A model generated the notes under the pieces. It was given only the letters and a program-made list of their open reading frames with translations, searched no databases and was not told where the DNA came from. A stretch of DNA of 53,382 nt from Thermoleophilia bacterium (GTDB lineage: Bacteria > Actinomycetota > Thermoleophilia > Miltoncostaeales > Miltoncostaeaceae), in the NCBI GenBank assembly GCA_025455865.1, contig JALOLS010000002.1, positions 1 to 53,382 of the forward strand, given 5' to 3'. Shown piece by piece: positions 1 through 53,382 of the stretch; the stretch's first letter is position 1; every line of letters starts with the position of its first letter. The position numbers were made by a program, and so were the translations under genes.

Positions 1-149
1 GCCGCCGGCTCGCGGGGCGCCCCGGGGGGTTCGAGGCGCTGGTGGACCGCGGCGGCGGTGACCTGGTCGGCCCCCTGGTGCAGGGCCTGGTGGCCTGGGC
101 CGCCGCCGCCGCGGTCGCGGGCGTCGCCGCCGCGGTCCTCATCGGCTAG
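1..149 (+). CDS. C-terminal fragment of unidentified protein with membrane tail
   Basis: An open frame enters from the left edge (first full codon at base 3) and ends at TAG 147-149. About 48 residues are visible. The last 20 are almost all Ala, Val, Leu and Gly, like a single membrane helix ending at the C-terminus. Codon third positions are G or C, as in the neighbours, so the frame looks genuine. It converges on the exporter gene and overlaps its end by 11 bases. I do not recognise the family. Confidence 0.5.
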   Translation, partial: RRLAGRPGGFEALVDRGGGDLVGPLVQGLVAWAAAAAVAGVAAAVLIG

Positions 150-1551
150 CTGCGAGGGCGCCGGCCTCGGCGCCGGCCGGCGCGGGGCGCCGCCGGGTGG
201 GGATGGCCAGGGCGAGGAGGGCGCCCACCGCGACCACCACCGCGCCGACCCAGACCGCCCGGGTCATGCCGTCCACGAACGACTGCGGGGTGGCGTAGCC
301 GCCGGCGGCCGCGAACACCGAGGCGAGCACCGCGACCCCGAAGACCCCGCCGAGCTCGCGGAGGGCGTTGTTGGCGCCGCTCGCCTGCCCCTCCTGCTCG
401 CGCCGCACCGACGAGAGCACCACGTTGGCCGCCGGGGCGAAGAAGAGGGCCGTCCCGGTGCCGGCCAGGATGAACGGGACCACCAGGTCGGCGTAGGGGG
501 TCGTGGGGGTCGAGACCTCGGCGAGCCAGGCGAGCCCGGCGGCCTGCAGGGCCAGGCCGGCCGCGATGATCCGCGAGGGCGGGATGCGGTCCGAGAGCAT
601 GCCGGCGAGCGGGGCGATGAGGATCGGCATCGCCGTCCAGGGGAGGATCTTCAGCCCGGCGTCCAGCGGCGAGTCGCCCTGCACCGTCTGGAAGAACTGC
701 GCGAGCAGGAAGATCGACCCGAACAGGCCGAAGTACATGAGCATCGAGGCGCCGTTGGCGAGCGCGAAGGTGCGGTCGCGGAAGAAGCCCATCGGCAGCA
801 TCGGGGTGGGCGTGCGCGCCTCCCACCACACGAACGCGCCGATCAGGAGGGCGCCGATGAAGAGGGCGCCGACCACCTCCGCGCTCCCCCAGCCGGCGGT
901 GTTCCCGTGGACCAGCCCCCAGACGACCCCGAACATGCCGGCGCTCGCCAGGGCCACGCCGGGGAGGTCCAGCCGGGTCGGCGCCCCGCGGCTCTCGGTG
1001 AGCAGGGTGCGCGTGAGGGCCAGCAGGACGATGCCCACGGGGACGTTGATCCAGAAGATGAACTGCCAGGAGATGCCCTCGACCACCGCGCCGCCGACCA
1101 GCGGGCCGAGGGCCACGGCGAGGCCGCCGATGCCGCCCCAGGCGCCGAGCGCCAGCCCGCGCCGCGCGGGGGAGACCGCGGCCGAGAGGATGGTGAGGGT
1201 GAGCGGCGTGACGATCGCGCCCCCGAGCCCCTGCAGCGCGCGGGCGGCGTTCAGGACCTCGACGGTCGGGGCGAGGGCGGCGAGGACCGAGGCCCCGGTG
1301 AAGACGCCGACCCCGACCATCAGCATGCGCCGGCGCCCGAAGCGGTCACCGAGCGCCGCGCCGGTGAGCAGCAGGACGGCGAACGTCAGGGTGTAGGCGT
1401 TGACGGTCCACTCGAGTGCACCCAGGGAGGCGTTCAGCTCGGTGCGGATGACGGGGATCGCGGTGGTCACGACCAGGTTGTCCAGGGTCACCATGACCAG
1501 GGCGACCGAGGTGACGATGAAGGTGGCGAGGGCGGTGCCGCGGGCTCGCAT
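139..1551 (-). CDS. DHA2-type (EmrB/QacA) MFS drug exporter
   Basis: Predicted 470-residue inner-membrane proton antiporter exporting drugs or other toxic compounds. Visible family signatures are the DHA2 motif D1 in helix 1 (LDNLVVTTAIPVI, about 23-35), motif A GDRFGRRR (about 69-75) between helices 2 and 3, and the Gly/Pro-rich antiporter motif C (about 143-157). There are about 14 hydrophobic segments and a basic C-terminal tail. I chose ATG 1551 because GAGGAG lies 7 bases upstream; an in-frame ATG at 1605 lies inside the operator-like palindrome. The tetR gene lies just upstream on the same strand but ends in an intrinsic terminator, so the exporter probably has its own promoter under the palindrome at 1591-1604. 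Substrate unknown. Confidence 0.9.
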   Translation of the reverse strand: MRARGTALATFIVTSVALVMVTLDNLVVTTAIPVIRTELNASLGALEWTVNAYTLTFAVLLLTGAALGDRFGRRRMLMVGVGVFTGASVLAALAPTVEVLNAARALQGLGGAIVTPLTLTILSAAVSPARRGLALGAWGGIGGLAVALGPLVGGAVVEGISWQFIFWINVPVGIVLLALTRTLLTESRGAPTRLDLPGVALASAGMFGVVWGLVHGNTAGWGSAEVVGALFIGALLIGAFVWWEARTPTPMLPMGFFRDRTFALANGASMLMYFGLFGSIFLLAQFFQTVQGDSPLDAGLKILPWTAMPILIAPLAGMLSDRIPPSRIIAAGLALQAAGLAWLAEVSTPTTPYADLVVPFILAGTGTALFFAPAANVVLSSVRREQEGQASGANNALRELGGVFGVAVLASVFAAAGGYATPQSFVDGMTRAVWVGAVVVAVGALLALAIPTRRRPAPAGAEAGALAASR

Positions 1552-1590
1552 GGGGGTGCTCCTCGGGGTGGGGGAGGGCGATGGAAGTAG

Positions 1591-1604
1591 TGAGTGATCA
1601 GTCA
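1591..1604. promoter_or_regulatory. Palindromic operator candidate upstream of the exporter
   Basis: TGAGTGATCAGTCA is a 14-base near-perfect palindrome (12 of 14 positions symmetric). It lies between the tetR terminator and the exporter start. The half-site TGAGTGA recurs in front of tetR at 2200-2209, which is the pattern expected for a TetR repressor controlling itself and an adjacent exporter. Confidence 0.6.
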
Positions 1605-1615
1605 TAAACGCGGCG

Positions 1616-1635
1616 AAAAAAGGGGTCAGGACCCC
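1616..1635 (-). terminator. Intrinsic terminator at the end of tetR
   Basis: Read on the minus strand, GGGGTCCTGACCCC is followed directly by TTTTTT. This is a compact GC stem plus U-tract that contains the tetR stop codon. It is the only classical stem-plus-U-tract terminator I noticed in the window, and it separates tetR from the exporter. Confidence 0.75.
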
Positions 1636-2186
1636 TCGGGCGCCAGGCAGCCCCGGGTCAGCCGCGCGGCCCACGGCTCCGGCGAGCTCTCCAGGCCCAT
1701 CTGGCCGATCGCGTTGATCAGCATCCCGGTCGCGAAGAACGACTGGATCGCCGCCTCGGGCGCGCCGGTGTCCTCGGCCACCGCGACCACCCGCCCGAAT
1801 CCGGCCCGCACCGCGTCGCGGATGTCCGGATCGCCGCACGCGGCGTAGCACTGCATCTGCCCCTGCAGGCGGCGGGGGTCGGTGGAGATCCAGCGCCCGT
1901 AGGCCTGGCCCATCGCCTGGAGCGCGGCCTCGCCCTCGAGGCCCGCGCCGGCCTCCCGGAGGCGGTCGGCGATGTCGTCGAAGCACCGCCCCACCGAGCG
2001 CAGGAAGAGGTCCTTCTTGCTGCCGAACAGGCGGAACAGGTAGGGCTGGGAGACGCCGGCCGCCCGGGCGATGGCGTCGGTGGACGCGCCGTCCAGGCCC
2101 CGGGCCGCGAACTCGGTCAGGGCGGCGGCGAGGAGGTCCTCGCGGCGCTCGTCGGCGGTCTTGCGGGTGGGTGCGCTCGTCGGCAT
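1626..2186 (-). CDS. TetR-family transcriptional regulator
   Basis: 186-residue one-component repressor, the usual TetR length. The N-terminal helix-turn-helix is clear (about 35-54: STDAIARAAGVSQPYLFRLF, then GSKKDLF). The C-terminal part is a helical ligand-binding domain rich in Ala and Met. It probably represses itself and the DHA2 exporter, since a shared TGAGTGA element lies in front of both genes. ATG 2186 has no Shine-Dalgarno but sits 6 bases after an AT-rich hexamer (TAAATA, 2193-2198), which suggests a leaderless message. Inducer unknown. Confidence 0.92.
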   Translation of the reverse strand: MPTSAPTRKTADERREDLLAAALTEFAARGLDGASTDAIARAAGVSQPYLFRLFGSKKDLFLRSVGRCFDDIADRLREAGAGLEGEAALQAMGQAYGRWISTDPRRLQGQMQCYAACGDPDIRDAVRAGFGRVVAVAEDTGAPEAAIQSFFATGMLINAIGQMGLESSPEPWAARLTRGCLAPEGS

Positions 2187-2192
2187 GGGAGA

Positions 2193-2209
2193 TATTTAGC
2201 AGTCACTCA
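2193..2209 (-). promoter_or_regulatory. tetR -10 box and overlapping operator half-site
   Basis: On the minus strand TGAGTGACTG (2209-2200) is followed by TAAATA (2198-2193), then 6 bases to the ATG. The first element shares TGAGTGA with the palindrome at 1591-1604. An operator directly upstream of the -10 box would give autorepression. Confidence 0.5.
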
Positions 2210-2260
2210 CAACACGCGTCAAGGGGTCCCCGGCCCGGGTGGCGCCGGACCTGGGGCCGA

Positions 2261-2674
2261 TCAGGTGGCCGCGGCGGTCCGCTCGACCACCCGGGCGAGC
2301 CGCTCGCGCACCTCACGGGCGACGGGCTCGAGACCCGGGTTGCCGACCAGGCCCATCAGCATGCGCTCGGCGTCGACGGCCGACACGTGGGTCGCGCCGC
2401 CGTCGGTGTAGACGACCACGTTGCACGGCAGGAGCACCCCGAGCTCCGGCTCGGCGCCGAGGGCCTGGTGGGCGAGGCCCGGGTTGCAGGCCCCGAGGAT
2501 GAGGTAGGGCTCACGGTCGACGCCGAGCTTCGCCTTGAGCGTGGCCTGCGCGTCGATCTCGGCGAGCACCCCGAACCCCTCGGCGGCGAGCTCGGCGCGG
2601 GCCCGCTCCACCGCCTCGGCGAAGCCCAGCGCGGTGGTCGCGTGCAGTGAGTACCCGCTGGCGGTGTCGGCCAT
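2261..2674 (-). CDS. DUF302 family protein
   Basis: 137 residues matching the DUF302 fold, a small cytoplasmic domain of unknown biochemical role often found beside redox or heavy-metal genes. Family signatures are ACNPGLAHQAL (about 62-72) and LLPCNV (about 81-86), each with its conserved Cys. GGGGGAGA precedes ATG 2674. It lies downstream of ychF on the same strand with an 85-base gap that holds a small hairpin, so it may be a separate unit. Confidence 0.85.
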   Translation of the reverse strand: MADTASGYSLHATTALGFAEAVERARAELAAEGFGVLAEIDAQATLKAKLGVDREPYLILGACNPGLAHQALGAEPELGVLLPCNVVVYTDGGATHVSAVDAERMLMGLVGNPGLEPVAREVRERLARVVERTAAAT

Positions 2675-2723
2675 GGTCTCCCCCGATCGGCGCGTGGTCG
2701 GCGTCGATGGTCCCAGACGGGCC

Positions 2724-2740
2724 CTGCGGCAGGCCCGCAG
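2724..2740. terminator. Weak hairpin downstream of ychF
   Basis: CTGCGG, a 5-base loop, then CCGCAG form a perfect 6-bp stem 20 bases past the ychF stop. There is no U-tract, so terminator function is a guess. Confidence 0.3.
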
Positions 2741-2759
2741 CCGCCCGCCGGGCGCCGGG

Positions 2760-3836
2760 TCAGACGTTGAAGCGGATCTGCAGCACGTCGCCCTCGCAGA
2801 CGACGTAGTCGCGGCCCTCCATGCGGACCAGCGCCTGCTCCCGCGCGCGGGCGAACGACCCGCACTCGACCAGCTTCTCCCACGGGATGACCTCGGCCCG
2901 GATGAAGCCGCGCTCGAGATCGGAGTGGATCCGCCCGGCGGCCCGGTCGGCCGTGGTGCCGCGGGCGATGGGCCAGGCCCGGGCCTCGGGCGGGCCCGAT
3001 CCGGTGAAGAAGGTGACCAGGTCGAGCAGCCGGTATCCGGCCTGGATGAGGGCGTCCGCGCCGCGCTCGGATCCCAGCCCGAGCTCCTCGGCGAGCTCGG
3101 CCGCCTCCCCCGGATCCATCCCGGCGAGCTCGAGCTCCACCCCCACCGGCAGCGCGAGCGCCTGCGCCCCGCGGGAGGCGGCATAGGCGGCCACGTCGGC
3201 CGGGGGCTCACCCGGGTCGTCGGTGTTCACCAGGTAGAGCGTGGGCTTGGCGGTGAGCAGGCCCATCTCGGCGGCCTGGGCGCGGGCGGCGGGGTCGTCC
3301 ACCGCGGACGCCGGCCGGCCCTCGTCCAGGGCGCCGACGAGCAGGTCGACCGCCGCGGCGTCGGCCTTGGCCTGGGGGTCGCCGGCGCGCACGCCCTTCA
3401 CCAGCTTGTCGGCCCGCCGGGCGCACTGCTCGCGATCGGCCAGCACCAGCTCCAGGTCGGTCGCCTCGGCGTCGGCCCGGGGGTCGACCCGGTCGGCCGG
3501 GTGGGGCACCTCGGCGTTGGCGAACGCGCGGACCACGTGGATGACGGCGTCCATCTCGCGCAGGCGGCCGAGCGCCTGCCCGCCCAGCCCCTCGCCCCGG
3601 CCGGCGCCCTCCTGCAGGCCGGCGATGTCGACCACCTCGACCTGGGCGTGCACCCGGCGCGGGATGTCCTGGGCGTCGGCGATCGCCTCCACCCGGGGGT
3701 CGGGCACGTCGGCGACCCCCCGGTTGGGCTCGCGCGTGGTGAACGGATAGGGCGCGACCTCCGCCGCGCCCCCCGTCACCAGGTTGAAGAGGGCGGTCTT
3801 GCCGGCGTTCGCGAGCCCGACGAGGCCGAGCTGCAG
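2760..3836 (-). CDS. ychF: YchF/OLA1-family ATPase (Obg-like)
   Basis: About 358 residues, matching the roughly 363 of the family. YchF/OLA1 proteins are ribosome-associated P-loop ATPases linked to stress response. Seen here: P-loop GLANAGKT (7-14), G3 DIAGL (about 70-74), the YLVNTDD segment replacing the NKxD guanine-specificity motif as expected for ATP users, and the C-terminal TGS domain with GFIRAEV and a terminal RFNV. The start is unusual. The stop of the preceding gene (3840-3838) is followed by CTG (3836) in the position of the usual start, with GGGGGG upstream. The next in-frame canonical start is GTG 3905, which would add 23 residues read through the upstream gene. I prefer CTG on length; this is uncertain. 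Confidence 0.85.
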   Translation of the reverse strand: MQLGLVGLANAGKTALFNLVTGGAAEVAPYPFTTREPNRGVADVPDPRVEAIADAQDIPRRVHAQVEVVDIAGLQEGAGRGEGLGGQALGRLREMDAVIHVVRAFANAEVPHPADRVDPRADAEATDLELVLADREQCARRADKLVKGVRAGDPQAKADAAAVDLLVGALDEGRPASAVDDPAARAQAAEMGLLTAKPTLYLVNTDDPGEPPADVAAYAASRGAQALALPVGVELELAGMDPGEAAELAEELGLGSERGADALIQAGYRLLDLVTFFTGSGPPEARAWPIARGTTADRAAGRIHSDLERGFIRAEVIPWEKLVECGSFARAREQALVRMEGRDYVVCEGDVLQIRFNV

Positions 3837-3837
3837 G

Positions 3838-4068
3838 TCAGTGCCCCCCGAAGCCCACGCGCAGGTGGGCCTCCCCGGGGACCAGGCGCAGGTAGGCCAG
3901 CTCACCCAGGTTGACCCAGTGGCGGCCCTCCTCGGCGTCGACCTCGAGCCAGCCCCCGGCGGCGAGCCCGGTCGCGAGCTCCTGGGCGGCGTTCTCGGTC
4001 AGCGTGAGCCGGAGGACCGCCCCCTGGTCGAAGCCGAGCTCGACCCGGCGCTGGCGGTCGCCGCTCAC
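3838..4068 (-). CDS. Small DUF3107-like protein
   Basis: 76 residues. GTG 4068 overlaps the radical SAM stop as GTGA. The pattern of alternating beta strands, an acidic turn, a hydrophobic strand and a C-terminal RVGFG recalls the short actinobacterial DUF3107 family, whose function is unknown. The match is by eye and only moderate. Tight packing between the radical SAM and ychF genes implies co-transcription and translational coupling. Confidence 0.6.
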   Translation of the reverse strand: MSGDRQRRVELGFDQGAVLRLTLTENAAQELATGLAAGGWLEVDAEEGRHWVNLGELAYLRLVPGEAHLRVGFGGH

Positions 4069-5699
4069 GAGAGCACCCGGATCGGCGCCGGCTCGGCCGG
4101 GGTGGGCGGCGGGGTCCAGGCCGGCACCTGCTTGATCACCGACAGGTGCTTCATCGACTCCTTCTGGTCGGTGAACTTGAGCAGCTGGCGGCGGCCGTAG
4201 GCCCGGAAGATGGCCACCCCGAACAGCTCGTACATCCGGCGCACGCCGCGCTTGGAGGTGCGCTCGCGGATGACCTTGAACGCCTCGGTCGGCCGCTTGC
4301 GGAAGTAGAGCGAGGCCACCTTCGGGAGGCTGGTGGTGAAGCGCCACTCGCGCACGACCATCCCGGCCAGGTGACCGATGTTCGAGAGCACCTGCCGGTT
4401 GAACAGGCTGATGTAGCCCTTGCTCGAGTAGAAGCGGAGCATCCCCTTCCAGGTCTCCATCTGGAGCTGGTAGGGGGTCATCCGCTTGGGCTGGATGATG
4501 CAGTGGTGACCGTCGTAGAGCGAGTAGTCGTTGGTGAGCACCCGTCCCTCGGCCCGCATGTTCAGGTCGAACGCGGTCCCCGGCAGCGTGGTCAGCATCA
4601 TCATCTGGATGGTGTCGATCTCGTGCTCGATCGCGAAGTCGACCGTGGCGCGCACCGTCTCCGGGGTGTCGGTGTCGGCGCCCACCACGAACATCCCGTG
4701 CACCCGGATGCCGTACTGGTGCAGCAGCCGGATCGAGGTCGTGATGTGCTCGACCTTCTGCTTCTTGTTGTAGGCGTCGAGGCCGGCCTGGGTGATGCTC
4801 TCGAAGCCGATGTAGACCATGTAGCAGCCGGAGTCGCGCATGAGCGACAGGAGCTCGTGGTCGGGCTCCAGGGTCTGCTTGCTCCGGTAGATCGAGTCCG
4901 CGCGGATCTGCGCGGTCCACATGGGCGTGAGCCGCTCGGCGATCATCGACCGGAAGAGCGCCTTGGCCTGCTTCTTGTCGACGATGAAGATGTCGTCGTA
5001 GAAGAAGACCCGCTCCGGCCGCGCCGCCCGGAGCTCGCCCATCATGTTCTCGACCGAGCGCGTGCGCAGCTTCCGGCCGAACATCTTGATGACGCTGCAG
5101 AAGTTGCAGTCGTAGGGGCAGCCCCACTTCATCATGATGGGATAGGTGGTCATGCGCTCGTGGCCCTCGAGCAGGTCGAGGGCCGGATAGGGCAGCGCGT
5201 CGAGGTCGTCGCCGGAGGCCGGCGGCGCCTCGGGGTTGTTCACCTGCTGCCCGTCGGGGCCGATCCAGCTCAGCCCGGCGATCTCGTGCAGCTGGTCGCG
5301 CGCCCCGCCGTCGCGCATCCACTCGAGGAACTGGGCGAACCCGACGTGGCCCTCGCGCCGCATGATGTAGTCGGCGTGCTTGAGGGCCTCGTGGGCCATG
5401 AAGGTCACGTGCGACCCGCCGAAGAGCACCGGGATGCCCGCCGCCCGGCAGCGGTCGGCGTAGGCGTAGCCCTCCAGGGTGGTGTTGGTGGTGCTCGAGA
5501 TGCAGACCAGGTCGGCGCCGAGCACGTCGTCCCAGTCCACCTCGACGCCGCGGATCAGCTCGCAGTAGATCCGCTGGTCGACGGCCGGGTCCATGTTCCG
5601 CGCGATGGCCGCGAGCAGGGGCAGGCCGAGCTTGGGGAGGTTGGCGATCTCATAGATCGTCGCCCCCCGGGGCTTGGGCTCGATGTAGCGGATCTTCAC
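4065..5699 (-). CDS. Cobalamin-binding (class B-like) radical SAM enzyme
   Basis: 544 residues. The N-terminal half resembles a B12-binding Rossmann domain (strand and loop around VLFGGSH, about 91-97). The radical SAM core has the Cx3Cx2C cluster motif as CPYDCNFC (Cys194, Cys198, Cys201), which should hold a [4Fe-4S] cluster and SAM. Later come YIGFES and a glycine-rich MFVVGADTDT segment typical of the barrel, then a long helical C-terminal region. Such enzymes methylate or rearrange unactivated carbons in lipids, cofactors or natural products; the substrate cannot be read from sequence. GTG 5699 follows GGGGAGG. It lies 31 bases downstream of the methylmalonyl-CoA epimerase gene, whose pathway also depends on B12. 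Confidence 0.85.
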   Translation of the reverse strand: MKIRYIEPKPRGATIYEIANLPKLGLPLLAAIARNMDPAVDQRIYCELIRGVEVDWDDVLGADLVCISSTTNTTLEGYAYADRCRAAGIPVLFGGSHVTFMAHEALKHADYIMRREGHVGFAQFLEWMRDGGARDQLHEIAGLSWIGPDGQQVNNPEAPPASGDDLDALPYPALDLLEGHERMTTYPIMMKWGCPYDCNFCSVIKMFGRKLRTRSVENMMGELRAARPERVFFYDDIFIVDKKQAKALFRSMIAERLTPMWTAQIRADSIYRSKQTLEPDHELLSLMRDSGCYMVYIGFESITQAGLDAYNKKQKVEHITTSIRLLHQYGIRVHGMFVVGADTDTPETVRATVDFAIEHEIDTIQMMMLTTLPGTAFDLNMRAEGRVLTNDYSLYDGHHCIIQPKRMTPYQLQMETWKGMLRFYSSKGYISLFNRQVLSNIGHLAGMVVREWRFTTSLPKVASLYFRKRPTEAFKVIRERTSKRGVRRMYELFGVAIFRAYGRRQLLKFTDQKESMKHLSVIKQVPAWTPPPTPAEPAPIRVLS

Positions 5700-5730
5700 G
5701 CGCTGCCTCCCCAGGGACGGTTGGCGGATG

Positions 5731-6147
5731 TCACTCGTGCGCCTCGACGAGCTCGGTCAGGACCCCGCCCGAGGAGCGAGGGTGGATGAACGCGACGAGG
5801 TGGCCGCCGAGGCCCCGGCGGGGGACCCGGTCGATGAGCTCCGCCCCGCCGGCCGCGAGCTCGTCGAGCGCCGCGGCGAGGTCGGGGACGGAGAAGGCGA
5901 CGTGGTGCATGCCCGGTCCGCGGCGCTCGAGGAACCGGGCGACGCCGCCATCCGGCGCGGTCGGGCGGATGAGCTCGACGTGACCGGGCCCGGACCCCAG
6001 CAGGACGGCCTCGACCTGCTGCTCGGGAAGCGTCTCGCGGACCTGCACGTCCATGCCGAACCGCTCCCGGTAGACCGGCAGCGCGGCGTCGATGTCCTCG
6101 ACGACGTAGCCGACGTGGTGGATGCGCTCCAGCCGCACGGCGGCCAT
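5731..6147 (-). CDS. mce: Methylmalonyl-CoA epimerase (VOC superfamily)
   Basis: 138 residues made of two glyoxalase/VOC repeats. It interconverts the two methylmalonyl-CoA epimers in propionate and odd-chain metabolism, feeding B12-dependent methylmalonyl-CoA mutase. Visible metal-ligand positions are IHHVG (about 9-13), MHHVAF (about 80-85) and the terminal TELVE glutamate (about 132). GHVELI and PDLAAALDEL fit the epimerase branch. Other VOC enzymes are possible, but length and motifs favour epimerase. It heads a run through the radical SAM and DUF3107-like genes. Confidence 0.85.
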   Translation of the reverse strand: MAAVRLERIHHVGYVVEDIDAALPVYRERFGMDVQVRETLPEQQVEAVLLGSGPGHVELIRPTAPDGGVARFLERRGPGMHHVAFSVPDLAAALDELAAGGAELIDRVPRRGLGGHLVAFIHPRSSGGVLTELVEAHE

Positions 6148-6197
6148 GCTATCCGACGCCTGCCGTCGGCCGGGAGGCGGCGCCCGGCGCCCCCGGG

Positions 6198-7448
6198 CTA
6201 CGTCGTGGGCCACTCCACGCGGTCCAGCCGCGGGTTGGGCCGTTCCTGGCGGCCGACCTTGCCGCAGGGCCGCCCGTCGACCCGGACCACGTCCGCGGTG
6301 AAGTCGTTGACCCCGAGCAGCAGGCTGGAGCCCACGCCGTAGGCGTCGACCGGGACCCCCGCGCGCTCGAAGGCGTCGATCTTCTCGGCGTCGAAGCCGC
6401 CGCTGGCCACGATCCGCACCCGGGAGTGGCCGGCGGAGTCGAGTGCCCGGCGCACCTTCCAGACCAGCTCGGGGACGACCCCGGTCGGCGTGAAGGTGCC
6501 CATCTCGTGCCAGAGGGAGCGGTCGACCATGGTCGACGAGGTGTCGATGCGCACCGCCCAGAGCCGGTCGCCGAGCGCGTCGGCCACCTCCAGCGCCGTG
6601 CGCACGCAGTCGTTCTCGAAGTCGACCAGCACGGTCACGTTGACCTCGTCGGCGAGCCGGTCGGCGAAGCGCCGGGCGGCGGCCACGGTGTCGCCCCCCG
6701 AGGCGGCGATGAGCGAGTGGGGCACCGTCCCCATCCCGCGCCCGCCCCACCACGACGCCTGCGCGTCGGTCGACACGCCGATCGCGCCGGCCACGTGGGC
6801 GGCCCAGCCGTCGCCCGTCTGGACCTGCCAGTGGTCGAAGCGCGCGGGGAAGTACAGGATGGGCTTGCCGCGCGCCGCGCGCACCACGGCGCGCACGTTG
6901 CGGCTGATCAGCGTGCGGCGGGCCAGCACCCCGAGGTACAGCGTCTCCAGGTGGGCGAACAGCAGGTAGTCGCCCTCGATCGTGAGCACCGTCTCCCACG
7001 GGGCGATCTCGTCGCCGTCGCGCAGGGCGTGGACCTCCAGGCGGTCCCAGCCGTCCTCCCAGCCGCCGCCCGGCCGGCGCAGCCCGGAGCAGGTGGTGAG
7101 GATCGCGAGCGCCTCGTCCATGCCCCCGAGCACCGAGTGCTCGCGCTGGAAGACCTGCACCAGCACCCGAGGGTGGTGGTCGTCGGCCTCGAGCACCTCC
7201 CGGGTGAACGTGAAGTACGCGTCGGAGTAGTAGCCGGCGCGCATCTTCTCGACCGGGAGGGCGAAGGTGGCGGGAGAGAGGCGTCCGGGCGCGGCCGAGT
7301 CGCTTGGGAGGCCGTGTCCCGCCGCTGGGGCCGCGGCCGAGTCGCTCGGGAGGCCGTGTCCCGCCGCTGGGGCCGCGGCCGGGTCGTCCGGGAGGCCGTG
7401 TCCCGCCGCCGGGGACGGGTCCGGGGCCGGCGCCCCGTGCCCGCTCAC
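6198..7448 (-). CDS. pncB: Nicotinate phosphoribosyltransferase
   Basis: 416 residues. The enzyme joins nicotinate to PRPP for NAD salvage in the cytoplasm. The core begins near residue 62 with KMRAGYYSDAYF and contains the family's HWQVQTGDG and VASGGFDAEKI phosphate-binding segments, then YGVGSSLL. GTG 7448 overlaps the ycnI stop as GTGA. The first 60 residues are an odd Ala/Gly/Pro extension encoded by a 42-bp tandem repeat (7291-7416) giving units around AAGHGLPSD. The extension is not part of the enzyme fold, so a later start or a slippage-derived linker is possible. Confidence 0.85.
   Translation of the reverse strand: MSGHGAPAPDPSPAAGHGLPDDPAAAPAAGHGLPSDSAAAPAAGHGLPSDSAAPGRLSPATFALPVEKMRAGYYSDAYFTFTREVLEADDHHPRVLVQVFQREHSVLGGMDEALAILTTCSGLRRPGGGWEDGWDRLEVHALRDGDEIAPWETVLTIEGDYLLFAHLETLYLGVLARRTLISRNVRAVVRAARGKPILYFPARFDHWQVQTGDGWAAHVAGAIGVSTDAQASWWGGRGMGTVPHSLIAASGGDTVAAARRFADRLADEVNVTVLVDFENDCVRTALEVADALGDRLWAVRIDTSSTMVDRSLWHEMGTFTPTGVVPELVWKVRRALDSAGHSRVRIVASGGFDAEKIDAFERAGVPVDAYGVGSSLLLGVNDFTADVVRVDGRPCGKVGRQERPNPRLDRVEWPTT
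7291..7416. repeat. 42-bp tandem repeat, three copies, inside pncB
   Basis: Three consecutive 42-bp units start at 7291, 7333 and 7375. The first two are nearly identical and the third is diverged. The unit is a multiple of three, so copy-number change would keep the frame. It encodes the N-terminal Ala/Gly/His/Pro extension of the phosphoribosyltransferase. Confidence 0.9.
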
Positions 7449-8179
7449 CGCCGGCCCCGCCTCCGGGCCGCGGCGGGCTCGGGCTCCGGCTCCGGCTCGG
7501 TCGCGTCCGGGGCGTCCTCGGGCCCGTCCGCCGGGAGCCGCGCCGGCCGGGTGGACCAGAGCAGGCCGGCCGCCGCGAGCGCGAGGCCGGCGAGGGCGAT
7601 GGCGATGATCCCGAGCCAGATGGCCGCGCCGGACTCGTCCCCGCCGCGGTCACCCGCCACCGCGGCGGCCGTGGTCGCCGTGGCGGCCTGGCCGGCGGGG
7701 ACCACGCTCACCCCGGCCGCCGGTCCGGGCTCGGTGGGTCCCGACTCGGGCGCCGCCTGCCCGGGCGCCTCGACCGGGCCGGTCCAGGGCTTGACCTTGC
7801 CGTCGGCGTAGGTCTGGAAGCTCCGCCAGACCGTCTCCCCCTCCTCGAAGGGCGTGCCGAGCACGGTGAAGTCCTGGTAGCGGCCCACGCCGATCTCGCC
7901 GCCCCGGTACTCGACGCCGCGGTTGCGGCCGTCCGGGGCGAGCAGCGGCCGGATGGTCCAGCCCGGGGGCGGGTCGGCGAACGCGTACACCGTGACCTGG
8001 GGCGGGAAGAGCACGCGCACGCCGGTCGTGGGCAGCGGCCGCTCGGTCGGCACCCGGATGGTGAACTCCTGGGCCTGGCCCACCTCGGCCCGGGTCGGCA
8101 GCACGTCGATGTGGGCCTGCGCGGCGGCCGGCAGCAGGAGGGCGCCGGCGGCCGCGGCGGCCGCGAGGGCTGAGCGCAT
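7445..8179 (-). CDS. YcnI-like (DUF1775) copper-binding membrane-anchored protein
   Basis: 244 residues. A signal peptide ends at AQA so that the mature protein would begin with His23 (HIDVLPTRAEVG), as in YcnI proteins where the N-terminal His ligates copper. The DUF1775 domain follows (TIRVPTERPL, VRVLFPPQVTVYAF). A Pro/Ala-rich linker, one C-terminal transmembrane helix (about 190-212) and a basic tail complete it. Expected role: extracytoplasmic copper binding or delivery. ATG 8179 overlaps the SRPBCC stop as TGATG, and the pncB start overlaps its stop. Confidence 0.85.
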   Translation of the reverse strand: MRSALAAAAAAGALLLPAAAQAHIDVLPTRAEVGQAQEFTIRVPTERPLPTTGVRVLFPPQVTVYAFADPPPGWTIRPLLAPDGRNRGVEYRGGEIGVGRYQDFTVLGTPFEEGETVWRSFQTYADGKVKPWTGPVEAPGQAAPESGPTEPGPAAGVSVVPAGQAATATTAAAVAGDRGGDESGAAIWLGIIAIALAGLALAAAGLLWSTRPARLPADGPEDAPDATEPEPEPEPAAARRRGRR

Positions 8180-8613
8180 CACGCGCCGGCCCTGAGCGCG
8201 CGCGAGAGCGCCGTGAGGGCGTCCTGGTACATGACCGCCTGGGCGCGCTCGGTCAGGGTCATGAGGTAGGTGAACGCCATCGCTCCCGTGGTCTCGGCGT
8301 GCAGGGTCAGCCGGGTGCCGTCCGGCTCGGGCTCCAGGCGGCTGCGGACGTCGGCGCGGAAGCCCAGGCCGCGGGCCTGCCAGTCCAGCGCCGCGGGCGG
8401 CTCCACCCGGGTGAGCCGGGGCCGGGTGAGGAACTCGCGCCCTCCGCGGGGATGACGCAGCCGCATCTCCACCGTGGTCCCCGCGGCGAGCGGGCCGTCG
8501 AGGTGGGCCGCCGCGCAGGTCGGGTTCCACTCCGGCCAGCGGGCGAAGTCGCTCCAGCGCCGCCAGGTCTCCGCCGGCGCCGCCGGCGCCACCACCGTCA
8601 CCGCCACGCTCAT
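8179..8613 (-). CDS. SRPBCC (START/Bet v1-like) family protein
   Basis: 144 residues with the polyketide-cyclase/START-like pattern: TWRRWSDFARWPEWNP near the N-terminus and a long C-terminal helix. Such proteins bind hydrophobic ligands; this one's ligand is unknown. ATG 8613 overlaps the DUF1385 stop (ATGA), and its own stop overlaps ycnI, so translation is probably coupled. Confidence 0.8.
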   Translation of the reverse strand: MSVAVTVVAPAAPAETWRRWSDFARWPEWNPTCAAAHLDGPLAAGTTVEMRLRHPRGGREFLTRPRLTRVEPPAALDWQARGLGFRADVRSRLEPEPDGTRLTLHAETTGAMAFTYLMTLTERAQAVMYQDALTALSRALRAGA

Positions 8614-9416
8614 CGCTCGACGCGGAGCAGGGCCTCCATGGCGGCGCGCCCCACCGCGAGCTCGTCGGGGCCGGGCTCGCGGGTGGCGAAGCCGGCCTGG
8701 ATGGCGTGGCCGGCGCCGTGCACGACGCGCGAGACCGGGTGGCCCGGGTGGCGCTGCGCGAACGCGAAGGCCTCGACGGCCGCCCCCACGCTCGCCGCCG
8801 CCACCGCCGCCCGGGCGACCAGGCGCCCCCGGCCGGGGAGGTAGCGCCGTCCCAGCGCATTGCCGACGGTGGTGGCGACCAGCATGGGGAGCACCAGGTT
8901 CGACCCGCACCGGGTGTGCTCCTTGGCGTCCTGGGCCGCGTCGGCGACCGCGGCGGCGCCGCCGCGCTCGTATGCCGCGATGCTCTTGTGCTCGACCCCG
9001 TGCCAGATCGCGGCGTCCGAGCTGCGCAGGGCCACGAGCGCCGGGGCGAGGCCCGCCACCGCGGCCACGGCCTCCTGGGCCAGCGGGCTCTGCAGCCGCC
9101 GGCGGGCGACCGCGGCGGCCACCAGCGAGAGCACGACCGCCGCCCCGACCGGGGCGTCCTCCATGGCCATGCGGGCCTGGGGGAGCCCGCGCCGGGCGGC
9201 CGGGACCACCAGCATCGACTCGGCGAGCCGGAGCACGCCGCGCACGACCGGGATGCGGCCGGCCAGGCCGAAGGCCAGGCGCGGCTTGGCGCCGGAGGCC
9301 ACCAGCACGCCGCCGTCGGACTCGCGGACCGCGGCCGCCCAGTGGGTGGGACCGTGCACCAGGAGCCCGTTGGCCAGGGCCATCCCGCCGAGCCGGGGCT
9401 CTCCGTGCCGCGCCAT
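8610..9416 (-). CDS. DUF1385 family membrane protein
   Basis: 268 residues. Hallmarks of DUF1385 (YqhQ-like) are visible: GGMALANGLLVHGPTHWA at the N-terminus, GVEHKSI in the middle and EHTRCGSNL, which supply conserved His, Glu and Cys. Several hydrophobic segments make it a likely membrane protein; no biochemical function is established. ATG 9416 is 9 bases after TACCGT with no Shine-Dalgarno, so the message may be nearly leaderless. Confidence 0.85.
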   Translation of the reverse strand: MARHGEPRLGGMALANGLLVHGPTHWAAAVRESDGGVLVASGAKPRLAFGLAGRIPVVRGVLRLAESMLVVPAARRGLPQARMAMEDAPVGAAVVLSLVAAAVARRRLQSPLAQEAVAAVAGLAPALVALRSSDAAIWHGVEHKSIAAYERGGAAAVADAAQDAKEHTRCGSNLVLPMLVATTVGNALGRRYLPGRGRLVARAAVAAASVGAAVEAFAFAQRHPGHPVSRVVHGAGHAIQAGFATREPGPDELAVGRAAMEALLRVER

Positions 9417-9425
9417 CAGGCGGGC

Positions 9426-9431
9426 ACGGTA
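9426..9431 (-). promoter_or_regulatory. Candidate -10 box (TACCGT) for DUF1385
   Basis: TACCGT on the minus strand ends 9 bases before ATG 9416. It fits the recurring TANNNT arrangement seen at other starts in the window. Confidence 0.4.
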
Positions 9432-9435
9432 GCAC

Positions 9436-10224
9436 TCAGACCTTCCGGTGCTCCGGAATCCAGGAGCCGTCCTCGGCGCGGGTGAAGTCCTGCATGAGCA
9501 GCGGGACCTCACGGCGCACGAGGGCGGCCACGGCGTCGAAGACCAGGCGCAGCTCCTCCTCGGCGGAGGGGTCGGTGCGCATCTCGACCACGTGCCGCAG
9601 CGTCCGCACGTTGGCCGACCAGATGATGTCGGTGGACAGGCCGATCGGGGCCAGCCGCCGGAGCGCCGAGGTGACCTCCTTCTTCACGTGGAAGGGCACC
9701 CCGTCGGCGTCGACGCCGAGCTCGGCGGCGGCGTCGACCTGGAACTCCTCGAGCTGCTCCACCAGCGCGAGGACCCGGTCGCGCACCGGCTCCAGCGCCG
9801 GCGGCACCCGGAAGCCGATGTCGGTGAGCCGCACGTAGCGCAGGCTCTCCTGGCTGAACGCCGATCCGGCCCGGTGGCGCACCAGCTCGTGGGTGAACAC
9901 GCGCGACACCTCGCGGAACGCGAAGGAGAAGGTGGCGTGCTCGAGCACGCTGCCGTGGCCGCTCGCCAGGATGTTGGCGAAGTACTCCTGGCGGTCGGTC
10001 CGCACGCGGGTCACGTTGGGGTTGAGCCCGGGCTCCCAGGACCGGTAGCAGGCCCGGCCGGCGAACTCGACCAGGGTCTCGGCCGGGTTCGGGGCGCCAT
10101 CGGACTCGCCCAGGCGCCCGTCGAGCCAGCCGGCGCCGCCCACCGACTCCAGGTAGGCGCGCATGCCGTCCAGGTCCAGGGACGGGCGGGCGATCAGGTG
10201 GACGCCGGGCTGGGTCTCGTGCAT
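9436..10224 (-). CDS. thyX: Flavin-dependent thymidylate synthase
   Basis: 262 residues. ThyX makes dTMP from dUMP with FAD, NADPH and methylene-tetrahydrofolate. The ThyX signature region is RHRAGSAFSQESLRY (about 116-130). It has one more residue between RHR and the final Ser than the classic RHRx7S motif. Further support comes from GHGSVLEHATFSF (FAD/dUMP pocket, about 89-101) and the C-terminal NVRTLRHVVEMR. ATG 10224 lies 7 bases after TAGAAC. It is divergent from the small transporter at 10283. Confidence 0.93.
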   Translation of the reverse strand: MHETQPGVHLIARPSLDLDGMRAYLESVGGAGWLDGRLGESDGAPNPAETLVEFAGRACYRSWEPGLNPNVTRVRTDRQEYFANILASGHGSVLEHATFSFAFREVSRVFTHELVRHRAGSAFSQESLRYVRLTDIGFRVPPALEPVRDRVLALVEQLEEFQVDAAAELGVDADGVPFHVKKEVTSALRRLAPIGLSTDIIWSANVRTLRHVVEMRTDPSAEEELRLVFDAVAALVRREVPLLMQDFTRAEDGSWIPEHRKV

Positions 10225-10231
10225 CGGGTGA

Positions 10232-10237
10232 GTTCTA
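10232..10237 (-). promoter_or_regulatory. Candidate -10 box (TAGAAC) for thyX
   Basis: Spacing of 7 bases to ATG and no Shine-Dalgarno suggest a leaderless transcript. The hexamer ends in C rather than the usual T. Confidence 0.35.
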
Positions 10238-10269
10238 CCAGCGGGGCCGGGGGCGGCCGGGGCCGGCAA

Positions 10270-10275
10270 TAGGGT
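10270..10275 (+). promoter_or_regulatory. -10 box (TAGGGT) for the small DMT transporter
   Basis: TAGGGT ends 7 bases before ATG 10283. There is no Shine-Dalgarno between them, so the transcript is probably leaderless. Confidence 0.55.
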
Positions 10276-10282
10276 CCCCGTC

Positions 10283-10726
10283 ATGGACCGACTGCTCTTC
10301 GCCCTGCTCGCCACGGTGGGCGGCGGCCTCATCGCGGCCCAGGCCCCGATCAACGCGCGCCTCCGCCTCATCATGGACTCGGCGCTGGGGAGCGCCGCCG
10401 TCTCGTTCGCGATCGGCACCCTGGTGCTGGCGGTCGCGGTGGCCCTGAGCGGCGACGCCGGCAGCGTCGGGAGCCTCGGCGCCGGCCCCTGGTGGGCCTA
10501 CCTCGGCGGGGCGTGCGGCGCGGTGTTCGTGACCGCCACGCTCCTCTCGGCGCCGCGGGTCGGCGTGACCGCCACCTTCGTGGCCGTGATCCTCGGGCAG
10601 GTCGCGGTGGCCGCGCTGATCGACCGCTTCGGCTGGTTCGGCATCCAGGCGCGCCCGCTCAGCCTGGAGCGGGTGGCGGCCATCGGGCTCCTGCTGGTCA
10701 GCCTGGCGCTGCTCCTGCGGCGCTGA
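10283..10726 (+). CDS. DMT-superfamily small membrane transporter (DUF606/YdcZ-like)
   Basis: 147 residues with five hydrophobic segments and almost no soluble loops. The opening GGGLIAAQAPINARL matches the DUF606/YdcZ type, half-size relatives of EamA drug/metabolite transporters that usually act as dimers. Substrate unknown. It ends 3 bases before the convergent gene at 10730. Confidence 0.8.
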   Translation: MDRLLFALLATVGGGLIAAQAPINARLRLIMDSALGSAAVSFAIGTLVLAVAVALSGDAGSVGSLGAGPWWAYLGGACGAVFVTATLLSAPRVGVTATFVAVILGQVAVAALIDRFGWFGIQARPLSLERVAAIGLLLVSLALLLRR

Positions 10727-10729
10727 GGC

Positions 10730-11425
10730 TCAGTCCTCGGCCTCCACGGCCTCGCCCTCGATCTCGTCGTCCTCCTCGTCGTCCAGCGCCCGCTCGGCGT
10801 CCTCGTAGAAGCCGTTCAGCCGGTCGCGCAGCTCCAGGTCGCCCCACAGGCGCCCGATGACCGACCACTCGTCGGCCAGCAGCACGGGCTCCTCGCCCTC
10901 GATCCAGCGCTCCTCGTCGGGCACCTCGTCGTCGATCTCGACCGGGATGTCGCCCATGTGGTGGCCGTCGTCGGCGAGGAAGAAGTAGTCGTTCAGCCGC
11001 AGCCGCAGGTCGGTGTCGCGCGACACCAGCGCCAGGCGGGCCCAGACCTCGTGGGTCATCGCCACCCGGCCGCTCCCCGTGCGCAGGCACGCCCGCTCGT
11101 GCTCGTCCTGGCCGTGGGTGTGCCAGGAGATGTGCTCGGTCAGGCCGCTCTCGGCGTCCGGCGCGATCACCGTGTGGGTCGCGCCCGCCTCCATGAGCGT
11201 CAGCCGGAGCTCGGTGAGCAGGGCCTCGTCCTCGCCCACGTCGACCGCCCAGCCGGCCCCCGGCACCTCCTGGGCCCCCTGGGCGACCAGGATCTCGGCC
11301 ACCCGGCGCAGCGGGTCGTCGCCCTTGCCCTGGGCGCGCTGCCCGCTGGCGAGGCCCTCGGCGTACCGCTGGACGCGGCGGTAGGTGTTCTCCGACAGCG
11401 GTCCGACGACGACCTCGATGCCCAT
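10730..11425 (-). CDS. Hypothetical acidic protein
   Basis: 231 residues, soluble, with a very acidic C-terminus (EDDEIEGEAVEAED). I recognise no catalytic motif. The middle is rich in His, Trp and Glu (EHISWHTHGQDEHERACL). GAGGA lies upstream of ATG 11425, and a TAGTCT hexamer at 11459-11464 could be its -10 box. It stands alone between the transporter and a lipoprotein. Confidence 0.7.
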   Translation of the reverse strand: MGIEVVVGPLSENTYRRVQRYAEGLASGQRAQGKGDDPLRRVAEILVAQGAQEVPGAGWAVDVGEDEALLTELRLTLMEAGATHTVIAPDAESGLTEHISWHTHGQDEHERACLRTGSGRVAMTHEVWARLALVSRDTDLRLRLNDYFFLADDGHHMGDIPVEIDDEVPDEERWIEGEEPVLLADEWSVIGRLWGDLELRDRLNGFYEDAERALDDEEDDEIEGEAVEAED

Positions 11426-11472
11426 GCTGGCCTTCCTCGCGGGGGACGGTGCAGGGGCAGACTAGCCCGGGG

Positions 11473-11502
11473 GCCGCGGGGCGGATCGATCCGCCCCGCG
11501 GC
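11473..11502. terminator. Perfect 30-bp palindrome, probable bidirectional terminator
   Basis: GCCGCGGGGCGGATC is followed immediately by its exact reverse complement. It starts 8 bases past the stop of the lipoprotein gene (minus strand) and upstream of the 11425 gene. It has no T-tract. It is a terminator by position; a protein-binding site is possible because the centre has no loop. Confidence 0.55.
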
Positions 11503-11510
11503 AGTCCGGA

Positions 11511-12050
11511 TCAGAGGGCCTTGACGGCCGCCTCGACCTCGGGGCCCTTGTCGTCGCCCTGGATCGCGGCGTAGGCGACGAACACGTTCTTGTAGAAGAA
11601 CGTGGTGGCGTTCCCGCCCGGCACCGGCAGGGCCGGCGGGTTCTGCGCCAGCGCCTCGGCGGCGGTCGGGTCGTTGACCACGTAGACCACGGCGATGGAG
11701 CCGTCCTGCACGGCCGATGCCGCGTTGGAGTAGACCGTCGAGCCGCCGGGACCCGAGCCCTGCTCGGTCAGGGTGATCCCCGCCGCGCCCTCGACCGCCG
11801 ACTTGACCTCGTCGGGGGAGAGCAGGTCGCCGCCCGCGGTGGTCTCCGCCGTCGTGTCTGCCGAGGTCTCGGTGGTGTCGGCCGGCGTCGTGGCCGTGGT
11901 GTCGGCCGGTGGCGTCGTGGCGGTGGTGTCCGCCGCCGTGGTCGCCGCCGCCGTCGTGGTGTCGCCGCCGTCGTCGTCCCCGCAGCCCGCGGCGACGCCG
12001 ATCAGTCCGGCGGCCACCAGCACGGCCACGGCCGTCTTCATCCTGCGCAT
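11511..12050 (-). CDS. Lipoprotein with Thr-rich linker
   Basis: 179 residues. A basic N-terminus, hydrophobic stretch and lipobox VAAGC predict a lipid-anchored exported protein. After an Asp/Gly run comes a roughly 45-residue Thr/Ala/Asp/Pro linker of repeated TTATTP-type units, then a globular domain of about 105 residues with conserved-looking aromatics (NATTFFYKNVFVAY). I do not recognise that domain. ATG 12050 is preceded by GGAGGG at 8 bases. Confidence 0.8.
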   Translation of the reverse strand: MRRMKTAVAVLVAAGLIGVAAGCGDDDGGDTTTAAATTAADTTATTPPADTTATTPADTTETSADTTAETTAGGDLLSPDEVKSAVEGAAGITLTEQGSGPGGSTVYSNAASAVQDGSIAVVYVVNDPTAAEALAQNPPALPVPGGNATTFFYKNVFVAYAAIQGDDKGPEVEAAVKAL

Positions 12051-12103
12051 GGGCGTTCCCTCCGGTCGCGTGCCGGCCCTCGGCGGGCCGGGCCGCGGCA
12101 AGC

Positions 12104-13471
12104 CTACGGGCCGGGGTCGGACCCCGGCGCCCCGGCGCCGCGCCGCAGCTCGTCGAGCCGCCGCGCGAGCGCCGCCTCGGGCCCCCGGGGGGATGGGTGG
12201 TAGAGGCGCAGGTCCTCGAGGCCCTCGGGCATGAGCGACCCGGGCAGCACCGCGTCGACCGCCCCGGGGTCGTCGTGGGGATACCGGTAGCCCCGGCCGT
12301 GGCCCAGGTGGCGCGCGTTGGGGCGGCTGGCGTCGCGCAGCGCCGGCGGCGGGCGGCGGGCCCCCTCGGCCTCCAGGTGCGCGAGCGCCGCGTCGATCGC
12401 GCGGTAGCTCGCGTTGCTCTTCGGCGCCAGGGCGACGTAGACGGCGGCCTGGGCCAGCGCGATGCGGGCCTCGGGCATCCCCACGAACTCGACCACGCGC
12501 GCGGCCGCCACCGCGACCTCCAGCGCGCGCGGGTCGGCGTTGCCCACGTCCTCGCTCGCGCAGACCAGGATGCGCCGGGCGACGTACTTGGGGTCCTCGC
12601 CCCCCTGGAGCATGACCGCCAGGTAGTAGACGGCGGCGTCCGGGTCGCTCGCACGCATGGACTTGATGAACGCCGAGATGGTGTCGTAGTGGGCGTCGCC
12701 CGCGCGGTCGTAGACCACCGCCCGCCCCCCGGACGCGCTCCGCACCCCGTCTGAGTCGATCACCCCGCCCGGGGCGGCCGCCGCGGCGGCCTCGAGCAGG
12801 TTGAGCGCGAAGCGGGCGTCGCCCCCGGCCCGGGCCACCAGCGCCGCCCGGGCGTCGGGCTCCAGCCGCACCGCCCCGCCCAGGCCCCGGGGGTCGGCGA
12901 CCGCCCGGTCCACCAGCCCGGCCACGTCCTCGGGGGCGAGGGCCTCGAGCTGGAGCACGCGCATCCGCGAGACCAGCGCGGCGTTCACCTCGTAGTAGGG
13001 GTTCTCGGTGGTCGCCCCGATCAGGGTGAGCAGGCCCTCCTCGACCGCGGGGAGCAGCGCGTCCTGCTGGGCGCGGTTGAAGCGGTGGATCTCGTCCAGG
13101 AAGAGCACGGTCCGCTGCCCGGCGGCCAGCCGGTCACGGGCACGGGCCATGACCGCGCGCACGTCGGCCAGCCCGGCCGACACCGCCGAGAGCTCCTCGA
13201 AGGCGGCGCGCGTGCTGCCGGCCACCACCCGGGCCAGGGTCGTCTTGCCGCTGCCCGGGGGCCCGTGCAGGATCATCGAGGGCACCCGGTCCTCGGCGAT
13301 CGCCCGGCGCAGGAACCCCCCGGGGCCGAGCAGCGCCGCCTGGCCCACCACGTCCTCGACCCGCTCCGGCCGCATCCGCGCCGCGAGCGGGGCGGCCCGG
13401 GCCATGCCCTCCTGCACGAGGCCGCCGAGCAGGTCGCCCTGGTCCGGCGGCGGGCGGCGGGGCGGGCTCAT
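12104..13471 (-). CDS. rarA: Replication-associated recombination protein A (RarA/MgsA)
   Basis: 455-residue AAA+ ATPase of the RarA/WRNIP1 family, acting at stalled replication forks. Walker [10 protein letters not shown] (about 70-78), Walker B LFLDEIH (123-129), the sensor-1 region GATTENPY and the C-terminal tetramerisation domain ending in YRYPHDDPG are all present, at the usual length. ATG 13471 overlaps the stop of the MFS gene (ATGA). Confidence 0.93.
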
Positions 13472-14649
13472 GCGGGGCGCGGCCGCGGGAGCAGGGCGGC
13501 CAGGAGCGCCGCGACCAGCGGGAAGACCGCGGCCACCAGCAACGCGTCGTCGCGCGACCAGGTGTCGGCCACCGCCCCGAGCAGGGCCAGGCCCGGGGTG
13601 GCGACCCCGATGGCGGCGAACCCGATCATGAGGCCGGCGGCCAGGGCATGGCGGCGGGGAAGGTACTCCTGCCCCATGACCACGGTGACCGAGAAGGACG
13701 CGAGCAGCACGAACCCGGCCAGGGTCAGGCACGCGATCGACGCGGCGCCGTCCAGCAGCACGAAGCCGGCCATGGCCGGGGCGGCGAGCGGGAGCGACCC
13801 CCCGAGCATCCGCCGGCCGCCCAGCCGGTCGGCCACGACCGCCCCGGCCAGCGTGCCCACCGCGCCGGCCATCGTGAAGGCGAAGAGCGCGAAGCCGGTC
13901 GCCCGGTCCGACCAGCCGCGCTGCTCGGTGAGCACGAGCGGCGCGAGGGCGAGCAGCCCGAACTGCGCCCAGGTCCTGAGCGACACCACCACCACGAGCA
14001 GGGAGATGCCGGGCACGTGGCTCCGGCCGGCGCCGGCCACCGGATCGTGGCGGGCCACCGGGAGGGCCACCCGGGCCCGGCGGGCGACCAGGAGCGCGCA
14101 GGCGACGGCGGCGGGCACCAGGAACACCAGCGTCGCGCGGGCATCGAGCAGCGGGATGAAGAGGCCCGCGAGCAGGGGCCCGACCGCGAAGCCCAGGTTG
14201 CCGCCCACCGTGAACCACGCGACGCCGGTGGCCTTGCGGGCGCCGGCCAGGCGGTTGGCCACCCGGGCGGCCTCCGGGTGGTACGCGGCCACGCCGATCC
14301 CCGAGCCCACGATGCAGGCGATCAGGCCCGCGTACCCGGCGACCAGCCCGGCCGCGGCCAGGCCGGCGGCGGCCACCGCGACCCCGCCCCAGAGCAGCCA
14401 CGGCGCCGCCCGGCGGTCCGCCAGCAGGCCGAAGAGCGGCTGCACCGCCGAGGAGGAGAAGGTCGAGGCGCCCAGGATCATCGCCGCGGCCAGGTCCGAG
14501 AGGGCGAAGGCCGCGGTGAACAGGGGCAGGAACGCCGGGATCGCCCCCACGGTCATGTCGACCGCGAAGTGGCCGGTGCCGAGCAGCGAGAGCCCGCCGC
14601 GGTCCGCGCCACCCCTACCCTGGGGGCCGATGGCGGACGGCCCGGTCAC
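13468..14649 (-). CDS. MFS transporter, fosmidomycin-resistance (Fsr)-like
   Basis: About 393 residues with 12 hydrophobic segments. The Fsr-like opening [17 protein letters not shown], the central [12 protein letters not shown] and [17 protein letters not shown] fit fosmidomycin-resistance-type exporters. The start is unclear. In-frame GTG 14649 would overlap the divergent small gene at 14630 by 20 bases, while ATG 14556 would cut into helix 1. Neither has a Shine-Dalgarno. It is probably co-transcribed with rarA. Confidence 0.82.
14616..14621 (+). promoter_or_regulatory. -10 box (TACCCT) for the small gene at 14630
   Basis: TACCCT ends 8 bases before ATG 14630 with no Shine-Dalgarno, consistent with leaderless transcription. 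Confidence 0.5.
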
Positions 14650-14848
14650 CGGAGGGGACGTACGCGCGGCGCTCGCCGCGTTCGGCCCGCCGGGCGCCGA
14701 CGTCGCGGCCCTTGACGCCGCGGTGCCGCCGGAGGCGGAGTTCGCCTCGCTGGACGACCTCGCCCGCGCCTGCCCGCCCGGGCGGATCGGGCTACGCCCC
14801 GGGGCGTTCGCCGCCCTGTTCGGGCCGCTGTTCGGGGAGTTCGAGTGA
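14630..14848 (+). CDS. Small hypothetical protein
   Basis: 72 residues. Strict G/C third positions throughout support coding. It is moderately acidic, with FASLDDLARACP in the middle and a terminal LFGPLFGEFE. I know no family for it. Its end overlaps the convergent membrane-protein gene by 57 bases, and its start may overlap the divergent MFS gene. Confidence 0.6.
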   Translation: MADGPVTGGDVRAALAAFGPPGADVAALDAAVPPEAEFASLDDLARACPPGRIGLRPGAFAALFGPLFGEFE

Positions 14849-15403
14849 GGGGGCGGCAAGCGCGGCGAGGGACGCCTCCAGCGAGTGCTCCTTGGGCTCC
14901 CACCACGTGGTGCCGCTGAGGAGGTCGTGCACGCGGAGGAGCAGCACGGTCGAGAAGACCGACCCGGCCAGGGCCATGGCCGCCGCCTCCCAGCCTGACT
15001 CCCAGCCGAGGAGCCCCGCCGCCCACTCGGGCTCGCGGGCGTCGACCAGCCCCATGAACAGGAGTCCCCACAACAGGAACGGCACGGCCGCGACGGCCAG
15101 GGTGCGCCGCCACAGCGACCCGCCGACCAGGCGCGCGGCCGGCACCAGCACCAGCGCGAGCGCCACCCAGGCGACCATGCTCGCGTACCAGCCGAGCCTC
15201 GCGGCCTCGTCGGGGCCGGCGCCCAGCAGCTCGCCCAGGGGACGCACCCAGTCGACCGTGGTCCAGCCGCGCTCCACGCCCTCCTGGAGGAAGAAGACCC
15301 ACACCAGCGAGGCCAGGAGCCCGCCGACGAGGATGCCCGCGGCCTGGCGGAGCAGGGCCACGAGGCGGCTGAGGCGCGGCGGTGCTGCGGCGGTCTCGCT
15401 CAC
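14792..15403 (-). CDS. Four-helix membrane protein of unknown function
   Basis: 203 residues with about four hydrophobic segments, such as ILVGGLLASLVWVFFL and the stretch after ARLGWYASMVAWVAL. The C-terminal tail is hydrophilic and overlaps the small plus-strand gene. GTG 15403 sits 7 bases after TAGGGT (15416-15411), which suggests a leaderless message and supports this start. Confidence 0.7.
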   Translation of the reverse strand: MSETAAAPPRLSRLVALLRQAAGILVGGLLASLVWVFFLQEGVERGWTTVDWVRPLGELLGAGPDEAARLGWYASMVAWVALALVLVPAARLVGGSLWRRTLAVAAVPFLLWGLLFMGLVDAREPEWAAGLLGWESGWEAAAMALAGSVFSTVLLLRVHDLLSGTTWWEPKEHSLEASLAALAAPSLELPEQRPEQGGERPGA

Positions 15404-15410
15404 CGGACCG

Positions 15411-15416
15411 ACCCTA
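15411..15416 (-). promoter_or_regulatory. -10 box (TAGGGT) for the membrane-protein gene
   Basis: TAGGGT on the minus strand ends exactly 7 bases before GTG 15403. No Shine-Dalgarno is present. Confidence 0.55.
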
Positions 15417-15448
15417 TCCCCGGCGCCCGGGCCGGGCAACGGCGCCCA

Positions 15449-15709
15449 TCAGCCGCCGTCGTCCTCGGCGCCCGGGTTGGCGCGCAGCCACGCGATCCTG
15501 AGGTACAGGTCGCGGTCGCCCACGTCCGGCTCCAGATCCCAGACCGCCCCGCACAGCGGGCACGCGCTGTAGTCGTGGAAGCTCGGCACCCCGTCGTCGT
15601 CGACCGCGCCGGTGGGGAACAGCAGCAGGTCGCCCCAGCAGTCCGGGGTGGGGCAGCGCACGCGCCCGTCGGGGTTGGCGAACGCGCTCTTCGGGATCCT
15701 GGTCCCCAT
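15449..15709 (-). CDS. Small zinc-ribbon protein
   Basis: 86 residues with two Cys pairs (CPTPDC and CPLC about 40 residues apart) suited to one structural zinc. The rest is acidic and soluble; function unknown. I chose ATG 15709 because a G-run (GGGGGG) lies about 8 bases upstream. GTG 15718 is the alternative. It is divergent from the cysteine operon across about 155 bases. Confidence 0.7.
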   Translation of the reverse strand: MGTRIPKSAFANPDGRVRCPTPDCWGDLLLFPTGAVDDDGVPSFHDYSACPLCGAVWDLEPDVGDRDLYLRIAWLRANPGAEDDGG

Positions 15710-15816
15710 GTGCGGCACCCCCCGGTGGTCGGCGCGGCCTGGGCTATGGTCCGATTCCCGCACGCGCCCCGGCGCCCGCCCGCGTGGCTCCGCAGCCTAC
15801 GTCCCAGGCGGCGGCG

Positions 15817-15847
15817 GGTAAATGCTAGAATCGCCCGGGTATTTACC
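15817..15847. promoter_or_regulatory. Inverted repeat straddling the -10 box of the cysteine operon
   Basis: GGTAAAT (15817-15823) and its exact complement ATTTACC (15841-15847) flank an extended -10 element, TGC-TAGAAT (15824-15831). This is one of the most AT-rich spots in the window. A dimeric repressor bound here would block the promoter of the four cysteine genes. The regulator is unknown. Confidence 0.6.
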
Positions 15848-15864
15848 GGGAAGCAGAACCGCGC

Positions 15865-17064
15865 ATGGGAGACCGCATGCCGCCCACGTACCAGGACCTC
15901 CTCGCATCGGCCCGCGACGAGGTGCCCGAGATCCAGGTGAACGACCTGGCCCCGCTCCTCGAGGGACCCGACGCCCCGCTCGTGGTGGACGTGCGGGAGA
16001 CGTCCGAGTGGGACGAGGGGAACATCCCCGGATCGGTCCACGTGCCCCGTGGGTTCCTGGAGAGCCGCATCGCCGGCGTCGCCCGCCCGGGGCAGCCGAT
16101 CGTGGTGAGCTGCGCCGCCGGCCAGCGGTCGCTCCTGGCCGCCCGGACGCTGCGCGAGATGGGCTTCACCGACGTGAGCAGCCTGGCCGGCGGGTTCACC
16201 CGCTGGAAGCAGAGCGGCCACCCGGTCCGCGTGCCGCGCACCTTGAGCCCGGCCCAGCGCTCCCGCTACAGCCGGCACGTGCTCATCCCCGAGGTGGGCG
16301 AGGAGGGCCAGCTCCGGCTGCTGGACGCCAAGGTGCTCCTGATCGGCGCCGGCGGCCTCGGATCGCCCGCCGCGTTCTACCTGGCCGCGGCCGGCGTGGG
16401 CACGCTCGGGCTGGTCGACGACGACGTGGTCGACGCCTCCAACCTGCAGCGGCAGATCATCCACGCGACCGACCGGGTCGGGATGCTCAAGGGCGAGTCG
16501 GCCAAGGTGGCCATCCAGGCCCTCAACCCCGACGTCCAGGTCAACGTCCACCCGTTCCGGGTCACCCGCGACAACGTGCTGGACCTGCTGTCGGAGTACG
16601 ACCTGATCGTGGACGGGGCCGACAACTTCCCCACCCGGTACCTGCTGAACGACGCCGCGCTCATGACCCGCACGCCGCTGGTCCACGCGAGCATCCTCAG
16701 GTTCGAGGGGCACGCGTCGGTGTTCCTGCCCTACGAGGGTCCCTGCTACCGCTGCATCTTCCCCGAGCCCCCGCCCCCGGACCTCGCGCCGTCCTGCGGC
16801 GAGGCCGGCGTGCTCGGCGTGCTGTGCGGCGTGATGGGGAACATCCAGGCCAACGAGGCCATCAAGGTGCTCCTGGGCATCGGCGACCCGCTCGCCGGGC
16901 GGCTGATGATCTACGACGCCCTGGGGATGACGTTCACCGAGCTCAAGGTCCGCCGCGACCCGGACTGCCCGGCCTGCGGCCCGAACGCCCAGCTCGAGCT
17001 GCGCGACTACGAGGCGTGGTGCGCGGGCGTGGGCCGTCACGAGCACGCCGGCGCGGCCGCATGA
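15865..17064 (+). CDS. Rhodanese-E1 fusion activating the sulfur carrier (MoeB/MoeZ-like)
   Basis: 399 residues. It adenylates the C-terminus of a ubiquitin-like sulfur carrier and loads sulfur to form a thiocarboxylate. Residues about 15-120 form a rhodanese domain with active-site Cys83 in VSCAAGQRS. Residues about 130-395 form the ThiF/MoeB E1 domain with nucleotide loop GAGGLGS (161-167), NLQRQ (193-197) and zinc pairs CYRC (294-297) and CPAC (368-371). In mycobacterial MoeZ the rhodanese is C-terminal; here it is N-terminal. The next gene is cysO, overlapping as ATGA, so CysO is the likely partner. ATG 15877 is a second possible start. Confidence 0.9.
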   Translation: MGDRMPPTYQDLLASARDEVPEIQVNDLAPLLEGPDAPLVVDVRETSEWDEGNIPGSVHVPRGFLESRIAGVARPGQPIVVSCAAGQRSLLAARTLREMGFTDVSSLAGGFTRWKQSGHPVRVPRTLSPAQRSRYSRHVLIPEVGEEGQLRLLDAKVLLIGAGGLGSPAAFYLAAAGVGTLGLVDDDVVDASNLQRQIIHATDRVGMLKGESAKVAIQALNPDVQVNVHPFRVTRDNVLDLLSEYDLIVDGADNFPTRYLLNDAALMTRTPLVHASILRFEGHASVFLPYEGPCYRCIFPEPPPPDLAPSCGEAGVLGVLCGVMGNIQANEAIKVLLGIGDPLAGRLMIYDALGMTFTELKVRRDPDCPACGPNAQLELRDYEAWCAGVGRHEHAGAAA

Positions 17065-17354
17065 GCACGGTCCGGATCCCCCCGGTGCTCCGGGCCGCCG
17101 TCGGCGGCCAGCGCGAGGTCTCGGTCCCCGGGGCCACCGTGAAGGAGGTCCTGGACGGCCTGTGCGACGCCCACCCGGGCATCCGCCAGCAGCTCCACAC
17201 CCCCGAGGGCGAGCTGCACCGGTTCGTGAACATCTACCTCAACGACGAGGACGTGCGGCTGCTGGAGTGGCTGGACACCCCGGTCGGGGAGGCCGACACG
17301 GTGATGATCCTGCCGGCCATGGCCGGCGGGAGCACGGAGGCGGGGCGGCCGTGA
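17061..17354 (+). CDS. cysO: CysO-like ubiquitin-fold sulfur-carrier protein with C-terminal extension
   Basis: 97 residues, beta-grasp fold. In Mycobacterium, CysO carries sulfide as a C-terminal thiocarboxylate to CysM for cysteine synthesis. HRFVNIYLNDEDVR and the terminal ILPAMAGG match CysO closely. The frame does not stop after Gly89-Gly90 but continues with STEAGRP to TGA 17352-17354. The carrier should therefore be inactive until the tail is removed, and a peptidase candidate (Mec) is in the same operon. The start overlaps the E1 stop (ATGA), and the stop overlaps the cysM start (GTGA). Confidence 0.92.
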   Translation: MSTVRIPPVLRAAVGGQREVSVPGATVKEVLDGLCDAHPGIRQQLHTPEGELHRFVNIYLNDEDVRLLEWLDTPVGEADTVMILPAMAGGSTEAGRP

Positions 17355-18322
17355 CCACGGCGCCCGCCGGGCTGGCCCCGCCGCCGCTCGCCATCGCGCC
17401 CGACCTGGTCGCCACCATCGGGAACACCCCGCTGGTCGAGCTCAAGCGGATCACGCCGAACCCCGACGTGCGCATCCTGGCCAAGATGGAGTGCAACAAC
17501 CCCACGGGGTCGATCAAGGACCGCACGGCGCGCTCGCTCATCGACGATGCCGAGCGGCGCGGGATGATCCGGCCGGGCGACACCATCATGGAGCCGACCT
17601 CCGGCAACACCGGCATCTCGCTCGCGATGATCTGCCGGGTGCGGGGCTACCGGCTCATCGCGGTGATGCCGGACAACGTGACCGTGGAGCGCCGCCGGCT
17701 GCTGGAGCTCTACGGCGCCGAGATCGTCGAGTCGCCGGGCGAGCAGGGCTCCAACGGGTCGGTCGAGCTGGCCCTGCGCCTCTCGCGCGAGAACGGCCTC
17801 CACATGCCGTTCCAGTACGGCAACCCGGCCAACCCGCGGGCGCACTACGAGGGCACCGCCGAAGAGATCGTGCGCGACTGCCCCGAGGTCGACGTGTTCG
17901 TGGCCGGGCTCGGCACCGGCGGGACCCTCATGGGCTGCTCGCGCCGCCTGAAGGAGCACCGCGCCGACATCCAGGTCATCGCGTGCGAGCCGCTCCAGGG
18001 CGACCCGGTCTCGGGCCTGCGGAGCCTGGACGACGGCTTCGTGCCGCCCATCCTCGACATCACGCGGCTGGACCGCAAGCTCCTGGTCGGCAACCACGAC
18101 GCGCTGGTCATGACCCGGCGCCTGGCCGCCGAGGAGGGCATCTTCGCCGGGGTCTCGACCGGCGCGGTGTTCCACACCGCGGCGCGGGTGGCGTCGCGCA
18201 TGGAGCGCGGGACGATCGTGGGCATCGTCTGCGACGGCGGCTGGAAGTACCTGTCGGCCGGCATCTGGACCGGCGACCTGGAGGCGGTCGAGGACACCCT
18301 CGACCGCGGCGTCTTCTGGTAG
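17351..18322 (+). CDS. cysM: CysM-type cysteine synthase
   Basis: 323-residue PLP enzyme of the beta-replacement (fold type II) family. The Schiff-base lysine is Lys56 in NPTGSIKDR. The substrate loop is PTSGNTG (82-88), and the PLP phosphate loop is GLGTGGTLMG. Given CysO next door, it most likely takes sulfide from CysO-thiocarboxylate and an activated serine such as O-phosphoserine, as mycobacterial CysM does; substrate choice is inferred from context. GTG 17351 overlaps the cysO stop. Confidence 0.92.
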   Translation: MTTAPAGLAPPPLAIAPDLVATIGNTPLVELKRITPNPDVRILAKMECNNPTGSIKDRTARSLIDDAERRGMIRPGDTIMEPTSGNTGISLAMICRVRGYRLIAVMPDNVTVERRRLLELYGAEIVESPGEQGSNGSVELALRLSRENGLHMPFQYGNPANPRAHYEGTAEEIVRDCPEVDVFVAGLGTGGTLMGCSRRLKEHRADIQVIACEPLQGDPVSGLRSLDDGFVPPILDITRLDRKLLVGNHDALVMTRRLAAEEGIFAGVSTGAVFHTAARVASRMERGTIVGIVCDGGWKYLSAGIWTGDLEAVEDTLDRGVFW

Positions 18323-18332
18323 CCCGGCCCCG

Positions 18333-18743
18333 GTGATCCTCCCCCGCGAGCTGGCGGAGGAGCTGGTGGCGCACGCCCGGTCCGAGGCCCCCAACGAGTG
18401 CTGCGGGATGCTCGCCGGACGGGACGGCGTGGCCGTCCGCGTCCACCGGGCCCGCAACACCGAGGCGAGCCCGTTCATGTACGTCATGGACCCGCTCGAG
18501 CAGATGCGGATCATGGACGACATCGACGACGCCGGGCACGACCTGCTCGCCATCTACCACTCGCACACGCGCTCGGCCGCCTATCCCTCCCGCACCGACG
18601 TCGAGCTCGCGTTCTACCCCGAGACGCCGTACATGATCGTCTCACTCCAGGATCGCGACGCCCCGGTCATCCGCGCCTTCCGGATCACCCGCACGGCGCC
18701 CGAGGGCGCCCAGATCGCCGAGGAGCCGGTCGAGATCGGGTAG
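18333..18743 (+). CDS. mec: JAMM/Mov34 metallopeptidase Mec
   Basis: 136 residues. JAMM zinc peptidases of the Mec type release cysteine from the CysO-cysteine adduct. The motif is complete: Glu22 in NECCGMLAG, His76 and His78 in YHSHTRS, Ser86 and Asp89 in PSRTD. GTG 18333 is 10 bases after the cysM stop, closing the operon. Because this organism's CysO has residues after Gly-Gly, Mec may also trim that tail (inference). Confidence 0.92.
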   Translation: MILPRELAEELVAHARSEAPNECCGMLAGRDGVAVRVHRARNTEASPFMYVMDPLEQMRIMDDIDDAGHDLLAIYHSHTRSAAYPSRTDVELAFYPETPYMIVSLQDRDAPVIRAFRITRTAPEGAQIAEEPVEIG

Positions 18744-18809
18744 GTGCCGGCCCGGTGGCCGCCGGCCGCCCACTCCACCCGGGGGCGCCCGCTGCCGATC
18801 CCGGGATGG

Positions 18810-19910
18810 ATGGACCCCGAGCCCGGCCCACCCCCGTTCCTGGCCTTCGCGCCCACGCCGCCGCCGGCCCTCGGGGCCTGGCCGCTCGCCGGGCGCGGCG
18901 TGCGGGGCGGGATCGCGGGCGGGCCGCTGGAGGTGGGGTCGCCGATCGCCCCGAGCGTCGCCCGCGAGCTGGAGCGCTCAGGCGGCGAGGTCGAGCTGAT
19001 CGAGGGCCCGGCCGCGCGTGAGCGCGAGCGCGCCGACGCGGTGTTCCGGGCCCGCGCGACCATCGTCGTCCGCGTCGTGCGGGCCCTGCGGGGGGCCGTG
19101 CCGGTCGAGCGGCTGGCGCGCGACGAGGGCGAGGGCCGCCGGGCCGCCGCCGCCCTGGACCTGGCCGTCACCGCGATGGCCTGGCACGCGCCGCTGCACG
19201 AGCTGGTCACCCGCCACCTGCTCGACCCGGACCTCCAGCGGCCGGCACTGCGCCGCGCGGCCTACGCGGCGGTGTGCGGCGCCCGCCTCGGCTGGCCGGA
19301 CCGGGTGCTGGCCGACATCGCCCTCGGTGCCGCGCTCGCCGGGGTGGGCCTCCTGACCGTGCCGCGCGGGGTGGTCGAGAAGCCGGGGCGCCTCAGCCCG
19401 GTGGAGCGCCGCACCCTGCAGCGCCACCCGGCGGCCGCGGCCGCGCTGCTCGGCCCGATCCTGGGGCCGGTCTGCCCGCTCGCCCCCCGCATCGCGCTGG
19501 AGCAGGCGGAGCGGTTCGACGGGACCGGCCACCCCGCCGGCCTGGCCGGCGCGGCGATCCGGCCCGAGGCCCAGGTGGTGGCGGTGGCCGCCCGCTACCT
19601 GGCCGCGGTGTCGGACCGGCCCTACCGCGCCGCGCTCCGCCCCCATGAGGCGGCGGAGGTGCTCATGTCCGAGGCCGGGCGCCTGGCCCACCCGACGATC
19701 GTGACCGCGTTCCTGGAGTCGGTCGCCGCCTACCCGGTCGGCACGATGGTGCGCCTGTCCGACCGCCGCGCCGGCCGCGTGCGCGCCCCGGGCACCGGCA
19801 CGCGGCCGGTGGTGGTCGTGCACTGGGACCCGGACGGGCGGCCGTGCGACCAGGTCGAGGTCGACCTGGCCGCGAAGCCGACGCTGTTCATCGAATCGGT
19901 CGCCGCGTAG
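18810..19910 (+). CDS. Degenerate HD-GYP-like protein
   Basis: 366 residues. The C-terminal half follows the HD-GYP layout: PRGVVEKPGRLSPVE, then RHP, then ERFDGTGHPAGLAG in place of HHExxDGxGYPxGL, then SDRPYRAAL. The metal ligands look lost: HDIGK is replaced by LAGVG, and the HHE histidines by LEQAE. It is probably a catalytically dead c-di-GMP-type or regulatory domain. The N-terminal 60 residues are Pro/Gly-rich. GTG 18744, directly after the mec stop, is an alternative start giving 388 residues. I preferred ATG 18810 because the extra residues look non-globular. Confidence 0.65.
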   Translation: MDPEPGPPPFLAFAPTPPPALGAWPLAGRGVRGGIAGGPLEVGSPIAPSVARELERSGGEVELIEGPAARERERADAVFRARATIVVRVVRALRGAVPVERLARDEGEGRRAAAALDLAVTAMAWHAPLHELVTRHLLDPDLQRPALRRAAYAAVCGARLGWPDRVLADIALGAALAGVGLLTVPRGVVEKPGRLSPVERRTLQRHPAAAAALLGPILGPVCPLAPRIALEQAERFDGTGHPAGLAGAAIRPEAQVVAVAARYLAAVSDRPYRAALRPHEAAEVLMSEAGRLAHPTIVTAFLESVAAYPVGTMVRLSDRRAGRVRAPGTGTRPVVVVHWDPDGRPCDQVEVDLAAKPTLFIESVAA

Positions 19911-19988
19911 GGGGACAGTCCGAAGAACCGAGCTCGGTGCTGCAGCCGCGGGAGTGCCGGGCGACGTCCTGCTTGGACTGGCCCTCAG

Positions 19989-20008
19989 GGCCTGACGCCG
20001 GTCAGGCC
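19989..20008. terminator. Hairpin between convergent genes
   Basis: GGCCTGAC, loop GCCG, GTCAGGCC forms a perfect 8-bp stem between the convergent genes ending at 19910 and 20002. It overlaps the stop codon of the NYN gene. There is no U-tract. Confidence 0.5.
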
Positions 20009-21609
20009 TCGGGGGCCGGGGCCTCCTCGGCCGGCTCGGCCTTCTTGCGCGTGGTGCGCCGGCGCTTGGGCTTCTCCTCGGCCGGCGGCTCCTCCGCGGC
20101 CGGGGCCTCGGGGGCCGGGGCCTCCTCGGCGGCCGCGGGGGGCTCCTCGGCCGGCTCGGCCTTCTTGCGCGTGGTGCGCCGGCGCTTGGGCTTCTCCTCG
20201 GCCGGCGGCTCCTCGGCGACGGCCTCGGCCGGCGCAGGCTCCGGCGCGGCCTCGGGGGCCGGGGCGTCGGTGGGCACCACCCCGCGCCGGCGCACCCGGC
20301 GGCGGCTGGCGGGGGCCGCCTCGGCCTCCGGCTCCGGCGCCACCTCGGGCTCCGGCGCCACCTCGGGCTCCGGCGCCACCTCGGGCTCCGGCTCGGTCGC
20401 GGCCTCGGCCTCGGGCTCCGGCGCCGCCTCGGGCTCCGGCTCCGGCGCGGCCTCGGGGGCCTCCGCCTCGGCGGCCTCGAGGTCGGCCGTGGTCGGCTCC
20501 CCCTCGGCGGACAGCCGCCGCCGGCGCCGGCGCGAGCCCCGCGTGGGCGGGGGCTGCGGGGCGCTGTCGGTGGCCTCGACCAGCGTCGGCACGTCGGCGT
20601 CGATCTCGGGCGCCAGGAGGATCATGTCCTCGTAGGTGATCGGCTCGCCGGCCGGCGGCAGCTGGCCCAGCTCCACGTCGGGCGTCGGCTGGACGACGAT
20701 CTCGAACACCTCGGCGTCGGAGGGCGCCGCGCCCTCGGCCGCCGGGGCGGGCGCCTGGTCGCCGGGGGCGCCATCGCCCCGGCGCCGCCGGCGCCGCCGG
20801 CGGCCCTCGCCGTTCTCACCCGCCCGGGCCGGGCCGTCCTCGCCCGCCGGGGCCGGGGCCGCCGCCCCGCCCCCGCCGTCCACCAGCTCCACCCGGAACG
20901 TGCCGCTGCGCTGGTCGGTCTCGAGCCGCACGTACCCCCGGGCGGCCGCGTCCTCGAGGAACTTGGAGAACGACGAGAACCCGATGTCGGACTCGTCGAA
21001 GGCCGGGTGCTTGCGGCGCATGGAGTCCTTGACCACGCTGGCCAGCGGGAACTCCACGCCCTCGCGCTGCAGCGCGGTGAGCGACTGCTTGAGCAGCTCG
21101 TGCGGCTCGACCCGCGCGCCGCCCCGCCCGCCGCCGCCCGCGCCCGCGCTCGCGGCCAGGCTGTCGTAGAAGATGAACTCGTCGCAGTTGGCGATCAGCA
21201 GCTCGCTGGAGCTCTCGCGGTTGCCCATGCCGACCACGCGCTTGTTGAGCTCGCGCAGCTTGCCGACGAGCGGCGTGAAGTCGCTGTCGCCCGACACGAT
21301 CACGAAGTTGTCGACGTGGTCGCGGCTGTAGGCCAGCTCCATCGCGTCGACCGCGAGCTTGATGTCGGCGCGGTTCTTGGCGCCCTCGCGGGCGGAGGGC
21401 ATCTCGATCAGCTCGAGGCCGGCGTTCTGCAGGTCGTGCTTGGCCTCGCGGTAGCGGCTCCAGTCCGCGTAGGCGCGCTTGACCACCACCCGGCCCTTCT
21501 CGGCCAGCCGGTTCAGCACCAGGTGGATGTCGAAGTCGCCACGGCTCTTCGCCCCGGGGCGGGCCATGTTCTCGAAGTCGACCAGCACGGCGAGCACGTG
21601 CTCGGCCAC
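20002..21609 (-). CDS. NYN-LOTUS (DUF88/LabA-like) RNA-binding protein with long disordered tail
   Basis: 535 residues. The N-terminal NYN (PIN-like nuclease) domain spans about 1-150 with acidic residues at Asp11 (VDFEN), Asp82 (NRADIKLAVD) and Asp108/Asp110 (VSGDSDF), consistent with metal-dependent RNA cleavage. A LOTUS/OST-HTH RNA-binding domain follows (about 170-255: FSSFSKFLEDAAARGYVRL). The rest is low complexity: basic RRRRRRR patches, EPEVAP repeats and two identical 24-residue blocks. GTG 21609 is preceded by GGAGGT at 5 bases. Expected role: cytoplasmic RNA turnover or RNP assembly; target unknown. Confidence 0.85.
   Translation of the reverse strand: MAEHVLAVLVDFENMARPGAKSRGDFDIHLVLNRLAEKGRVVVKRAYADWSRYREAKHDLQNAGLELIEMPSAREGAKNRADIKLAVDAMELAYSRDHVDNFVIVSGDSDFTPLVGKLRELNKRVVGMGNRESSSELLIANCDEFIFYDSLAASAGAGGGGRGGARVEPHELLKQSLTALQREGVEFPLASVVKDSMRRKHPAFDESDIGFSSFSKFLEDAAARGYVRLETDQRSGTFRVELVDGGGGAAAPAPAGEDGPARAGENGEGRRRRRRRRGDGAPGDQAPAPAAEGAAPSDAEVFEIVVQPTPDVELGQLPPAGEPITYEDMILLAPEIDADVPTLVEATDSAPQPPPTRGSRRRRRRLSAEGEPTTADLEAAEAEAPEAAPEPEPEAAPEPEAEAATEPEPEVAPEPEVAPEPEVAPEPEAEAAPASRRRVRRRGVVPTDAPAPEAAPEPAPAEAVAEEPPAEEKPKRRRTTRKKAEPAEEPPAAAEEAPAPEAPAAEEPPAEEKPKRRRTTRKKAEPAEEAPAPEA
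20023..20214. repeat. 72-bp exact direct repeat (two copies, 120-bp period)
   Basis: Bases 20023-20094 and 20143-20214 are identical. They encode the duplicated 24-residue Lys/Arg/Pro/Glu block near the C-terminus of the NYN protein. The precise identity over 72 bases suggests a recent in-frame duplication or recombination-maintained copies. Confidence 0.9.
20338..20394. repeat. 18-bp tandem repeat, about three copies
   Basis: The unit gccacctcgggctccggc is repeated in tandem within the NYN gene and encodes EPEVAP units. It stays in frame. Confidence 0.8.
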
Positions 21610-21745
21610 GGAGTACCTCCGGCGATCTCGGGGAGCCCCACGAGCGGGGGCTGGTCAGGCGGCGCGGGCGCCACGCGTCCCGCCCGTGGGCAGGACTCCC
21701 GCGGGATGGTAGCCCGGCCCCCGGATTGCGGCCCGGGCGGGCCCG

Positions 21746-22432
21746 CTACGCGGCGATGAGGCCGGCGTGGGTGGCGGGGACCCGGCCCTGCTCGGCCAGC
21801 AGGATCTCCAGCAGGACCAGGCCCGCGTGGCGCAGGCGCGGGTCGCGCAGGTCGGCCGGGTGGAGGTCCAGCCGCACGGCCGGGACCGGGGCGAGGGCGC
21901 GGGCGAGCGCGCGGGCCGCCGCCGGCGACGCCGCCCGCCTGAGCGGGGTCGAGGCTCCGAGGCCCACCGACGGCAGCACCCGCCGGGCCCGGGGCGAGCG
22001 GAGGGCCGACCGGGTGGCCCACCACCGCATGCCCGCCTCCCGGCAGGCCCGGTCGGCCGCCGGGGGGTGCGCGTAGCAGGGGGCGATGAAGCCGCCCACC
22101 GCGAGCCCCGCCCGCGCGAGCTCCTCGCGGCCCTCGCGCACCCGCGCCAGCACGTCACGGTCGGGGCGCCCGGCGAGCTCGCGCTCCCCGCGCCCCGGGG
22201 CGCCCAGGTGCGCGTAGCCGTGCAGGACCACCTCGTCGCCCGCCGCCGCGCGCTCGCGCAGCCAGGTGAGCCCGGGGCCGGGGCGCCAGGGCTCCCGCCC
22301 GTGGAAGCGGGGCACCACCAGCAGCGAGGCGGGCCCGCCGGTCCGCGCGGCGACCTCGGCCCGCCAGGCGGCCACCTCGTCCAGGCTGCCGGGGGCGACG
22401 TCGTGCAGCGACACCAGGACCAGGCGCCTCAC
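21746..22432 (-). CDS. DUF2334-like polysaccharide deacetylase family protein
   Basis: 228 residues with the DUF2334/NodB-like barrel pattern: LVSLHDVAPG at the start (metal-binding Asp), GDEVVLHGYAHLG (His pair) and FIAPCYAHPPAADRA later. It probably removes acyl groups from a glycan or glycolipid in the cytoplasm, as no signal peptide is seen. GTG 22432 overlaps the stop of the GT4 gene (GTGA), which ties it to the glycosyltransferase cluster. A 136-base gap to the NYN gene follows; nothing else is seen there. Confidence 0.82.
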   Translation of the reverse strand: MRRLVLVSLHDVAPGSLDEVAAWRAEVAARTGGPASLLVVPRFHGREPWRPGPGLTWLRERAAAGDEVVLHGYAHLGAPGRGERELAGRPDRDVLARVREGREELARAGLAVGGFIAPCYAHPPAADRACREAGMRWWATRSALRSPRARRVLPSVGLGASTPLRRAASPAAARALARALAPVPAVRLDLHPADLRDPRLRHAGLVLLEILLAEQGRVPATHAGLIAA

Positions 22433-23553
22433 GCGGCCGCCCTCCGCGTGCCGAGCAGCGCCCGGTAGTGGTCCCACTCCCGGGCGAACGTGCGCTCCCA
22501 GGCCAGGTCGGAGAGGTCCGGCCGGGGCCGGGGGAGCGTCAGGGCCCGCCGGACCCCGGCGGCGAGCGCCCGCGGGTCGCCCGGGGCCACCAGCACCGCC
22601 CCGCGGCCGCCGAGCACCTCCCGGGTGCCCGCGGCATCGGGCGCCACCACCCGGCAGCCGGCGGCGAGCGCCTCGAGCGGTGCCAGGCCGTAGGGCTCGG
22701 CCGGGTTCGGGTGGACCAGGCAGTCGGCCGTCGCGAGCAGCGCGGCCAGCCGTGCGCGGTCGGCCACGTGGCCCAGCGGCCGCAGCCGGCCGGCCACCCC
22801 GAGCCGGACCGCCCGCCGGCGCAGGGCGGCCTCCGCCGCCCCGGTCCCGGCGAGGGCGAGCACCGCGTCGCCGCCGAGTGCGGCCAGCATGTCCGGCAGC
22901 AGGTCGACCCGCTTCTCGCCCGACAGCCGCCCGACCGAGACCAGGAGCGGCGCGCCGCCCGAGAGCCCGGCGCGCAGCCCGGGGTCGGGGACCGCGCCGG
23001 CGAAGGCGCCGAGGTCCACCCCGAGCGGCGACACCGACACCGGGACGCCGGTCAGCGGCTCGATCCGCGCGTACGACGCGCGGCTTGCCACCAGCAGCGA
23101 CTCCGGGGCCCGGAGGCCCCGGCGCTGCACCGCGCGCAGCGCGGCCGTCGCCGGCCGCCGCGCGGGCCCGGGCAGCGAGACCGTGGCCAGGCCGAGGTCC
23201 GAGTGACAGAGCATCGTGAGCGCCGCGCCCCGGGCCCGGGCCCAGCGGGCGACCGCGTGGGGGAACGAGAGCACGTCGTGCAGCACGACCACGTCGGGGG
23301 CGAGCCGGTCGAGCGCGTCCACCAGCGGCCCGGGGCGGGGCACCAGCCGGTAGCCCCAGCGCCCGGACGGGGTCCGCCCGCGCAGGCGCACGACCCGGCT
23401 GGCGTGGAGGCGCTCCTCGCCCGGCACGGGGCCGGGGACGACCAGGGCGTGGTCCAGCCCGGCCCGCTCCGCGAAGGCGGCCTTGGCGTGCAGGTAGGTG
23501 CGGATGCCGCCCGAGGCGGGCGCATACCACTGGGTGACGTCGGCCACCCTCAC
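22429..23553 (-). CDS. GT4-family glycosyltransferase
   Basis: 374 residues, GT-B fold. The N-terminal acceptor half begins VTQWYAPASGGIRTYLH. The C-terminal donor half has VSVGRLSGEKRVDLLP and the retaining GT4 motif region HPNPAEPYGLAPLEALAAG (the E-x7-E pattern). It transfers a sugar from a nucleotide-sugar donor to an unidentified acceptor at the membrane or in the cytoplasm. GTG 23553 overlaps the PHP-GT4 stop (GTGA). Confidence 0.9.
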   Translation of the reverse strand: MRVADVTQWYAPASGGIRTYLHAKAAFAERAGLDHALVVPGPVPGEERLHASRVVRLRGRTPSGRWGYRLVPRPGPLVDALDRLAPDVVVLHDVLSFPHAVARWARARGAALTMLCHSDLGLATVSLPGPARRPATAALRAVQRRGLRAPESLLVASRASYARIEPLTGVPVSVSPLGVDLGAFAGAVPDPGLRAGLSGGAPLLVSVGRLSGEKRVDLLPDMLAALGGDAVLALAGTGAAEAALRRRAVRLGVAGRLRPLGHVADRARLAALLATADCLVHPNPAEPYGLAPLEALAAGCRVVAPDAAGTREVLGGRGAVLVAPGDPRALAAGVRRALTLPRPRPDLSDLAWERTFAREWDHYRALLGTRRAAA

Positions 23554-25955
23554 CGGGCCGGCTCCCACTCCAGGGCGGGCCGCGGCCGCGGGGCGCGCGG
23601 GCCGCGCAGCCCGGCGTAGGACGCCGCCAGGCCGTCGATGATCTCGTCCCAGCCGGGTCGGGCCAGCATCGCCTCGCGCGCCCGGGCGCCCATCGCCGCC
23701 GCCCGCGCCGGGTCGGCGGTCAGGCCGCCGATGGCCGCGGCCAGGGCCGCCGGGTCGGAGGAGGGGGCGTGGACGCCGGTCACCCCGTCCTCCACCGACT
23801 CCGCCGCCGCCGTCGCGGCGACCACCACGGCGGGAAGGCCCGAGGTCTGGGCCTCGAGCACGACCTGCCCGAGCGTCTCGGTCTCGCTGGGCAGGCAGAA
23901 GCAGTCGGCCGAGGCGTAGGCCTCGGCGAGCTTCTCGCCGGTCAGCGGCCCCAGGAAGCGGTGGGGCGTCCCGGCCAGGGCGCGCTCGAGGTCCGCGCGG
24001 GCGGGGCCGTCGCCGACCAGGGCCAGGGTCACCCCGGCCCCCGCCGCGGTCAGGCGCCGGTGCGCCTCGGCCAGGCGCAGGAGCCCCTTCTCGTGCGAGA
24101 GCCGGCCGACCGAGAGCACGACCGTCCCGTCGCCGCCGCCGAGGCGCCGGCGCATGAGCCGGGAGCGGCGGCGCGGGTGGAAGAGCACCGGGTCGACGCC
24201 CCGGCTGAACAGGACGATGCGGGCGGGGTCCACGCCCTCCTCGATCAGCCCGGTCGCGGTGGCCCGCGAGGGCACGTACACCTGGTCGGCCTGCCGGTAG
24301 AGCCAGCCGGTCGCCGCCCGCACCAGCTCGGCGGCCAGCCGGTCGCCGGTGAGCGCCATCGCGTAGCGCGCGAGCTCGGTGGGGTAGGTCGCGACGAACG
24401 GGAGGCCCATGACGCGCGCGAGCAGGAGCGCCGCGGCGCCCATCGGGCCCGGGGTGGCGGCGTGCAGCACCTCGATCCTCCGGGCCTCGACCAGGTCGAC
24501 CAGGTCCAGCAGCGGCGGCACGCCCAGGCGGAAGCCCGGATCGGAGTAGGCCGGCACGCCGGTCCAGGCGAGCGGGCGCAGGCGCACCAGCCCGGGGGAG
24601 TCCAGCGGGCGGTCGCCGGGGGCCACCACGGTGATGCCCGCCCCGGTCCGCGCCGAGCGGGCGGCCAGGCGGCGCATCGTGACCGCGACCCCGTTCAGCT
24701 CGTCGTAGGTGTCGGTGAGCATCGCCACCCGCACCGGCCCCTCCTCGGGCATGGGCTGCCCGAAGAACTCCGCCCCGACCTGGGCCGCGAAGCGGGCCTC
24801 GGAGGCGTGGTAGCCGGCGGCGGCCAGGTAGGGGGCGACCATCGCCGCGGATCCCAGGAGCCACCCCAGGCGGTCGGCCAGCCCGCCGAGGCCGGCGCGG
24901 ACCAGGCCGCCCGACGGGCCGGTGGCCAGGCCCAGGAGCTGCTCCTCGGCCCAGCCGGTCACCAGCCGCAGGCGCGCGTGGGCCCGGGCGGCGTCGTCGG
25001 GCGCCGAGCCGAGCCGCCGCCAGCGGCGCACCATGCGCCGGTCGGCGCGCAGGCGCGCCATGACCTCCCGGCCCACCCGGTCGGCCTCGCCGGCGGGCGG
25101 CGGGCCGGGGAGCGGATGGGCGACCAGGTCGCCCACGATGTGCCGCAGGCCGGCGGGCACGCCGCACTCCCCCAGCTCGGCGTTGGCCTTGACCGCCAGC
25201 GCGACCATCGCGTGGGCGAGGGCCTGGGTGGAGCCGTGGGCGCCGCCGGGGGCGGTGCGGCCCTCGCGGATGAGCTCGAGCAGGGCGGGCACCGTGCGCG
25301 CCGGCGGGGTCGCCGTCCAGGTCGCGGCGACGTCCAGCAGGCCGTGGTCGTCGCTGCCGCCGGTGAGCGCCGGCGGGCCGTCGCCGCGCGGGGCCATGTC
25401 GTGGCGCTCGGCCAGCTTGGCCAGGTAGGCCGGGCTCGCCGAGCCCGCGATGCGGACGGCCATCTCGTTGCCCGCCCGGGTGCGCGCGCCGTTGCGGCCC
25501 TCCCAGACGCCGAAGAGCAGGAGGCAGCGCTCGACGTGCCACGGGGTGAGGTCGCCGCCGACCCGCTGCAACGGGTGGGCGAGGGCGTGCGCGATCCCCT
25601 CCCGGCAGAGGTGGTCGACCAGCTCGTACAGGTTCGGGCGCAGCCGGTCGATGTCGGCGAACTGCGCCTCGGTGATCCCCCAGCAGAGCACGTGCACCGG
25701 GGTGAGGTCCTCCGGGAAGAGCGCGGTCGCCTCGACGCTGACGAACGCGTCCGGGTGGTGGGCGATCTCGAGCGCCCCCCGGATCGTGTTGTGGTCGGTC
25801 AGGGTGACGAAGTCCATGCCCCGCCGCTTGGCGGCGTGGTAGGCCCGGTGCGGGTCGGTGAACGACTCCGGCAGCACGGCCCGGCGCAGGAACCAGTTGC
25901 CCGTGTCGGTGGAGGCCCTCGAGTGCAGGTGCAGGTCGACCAGGGTCTCGCTGAT
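23550..25955 (-). CDS. PHP phosphoesterase domain fused to GT4 glycosyltransferase
   Basis: About 801 residues. The N-terminal third is a PHP metal-dependent phosphoesterase: VDLHLHS (His9, His11), TLTDHNTI, HALAHPLQ and GGSDDHG. The C-terminal half is a GT4 glycosyltransferase: VAMLTDTYDELNGVAVTM, SVGRLSHEKGLLRLAEA and the ExxE-type SETETLGQVVLEAQTSG. The frame containing the essential HLH has no ATG, GTG or TTG ahead of it. GAGGAGAGGAG lies 6 bases before ATC 25955-25953, which I take as the start. GTG 25877 would delete the metal motif. It heads a three-gene operon with the GT4 and the deacetylase and is divergent from gltA. Confidence 0.85.
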   Translation of the reverse strand: MSETLVDLHLHSRASTDTGNWFLRRAVLPESFTDPHRAYHAAKRRGMDFVTLTDHNTIRGALEIAHHPDAFVSVEATALFPEDLTPVHVLCWGITEAQFADIDRLRPNLYELVDHLCREGIAHALAHPLQRVGGDLTPWHVERCLLLFGVWEGRNGARTRAGNEMAVRIAGSASPAYLAKLAERHDMAPRGDGPPALTGGSDDHGLLDVAATWTATPPARTVPALLELIREGRTAPGGAHGSTQALAHAMVALAVKANAELGECGVPAGLRHIVGDLVAHPLPGPPPAGEADRVGREVMARLRADRRMVRRWRRLGSAPDDAARAHARLRLVTGWAEEQLLGLATGPSGGLVRAGLGGLADRLGWLLGSAAMVAPYLAAAGYHASEARFAAQVGAEFFGQPMPEEGPVRVAMLTDTYDELNGVAVTMRRLAARSARTGAGITVVAPGDRPLDSPGLVRLRPLAWTGVPAYSDPGFRLGVPPLLDLVDLVEARRIEVLHAATPGPMGAAALLLARVMGLPFVATYPTELARYAMALTGDRLAAELVRAATGWLYRQADQVYVPSRATATGLIEEGVDPARIVLFSRGVDPVLFHPRRRSRLMRRRLGGGDGTVVLSVGRLSHEKGLLRLAEAHRRLTAAGAGVTLALVGDGPARADLERALAGTPHRFLGPLTGEKLAEAYASADCFCLPSETETLGQVVLEAQTSGLPAVVVAATAAAESVEDGVTGVHAPSSDPAALAAAIGGLTADPARAAAMGARAREAMLARPGWDEIIDGLAASYAGLRGPRAPRPRPALEWEPAR

Positions 25956-26096
25956 GGCGCGCTCCTCTCCTCGCGGCGGCGGTCGGCGCGAGGCTCGCAG
26001 CGCGCGTGCGGGACCCGGTTACAGGCGGGTGGCCTCCGGGTGAACCCGCGTGATCCGGCCCCTGCGTTCGCCCGGCTCCGGACCGGGCTCGTCGCC

Positions 26097-26102
26097 TAGA
26101 CT
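26097..26102 (+). promoter_or_regulatory. Candidate -10 box (TAGACT) for gltA
   Basis: TAGACT lies about 78 bases before the gltA start, in the 225-base divergent gap (25956-26180). No clear -35 element is visible. Confidence 0.4.
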
Positions 26103-26163
26103 GCGGAGGTGGCTCTTTGAGGTGGTCCAGCGGCCCGCGGGCGCTCACAACCCCCGTGCCGAG

Positions 26164-26180
26164 ATGACGAAAGGCGTCGA

Positions 26181-26184
<4 letters not shown>
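26164..26184 (+). other. Six-codon upstream ORF overlapping the gltA start
   Basis: ATG ACG AAA GGC GTC GAA TGA reads a short peptide (MTKGVE) whose TGA overlaps the gltA ATG as ATGA. GAAAGG within it could serve as the gltA ribosome-binding site. It may couple or tune gltA translation; it could also be chance. Confidence 0.35.
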
Positions 26185-27512
<1,328 letters not shown>

Positions 27513-27520
27513 CGGCCGGC

Positions 27521-27544
27521 GGGGGCGCCCTCCGGGGCGCCCCC
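27521..27544. terminator. Hairpin after gltA
   Basis: GGGGGCGCCC, loop TCCG, GGGCGCCCCC forms a perfect 10-bp stem 8 bases after the gltA stop, without a U-tract. It is placed to terminate gltA before the next promoter. Confidence 0.6.
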
Positions 27545-27578
27545 GCGCCGTTCCGGCCGCGGCGGCCCCCGTGGGCGC

Positions 27579-27584
27579 TACCCT
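27579..27584 (+). promoter_or_regulatory. -10 box (TACCCT) for the SHOCT gene
   Basis: TACCCT ends 7 bases before ATG 27592. No Shine-Dalgarno intervenes, so the transcript is probably leaderless. Confidence 0.55.
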
Positions 27585-27591
27585 GCGGCCG

Positions 27592-27882
27592 ATGATCGAT
27601 CCAGACAGCCAGGACCAGTTCCGCCGCGCCGCCCGCGAGCTCGGGCAGGAGCTGCAGCGGACGATGGAGCAGGCGGGGCGCATGTTCCGCCAGGCCGTGC
27701 AGGACTTCTCGCCGCCCCCGGGCGCCCGGCCCCCGCGGCCGGCCGGCCCGCCGCCACCGCCCGGCGCCGCCGGCGACCCGGTGGAGCTCATCCGGCGGCT
27801 CGGCGAGCTGCGCGACCAGGGCTACATCAGCACCGAGGAGTTCGAGGCCAAGAAGCGCGACCTCCTGGACCGCATCGGATGA
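27592..27882 (+). CDS. SHOCT-domain small protein
   Basis: 96 residues. An N-terminal helix rich in Gln and Arg is followed by a Pro-rich linker (about 42-62) and a C-terminal SHOCT motif (LGELRDQGYISTEEFEAKK), a short helical oligomerisation or interaction domain. Function unknown. Its stop overlaps the next start (ATGA). Confidence 0.85.
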   Translation: MIDPDSQDQFRRAARELGQELQRTMEQAGRMFRQAVQDFSPPPGARPPRPAGPPPPPGAAGDPVELIRRLGELRDQGYISTEEFEAKKRDLLDRIG

Positions 27883-28235
27883 GCGCCGACGCCGCCTGGG
27901 ACACCCTCGTGGACGAGCTGGAGCCCTGGGTCACCGTGGAGTGGACCCGCTACGCCCGTGAGCACGGCTCGCAGCCCTGGGTGCGCCTCGTGATCCTGGT
28001 CGACGCCCACCACCTGCTCGCGCAGCCGCGCGTCGCGGAGAAGGTGGCGCAGGCCATGTCCGATCTGGCCGACGGCCGCGAGCCCGAGACCGCGGGCTGG
28101 GAGGAGATCCGCCGGCGCTCCCGCGACCAGCGGCACGAGGTCGTCGACCGCCTCGTCGCGGCCGGCCCCGGCGTGCTCCCCGAGGACCTCGGCCAGTACT
28201 TCCTGCGCTCCATCAACCCGCTCGCGGTCAAGTAG
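27879..28235 (+). CDS. Hypothetical protein
   Basis: 118 residues, soluble and mostly helical (WVTVEWTRYAREHG, AHHLLAQPRVAEKVAQAM). No recognised motif. It is translationally coupled to the SHOCT gene (ATGA) and probably in one transcript with it. Confidence 0.7.
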   Translation: MSADAAWDTLVDELEPWVTVEWTRYAREHGSQPWVRLVILVDAHHLLAQPRVAEKVAQAMSDLADGREPETAGWEEIRRRSRDQRHEVVDRLVAAGPGVLPEDLGQYFLRSINPLAVK

Positions 28236-28279
28236 CCGGCCACCCGACCGACGAGGAGCGCGCCGCCCGGGCCGCGCCG

Positions 28280-28609
28280 GTGCTCGCGGCCTACCGCGAC
28301 GCGGTGGCCCGCGACGACGACGAGGCGCTTGCGGCCTGCTACGCCGCCGACTGCGCCTGGCTGACCCCCGACGGCCCGGTCCACGGCCGCGACGGCGCCC
28401 TGGCCCGGCACCGGGCCCTGCGGGAGTCGCTCCCCGCGGTCACCCGGGTCACGTTCGACCGCGTCGAGCAGCAGGGGGCCCACGCCGCGCTCTGGTGGAC
28501 CGGCCGGGACGACGCCGGCGCGGTGCGGGCGACCGGGATGGCGGTCATGGAGATCCGCGCCGGCGCCATCCGCTTCAAGGCCGACGTGGCCGTGCCCACC
28601 CCCGCCTGA
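28280..28609 (+). CDS. SnoaL-like/NTF2-fold protein
   Basis: 109 residues with the short NTF2-like pattern: AAYRDAVARDDDEALAACYAADCAWLTPDGPVH fold opening (about 3-35), then ALWWTGRD and a C-terminal strand. Such domains act as ketosteroid-isomerase-like enzymes or ligand binders. The frame is open for 15 codons before GTG 28280 without a better start, and GAGGAG lies 21 bases upstream, so the true start is uncertain. Confidence 0.7.
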   Translation: MLAAYRDAVARDDDEALAACYAADCAWLTPDGPVHGRDGALARHRALRESLPAVTRVTFDRVEQQGAHAALWWTGRDDAGAVRATGMAVMEIRAGAIRFKADVAVPTPA

Positions 28610-28707
28610 TCCCAGGGGGTCGTGCCGTGCCCGCCGGGCGCGGGCCCGCGGACCCGGGCCGGTACGCTCCCGCGATCCGCCGGAACCTGTCGCCCGAGAG
28701 GACGCCC

Positions 28708-29571
28708 GTGGCCACGAGCACGCGCCGCCGCCTTCCCGCCCTGATCGCCGCCGCCGCCGCGCTGGTCGTGCCCGCATCGGCCGCCGCCGCCGGCGAGCTG
28801 TTCGTGCAGCCGGCCGCCGGGGGATCGCTCGAGCGCGTCCCGGGGGCGCCCGGCCAGTATCTGCTCACGCTGACCGGCACCGAGGCCGTCACCGCGTTCG
28901 CCGACCGGCCCGAGCGCCGCGCCGGCCTGGAGACCACCCGCCGCCTGGTGAGCCGGTGGGCGTCGCGCGGCTTCGCGGCAGACCCGCCGAACGCCGCCCT
29001 GGTGGTCGACGGCGCGCCGCGGGGCCGCGACGTGGCGGTGTTCACGATCTCCCGGCCGCGGCTGGGGGCGGGGGGCCGGACGGTCACGTTCCGGGCCCGG
29101 CGCGTGCCCGTCAGGCCGCAGGGGGCGCTCGCCGGGCTGCACCGGCGCGCCGACGCGCCGGTGCCCGGGCGCTTCGGCCGCGCGAGCCTGTTCATCGACC
29201 CCTCCGCGGCGCCCGCCAACCGGATCGCGCTGCGGATCACCGGGGACACGGGTGGGACGCTCTCGACGATCAGGTTCCGCCCCGGGAGCACGATCGTGGC
29301 GAGCGTCGCCGACACCCTCTCGGCGCGGGTCTTCCTGGCGATCGACAACGACGCCGACGGCCAGGGGGCGGCAGAGCTCACCATCGGCAACGCGGGGAAC
29401 CAGGGCGGGCCGCTCGACGTGGTCGTGGTGATCGAGCTGGCCGGCTCGGCGCCGGTGACGGGCCGCAGCAACCTGTCCGGGAGCGTCGCGGTCACCGCGG
29501 CCCTCGGCGACGGCGACCCGAGACCCCTCCCGGTGAGCGGCGACTTCGACCTCGGGAGCCCGGCGCCCTGA
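28708..29571 (+). CDS. Secreted protein of unknown function
   Basis: 287 residues. A signal peptide (basic TRRRLP, hydrophobic run, cleavage near ASAAAAG) is followed by a beta-rich domain with alternating hydrophobics. I recognise no enzyme motif; the layout fits an extracellular or periplasmic binding module. GTG 28708 follows GAGAGG. It converges on sixA. Confidence 0.75.
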   Translation: MATSTRRRLPALIAAAAALVVPASAAAAGELFVQPAAGGSLERVPGAPGQYLLTLTGTEAVTAFADRPERRAGLETTRRLVSRWASRGFAADPPNAALVVDGAPRGRDVAVFTISRPRLGAGGRTVTFRARRVPVRPQGALAGLHRRADAPVPGRFGRASLFIDPSAAPANRIALRITGDTGGTLSTIRFRPGSTIVASVADTLSARVFLAIDNDADGQGAAELTIGNAGNQGGPLDVVVVIELAGSAPVTGRSNLSGSVAVTAALGDGDPRPLPVSGDFDLGSPAP

Positions 29572-29581
29572 GGGCCATCTC

Positions 29582-30064
29582 CTAGCGGGCGAGCGCCCGG
29601 AGCACCTTCGGGGGCAGCACCGCCGTGAGGGTCCCCGCGCCCATCCGCGGCGCCGGCAGGTCGACCATCGCCGCACCGCCCTTGCGGAAGGGCACCAGCG
29701 CGCCGGTGAGGGCGGCGAGCGCGTCGGAGAGGTCGGGCTGGTGTCCGCAGGCCAGCAGGCACCCGACCCCGGGATGCCCGATCAGGATGTCCACGAGCTC
29801 GTCGGGATCCATGCCCGGGCGCATCCGGTCGTCGGGCTCGAGCGTCCCGCCCACGGCGGCCCGGATGATCTCCGCGGTCTGCCGGCATCGCGGGAGCGGG
29901 CTGGTGACGATGACCTCGGGGGCCACGCCGATCGCCGCGAGCCCGGCCGCGGCCCGGCGCATGCGCTCGGCGCCCTCGGCGGTGAGCTCGCGCGGCTCGT
30001 CGCCCCAGCGGGTGCGCGGGCCGGGGTCCTCGGCGACCCCGTGGCGGACGAGGATGAGCTCCAT
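29582..30064 (-). CDS. sixA: SixA-like phosphohistidine phosphatase
   Basis: 160-residue histidine phosphatase. The catalytic LVRHGVAED sits at the N-terminus. The second Arg and His regions are TSPLPRCRQTAEII and ACGHQPDLS. Small SixA proteins dephosphorylate phospho-His on phosphotransfer domains; here the target could equally be a metabolite. ATG 30064 overlaps the copC-copD stop (TGATG). Confidence 0.88.
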   Translation of the reverse strand: MELILVRHGVAEDPGPRTRWGDEPRELTAEGAERMRRAAAGLAAIGVAPEVIVTSPLPRCRQTAEIIRAAVGGTLEPDDRMRPGMDPDELVDILIGHPGVGCLLACGHQPDLSDALAALTGALVPFRKGGAAMVDLPAPRMGAGTLTAVLPPKVLRALAR

Positions 30065-31521
30065 CAGGTGCGGCCCGGCACCTGGGCGACCAGCAGGGCG
30101 GCCACGCCGACCACCACCAGCGCGAGCAGGAGCTCGGCCCCGAGGGAGGTGCGGACCATCCGGAGCGTCGCGGCGTTCGGGCGCTTGACCGCGCGGAGGG
30201 CGGTCACCACCTTGCGGTTGCGCAGGGCGAGGAACCCGATGGGCGCGAGCAGCAGCAGCTTGAGGATGATGCTCCGCCCGTAGGCGGTGTCCCAGAGCTG
30301 GGCCGGGTCGCTGAGCTGGCCCACGGCGCGGGCGACCCCGGTCACCAGGGCCACCCCCACCGCGACCAGGGCCACCCGGGAGAACCGGGCGAGCACGACG
30401 GCCGACACGGCCCGGCCGCCCATGCCGGCGACCCGCGGCAGCCGCCAGAGCGCGACCGCGACGATCGCAAGGCCGGCGACCCAGACGGCGATGGCGCTCG
30501 CGTGGATGGCGTCGAGGGGGATCTGCACCCGCGGCCAGGGCGCCGCGGAGGCGTGGCCCTGGTAGGAGATCGACCCCAGGGCGACCACCGCGAGGCCGAG
30601 CATCGCCAGCCCCGGGACCCGCCGGCCGGCGGCATCGGCCGGCCGGGGCGCCTCGTCGGAGCCGAACTCGGCCAGGAACTGCCACACCCCGATCGCGAAC
30701 AGCACGAACAGGAGCGCGGCGCGCAGCTGCAGGATGCCCCCGAACCGGGTGTCGCCGAGCACGCGGGCGATCCCGCCGGGGTCCCCGAGCGCCCCCCACA
30801 CGCTGGTGCCCAGCGCGCTCGCGCTCTTGACCGCCAGGAGGTACCCCTCGGCGAGCATGGCCCCGACCGCGAGGACCCCGAACGCCATCCAGAAGGAGTC
30901 CCGCCCCCAGCCGAGCGACGCCGACGCCTCGCCGGGGGTGAGCTCGGGCGGTCGCCGCCAGGCCGGGCGCCACACCAGCCAGCGGAAGGCCAGCAGGCCG
31001 ACCAGCCCGCCGATGCCGGCCAGCTCCAGGAAGCGCGCCACGACCGCCCAGGCGCCGGTCTCGCTGGGGCCGGTCCCCCCGCCGCCCGGCCCGCCCAGGA
31101 AGGGCTCGCCCGGAGGGCCGCTCCCCACCGCGAAGACCAGCGCCCCGGTGATCACGTGGGCGTCGGCCGACACGATGCGGAAGCGCGTGGTGTAGGTGCC
31201 CCCGACCAGGTCCGGCCGCAGCGGGACCTCGATCGCCGAGGCCTCGCCCGGCACCTTGCGCCCCTCGCCGGCGGTCACCGCGTTGCCCCGCTCGTCGACC
31301 ACGTCCAGGTCGGAGCCCTGCAGGAGCTGCACGGGCTCGGAGAAGCGCAGGACCACCTTCTCCGGGGACGACGCGATCACCGCGCCCGGCTGCGGGTCGG
31401 CCGCCACCAGCACCGCGTGGGCGTCGGCCCGGGCGGCGGCGAACGCCAGCAGGGCCAGCAGGGCGAGGATCAGGGCGACGGGGCCGGCCTGGGGCAGGGC
31501 GCGGCGGCGGGTGACGCTCAC
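30064..31521 (-). CDS. CopC-CopD fusion, copper resistance or uptake
   Basis: 485 residues. A signal peptide ends before AHAVLVAADPQPGA, the CopC beta-sandwich whose first His binds copper. The second CopC copper site is SADAHVITGAL. From about residue 150 on there are eight hydrophobic helices of the CopD membrane domain. Predicted job: bind copper outside the membrane and pass it in. GTG 31521 is 8 bases after TAACGT, so the message is probably leaderless. It is divergent from fabI. Confidence 0.9.
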   Translation of the reverse strand: MSVTRRRALPQAGPVALILALLALLAFAAARADAHAVLVAADPQPGAVIASSPEKVVLRFSEPVQLLQGSDLDVVDERGNAVTAGEGRKVPGEASAIEVPLRPDLVGGTYTTRFRIVSADAHVITGALVFAVGSGPPGEPFLGGPGGGGTGPSETGAWAVVARFLELAGIGGLVGLLAFRWLVWRPAWRRPPELTPGEASASLGWGRDSFWMAFGVLAVGAMLAEGYLLAVKSASALGTSVWGALGDPGGIARVLGDTRFGGILQLRAALLFVLFAIGVWQFLAEFGSDEAPRPADAAGRRVPGLAMLGLAVVALGSISYQGHASAAPWPRVQIPLDAIHASAIAVWVAGLAIVAVALWRLPRVAGMGGRAVSAVVLARFSRVALVAVGVALVTGVARAVGQLSDPAQLWDTAYGRSIILKLLLLAPIGFLALRNRKVVTALRAVKRPNAATLRMVRTSLGAELLLALVVVGVAALLVAQVPGRT

Positions 31522-31529
31522 GGCGTCGG

Positions 31530-31535
31530 ACGTTA
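31530..31535 (-). promoter_or_regulatory. -10 box (TAACGT) for copC-copD
   Basis: TAACGT on the minus strand ends 8 bases before GTG 31521, with no Shine-Dalgarno. Confidence 0.45.
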
Positions 31536-31614
31536 TCCCCACCGGCGCCGACGCGCATCCCGGACGGGGCCCGGTTGCTAGCGTCCCGCGGCCGTCGGAG
31601 GGAGGAGGAGGGAC

Positions 31615-32394
31615 ATGGGGGATCTCGTCGCCGGGCGCACCGCGCTCGTGGTCGGGGTGGCGAACAAGCGCAGCCTGGCCTGGGGGATCGCCCAGCGGCT
31701 CGACGCCGAGGGCGCCCGGGTGGTGCTGACCTATCAGAACGAGCGCACCGAGCGGGACGTGCGCCGGCTCGGGGAGACGCTCACGGGCATCGCCGGGTTC
31801 CTGCCCATGGACGTCCAGGACGACGCCCAGGTCACATCGGCCGTCGCGGGCGCCGCGGAGATGCTCGGCGGGGGCATCGACGTGCTGGTCCACGCGGTGG
31901 CGTTCGCCCGGGCGGAGGACCTGGGCGGCCGCTACGTCGACACCCCGCGCGACGGCTTCCAGCTCGCGGTCGACGTCTCGGCCTACTCGCTCACCGCGCT
32001 CGCGCGCACCGCCGAGCCGTTCATGCGGGGGCGCGACGCGGCGATCGTGACGCTCAGCTACATCGCCGCCGAGCGGGCGGTGCCGGGCTACAACGTCATG
32101 GGCATCGCCAAGTCCACGCTGGAGTCCATCGTGCGCTACCTCGCCTGGGACCTCGGCCCGGAGGGCATCCGGGTGAACGCGGTCTCCGCGGGGCCGGTCC
32201 GCACGCTGGCCGCGCGGTCGATCCCCGGCTTCGGCGACATGGCCGGCGCGGCGGCCGCCCGCTCGCCGCTGCGCCGCGAGGTCGACGCCGACGAGGTCGC
32301 CGACGGGGCGCTCTTCCTGTGCTCGCCGCTCGCCCGCGGCGTGACCGGCCACGTCCTCTACGTCGACGCCGGCTTCCATGCGATGGGGCTCTAG
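31615..32394 (+). CDS. fabI: Enoyl-[acyl-carrier-protein] reductase (NADH)
   Basis: 259-residue short-chain dehydrogenase of the FabI type, reducing enoyl-ACP in fatty-acid elongation. The nucleotide motif is GVANKRSLAWGIA (about 14-26). The catalytic pair is Tyr159 and Lys166 in YNVMGIAK, and Tyr149 is also in place. The end LYVDAGFHAMGL is typical. GGAGGAGGAGGG gives a strong ribosome-binding site before ATG 31615. It is a likely triclosan/isoniazid-type target by family. Confidence 0.94.
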   Translation: MGDLVAGRTALVVGVANKRSLAWGIAQRLDAEGARVVLTYQNERTERDVRRLGETLTGIAGFLPMDVQDDAQVTSAVAGAAEMLGGGIDVLVHAVAFARAEDLGGRYVDTPRDGFQLAVDVSAYSLTALARTAEPFMRGRDAAIVTLSYIAAERAVPGYNVMGIAKSTLESIVRYLAWDLGPEGIRVNAVSAGPVRTLAARSIPGFGDMAGAAAARSPLRREVDADEVADGALFLCSPLARGVTGHVLYVDAGFHAMGL

Positions 32395-32556
32395 GGGTCT
32401 GTCCAGGAATCCGACCGCACCTCCGGCGGCTGCATCCCGGCGCCTGTCGGCGCCCTCGGAATCGGACGTACCACCAGTACGCCCGACGCCCTGCGGTCAC
32501 CGATCCGCTTGCGATTCGCTCCCCGGGAGGCGGGTCTTGGTTCATGGACCGGCCCT
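32395..32556. repeat. MITE-like element with imperfect terminal inverted repeats
   Basis: The 219-base gap 32395-32613 contains no gene. Its left end (GGGTCTGTCCAGGAATC) is matched in inverted orientation by GGTTCATGGACCGGCCCT at the right end (about 13 of 18 positions). Inside are a GGCGCC-N4-GGCGCC hairpin and CGTAC-N5-GTACG. It may be a miniature transposable element or a complex regulatory or terminator structure; a single copy in this window cannot decide. Confidence 0.35.
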
Positions 32557-32613
32557 CAGCGGGCACAATCCCCGCCACCACCGCCTCGCCCCACCGCCAC
32601 CCCGGGAGCGGAC

Positions 32614-33042
32614 ATCCGGATCTCCGCCAAGGCCGACTACGCCGTCCGCGCCATGCTGGTCCTCGCCCGCCTGGGGCGGGGCGGCCGGCCGGTCAAGGTC
32701 GAGCGGGTGGCCCGCGAGGGCGGCATCCCGCCCAAGTTCCTCGAGGGGATCCTCGCCGAGCTGCGGCGGGCGGGCATGGTCGAGAGCAAGCGCGGGGCGG
32801 AGGGCGGCTACTGGCTCGCCCGCCCGCCCGCGGACCTCTCGGTGGCCGACGTGGTGCGGGTGATCGACGGCCCCCCGGTGCTGGTGGCCGGCCGGGAGCC
32901 CGCCGAGCTGGCCTACCCGACGGCGCTCGGCGGCCTCGCCGAGGTGTGGGCGGCGGCCGGCGCGGCCGGGCTCGCGGTGATGGAGGACGCCCGCCTGGAC
33001 CGCCTGGCCGTCCGCGACCCCGCTCCCGACTTCCAGATCTGA
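32614..33042 (+). CDS. Rrf2-family transcriptional regulator
   Basis: 142 residues with the Rrf2 winged helix: RISAKADYAVRAMLVLA at the N-terminus, GIPPKFLEGILAELRRAGMV and KRGAEGGYWLARP. There is no Cys, so it lacks the iron-sulfur cluster of IscR-type members and is more like CymR. Family members begin MRISAKADYA. Here the codon at the Met position is ATC (32614-32616), with GGGAG 5 bases upstream. The only canonical in-frame start is TTG 32509, which would add 35 residues read from the repeat-like gap. I favour ATC. A metallophosphoesterase gene follows 8 bases later. Confidence 0.85.
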   Translation: MRISAKADYAVRAMLVLARLGRGGRPVKVERVAREGGIPPKFLEGILAELRRAGMVESKRGAEGGYWLARPPADLSVADVVRVIDGPPVLVAGREPAELAYPTALGGLAEVWAAAGAAGLAVMEDARLDRLAVRDPAPDFQI

Positions 33043-33050
33043 CCCGCACC

Positions 33051-33674
33051 GTGCGCATCGGGGTGGTCGGCGACACCCACGTGGGCGAGGCCCTCCCCGC
33101 CCTGCCCGCCGAGGTGCTGGACCGCCTGGCCGGGGTGGACCTGGTGCTCCACGCCGGCGACCTCACCGAGCCCGGGGTCCTGCGCGATCTGGGGGCGCTC
33201 GGCCCGGTCGTCGCCGTGCAGGGCGACCACGACCGCGACGCCGGGATCGACCTGCCGGTGGCCCGCACCGTGCGGGTCGGCGGCGCCCGGATCGGGCTCA
33301 CCCACGGCCGGCGCAGCCGCCTGGTCGAGATCCCGGCCGCCGCGCTCACCCTGGCCCGCGGCCGCATCACGCTGCTCGGCTTCCACCGGGCCATGCGCCG
33401 GCGCTTCGGGGCGGTCGACTGCGTGGTCTACGGCCACCTGCACCTGCCCTTCCGGGGCCGGCTGGATGGGGTCGACTTCTTCTCGCCGGGCGCCGTGTAC
33501 GTGCCGGAGTCGCAGGCCGGCTACCACGCCGACTCGCTGCGGGGGCGCGCCTACATGCGCTTCCGGCGCATGCTCCCGGAGGCCGCCCGGCAGCCGAGCG
33601 TGGGCGTGATCGAGGTGCGCCCATCCGGCCTCGCCTACCGCGTCATCCCGCTGGAGACGGGGGGCGGCCGGTGA
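33051..33674 (+). CDS. YfcE/MJ0936-like metallophosphoesterase
   Basis: 207 residues. The calcineurin-like phosphodiesterase motifs appear in order: GDTHVGE, HAGDLTE, GDHD, THGRR and VYGHLHLP, enough for a di-metal centre. GDHD replaces the more usual GNxD of YfcE. Cytoplasmic; the substrate, likely a phosphodiester, is unknown. GTG 33051 is placed directly before VRIGVVGDTH. Its stop overlaps the next gene (GTGA). Confidence 0.88.
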   Translation: MRIGVVGDTHVGEALPALPAEVLDRLAGVDLVLHAGDLTEPGVLRDLGALGPVVAVQGDHDRDAGIDLPVARTVRVGGARIGLTHGRRSRLVEIPAAALTLARGRITLLGFHRAMRRRFGAVDCVVYGHLHLPFRGRLDGVDFFSPGAVYVPESQAGYHADSLRGRAYMRFRRMLPEAARQPSVGVIEVRPSGLAYRVIPLETGGGR

Positions 33675-34864
33675 GCCCGGACCGCGAGGGCACGCTGCGC
33701 CAGGTCGAGGAGTTCTTCCTGCGCAGCGGCGTCCCGCACCTGTCGGCCCGCTACGACGCCCGGGAGGACACCCTGACCCGGGCCCGCACCAGCCTGCTGG
33801 TGCTGATGGTGCTGGGCATCACCCTGGCCGTGCGGCCGGACTGGCCCTTCTGGGCCCGCCTGACCGCGGCGGTGGCCGGGGTGGTCGCGATCCTCGGCCT
33901 GATCGCGCTGATCAACATCCTGCGCGGCCGGCCGCCCCTGGTCCGCCCCGAGCGGGTGAGCTTCCTGGAGGCCGGGGCCATCGTGCTCGCGCCCGCCGCC
34001 ATCGACCTCGCCATCGGCGACCGGCCCCTGCGGGCGGCCGTCGTCGCCGTGGTGTCCGTCGTGGCCGCGGCGCTCTTCTACGCGCTCACCTCCCTCGGGG
34101 TGGTCGCGATGTTCCTGGGCCTGGGGCGCAGGCTGCTCCAGGGCCTGGCCGACACCGGGTCCATCGCGCTCCGGGCGATGCCGCCGATGCTCGCGGTGCT
34201 GCTGTTCCTGTTCCTGGCCACCGAGGTGTGGCAGGCGTTCGGGCTGGTCGAGGGCTGGCGGTTCGGCGGCATCCTGGTCCTGTTCGCGCTGCTGTCGGCC
34301 CTGTTCCTGCTCACCGGGCTGCGCAAGGAGCGCGACGCGTTCCGCAGCCCCGATCCGGCGCGTCTGCGCGAGCGGGCCGGCCACACGCCGGCCGCGCCCC
34401 TGGTGGCCGCCGGGGTCGTCCCGGCCACCCCGCCCCTCTCGCGCATCGCGCGCCTGAACGTCGTCGCGGCCCTGCTCGCGTCGCTGGGTGCGCGGGTGAT
34501 CGCGGTGGGCGTGGCCATCGCCGCGTTCTTCGTGGTGTTCGGCCTGCTCGCGGTGGACCGCGCGCTCACCGCCGAGTGGACCGGCGAGGCGAGCCCCAAC
34601 GTGCTGCTGGCGGTGTCGATCTCGGGGCGGGAGGTGGTGCTCTCCGAGGCGCTGGTCCGCGTGTCGCTGCTGCTCGGGGGGTTCGCCGCCCTCTACTTCT
34701 CGGTCGTCGCGATCTCCGAGCAGCGGAACCGCGAGGAGTTCCTCGAGGACGAGATCGAGCGCATCTCCCGCGTGATGGCGGCCTGGGCCTACTACCGGGG
34801 GGCGCTGCCCGACGCCGTCGCCCCCCGACCGCTCCCCGCCCCGGGCGTCCGGGAGGGGGGCTAG
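33671..34864 (+). CDS. Multi-pass membrane protein of unknown function
   Basis: 397 residues. The soluble start is SPDREGTLRQVEEFFLRSGVPHL. About eight hydrophobic segments follow, with a central basic/Pro-rich cytoplasmic loop (about 215-260) and a charged amphipathic helix near the C-terminus (EEFLEDEIERISRVMAAW). No transporter signature recognised. Coupled to the phosphoesterase gene by GTGA. Confidence 0.75.
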   Translation: MSPDREGTLRQVEEFFLRSGVPHLSARYDAREDTLTRARTSLLVLMVLGITLAVRPDWPFWARLTAAVAGVVAILGLIALINILRGRPPLVRPERVSFLEAGAIVLAPAAIDLAIGDRPLRAAVVAVVSVVAAALFYALTSLGVVAMFLGLGRRLLQGLADTGSIALRAMPPMLAVLLFLFLATEVWQAFGLVEGWRFGGILVLFALLSALFLLTGLRKERDAFRSPDPARLRERAGHTPAAPLVAAGVVPATPPLSRIARLNVVAALLASLGARVIAVGVAIAAFFVVFGLLAVDRALTAEWTGEASPNVLLAVSISGREVVLSEALVRVSLLLGGFAALYFSVVAISEQRNREEFLEDEIERISRVMAAWAYYRGALPDAVAPRPLPAPGVREGG

Positions 34865-34885
34865 CCTTCCCGGCATCGGTCCGGC

Positions 34886-34913
34886 TTGCCTACCGGCGAA
34901 AGCCTCCTACACT
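34886..34913 (+). promoter_or_regulatory. Promoter of the small gene at 34973
   Basis: TTGCCT (34886-34891) and TACACT (34908-34913) are separated by 16 bases, a good housekeeping-type promoter. It lies in the 108-base gap after the membrane-protein gene and implies a leader of about 52 bases. Confidence 0.55.
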
Positions 34914-34972
34914 GGTAAGAGCCCGGGCCCGGCAGGGTCCCGCCCCCCGACGAACCGGAGCGTCCAGGGAAC

Positions 34973-35197
34973 ATGACCGCCGACCTCGCCTACGCCTTCC
35001 GCACCCCCGAGCAGGACCTCGGTCGGGCCGTGGCCGACTACCTCGCCGTCTCGCGGGGCGCGCACCTGTACTCCGACGCCGACGCGCACGCGGCGGCCGA
35101 GCAGCGGGCGTGGGACCGGCTCCAGGCGCTCCGGGCGCGGAGCGCGGGCAGGCAGCCCGCGGCCACCCCCGAGACCGCGGGGGCCGCCGCCGAGTAG
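34973..35197 (+). CDS. Small hypothetical protein
   Basis: 74 residues, mostly helical and Ala-rich (DLGRAVADYLAVSRGAHLYSDADAHAA split by a polar turn), with a low-complexity end. CAGGGAAC precedes ATG 34973, and a recognisable promoter lies upstream. No family recognised. It converges on the sensor kinase gene 14 bases later. Confidence 0.6.
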   Translation: MTADLAYAFRTPEQDLGRAVADYLAVSRGAHLYSDADAHAAAEQRAWDRLQALRARSAGRQPAATPETAGAAAE

Positions 35198-35211
35198 GGC
35201 GGCGCCCGGGC

Positions 35212-37959
35212 TCAGGCCCGCGGCTCGGCCGTCCCGCCGAAGCCGGACGTGTCGAGCTCGACGACGACGGTGCATCCCTGGCCGGCGGCCGACTCGATCT
35301 GGAGCTCGCCGCCGAGCAGGGCCACCCGCTCGCTGATGCCGACCAGGCCGAGCCGGCGCGTGGGGGCGTCGGGGTCGAACCCCCGGCCGTTGTCCTCGAC
35401 CATGACCCGCACCCGGCCGCCGTGGCGGCGGGCCATCACGCTCACCGCCGTGGCCCCCGAGTGCCGGGCCACGTTGGTGAGCGCCTCCTGCACGACGCGG
35501 AACAGCGTGATCTGGACCGCCTCGGGCAGGTCCGCGGGCAGGTCCTCCAGCGACACGTCGACCTCGATGGGCGCGCTCTCGCGCAGGCGGTCGGCCTGGC
35601 GCTCCAGCGCGCTGGCCAGGCCGTGCTCGTGCAGCCCGGACGGCCGCAGCCGGGTCGCCAGGTCCCGGAGCCCGACGCTGGCGGCGTTGACCGCCCGGCG
35701 CAGCTCGGCCAGGCGCTCGCGCCCCGGGGCGTCGTCCACGTGGCCCTCGAGCGCCCGCAGGTGGAGCGCGATCGCGGTGAGGACCTGCCCGGCCTCGTCG
35801 TGCAGCTCCCGGGCGACCCGGGCCCGCTCGGCCTCCTGCGCCTCGATCGCCCGCCTGAGCCCCTCGGCGGCCGCGCGCTCGCGCACCCGGGCGGCCTGCA
35901 CCGCGGCGGAGGCCAGCAGCCGCTCGCGCTCGGCCGCGAACGTGCGGGCGTTGGCCACCGCGACGGCCGCCTGGGCGGCCAGCGTCTCGGCCAGCCGCTC
36001 GTCGTCGGAGGTGAACGGCCCGCCCACCTTGTCGGTGAGGTAGAGGTTGCCGAAGACCTCGTCGCCCAGGGTGATCGGCACCCCGAGGAACGAGGCCATC
36101 TGGGGGTGGCCGGCCGGGAAGCCGCTCGAGGCCGGATGGCCGCCGATCCGCTCCACCCGCAGCGGTCGCGGATGCTCGATCAGCAGGCCGAGCAGCCCGC
36201 CCCCGTGCGGCGGCTCCCCGATGCGCGCGGCGGCGTCCTCATCGAGCCCGCTCCACAGGAACCGGGCCAGATGCGAGCCGTCGCCCGAGAGCACGCCGAG
36301 CGCCGCGTAGCGCGCCCCGAGCACCGCGCGGGCGGTCTCCAGCAGGCGCTGGAGCACGGTCTCGAGGTCCAGGCCGCTCGCGATGGTGATGCCGCTCTCG
36401 ACCAGGGCGGCCATGCGCGAGCGTGACTCGGCCTTGGCGATGGCGATCTCGGCCAGCCGGGCGAAGTGGGCCAGCCGCGGGGCGGCGTCGGGCGGGAGCG
36501 CGCGCGGGGCGTGGGCGCTCGCGCAGATGGCCCCCCAGGGCTCCTGGAAGGCGGTGATGAGGACCGCCACGGCGGCCGGCGGCCCGGGGTCGGGGGCGCT
36601 CGCCGTCCCGCCCGTGCGGCGGGCCTGCAGGGCCAGCGCGGCGGGCACGGCCCCGGTCTCGCCCGGCGCCTCGGTGCCCCAGGCGCCCAGGCGTCCCGTG
36701 CCCCCGCCGGGGGTGAAGCGGAGGACCTGCCCGAGGTCGGCGTCCAGCAGGCGCGCGGCCTCCTCGGCGATCAGCTCCGCGAGCTCGTCGGTGTCGCCGC
36801 CGCTCGCCACCAGCGCGGCCACCCGGAGCAGCGCCGACTCCTCCGCCTCGCGGTCGCGCAGCGCCCGCTCCAGGCGCGCCCGGGCGGACAGGTCGCGCAC
36901 GGTGGCCACGTGACCGCCGAGCGCCCCGGCCGGATCGACGAGCGGGGCCACCCGCACCACCGCGGGCAGCCGTGAGCCGTCGCCGCGCACCAGGCCGACG
37001 GTGACCTCCCGGGGGCCGGCGGCGTGCCCGCCGCTCATCCCGTGGCCGACCAGCGGGGAGCGGTCGGCCGGCCAGAACGGATACGGCGGGACGGCCCCCA
37101 CCACACGGTCGCGCGACAGGCCCACGGCGTCCAGGAACCGCTCGCTCGCGTGGACGACGGCCTGCCGGCGGTCCAGCACCAGCAGCCCGTCCTGGGCCGC
37201 CTCCCGCAGCGCCGCGAGCTCGGCCCGGTCGTGACGGGCCGCCTCGCGCTCGTGGGCGCCGGCGAGCGCGGCGGCGGCGAGGTCGGCGAGGTCGGCGAGC
37301 ACCTGCTCCGCCCCGGGGGCCAGGCCGGCGCCGTCGGCGGCGGCGCACACCAGCACCCCCCACGGGTCCGGCGGGGGGCCGAGGGGGGCGGCGATCACGG
37401 TGCCGCCCGCCGGGTCGGCCAGGCGCACGGCGCCGCCCGTCTCGCGCACCCGCCGCGCGGCGTCGTCGGGCAGCGGCACGGCCGCGCCGGCCCCCGCGCT
37501 CCAGCGGGCGACCTCGCCCATGCCCCCGGCCAGCCGGACCACCGCGGCCCGGTCGGCGCCGGTGAGCCGCGCCGCCTGCTCGGCCACCAGGTGGGCCAGC
37601 TGCCGCTCGCCGGCCCCCCCGGAGGGCGCCGGGCGCCGCCCGCCGGGCCGCGGGTGCAGGGAGACCGTGACCAGGTCCCCCGCCGGCACCGCGCGGAGGT
37701 CGAGCCCGTCCTCGCGGCCCTCCCAGGCCCGGCCGGCGGCGGCGGCCGCGAGCAGCGCGGTGCGGGTGGCCGGGGCGTCGAGGATGCCCGGCCGCGCCTG
37801 GAGCAGTGCGGCGGCGCCCGGGCTCGCCGCCAGCGGCTCCAGGCCCACCGGCTCGCCGGCCTCGTCGCGCGCCACCCGGAGCACGGCCACCCGCTCGCTC
37901 ACCGCGGCGAGCACGCCGGCCACCGGGTCGGTGGCCGCGGAGGGCGGGGAGGGCGACAT
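35212..37959 (-). CDS. Multi-sensor histidine kinase with DevS-like heme GAF domain
   Basis: 915 residues, no transmembrane segment, so a soluble sensor. Order: N-terminal PAS/GAF-like region (about 1-235), PAS (about 250-360), a GAF (about 375-510), a DevS/DosT-type GAF (about 520-675), HisKA_3 with phospho-acceptor His720 (ARELHDEAGQ) and HATPase_c (EALTNVARHS, EDNGRGFD). The fourth sensor segment matches mycobacterial DevS: GLLIEHPRPLR, HPASSGFPAGHPQM, FLGVPI and GNLYLTDK. His618 and Tyr640 fall where DevS has heme-ligand His149 and distal Tyr171. It should bind heme and sense O2, NO or CO (inference). ATG 37959 has GGGAG upstream. A NarL regulator lies 1.5 kb away. Confidence 0.92.
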   Translation of the reverse strand: MSPSPPSAATDPVAGVLAAVSERVAVLRVARDEAGEPVGLEPLAASPGAAALLQARPGILDAPATRTALLAAAAAGRAWEGREDGLDLRAVPAGDLVTVSLHPRPGGRRPAPSGGAGERQLAHLVAEQAARLTGADRAAVVRLAGGMGEVARWSAGAGAAVPLPDDAARRVRETGGAVRLADPAGGTVIAAPLGPPPDPWGVLVCAAADGAGLAPGAEQVLADLADLAAAALAGAHEREAARHDRAELAALREAAQDGLLVLDRRQAVVHASERFLDAVGLSRDRVVGAVPPYPFWPADRSPLVGHGMSGGHAAGPREVTVGLVRGDGSRLPAVVRVAPLVDPAGALGGHVATVRDLSARARLERALRDREAEESALLRVAALVASGGDTDELAELIAEEAARLLDADLGQVLRFTPGGGTGRLGAWGTEAPGETGAVPAALALQARRTGGTASAPDPGPPAAVAVLITAFQEPWGAICASAHAPRALPPDAAPRLAHFARLAEIAIAKAESRSRMAALVESGITIASGLDLETVLQRLLETARAVLGARYAALGVLSGDGSHLARFLWSGLDEDAAARIGEPPHGGGLLGLLIEHPRPLRVERIGGHPASSGFPAGHPQMASFLGVPITLGDEVFGNLYLTDKVGGPFTSDDERLAETLAAQAAVAVANARTFAAERERLLASAAVQAARVRERAAAEGLRRAIEAQEAERARVARELHDEAGQVLTAIALHLRALEGHVDDAPGRERLAELRRAVNAASVGLRDLATRLRPSGLHEHGLASALERQADRLRESAPIEVDVSLEDLPADLPEAVQITLFRVVQEALTNVARHSGATAVSVMARRHGGRVRVMVEDNGRGFDPDAPTRRLGLVGISERVALLGGELQIESAAGQGCTVVVELDTSGFGGTAEPRA

Positions 37960-38004
37960 GTCGGGAGTCTCCCACTCGCGCGCGGCCCTGTCCGGGCGGC
38001 CATC

Positions 38005-39366
38005 GTGGTGGCACGGTTCGGGGTGGTGCCCCCCCGGACCGCCACCGGCCTTCGCGCCTTCCGCCGCGACCCGCTCGCCGCCCTCGAGGCCGCGGCGGCC
38101 GACGGCGAGGAGGTCGTGCGCCGGCGCGCCGGGCCGCTCCGGGTCGCCATGGCGACGACCCCGGCGGCGGCGACCGAGCTCCTGGTGGCGAACGCGGGGG
38201 CGCTGGACAAGGGCCTGGGGCTCGAACGGGCGCGCCTGCTGATCGGTGACGGGCTGCTCACCGCCGGCACGCCGGTGCACGACGCGCACCTGGCCGAGGT
38301 CCGGCCGGCGCTGCGCCGCGGCGCGGTCGCCGGGCACGCCGGCCGCATGGCGGCGCTGGCCGGCGCCTGTGCGGCCCGGCTGCCGGAGGGCGAGCCGGCC
38401 GACCTGGCGGCCGAGAGCGCCCGCCTGGCCCTGGCCACCGCCGGCCTCACCCTGTTCGGGGCCGACCTCGACGCCCACGCCGCCGACGTGGGCGGGGCGC
38501 TCGCGGAGGCCCTGGACTTCTTCGACCGCCCGTCGCTCCTGGTCACCGACCTGGCGGCGCGGCTGCCCCTCCCGGCCGGCCGGCGGTTCCGGGCCGCGCG
38601 CGGGCGGCTCGACGCCACCGTGGCCGGGCTGGTGGCCGGCCGGGTCGCCGGGGCGCCCGGTGACGACCTGCTCGGCCGGCTCATCCGCGCCCGGGAGGCG
38701 GGACGGCTGGACGACCGGGCGGTCCGCGACGAGGTGCTCACCCTGCTCCTCGCCGGCCACGAGACCGTCGCGAACGCCCTGGCCTGGGCGCTCGCGCTGC
38801 TGGCCCACGACCCGGCCGCGCAGACCCGGCTGCACGCCGAGGTGGACGCGGTCCTGGGCGGCCGGCCGCCGGGAGCGGCCGACCTGGCGCACCTGCCGTG
38901 GACGCGCGCGGTGCTGCTCGAGGCCATGCGGCTCTATCCGCCGGCCTGGCTCATCGGGCGGCGGGTCCGGCGGCCGGTGGTGGTGCGCGGCACGCCGCTT
39001 GCGCCCGGCACGCTCGCGCTGGTGCCCCTCTGGGTGCTCCATCGCGACCCGCGCGCGGTGCCGGAGCCCGGCCGCTTCCTGCCCGGCCGGTTCGTGGCGG
39101 GCGACGACCCGCCGCCGCCCGGGCCGGGCTACCTGCCGTTCGGCGCCGGGCCCCGCCGCTGCGTGGGCCAGGCGTTCGCGCTCCAGGAGGGGGTCATCGC
39201 CCTGGCGACGCTCGCGGCCCGCCGGGAGTTCCGCCCCGCCGGGCCGATGCCCCGGCCGCTTCCGCGCATCACCCTGCGACCCGAGGGCGGCATGCCGCTC
39301 CTGGCCGTCCCGCGGGCCGCGGGCCTTCGGGCTTCCCGCAGGGACGATCAGCGGCCCCCCCGATGA
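38005..39366 (+). CDS. Cytochrome P450
   Basis: 453 residues. A heme-thiolate monooxygenase: I-helix oxygen motif AGHET (250-254), ExxR as EAMR (306-309), and Cys-ligand loop FGAGPRRCVG with Cys386. LYPPAWLIGRRV after ExxR resembles CYP families acting on fatty acids or terpenoids, but the substrate is not readable. The start at GTG 38005 (next GTG 38008) is chosen from the divergent gap; no Shine-Dalgarno is seen. It lies between the kinase and the response regulator. Confidence 0.93.
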   Translation: MVARFGVVPPRTATGLRAFRRDPLAALEAAAADGEEVVRRRAGPLRVAMATTPAAATELLVANAGALDKGLGLERARLLIGDGLLTAGTPVHDAHLAEVRPALRRGAVAGHAGRMAALAGACAARLPEGEPADLAAESARLALATAGLTLFGADLDAHAADVGGALAEALDFFDRPSLLVTDLAARLPLPAGRRFRAARGRLDATVAGLVAGRVAGAPGDDLLGRLIRAREAGRLDDRAVRDEVLTLLLAGHETVANALAWALALLAHDPAAQTRLHAEVDAVLGGRPPGAADLAHLPWTRAVLLEAMRLYPPAWLIGRRVRRPVVVRGTPLAPGTLALVPLWVLHRDPRAVPEPGRFLPGRFVAGDDPPPPGPGYLPFGAGPRRCVGQAFALQEGVIALATLAARREFRPAGPMPRPLPRITLRPEGGMPLLAVPRAAGLRASRRDDQRPPR

Positions 39367-39442
39367 TCCACCCCCCGGGCGGGGGCAGTCTCGGCGGTGT
39401 CCCCCGGTACGCCCGCGGGGGGGCGGCCACGGAGGTGACCAG

Positions 39443-40096
39443 ATGGCCCGGAACGGAAAGCTCAGGGTGCTCGTCGTCGACGACCACGCCGTGCTGCGCA
39501 CCGGGCTCTGCCTGCTGCTCGAGAGCGAGGGCGACATGGTCTGCGGGGGCGAGGCCGGGACGGCCGAGGAGGCCCTCGACGTGCTGGACGAGGCGCAGCC
39601 GGACGTCGTGGTCATCGACCTGGAGATGCCGGGCATGGGCGGGCTCGCGGGCATGGCCGAGATCCGCCGGCGCCGCCCGGACATCCCGGTGCTGGTGCTC
39701 TCGATGCACGACCACGCATCCGACGTGCGCCGCGCGTTCGCCGCCGGCGCGGCCGGCTACCTGGTCAAGCACGCGGCCGACCGGGACCTGTTCCAGGCCG
39801 TGCGCGCGGTCGCCCGGGGCGAGAGCTACCTCGACCCGAGCCTGGGGGCCAAGCTCGCCGAGCCGGTGGCGGCCATGAGCGCGGTCCAGTCGCTGTCGGC
39901 CCGCGAGCAGGAGGTCCTGCGCCTGGTGGCCCTCGGGCACACCAACCAGGAGGTCGCCGAGAGCCTCGGGGTGAGCCCCCGCACCGTGGAGAGCCGCCGG
40001 GCCCGCGTGGGCGAGAAGCTCGGCCTGGACTCGCGGGCCGACATGGTCAAGCTGGCGCTCGCGGCCGGCCTGCTGGACGACTACGTCTCGGTGTAG
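39443..40096 (+). CDS. NarL/LuxR-family response regulator
   Basis: 217 residues. The receiver domain has VVDDH (11-15), phospho-acceptor Asp59 (VVVIDLEMPG) and a conserved Lys in YLVKH. The C-terminal LuxR-type helix-turn-helix is LSAREQEVLRLVALGHTNQEVAESLGVS (about 152-180). GGAGGTG lies 6 bases before ATG 39443. Its natural partner is the HisKA_3 kinase at 35212-37959, since HisKA_3 kinases pair with NarL regulators. The P450 in between is a candidate target. Confidence 0.93.
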   Translation: MARNGKLRVLVVDDHAVLRTGLCLLLESEGDMVCGGEAGTAEEALDVLDEAQPDVVVIDLEMPGMGGLAGMAEIRRRRPDIPVLVLSMHDHASDVRRAFAAGAAGYLVKHAADRDLFQAVRAVARGESYLDPSLGAKLAEPVAAMSAVQSLSAREQEVLRLVALGHTNQEVAESLGVSPRTVESRRARVGEKLGLDSRADMVKLALAAGLLDDYVSV

Positions 40097-40109
40097 GCCC
40101 GCGGCCCGT

Positions 40110-40125
40110 CCCTCGGGGACGAGGG
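40110..40125. terminator. Hairpin after the response regulator
   Basis: CCCTCG, loop GGGA, CGAGGG, 14 bases past the stop. A second stem (GGCACCG 40148-40154 with CGGTGCC 40178-40184) follows before the convergent gene. Both lack U-tracts. Confidence 0.45.
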
Positions 40126-40190
40126 TGACCGATCCCGGCTGAGGTACGGCACCGGGGCCCCGGCGCGTCCGGGACCGCGGTGCCAGGGCG

Positions 40191-40892
40191 CTACGGGGTC
40201 ACGACGAAGACGCCGATCGACAGGCCGATGGCCCAGCCGAGCAGCGCGAGCCAGCCGAGGACCCAGCCGGCCCAGCCCATCCCCCCGCCGCCACGGCGGC
40301 CGAGCCACGCGGCGATCGTGCCGATGACCGGGATGATCAGCGCGACGATCCCGGTGACGAGCGCGCCCACGGCCATGCCGGTCGGGCCTCGGACCCCGTG
40401 CGGGGGGCCGGCGATCGCGATGAGGCAGACCACCGCGCCGACCAGGGCGAGCGCTCCGCCGATGAGGCAGAGCATCAGCCCGGTCTCGATGCTCAGGGAC
40501 TCCCCGGCGGTGAAGAGGTCGTCCGCGCGGGCGCCGATGCCGAGCAGGGCCATCGTCGCGAACAGCGCGAAGGCCACCACGGCGCCGACCAGCTTGGCCC
40601 AGGACATGCGGATGAAGGCCAGCGCGATCAGGACCAGGGCGGCGATGCCGCCGATGAAGGCGATGTCGGTGCCGAACTCCCGGGTGATCGTGAAGTTCGT
40701 GCCGACGTCGCCGGAGACCGCGGGCTGGTTCGCCGCGAAGGCCGCGACGATGCCGCCGAGCGCGGCGATCAGGAGGCCGACGCGCGCGATCGCGGAGTTC
40801 TCGCCGGCGCCCCCGGACGCCGGACGCGCTGCGGGAGCCGGGGCCGGGGCGGGAGCCGGGGCCGGGGCGGGGGGCGGGAGGTCGGTGCTCAT
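40191..40892 (-). CDS. DUF4190-like membrane protein with Pro/Ala-rich N-terminus
   Basis: 233 residues. The N-terminal 30 residues are alternating Pro-Ala. About six hydrophobic helices follow. The last pair is joined by a GRRGGGG loop and ends WAIGLSIGVFVVTP, similar to small actinobacterial membrane proteins of the DUF4190/4064 kind (loose resemblance). Function unknown. The neighbour at 40905 is 12 bases upstream on the same strand. Confidence 0.65.
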   Translation of the reverse strand: MSTDLPPPAPAPAPAPAPAPAARPASGGAGENSAIARVGLLIAALGGIVAAFAANQPAVSGDVGTNFTITREFGTDIAFIGGIAALVLIALAFIRMSWAKLVGAVVAFALFATMALLGIGARADDLFTAGESLSIETGLMLCLIGGALALVGAVVCLIAIAGPPHGVRGPTGMAVGALVTGIVALIIPVIGTIAAWLGRRGGGGMGWAGWVLGWLALLGWAIGLSIGVFVVTP

Positions 40893-40904
40893 TGCGGCGG
40901 CATG

Positions 40905-41606
40905 CTACTCACGCTCCCGGCGTCTCGCCGCACGCTCCTCCTCCCGGCGCACCGCCTCGGCGAAGCGCTCGATGATCTCCTCGGGCACCGGCCCCTCGGG
41001 GACGGGCTCCTCCTCGGCCGCGATGATCGGGTTGGTGCCGGTGGTCTCCAGGCCGGGGGCGCCCTCGCCCTCGTCGCCCGCGCCGCCCGGGCCCTCGGGG
41101 CCGCCCTCCGCGGGCGCCTCGCCACCCTCGCCACCCTCGCCCTCGCCCTCGCCGGCCGCGGCCTCGAGCCCCGAGGGGTGCTCGGCGGTGACCGGGCCGG
41201 ACGGCGCGTCGGCCTGGTCGGCCGCCCCGCCATCGGCGTCGTCCGCCTGGGGGTCCGCGGACGGCCCATCGGCGGCGGGCTCGCCGGCCGGGGCGGCCTC
41301 GCCGTCGGCGGGCGCGACCACCGGATGGCTGCCGGTCTCGCTCACCGGCGCGTCCAAGCCCGGCGGCGGCTCGGCCGGCGGCGGCCCGGGCGGGTCCACG
41401 TCGGCGATCTCGGTGCCGTCGCGCTCGATGACCACCCGGTAGCGGTCGGCGTGCGGGGCGTGCACGAACATCAGCCGCCGCCACTCCTCCCGCGCGGCGG
41501 TGCGGGCGGCGTCCTCGCTCCGGAAGCGCCCGAGCTCGCTGCGCTGGGCCGTCGCCGATCCCTCGACCCCGACCACCACCACCGTGTACTTCTTCCGCAG
41601 GCCCAC
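40905..41606 (-). CDS. Acidic protein with N-terminal conserved domain
   Basis: 233 residues. The first 70 (GLRKKYTVVVVGVEGS and ERDGTEIADVDPPG) look folded. The middle is a long Gly/Glu/Pro/Ala low-complexity stretch coded by short 6-9 bp repeats (near 41125-41160). The end is a charged helix (ERFAEAVRREEERAARR). Function unknown. GTG 41606 is supported by GGAG 5 bases upstream. Likely co-transcribed with the membrane protein downstream. Confidence 0.65.
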   Translation of the reverse strand: MGLRKKYTVVVVGVEGSATAQRSELGRFRSEDAARTAAREEWRRLMFVHAPHADRYRVVIERDGTEIADVDPPGPPPAEPPPGLDAPVSETGSHPVVAPADGEAAPAGEPAADGPSADPQADDADGGAADQADAPSGPVTAEHPSGLEAAAGEGEGEGGEGGEAPAEGGPEGPGGAGDEGEGAPGLETTGTNPIIAAEEEPVPEGPVPEEIIERFAEAVRREEERAARRRERE

Positions 41607-41668
41607 GGCGCTCCGCCTCGTCCGACCGGCCGGGCGCACGGTCAAGTGGGCGCCCGCGGCCAGGAAGT

Positions 41669-42484
41669 CTAGGGGACGCCCCCGTCGGCGTCCGCGATCG
41701 CCATGACCACCTCGACCCGGCCCTCCTCGGCGTTGCGGAGCAGGTTGCCGAACCGGAGCACGGGGTCGTCCATGAGGACCCCCCGGCCCTCGCGGCTGCG
41801 GGCGACCGCCTGCCGGTAGAAGTGGATGGCCGCCGGGGTGTGGTCCTGCCACACCCGGACCCGGAAGCCCGCGGCCTCGACCAGCCGCCGGACCTCCGCG
41901 GGGGGCAGCAGGTGGCTCGCCCCCGGCGTCCCGGCCCAGGGCACGGGCAGGTGGATGGGCCCGCCGGGCCCCGCCATCACGTCGAACAGGGCCAGGCGCC
42001 CGCCGGGGGCGAGGATGCGCCGCGCCTCGCGGTAGAGCGCGCCCTTGCCGGGGATGTTCATGGCCGCATGCTGGGTCCAGACGACGTCGAACGCGCCGTC
42101 GGGGAGCGGCAGGGCGGTGGCGTCGCCCAGCACCACGTCGATCCGGTCGCCGAGCCCCACCCGGCGGTCCAGCTCGGCGGCGGCCTCGACGTGCTCGGGG
42201 GTCAGGTCGACGGCGGTCACCCGCGCCCCGAAGCGGTGGGCCAGCGTGCGCGCCGGGCCGCCGATGCCGGCCCCGACGTCGGCCACGCGCGCGCCCGCCC
42301 CGATCCCGGCCAGTGCGGCCAGGCGGAGCGTCGCCGCGAGGCCGCAGGTGTGCATGTGCTCCATCGGCTCGAGGTCCTCGGGCCGGAGCGCGCCCGGGTC
42401 GGCGCCGGCCCGGACCGCGGCGGCGACGAGCGCGGCGGCGAGGTCGGCACGGCCGTAGTTGGTGGTGACCTCATCGACGCCCAT
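41669..42484 (-). CDS. SAM-dependent methyltransferase (UbiE/dimethylglycine-type)
   Basis: 271 residues. Class I methyltransferase with motif I VADVGAGIGGPAR, the acidic strand AVDLTPEH and motif II DVVWTQHAAMNI. GIGGPAR and the helix before it resemble sarcosine/dimethylglycine or tocopherol-type methyltransferases. Substrate not determinable. ATG 42484 lies 7 bases after TAGGGT. Divergent from the universal stress protein with only 50 bases between starts. Confidence 0.85.
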   Translation of the reverse strand: MGVDEVTTNYGRADLAAALVAAAVRAGADPGALRPEDLEPMEHMHTCGLAATLRLAALAGIGAGARVADVGAGIGGPARTLAHRFGARVTAVDLTPEHVEAAAELDRRVGLGDRIDVVLGDATALPLPDGAFDVVWTQHAAMNIPGKGALYREARRILAPGGRLALFDVMAGPGGPIHLPVPWAGTPGASHLLPPAEVRRLVEAAGFRVRVWQDHTPAAIHFYRQAVARSREGRGVLMDDPVLRFGNLLRNAEEGRVEVVMAIADADGGVP

Positions 42485-42491
42485 CCCCGCG

Positions 42492-42497
42492 ACCCTA
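42492..42497 (-). promoter_or_regulatory. -10 box (TAGGGT) for the methyltransferase
   Basis: TAGGGT ends 7 bases before ATG 42484 on the minus strand. With 42522-42527 it forms two back-to-back leaderless promoters in a 50-base gap. Confidence 0.55.
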
Positions 42498-42521
42498 CGG
42501 CCGGCGGCCGCCCCGGGCAAC

Positions 42522-42527
42522 TAGGAT
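42522..42527 (+). promoter_or_regulatory. -10 box (TAGGAT) for the universal stress protein
   Basis: TAGGAT ends 7 bases before ATG 42535, with no Shine-Dalgarno. Confidence 0.55.
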
Positions 42528-42534
42528 CGCGGCG

Positions 42535-43011
42535 ATGGGCGGCCCCTTCACCCACATCGCCTGCTGCGTCGACGACTCGCCGGCCGGCATGGCCGCGCTC
42601 GCCGAGGCGGCGCGCCTGGCGGCCTTCGGGCCCGCCCGGCTCACCGTGGTCCACGTGGTGGAGCCCCCGTCGTTCGCCGGCGCGGTCATGAGCGGGGTCG
42701 CCGCGGCCTTCGGCGGCGGCGGGATGGTCGACGAGGCCGAGGGCCACCGGCAGGCGGCCGAGGCGTTCCTCGCGGCGGCGGTGGACGGCATCGAGGGGGC
42801 GCAGACGGTGCTGCTGGATCCGGCCCGCCACGACTCGGTGCCCGACGCGGTGTGCGACTGGGCCCGCGAGGAGGGCCCGGACCTGCTGGTGGCCGCCACC
42901 CACCGCGGCACGCTCGAGCGGGCGCGGCGGCTGGTCGGGTCGTTCAGCGGCCACCTGGCCCGGCATGCGCCCTGCCCGGTGCTGCTGGTGCCCCCGGGCG
43001 AGCCGGGGTGA
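42535..43011 (+). CDS. Universal stress protein (UspA family)
   Basis: 158 residues. A single Usp domain: CCVDDSPAGMAAL at the start, LTVVHVVEPP strand, DLLVAATHRG, and a C-terminal GSFSGHLARHAPCPVLLVP that stands for the ATP-binding loop in altered form. Usp genes are commonly controlled by DevS/DevR-type systems in mycobacteria. Whether the kinase at 35-38 kb controls this one is an inference from proximity only. Confidence 0.88.
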   Translation: MGGPFTHIACCVDDSPAGMAALAEAARLAAFGPARLTVVHVVEPPSFAGAVMSGVAAAFGGGGMVDEAEGHRQAAEAFLAAAVDGIEGAQTVLLDPARHDSVPDAVCDWAREEGPDLLVAATHRGTLERARRLVGSFSGHLARHAPCPVLLVPPGEPG

Positions 43012-43120
43012 CCGGCCGCGGGCGGCGGGTTCATGCCCGCCTCTCCCCCGCGTAAGGGACCGGAAAGGTCCGGGGCGCATCATCCGCCCCGCCCCGCCCC
43101 GCGACCCTGGAGGTCCCCCG

Positions 43121-43531
43121 TTGCGCACCACCCCCCTCGCGCTCGCCATCGCCGGCGCCGCGCTCGCCCTCGCCCCGGCCGCGCAGGCCGCGTCCGCCCC
43201 CGTCTCCACCCTGCGCACCGAGGGCTTCGGCCGCGTGCTCACCACGCCGTCCAAGCAGGCCGTCTACTTCTGGAACCAGGAGCGCGACGGCCGTGTGCGG
43301 TGCACCGGCGCGTGCGCGGTGGCGTGGCCGCCGGTGCTGGTCAAGCCGGGCGCGCGGGTGCCCACGCGCCTGAGCGGCATCCCCGGCCGCTTCGGGGTGG
43401 TCCGGCGCCCCGACGGGTCCCGCCAGCTCACCCGCAACCGCCTGCCGCTCTACACCTACGCGAACGAGCGGCCCCGGCAGGTGCTGTGCGACAACGTCAA
43501 CGGGTGGTTCGTCGTGCGCCTCTCCGGCTGA
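43121..43531 (+). CDS. Secreted repeat-type protein (COG4315-like)
   Basis: 136 residues. A signal peptide (ALAIAGAALALAPAAQAAS) is followed by the lipoprotein-15/COG4315 pattern: AVYFWNQERDGRVRCTGACA with paired Cys, AWPPVL, GVVRRPDGSRQLT and LPLYTYANE. There is no lipobox, so it is probably fully secreted. TTG 43121 is the start by virtue of GGAGGT 6 bases upstream. Function unknown. The antisense zinc-ribbon gene overlaps its last 35 bases. Confidence 0.82.
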   Translation: MRTTPLALAIAGAALALAPAAQAASAPVSTLRTEGFGRVLTTPSKQAVYFWNQERDGRVRCTGACAVAWPPVLVKPGARVPTRLSGIPGRFGVVRRPDGSRQLTRNRLPLYTYANERPRQVLCDNVNGWFVVRLSG

Positions 43532-43646
43532 CGCCGCCCAGGCGGTCGGCCAGGTCGAGCGCGGTGAGGCACTCCTCGCACGGGCCCTCGGGCGCCGGCG
43601 TGGCCAGCCCACAGGTGGGACAGGGGCGTGTCACGGGGTCGTCCAT
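43497..43646 (-). CDS. Tiny zinc-ribbon protein
   Basis: 49 residues with two CxxC pairs, CPTC and CEEC, 14 residues apart, followed by a short helix and a basic tail ending RRTTR. The pairs and G/C third positions support a real gene despite its size. TACCGT lies 6 bases before ATG 43646, so it is probably leaderless. It overlaps the convergent secreted-protein gene by 35 bases. It may act as a structural or nucleic-acid-binding zinc knuckle; function unknown. Confidence 0.6.
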   Translation of the reverse strand: MDDPVTRPCPTCGLATPAPEGPCEECLTALDLADRLGGVSRRGARRTTR

Positions 43647-43652
43647 CCGCCG

Positions 43653-43658
43653 ACGGTA
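43653..43658 (-). promoter_or_regulatory. -10 box (TACCGT) for the tiny zinc-ribbon gene
   Basis: TACCGT on the minus strand ends 6 bases before ATG 43646, with no Shine-Dalgarno. Confidence 0.4.
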
Positions 43659-43677
43659 GCGCGTCGCGCGGACGACC

Positions 43678-44493
43678 CTAGGCGGAGCGGGGGGGCCGCG
43701 GGAAGAAGGCCGACGTCCGCCGGGCGTACTCGGCGTAGCCGGGCCGGCGGGCGGCGATGTCCTTCTCCAGCAGCGCGACCCCGGACACCCGGATGAGCAG
43801 GACGCTCATCAGCAGCGGCCCCACCGCGCTCACCCACACCCAGCCCCCGGCGGTGGCGGCCACGAGGAAGATGCCCCACCACACGCAGAAGTCGCCGAAG
43901 TAGTTGGGGTGACGGGTGTAGCGCCAGAGGCCCCGGTCCATGACCTTCCCGCGGTTGGCCGGGTCGCGCTTGAAGCGCGCGAGCTGCCAGTCGCCCACCG
44001 TCTCGAACAGCACGCCCACCCCCCAGAGCGCCACCCCGGCCACGGCCAGGGCGACGGGTCCCGCGCCATCGGGCACCTGCCCCATCTGCGCCGGCAGCGA
44101 GACCACCCACATCAGCACGCCCTGCAGCGCGAACACCGTCAGCAGGCTCCTGAGCCAGAAGCGGGATCCGCGCCGGCGCATGGCCGCGTAGCGGAAGTCC
44201 TCACCCTTGCCGGCGTTGCGCCAGAACAGGTACCCCGACAGGCGAAGGCCCCACACGGTCACCAGCGCGACGATCAGCAGGCTGCGGGCCCGGTCGCCGT
44301 CGGCCGCGGCGAACGCCACCCACGCGACCACGACGAAGCCCAGGGGCCAGACCGGGTCGATGATGCTCGCGTTCCGGAGGGGCAGGCTGATGAGCCAGGT
44401 CACCAGCATGACGCCGGCGATGGCGAGGGCCGACCACAGGAGGACGTCGCCGAACACGTCCGCGAGGGTGGCAGGCCCGGTCGTCCCCGCCAA
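43678..44493 (-). CDS. DUF1295 membrane protein (steroid 5-alpha-reductase-like)
   Basis: 271 residues with about six helices. The C-terminal half has LWRYTRHPNYFGDF, the signature of DUF1295 and related steroid 5-alpha-reductase/isoprenylcysteine methyltransferase folds, which bind NADPH or SAM. It probably acts on a lipid. TTG 44493 is the farthest-upstream start; GTG 44457 is the alternative. Divergent from the cyclopropane-synthase gene across about 30 bases. Confidence 0.85.
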   Translation of the reverse strand: MAGTTGPATLADVFGDVLLWSALAIAGVMLVTWLISLPLRNASIIDPVWPLGFVVVAWVAFAAADGDRARSLLIVALVTVWGLRLSGYLFWRNAGKGEDFRYAAMRRRGSRFWLRSLLTVFALQGVLMWVVSLPAQMGQVPDGAGPVALAVAGVALWGVGVLFETVGDWQLARFKRDPANRGKVMDRGLWRYTRHPNYFGDFCVWWGIFLVAATAGGWVWVSAVGPLLMSVLLIRVSGVALLEKDIAARRPGYAEYARRTSAFFPRPPRSA

Positions 44494-44509
44494 CCGGGAT
44501 CGGCGCGGC

Positions 44510-44515
44510 TACCCT
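44510..44515 (+). promoter_or_regulatory. -10 box (TACCCT) for the cyclopropane synthase gene
   Basis: TACCCT ends 7 bases before ATG 44523, with no Shine-Dalgarno. Confidence 0.55.
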
Positions 44516-44522
44516 CCGCCGG

Positions 44523-45608
44523 ATGCGCGACCCCTGGTACCTGCGGCTGGCCGAGCGCCGCCGCCTGCCCGACCCCGTGGTGCGCGCCGCCGTGCGCGCC
44601 CGGGTCGCCCGCCGGCTGCGGCGCGAGGGCCGGGGCGACGTGGAGGCGCAGAGCGAGCGTTTCCGGGCGCTGGTGGCGCGCCTGCGCGCGGGCCAGGTCG
44701 CCGTGGCCCAGGACGCGGCCAACGCCCAGCACTACGAGGTGCCGCCGGAGCTCTTCACCCGGGTCCTCGGGCCGCACCTCAAGTACTCCTGCTGCTGGTT
44801 CCCGCCCGGGGTGGAGGACCTGGCGACCGCCGAGCGGCTCATGCTCGAGCGCACCGCCGAGCGGGCGCGCCTGGCCGACGGGCAGGACGTGCTGGACCTC
44901 GGCTGCGGGTGGGGGTCGCTGTCGCTGTGGCTCGCCGAGCGGCACCCGGCGAGCCGCATCCTCGCGGTCTCCAACTCCGCGCCCCAGCGGGAGTTCATCC
45001 TGGCCCGCGCCCGCGAGCGCGGCATCGCCAACCTCGAGGTGGTCACCGCCGACGTCGCCGACTTCGACCCGGGCCGGCGGTTCGACCGCGTGGTGAGCGT
45101 CGAGATGCTCGAGCACGTGAAGAACACCCACGAGGTGCTCGGGCGCGTGGCCCGCTGGCTGCGGCCCGACGGCTACTGCTTCATCCACGTCTTCACGCAC
45201 CGCACCCTGGCCTTCGAGTTCCAGAGCGGGACGCGCAGCGACTGGATCGGGCGCAACTTCTTCACCGGGGGGACGATGCCCTCCGACGACCTCCTGCTGC
45301 ACATGGCCGACGACCTGGTGGTCGCCGACCACTGGCGCCTGGACGGCACCCACTACGAGCGCACCGCCCTCGCCTGGGCGGCCAACCTGGAGCGCGAGCG
45401 CGAGGCGGTGCTGCCGGTGCTCGAGCGGACCTACGGCCCCGGCCAGGGCGAGCGCTGGCTCCAGCGCTGGCGGTTCTTCTTCCTGGCCTGCGCCGGCCTC
45501 TGGGGGTTCCGGGGCGGGCGGGAGTTCATCGTGTCCCACTACCTGTTCCGCCCCCGCGCCGGGCTCGGCCCGGCGACCCCCACCCACGGAGAGCGAGGCG
45601 TGACTTGA
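44523..45608 (+). CDS. Cyclopropane-fatty-acyl-phospholipid synthase family methyltransferase
   Basis: 361 residues. SAM-dependent methyl transfer to unsaturated acyl chains of membrane lipids. Shown by NAQHYEVPPELFTRVLG, LKYSCCWFPPG, motif I VLDLGCGWGSLSLWLAE, VSVEMLEHVKN and THYERTALAW. The product could be a cyclopropane or a methyl-branched chain. The start is supported by the TACCCT box and the divergent layout. Its stop overlaps the next gene (TTGA). Confidence 0.9.
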   Translation: MRDPWYLRLAERRRLPDPVVRAAVRARVARRLRREGRGDVEAQSERFRALVARLRAGQVAVAQDAANAQHYEVPPELFTRVLGPHLKYSCCWFPPGVEDLATAERLMLERTAERARLADGQDVLDLGCGWGSLSLWLAERHPASRILAVSNSAPQREFILARARERGIANLEVVTADVADFDPGRRFDRVVSVEMLEHVKNTHEVLGRVARWLRPDGYCFIHVFTHRTLAFEFQSGTRSDWIGRNFFTGGTMPSDDLLLHMADDLVVADHWRLDGTHYERTALAWAANLEREREAVLPVLERTYGPGQGERWLQRWRFFFLACAGLWGFRGGREFIVSHYLFRPRAGLGPATPTHGERGVT

Positions 45609-46096
45609 GCGACCTGATCGTCATCGGGTACCCCGACCAGGAGACCGGTGAGAAGGCCTACGCCGAGGCCCAGCGGCTCTCGGACGAGCTGATCATGGAG
45701 ACCTCGGCCCTGGGCCTGGTGACCCAGTCTGAGGACGGCAAGTTCAAGGTGGAGACCCCCCACGGGCCGGGCGCGGGCAAGGGCGCCGCCTGGGGGGCGA
45801 TCATCGGCGGGCTGTTCGGGATGATCCTGTTCATCCCGTTCATCGGCGCGGCGCTGGGCGGGGCCATGGGCGCCCTGTTCGGCGGCATGGACAAGGCCGG
45901 GATCGATGACGAGTTCCGCAGCCGGGTGCAGGCGATGATGACGCCCGGGACCTCGGCGCTGATCATGGTGGTCGAGAAGGTCACCCCCGACAAGGCGGTC
46001 GAGGCGATGAGCGGGTTCGGCGGCGAGGTGCTCAAGACCTCGCTCACCCACGACGCCGAGCAGCAGCTCCAGGAGGCCCTGCACGGCAAGGCCTGA
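45605..46096 (+). CDS. DUF1269 family membrane-associated protein
   Basis: 163 residues. An N-terminal ferredoxin-like half (LIVIGYPDQETGEKAYAE) is followed by a Gly-rich hydrophobic segment (about 60-97), then MDKAGIDDEFRSRV and SALIMVVEKV. This is the DUF1269 layout; function unknown, sometimes stress related. TTG 45605 overlaps the previous stop (TTGA) with GAGG 6 bases upstream. Confidence 0.85.
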   Translation: MSDLIVIGYPDQETGEKAYAEAQRLSDELIMETSALGLVTQSEDGKFKVETPHGPGAGKGAAWGAIIGGLFGMILFIPFIGAALGGAMGALFGGMDKAGIDDEFRSRVQAMMTPGTSALIMVVEKVTPDKAVEAMSGFGGEVLKTSLTHDAEQQLQEALHGKA

Positions 46097-46103
46097 GGGT
46101 CCG

Positions 46104-46135
46104 GGCCGGCACCCCGCGGCTGCGGGGTGCCGGCC
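46104..46135. terminator. 14-bp perfect hairpin between convergent genes
   Basis: GGCCGGCACCCCGC, loop GGCT, GCGGGGTGCCGGCC. It lies 7 bases after the DUF1269 stop and 16 bases before the convergent stop. No U-tract, but it is a very strong stem and could serve both strands. Confidence 0.65.
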
Positions 46136-46151
46136 GGCCAGGGCGTCCGGC

Positions 46152-46562
46152 TCAGGCGGTGCCGGCGGCGAAGAAGCGACGGGCCTTGTCGGTCCCGAAG
46201 ATCCCCCACAGCACGACGAGCGCGATGATGATCTGGGTGACGCCCTGCGTGCGGGAGTGGCCGTCGAAGGCGAACAGCGCATAGACGCCGCCCGCGATCC
46301 AGAAGGCCATCAGGAGCCCCACGAAGAACCGCACCACGTTGCTGCCCTGCCAGAGCCACCCGGCGAGCAGGGCGGTCAGGACGGCCCAGAGGATCGTGAG
46401 CAGGCCGACCCACAGCAGCGACGATGAGGCGAGGTCGGTGTCGATGCGCACCTGGGGGTCGTTGCGCTCGACGATGATGACGATGCCGGCGACGATCGCG
46501 GCGGCGGCCTGGATCCACATGAGCACGCAGACCAGGCCGACGATGAACGGACGGGATGGCAA
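46152..46562 (-). CDS. Four-helix membrane protein
   Basis: 136 residues with four hydrophobic helices and short loops (VERNDPQVRIDTD, FAFDGHSRTQG). No family assigned. TTG 46562 is the start; GGAGG lies 5 bases upstream. A 72-base gap separates it from the glutaredoxin-like gene. Confidence 0.72.
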   Translation of the reverse strand: MPSRPFIVGLVCVLMWIQAAAAIVAGIVIIVERNDPQVRIDTDLASSSLLWVGLLTILWAVLTALLAGWLWQGSNVVRFFVGLLMAFWIAGGVYALFAFDGHSRTQGVTQIIIALVVLWGIFGTDKARRFFAAGTA

Positions 46563-46634
46563 CGGGGCCTCCGGTGGGGGACGAGACGGGCGCGCACGAT
46601 ACCCCGCGGTCCGGACGGGACGCGCGGCCCCGGC

Positions 46635-46943
46635 CTACGCCTCCGGAGGGACCTCGTGCGGCGACAGGCGCCGCTCGCCGCCCATCCAGCCGGGCAGCGG
46701 CGGGCCGGGCGCGCCGCCGCCGTGGCGCTCCTCCAGATACCGGATGATCCGCCGCCGGTCCCAGACCACCAGGTCGCCGTCCACGAGCACCGGGATCAGG
46801 CGCATGCCGGTCCAGGCCTCCAGCCGGTCGCCCAGGTCGCTGCGGCCCGCCACGTCGACGACGGTGTAGGTCGCCTGCAGCCGGTCGAGCACCTGCCGCA
46901 CCTCCACGCACTTCCAGCACGTGGAGCGCTCGTACAGGATCAT
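46635..46943 (-). CDS. Glutaredoxin-like thiol protein (GST N-terminal fold)
   Basis: 102 residues. Thioredoxin-fold start MILYERSTCWKCVEVRQVL with redox pair CWKC, then MRLIPVLVDGD with the cis-Pro, then IIRYLEERHG. It likely reduces disulfides or glutathione/mycothiol-type mixed disulfides. ATG 46943 overlaps the stop of the P60 peptidase gene (ATGA), so the two are coupled. Confidence 0.85.
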   Translation of the reverse strand: MILYERSTCWKCVEVRQVLDRLQATYTVVDVAGRSDLGDRLEAWTGMRLIPVLVDGDLVVWDRRRIIRYLEERHGGGAPGPPLPGWMGGERRLSPHEVPPEA

Positions 46944-48301
46944 CCGGGCGGGGGCGGGACCGCCGGGGTGGTGCCCGGCGCCGGGATGACCGGCTGGGGC
47001 GGGGCGCCCGGCACCGGCGCGGGCACCGCCGGGGTCACCGGCACCGCGGTGGTGGTGGGCGGGGCGGTGGGGGTGGTCGGCGTGACCGGCGCCGTCGGGG
47101 TCACCGGCGTCACCGGGGCCACGGGCGCGGCTCCGGCGCCGGGCCGGTAGGTGCGCGCGCCCTGCATCCCCTCGGGCCAGTAGGCCGGCAGGTAGGAGAC
47201 CGTGACGCCCGCCCGGGATCCGGAGGACTGGATCACCCAGCCGCCGCCGAGGGACATGGCGACGTGGCTCACCGCGTTGTTGGGGGTGCGCCGGCCGCGG
47301 TCGCCGAAGAAGACCAGGTCGGTGGCCTGCATCAGCGCGAGCGGGACGACCTTCCCCCGCCGGCCCTGGGCCATCGTGTAGGTGGTGCGTCCGTCGGGCA
47401 CCTGCAGCCCGGTCTGCTTGGCCCCGGCGCCCGAGCGGTAGGCGAACCAGACCAGGCCGGAGCAGTCGAAGCCGCCGGCCGCCTGGGGGTCCAGGGGCGA
47501 CCGGGGGTCCGGCCACTCGCCGCCCCACACGTACGGCTGGCCGACCTGGGCCAGCGCGCGCTCCACCACCGGGCGGGTCGCCGGGTCGAGCGCGGGGATC
47601 GCGAACTGCTCCAGCGCCCGCACCGCCTCGGGCGTCCCCTCCTGCATGATGTCCGCCCCGCGGCCGGCCATGTAGAGCAGGTCGGCCAGGCGCATGGGGG
47701 CCCAGTCCGGCCGCTCCAGCCCGTCGTCGGGGGAGGGGTAGTTGCGCCTGAGCTTGCCCTCGCGGGCCACCACCGCCGGGGCGAACCCGGGCGGCGTGGG
47801 GATGCGGGCACCGCTCGCGTCGGTGATCCGCGCGAGCTTCAGCAGCGCGTCGTCCCATCCGAGGGCCCGGGCCACCGCGGTCTGGGCCGCGCGGGCGTTC
47901 ACCGGCCGGTCGAGCGCCATCTGCCCGCCCTGGCGCAGCAGCAGCCTGAGGCGCACCGCCTCGCGGGCGGCCTGCCCGTCGGGGTCGTCGGCGGCCACGT
48001 CGGCCCAGGGCTGCCCGAGCGCCCCCGTGGGCAGGTCGGCCAGGCCGGCGAGCAGCCGCACCAGGTCGCGGCGGGTCGCGTCGCGCCCGAGCTCGGCCCC
48101 CTTCATCTCGCCGCGCCACCAGCCGAGCGCCCGCAGCTCGGCGGCCGGCGCCTCGGCGAACCGGAAGGCGGCCGCGGGCACCGGCCCGCTGCGGGGCGCG
48201 GCCAGCGCCGCCGCCCCGGCGAGCAGCGCCGCGGCGGCCACCGGCGCCCCGGCGATGCATGAGGCCAGCGCCAGGCGGCGTGATGTCCGGGATCGGGGCA
48301 T
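46940..48301 (-). CDS. Secreted NlpC/P60 peptidase
   Basis: 453 residues. A signal peptide (basic SRTSRR, hydrophobic run to about 36) leads to a helical region of about 200 residues. It then has an NlpC/P60 domain with catalytic Cys280 (GGFDCSGLVWFAYR) and His346 (SHVAMSLGGG), and a Pro/Thr/Val-rich C-terminal tail of repeated PVTPT units. It should cut peptide bonds in peptidoglycan at the cell surface. ATG 48301 is 8 bases after TAGGGT. Confidence 0.9.
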   Translation of the reverse strand: MPRSRTSRRLALASCIAGAPVAAAALLAGAAALAAPRSGPVPAAAFRFAEAPAAELRALGWWRGEMKGAELGRDATRRDLVRLLAGLADLPTGALGQPWADVAADDPDGQAAREAVRLRLLLRQGGQMALDRPVNARAAQTAVARALGWDDALLKLARITDASGARIPTPPGFAPAVVAREGKLRRNYPSPDDGLERPDWAPMRLADLLYMAGRGADIMQEGTPEAVRALEQFAIPALDPATRPVVERALAQVGQPYVWGGEWPDPRSPLDPQAAGGFDCSGLVWFAYRSGAGAKQTGLQVPDGRTTYTMAQGRRGKVVPLALMQATDLVFFGDRGRRTPNNAVSHVAMSLGGGWVIQSSGSRAGVTVSYLPAYWPEGMQGARTYRPGAGAAPVAPVTPVTPTAPVTPTTPTAPPTTTAVPVTPAVPAPVPGAPPQPVIPAPGTTPAVPPPPG

Positions 48302-48309
48302 CGTCGGCG

Positions 48310-48315
48310 ACCCTA
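48310..48315 (-). promoter_or_regulatory. -10 box (TAGGGT) for the P60 peptidase
   Basis: TAGGGT on the minus strand ends 8 bases before ATG 48301, with no Shine-Dalgarno. Confidence 0.5.
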
Positions 48316-48352
48316 TCGGCTCACCCGGGGTGCCGGGCAAGTACGGGGGTCC

Positions 48353-48381
48353 GCAGGCGCCCGCTTGCAACGGGCGCCTGC
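48353..48381. terminator. Hairpin after the multicopper oxidase
   Basis: GCAGGCGCCCG, 7-base loop, CGGGCGCCTGC forms a perfect 11-bp stem, 8 bases past the oxidase stop on the minus strand. No U-tract. Confidence 0.6.
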
Positions 48382-48389
48382 AAGTTCCG

Positions 48390-49874
48390 TTACCTCGGGA
48401 CCACCTGCACGGTGCTCATCATCCCGTTGTCCTCGTGGAAGAGCACGTGGCAGTGGAACACGAACTTGCCGGTGAAGTCCTTGAACCGGGTGCGCATGGT
48501 CACGGTGCCGCCGTTGGGCCCGACCACCACGTTGTCGTCGTAGGTGATGCCGCGCACCGGCTTCCCGTTCACCTTCGTCACCTGGTACGGGTTGATGTGG
48601 ATGTGGAAGGTGTGCCACTCATCCGTGGTGTTGACGATGGTCCACTCCTCCAGGTCGCCCAGGCGCATGGTCTGGTCGATCCGGGTGGCGCTGAACTCCT
48701 TCCCGTTGACGAAGAACCGCGGGGAGGTGCGGCTCTCGGAGAAGACGATCCGCCGCCTGCGGTCCACCCGCTCGGTGCGCAGGTCCTCGACCGGGAGCAG
48801 CTTGGTCGGGACCGGCCGCCGGGTCGCCTGCGGGCCCTTGATGACCATGGTGGCGATGGTGCGGGTGGGGGCCGAGTAGCTGGGCTGGGCCCGCACCGGC
48901 ACGAAGAACATCGACTGCAGCGCGAACCGCCCGGGACGGCTGCGGGCCCGCACCAGGAACTCGCGGCGCTCGCCCGGGCCGATGAACTGGGTGGTGACCT
49001 TCTGGGTCTCCGCGCGCGGGTTGCCGTCGTCGGCGATCACGAACATCGAGTGGCCCTGCAGGCGCAGGACCAGGAACTTGTCGGAGCTGGCGTTCAGGAT
49101 GCGCCAGCGCTGGGTCTCGCCCGGCCGGATGTCGATGGTCGGGTTGAGCTGCCCGTTGACGAGCTGGAGCTGCTTGGCCGGCGTGGAGCTGGACGGCTGG
49201 CGGATGGGCCGCGGGCCGTTCTCGAACTGGGTGACCTGGTAGACCAGCGTGCGGTCGCGCACGTCGCCGACCCCGGGCAGGTCGTCCAGGCCGCCCCGCA
49301 CGATCAGCGCGCCGGCCTGTCCCGCGAACACCTGGCTCTGCACCAGCGGATGCCGGTGGGGGTGGTACCAGAGCATCCCGGGGACGTGATCCTCCGGGAA
49401 GTCGTACCGGTAGGAGTGCTCGCCGCCGGTCGGGATCGACAGGAACACGTTGTCGCCCGGGTTCTTCGGGCTCACGTGCGCGCCGTGGGTGTGGAGGTTG
49501 GTGGCCTCGCCGAACTGGCCGTCGTTCTTCATGTCGATCTCGAGCCGGTCGCCCGGGTCGATCTCGAGCGTCGGCGCCGGGAACAGGCCGTTCCAGACGT
49601 TGGAGATCGCGGTGCCGCCGGCGATCTGGGTGCGGCTGACCTTGGCCGAGAGGGTCAGCTTGAGCCGGCCGTTCTCGGAGCGCACCACCGGGGGCTCGAC
49701 CAGCGGCTTGCCGCGGGTGAGCACGATCGGCACGGTGGCGTCGGCGGTCGCGACGAGCGCGTCGTCGTCGCTGCCCATCGCGGTGCCCGTGGCGAGCAGG
49801 CCGCCGGCGGCGACCGCGGCGATGCCGATGGCGGCGCCGGCGGCGGCGCGGGCGGTGCGGCGGGGCAGTGGCAT
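48390..49874 (-). CDS. Exported multicopper oxidase
   Basis: 494 residues. A twin-arginine-like signal (RRTARAAAGAAIG) suggests folded export by Tat. Copper ligands are complete: HTHG (His128/130), WYHPHRHP (His171/173), HTFHIHINP, and the C-terminal HCHVLFHED with type 1 Cys475 and a Met nearby. It oxidises metals or phenolics and reduces O2 to water; copper detoxification is a likely role. ATG 49874 follows GAGGACCAGG. The 43-base gap upstream separates it from an MFS gene. Confidence 0.93.
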   Translation of the reverse strand: MPLPRRTARAAAGAAIGIAAVAAGGLLATGTAMGSDDDALVATADATVPIVLTRGKPLVEPPVVRSENGRLKLTLSAKVSRTQIAGGTAISNVWNGLFPAPTLEIDPGDRLEIDMKNDGQFGEATNLHTHGAHVSPKNPGDNVFLSIPTGGEHSYRYDFPEDHVPGMLWYHPHRHPLVQSQVFAGQAGALIVRGGLDDLPGVGDVRDRTLVYQVTQFENGPRPIRQPSSSTPAKQLQLVNGQLNPTIDIRPGETQRWRILNASSDKFLVLRLQGHSMFVIADDGNPRAETQKVTTQFIGPGERREFLVRARSRPGRFALQSMFFVPVRAQPSYSAPTRTIATMVIKGPQATRRPVPTKLLPVEDLRTERVDRRRRIVFSESRTSPRFFVNGKEFSATRIDQTMRLGDLEEWTIVNTTDEWHTFHIHINPYQVTKVNGKPVRGITYDDNVVVGPNGGTVTMRTRFKDFTGKFVFHCHVLFHEDNGMMSTVQVVPR

Positions 49875-49917
49875 CCTGGTCCTCGCTGGTCGGGGGTCCC
49901 CTCGCTGGGCCGGGAGC

Positions 49918-51360
49918 CTACGGGCCGCGGCGGATGGGGAAAACCCGCGGGGTCGCCCGGTGGACCTGGTGGGGGGGCCGCGACGCCAGGAACCCGCCCA
50001 GCAGCACCAGCAGGGCGGCCGCCGCGACCCCGGCGCCCAGCAGCAGCGCCGCGTCGATCCCGGCCTGGTCGGGCGCACCGCCGCCCGAGGCCGCCTCGAT
50101 GACCATGCCGCCGACGGTCACCGCGAGCGCGGCCACGATCACCATCGCGGTCAGCGTGATGCCCTCGGCCTGCCCGGTGTCGCTCTCGGGGACGCCGTGC
50201 GCGGTCGCGATGACCGCGACCGAGTAGGTGAGCCCCACGCCGACCCCGGTGACCGCGAGCGCGACCAGGAACGGGCCGAGCCCGCGCACCACGGCCAGGG
50301 CCAGCAGCCCGGACGCGCTCAGGGCGATCCCCAGGGCCATGACCCGGCGGAACCCCAGCCGCCGCACCAGGAGCCCGGCCGCCGGGCCCCCGACGGCCGT
50401 CCCGGCCGACATGGCCAGGAACACCGTGCCGGACTGCAGGGGGGAGAGGCCGCGGACCTGCTGGAGGTAGATGGTCACCCCGAAGATGGCCACGGCCCAC
50501 CCGAAGTTGTCCACGCACCCGGCGATCACCACGGTGCGCACCCCCTTGCGGCGCAGGAGCGCGAGGTCGACCAGCGGGAACGGCGCCCGTCGCTCCACGT
50601 GCAGGAAGCCGGCGAACAGCGCCACGGTCACGCCGGCGCCGGCCACCGCGGACCAGGGCGGCCACTCGCTGACGCGGTCGATGGTGAGGGTGAGGGCCAC
50701 GAGGCCCCCGGCCAGGGTGAGGGCGCCGGGCAGGTCGAGCCGCTGCCCCGGCGCCCCGTGGGACTCATCCAGGGCCGCGCGGCAGGCCAGGGCGCCGGCC
50801 AGGCACACCGGGACGTTGATCAGGAAGACCGCGCGCCAGCCGACCGATCCGGTGAGCGCCCCGCCGATGAAGGGCCCGAGCGCGTTTCCCGCGCTGGTCA
50901 CGCCCATGACCACCCCGATCGCCGCGGCCCGGCGCGCGGTGGGGAAGGCCGCGGCGAGGGCCGCCATGCTCGCGGGGACCACCAATGCCGCCGAGGCGCC
51001 CTGCAGGACCCGGAAGGCGACGAGCAGCTCCGGCCCCGGGGCGAGCGCGCAGAGCCCCGACGCCACGCCGAACGCGGCGGCGCCCGCGATGGCCATGCGC
51101 CGGCGCCCCACCATGTCGGCCAGCCGCCCCCCCACCACCAGCAGCGCCGCGAAGGCGAGCAGGTACGCGGTGATGACCCAGTGCAGGTCGGGGGTGGTGA
51201 CGCCGAAGTCGTCGGCGATGGTCGGGAGCGCGACGGTGAGCGCGTAGTAGTCGATGACCGTCGCAAGCTGGGCCAGCGAGACGGCCACCAGCACCCACGT
51301 GGCGCCGCGCCGGCCGATCCGGGTGGCCGCGCCGGCGCCGCCCGGCGCGCCCGGGCTCAT
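49918..51360 (-). CDS. DHA2-type MFS transporter
   Basis: 480 residues, about 14 helices. Motif D1-like YYALTVALPTIADDF, motif A GGRLADMVGRRRM, and motif C-like MGVTSAGNALGPFIGG support a drug or metabolite exporter. Substrate unknown. ATG 51360 overlaps the stop of the Coq4-like gene (ATGA), so the two are one unit. Confidence 0.9.
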   Translation of the reverse strand: MSPGAPGGAGAATRIGRRGATWVLVAVSLAQLATVIDYYALTVALPTIADDFGVTTPDLHWVITAYLLAFAALLVVGGRLADMVGRRRMAIAGAAAFGVASGLCALAPGPELLVAFRVLQGASAALVVPASMAALAAAFPTARRAAAIGVVMGVTSAGNALGPFIGGALTGSVGWRAVFLINVPVCLAGALACRAALDESHGAPGQRLDLPGALTLAGGLVALTLTIDRVSEWPPWSAVAGAGVTVALFAGFLHVERRAPFPLVDLALLRRKGVRTVVIAGCVDNFGWAVAIFGVTIYLQQVRGLSPLQSGTVFLAMSAGTAVGGPAAGLLVRRLGFRRVMALGIALSASGLLALAVVRGLGPFLVALAVTGVGVGLTYSVAVIATAHGVPESDTGQAEGITLTAMVIVAALAVTVGGMVIEAASGGGAPDQAGIDAALLLGAGVAAAALLVLLGGFLASRPPHQVHRATPRVFPIRRGP

Positions 51361-52343
51361 CCCTGCGGGGGCACCACGTTGAAGCGCTCGCGCACCGCGT
51401 CCAGCGGCTCGGCGGCCAGCGCGAAGTGGTCCACGCCGCCGAGCACGTCCACCCCGCACAGGGTCCCGCGCCGGAGCGCGTCCGCGAACCTGAGCGGCGC
51501 CCCGGGCGCGTCCATGGCGTCGACGCACGCGGCGGGCACCTTGCGCCCGAACATGTGCCGCACCGAGCCGTTCTGGAAGATCCCGAGGGTCACCACGAGC
51601 AGGATGAACCCCTGCGGGTCGGGCATGGCCGCGGCGATGAAGGCGAACACGTCGATCTCGCCCTCGGGGGTGGTGCCGTAGTCGGTCAGCACGTGCACCC
51701 AGTCGTGCATCGCGCCCACCTCGTAGATGCCGTGCCGCTCGCCGGGGAACGGGAAGCCGTTCCGTCCGTAGAAGTCGAACACGCCGCGGCCCCAGGTGCC
51801 CTCGGGCAGGTCGCCCAGCGCCCGCCAGCGGCCGGCGATGCGGTCGTCCCTGGCCACGGCGTAGTAGGCGAGCTTCGAGCGCAGCAGCTCGAACAGCCGC
51901 CCCTGGCGGAGCTCCCGCCGGGTCTCGGCCGGATACCAGGAGTTCCGCTGGATGCACATGTACATGAGCATCGCCTGGTCCCGGGCGAGCAGGCGCGCCT
52001 GGCGGACGCTCGGCTCGTGCACCTCCAGGGCGTCGGCGTACTCGCCCACCCGGTCGCTCACCTCCGCCGGCACCGGGTGGAGCAGGAGCTCCAGGGTGAC
52101 CATGAGCTGCACCAGGCCGCGCCGGCGCTCGGGGTCACCCACCCGCGCGGCGAGCTCCTCGGGCGGCATGGGCTCCACGTCGGCGGGATCCACGTCGTAG
52201 CCCCACAGCGCCCGGGTGACCGCGTACAGGGTGTCGTGCTGCACGCGCTCCATGCAGCGGCCGTCCGGGCAGATGGCGCCCGCGACCCCGCGCAGGTAGG
52301 CGTCGGCGGTCGCCGCGTCGGGCGGCTGGGCGTGCATGCTCAC
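51357..52343 (-). CDS. Coq4-like protein with extra N-terminal domain
   Basis: 328 residues. The C-terminal half has HDWVHVLTDYG (His213, Asp214, His217) followed by Glu229 in EGEIDVFAF. This matches the HDxxHx11E metal motif of COQ4, a ubiquinone-biosynthesis protein. The first 170 residues are helical and unlike eukaryotic COQ4 (LARDQAMLMYMCIQRN). Actinobacteria normally use menaquinone, so the role is open. GTG 52343 is 7 bases after TAGATT; ATG 52337 is an alternative. Confidence 0.7.
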   Translation of the reverse strand: MSMHAQPPDAATADAYLRGVAGAICPDGRCMERVQHDTLYAVTRALWGYDVDPADVEPMPPEELAARVGDPERRRGLVQLMVTLELLLHPVPAEVSDRVGEYADALEVHEPSVRQARLLARDQAMLMYMCIQRNSWYPAETRRELRQGRLFELLRSKLAYYAVARDDRIAGRWRALGDLPEGTWGRGVFDFYGRNGFPFPGERHGIYEVGAMHDWVHVLTDYGTTPEGEIDVFAFIAAAMPDPQGFILLVVTLGIFQNGSVRHMFGRKVPAACVDAMDAPGAPLRFADALRRGTLCGVDVLGGVDHFALAAEPLDAVRERFNVVPPQG

Positions 52344-52350
52344 CCTCGCG

Positions 52351-52356
52351 AATCTA
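52351..52356 (-). promoter_or_regulatory. -10 box (TAGATT) for the Coq4-like gene
   Basis: TAGATT on the minus strand ends 7 bases before GTG 52343. A GAGG abuts the start. Confidence 0.5.
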
Positions 52357-52375
52357 GTCGTCCCGCCCCGGTGCG

Positions 52376-52381
52376 TAGAGT
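52376..52381 (+). promoter_or_regulatory. Candidate -10 box (TAGAGT) for the hydrolase gene
   Basis: TAGAGT lies 27 bases before GTG 52409 in the divergent gap. Confidence 0.35.
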
Positions 52382-52408
52382 GGCCCGGGCGACGAGCGGG
52401 GAGATGCC

Positions 52409-53382
52409 GTGGGTGGGGTGAGCTTCTCAGACGATCCTGGCTTCGACTTCGGCATCCGGGCCGCGCTGAACGGCGTGGCCTACCACATGGCCGAGGTGGG
52501 TGAGGTGCTCGCCGTGGCCGGCGAGGTGGAGGCGGGCGACGCCGACGGCTGGTTCGACGCCTGGTCCCGCCGGGCGCACGGCCTGCGCGAGGTGGCGCGG
52601 GCGGCCGAGGCCGCGGGCCGGCGCCAGAGCGCCGCCCTCACCTGGCTGCGGGTGTCCAACTACCTGTTCGCGGCGTTCTGGTACATCCCCGGGACCACGC
52701 GGGCGGGCCGGGCCCGCGAGGCGTGGGAGGAGCACCGCCAGGCCTTCGAGGCCGCCGCGCGGCTGTGGCGCACGCCCATCGAGCGGTTGGAGGTGCCCAC
52801 GGCCGCCGGGCCGCTCGAGGCCTACCTGTGGACCCCGGACGGGCCGGCCGGGCGCCCGCGGCCGCTCGTGGTGCTGGTGAACGGCATCGACACCCCGATG
52901 ACCGACGCCTTCATGATCGGCGCGCAGGACGCGGTCGACCGCGGCTACGCGGCGGTCATGGTCGACGCGCCCGGCCGCGGCGCGGCCCTGTGGCGCGGCG
53001 GGCTGGCCGCCCGCCCCGAGGAGGAGGCGACCGTCGCCCCGCTGCTGGACCTGGTGCTCGCGCGCGACGACGTCGACGCCGGGCGCGTGGCGATGATCGG
53101 GGTGAGCCACGGCGGGTGGCTCGCCGCCCGCGCGGCCGCCTTCGAGCCCCGGGTCCGGGCCCTGGTGCTCGACCCGCCCATCATGCGCGTGGCCGACGGC
53201 TTCCTCGGGCAGTTCCCCGACGCGGTGCAGGCGGCGTTCACGGCCGGCGACCGGGCCGCGTTCGACGCCACCCTGGCCCGGGCGGCCGCCGGGTCGGCCG
53301 ACGTGCGCTTCGCCGCGGCGAAGGTGCGCGAGCCGTTCGCCGGCGCGGCCGCCTTCGACGCGCTCACGGTGCTCGGCGCGAT
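52409..53382 (+). CDS. Alpha/beta hydrolase (partial, runs off the right edge)
   Basis: At least 324 residues visible, 3' end missing. An N-terminal helical region (about 1-125) precedes an alpha/beta-hydrolase core with VVLVNGIDTP (oxyanion-hole strand) and the nucleophile elbow GVSHGG (Ser). The layout resembles 2,6-dihydropseudooxynicotine-hydrolase or esterase relatives with a helical cap at the front. GTG 52409 is supported by GGGGAGA 6 bases upstream. Divergent from the Coq4-like gene. Substrate unknown. Confidence 0.8.
   Translation, partial: MGGVSFSDDPGFDFGIRAALNGVAYHMAEVGEVLAVAGEVEAGDADGWFDAWSRRAHGLREVARAAEAAGRRQSAALTWLRVSNYLFAAFWYIPGTTRAGRAREAWEEHRQAFEAAARLWRTPIERLEVPTAAGPLEAYLWTPDGPAGRPRPLVVLVNGIDTPMTDAFMIGAQDAVDRGYAAVMVDAPGRGAALWRGGLAARPEEEATVAPLLDLVLARDDVDAGRVAMIGVSHGGWLAARAAAFEPRVRALVLDPPIMRVADGFLGQFPDAVQAAFTAGDRAAFDATLARAAAGSADVRFAAAKVREPFAGAAAFDALTVLGA

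Follow-up and report, generated by a model that had tools for sequence, protein, structure and literature searches.

A putative DevS/DosT-type heme GAF domain joined directly to the kinase part of a multi-sensor histidine kinase from a Thermoleophilia bacterium

Most work on the heme-based sensor kinases DevS and DosT comes from mycobacteria, in which the parts played by Glu87, His89 and the second GAF domain (GAF-B) are disputed. Mutagenesis and the crystal structure identified His149 as the proximal heme ligand of DevS (DosS, Rv3132c, Mycobacterium tuberculosis), and Tyr171 is required for DevS to distinguish O2 from CO and NO (PMC4082495). Glu87 has been held responsible for the redox behaviour of DevS, and a network of Tyr171, Glu87 and His89 for its off state (PMC4082495, PMC9062744). 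DosT of M. tuberculosis forms a stable oxy complex (PMC4082495). A DevS/DosT orthologue outside the mycobacteria, OsdK of Streptomyces coelicolor, shares 41-42% identity with both DevS and DosT and is paired with a DevR-like regulator, OsdR; universal stress protein (Usp) genes mark the devR and osdR loci (PMC5069765).

The window, i.e. the whole stretch of 53,382 nucleotides analysed here, carried a sensor histidine kinase gene of 915 aa on the minus strand (35212-37959, ATG start). The domain order was an N-terminal region without assignment, GAF1, PAS, GAF2, heme GAF, HisKA_3 and HATPase, all the domains below lying on the minus strand. GAF1 (residues 120-232; 37264-37602) matched Pfam PF01590 with an E-value of 5e-5 on the segment, and PAS (residues 247-362; 36874-37221) matched PF08448 (E 7e-8) and PF00989 (E 9e-7). 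GAF2 (residues 389-508; 36436-36795) was weak, with PF13185 at E 2e-4, below the cut-off. No heme ligand was present in GAF1 or GAF2. An earlier note on this DNA had claimed PAS and further GAF-like sensors in addition to the heme domain, and these extra sensors proved real. The last sensor was the DevS/DosT-type heme GAF (residues 528-676; 35932-36378), assigned by phmmer, Foldseek and a tree, with a Pfam span of residues 531-668. It was followed by the HisKA_3 dimerisation domain (residues 711-776; 35632-35829; PF07730, E 1e-13), with the phospho-acceptor His720 in an ELHDEAGQ motif, and by HATPase_c (residues 816-904; 35248-35514; PF02518), with the N box at 825 and G boxes at 855 and 869. 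The HisKA_3 and HATPase boxes were all intact. The full-length fold predicted from the single sequence had a pLDDT of 41.7 and was left out of the analysis.

When the heme GAF was compared with all PDB chains by phmmer, the five best matches were GAF-A domains of DevS/DosT (E 3e-40 to 4e-39). The alignment was almost gap-free over residues 528-676, showing that this last GAF tracks DevS/DosT nearly segment by segment, as the earlier note had described. His618 (codon 36106-36108, minus strand) fell at the position of the ligand His149, and Tyr640 (codon 36040-36042, minus strand) at that of the distal Tyr171; the two residues were 22 positions apart in both proteins. Both were invariant in 126 of the 126 domains compared (101/101 plus 25 further loci): 20 from kinases in this genome and related ones, 81 from actinobacterial ORFs and 25 from other loci in the phylum. 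A peptide that includes the His served in part to select the actinobacterial ORFs, which taken alone would therefore be a biased set; the other two sets came from comparisons of whole proteins or domains. Neither the His nor the Tyr was found in GAF1 or GAF2 of the same protein or in GAF-B of the relatives, indicating that the pair is not a generic GAF feature. Alignment, spacing and invariance together upheld the proposed equivalence of both residues. The AlphaFold2 model of the domain had a pLDDT of 87.8, and Foldseek ranks 1-17 were occupied by DosS/DosT GAF-A only (rmsd 1.2-1.5 Å, mostly 1.2; E 2e-19 to 1e-17). The next GAF appeared at E 1e-8, about ten orders of magnitude weaker. The predicted fold was thus close to DosS/DosT alone, in line with the earlier note. 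Judged by sequence and modelled fold, the domain is a DevS/DosT-type heme GAF set in a kinase of unusual build, and it very likely binds heme.

We consider it probable that the protein acts as a soluble heme-based gas-sensor kinase of the DevS/DosT/OsdK kind. The third GAF would bind heme b through His618, and Tyr640 would hydrogen-bond the bound ligand. If it works like DosT, the kinase would be held inactive by O2 on the ferrous heme and would switch on when O2 is lost (or CO or NO binds). The C-terminal helix of the heme GAF would run straight into the dimerisation helices, with no DevS-like GAF-B in between, so that the state of the heme would be read out at His720. From there the phosphate would be handed to a NarL-type regulator acting on stress genes, Usp among them; the product of 39443-40096 and its paralogue encoded on contig C181 are the two candidates. 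Additional inputs would come from the GAF-PAS-GAF part in front.

The pocket resembled that of DosT more than that of DevS at the channel position. Where DevS has Glu87, the kinase has Gly555 (codon 36295-36297, minus strand), as in DosT (Gly85), which fits a stable oxy complex; the DevS His89 position is Leu557 here and Arg in DosT. Gly occupied the Glu87 position in 98/101 homologues and in 25/25 further loci, which suggests that this kinase has the common form of the pocket and that mycobacterial DevS is the exception. With Gly555 and Leu557 in its place, the Tyr171-Glu87-His89 hydrogen-bond relay of DevS was absent, and details of switching therefore cannot be copied from DevS. A redox sensor, in which the ferric or ferrous state of the heme rather than bound gas sets kinase activity, would share its fold and ligands with DevS, for which redox sensing has been argued by some authors (reviewed in PMC4082495). 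However, that proposal rests on Glu87 narrowing the channel (PMC4082495), and the replacement of Glu87 and His89 by Gly555 and Leu557 favours direct gas sensing of the DosT type; redox control is accordingly unlikely here. Of the "redox or gas integrator" of the earlier note, the gas half is favoured, whereas the redox half has become less likely.

Genes for HemL, HemB, a cytochrome b6-like protein and COX1 are present in the genome, indicating that heme proteins are in use. Ferrochelatase was not found in this genome, nor in 22 of the 24 other family genomes searched. A tandem radical SAM pair on contig C141 (AhbC-like/TIGR04053; L176 and L177; G000:C141:11070-13186) suggests that heme may be made by the siroheme route, which stays unproven since the AhbC and AhbD scores of these proteins were below the curated cut-offs. 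Since a genome without ferrochelatase could be limited in its heme supply, heme itself might be the signal, with loading of the pocket controlling the kinase as reported for mycobacterial PdtaS, which is inhibited by hemin (PMC11537054). A distal Tyr that serves diatomic ligands and is invariant together with the ligand His is, however, more than loading alone needs, and we regard such a heme- or iron-supply sensor as quite improbable.

The kinase differed from DevS in build. The two proteins have in common the fold of the heme GAF, the ligand His, the distal Tyr, a HisKA_3-type kinase and a Usp gene at the locus. However, DevS and most relatives carry, between heme GAF and kinase part, a second GAF of some 150 residues, whereas here the heme GAF adjoined the kinase part directly and the order GAF-A, GAF-B, HisKA_3, HATPase was not found. 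The heme GAF was also the last sensor rather than the first, with a PAS and two GAFs ahead of it; DosT, which shares the likenesses with DevS, likewise has GAF-B and no PAS. The picture of a DevS with more sensors added, as drawn in the earlier note, was therefore right about the extra PAS and GAFs but missed the absence of GAF-B. The direct joint was also present in 4 related genomes, in one actinobacterial MAG and in 10 of the 25 further loci across the phylum. The compact kinases of the same phylum (L142-L147, L150, L151, L163 and L167) share it and are encoded by ORFs of 385-530 aa, mostly too short for front sensors. About three changes on the tree were required for the direct-joint form within the related clade, indicating that GAF-B was probably lost (or gained) more than once there.

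In the front part, neither the PAS nor the segment 1-111 had a match in the other heme-GAF kinases of the 126-ORF set, and GAF1 and GAF2 had one weak outside match each. Stretches of residues 173-564 were matched by other multi-sensor kinases of the same genome at 36-43% identity; the front part was likely derived from such kinases by fusion. Because this PAS-containing part is unique to the protein among the homologues compared, and because Gly587 and some other positions differ from most relatives, the heme GAF could be seen as now mainly structural with control left to the front domains, but the domain still has His618, Tyr640, Gly555, Phe567 and the GFP-x2-HP-x-M stretch, and it is the one joined to the kinase, which makes this the least probable of the readings and a very doubtful one.

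Most relatives have a NarL-type regulator gene right next to that of the kinase. The window contained a NarL/LuxR-type regulator with Asp59 and Lys109 at 39443-40096 (plus strand), two genes from the kinase, which belongs to the family adjoining heme-GAF kinases in the relatives. It lies on the opposite strand to the kinase with a P450 gene in between, has a long branch in the tree and a diverged recognition helix. Its paralogue L129 (G000:C181:11025-11651) is better conserved, keeps the usual recognition helix and is syntenic (G021:C93) with the only such regulator of the nearest relative, G021. The regulator in the window is thus the probable but not certain partner of the kinase, and the C181 paralogue is a rival for this role.

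The intervening cytochrome P450 gene (38008-39366, plus strand; PF00067, E 5e-50) encodes the heme-Cys motif FGAGPRRCVG and begins roughly 48 bp away from where the kinase gene starts, in divergent orientation; its best PDB match was the putative P450 7wzl (E 1e-55). As a conserved partner it was rejected, being beside the kinase in 0/20 related loci and 1/80 actinobacterial loci. A Usp gene was found at 42535-43011 (plus strand; PF00582, E 1e-21). Among 22 relatives, 15 had Usp genes within 5 kb of the kinase, compared with 0.62 expected from Usp density; the relatives are not independent, so a formal probability would come out too small, and the excess is still large. The block of CopC/D, an Rrf2-family regulator (32617-33042, plus strand), phosphoesterase, small ORF, kinase and Usp was common to the nearest relative G021 (L110). 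Within this block, a CopC-CopD fusion protein (30064-32379) lies beside the Rrf2 regulator, a pairing kept in L110. The small ORF (34973-35194, about 74 aa, no Pfam match) lies between the phosphoesterase and the kinase, and its relatives occurred near kinase or regulator loci in L110, L129 and L130.

A 15-bp palindrome, TGCGG-N5-CCGCA, was present in 5 of 20 Usp upstream regions of the relatives (at most 4 in 100 shuffles) and was counted 12 times across 271 kb of kinase loci, compared with 1.4 expected. Of 11 sites examined, 8 were 57-120 bp upstream of kinase, regulator or Usp starts. Because Usp upstream regions had served for its discovery, independent evidence comes from the kinase and regulator sites alone, and 3 of the 8 were such sites outside the discovery set. 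Sites with an A/T-rich centre were located in L111 (3943, 6116), L112 (11740), L115 (3692), L117 (10649), L123 (176, 2610), L124 (6741, 9187) and L125 (5853). Scored by weight matrix, the top site in the window was TTCGGGCTTCCCGCA (39326-39340, plus strand), one mismatch from the palindrome and 110 bp upstream of the regulator ATG. In 1.09 Mb of this genome the palindrome was only mildly enriched, and it did not mark the other Usp genes there. We regard it as a candidate operator and a weak lead. Boxes of the DevR/OsdR type were rejected for the window: with up to one mismatch, GGGMC-N4-GKCCC had 42 matches compared with 69 expected, fewer than chance. In this respect the locus differs from that of OsdK/OsdR (PMC5069765), which it otherwise resembles as a DevS/DosT relative outside the mycobacteria with Usp genes around it. 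No WhiB was found in the genome. A tentative further reading is an ancient low-oxygen circuit of the DosRS kind across the phylum. The operator with its A/T-rich centre, preceding kinase, regulator and Usp genes, would be the circuit's own, and this genome would have rewired it by losing GAF-B, adding the PAS/GAF front end and placing a second, diverged regulator near the kinase.

A heme-GAF-plus-kinase query was matched by 49 of 149 sampled genomes of the same phylum, in a few cases through the kinase part only, so that roughly 30% have such a domain, and the DevS-type heme-GAF family is also widespread in Actinobacteria. The earlier note was correct in placing the kinase outside the mycobacteria, but this is nothing special in such a widespread family, as OsdK also illustrates. 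In the part of the literature covered by our search, DevS-type heme GAFs were not reported from Chloroflexi. In the tree, the heme GAF paired with its G021 orthologue (100/99), and both fell in a clade of the genome's class (99/97), which stands apart from the actinobacterial rows holding DevS and DosT. This nesting indicates an old divergence, and a recent transfer from mycobacteria was accordingly rejected.

The kind of domain is therefore known and widespread, and what is unusual is the GAF-B-less joint together with the PAS-containing front part. Here the common form of the pocket, with Gly at position 87 and no His89, is coupled to a kinase without GAF-B. The compact versions of the same phylum (about 385-420 aa) would serve as simple models of kinase switching by a heme GAF. 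The association with Usp genes suggests that hypoxia-stress wiring reaches beyond the actinobacterial rows that hold DevS and DosT.
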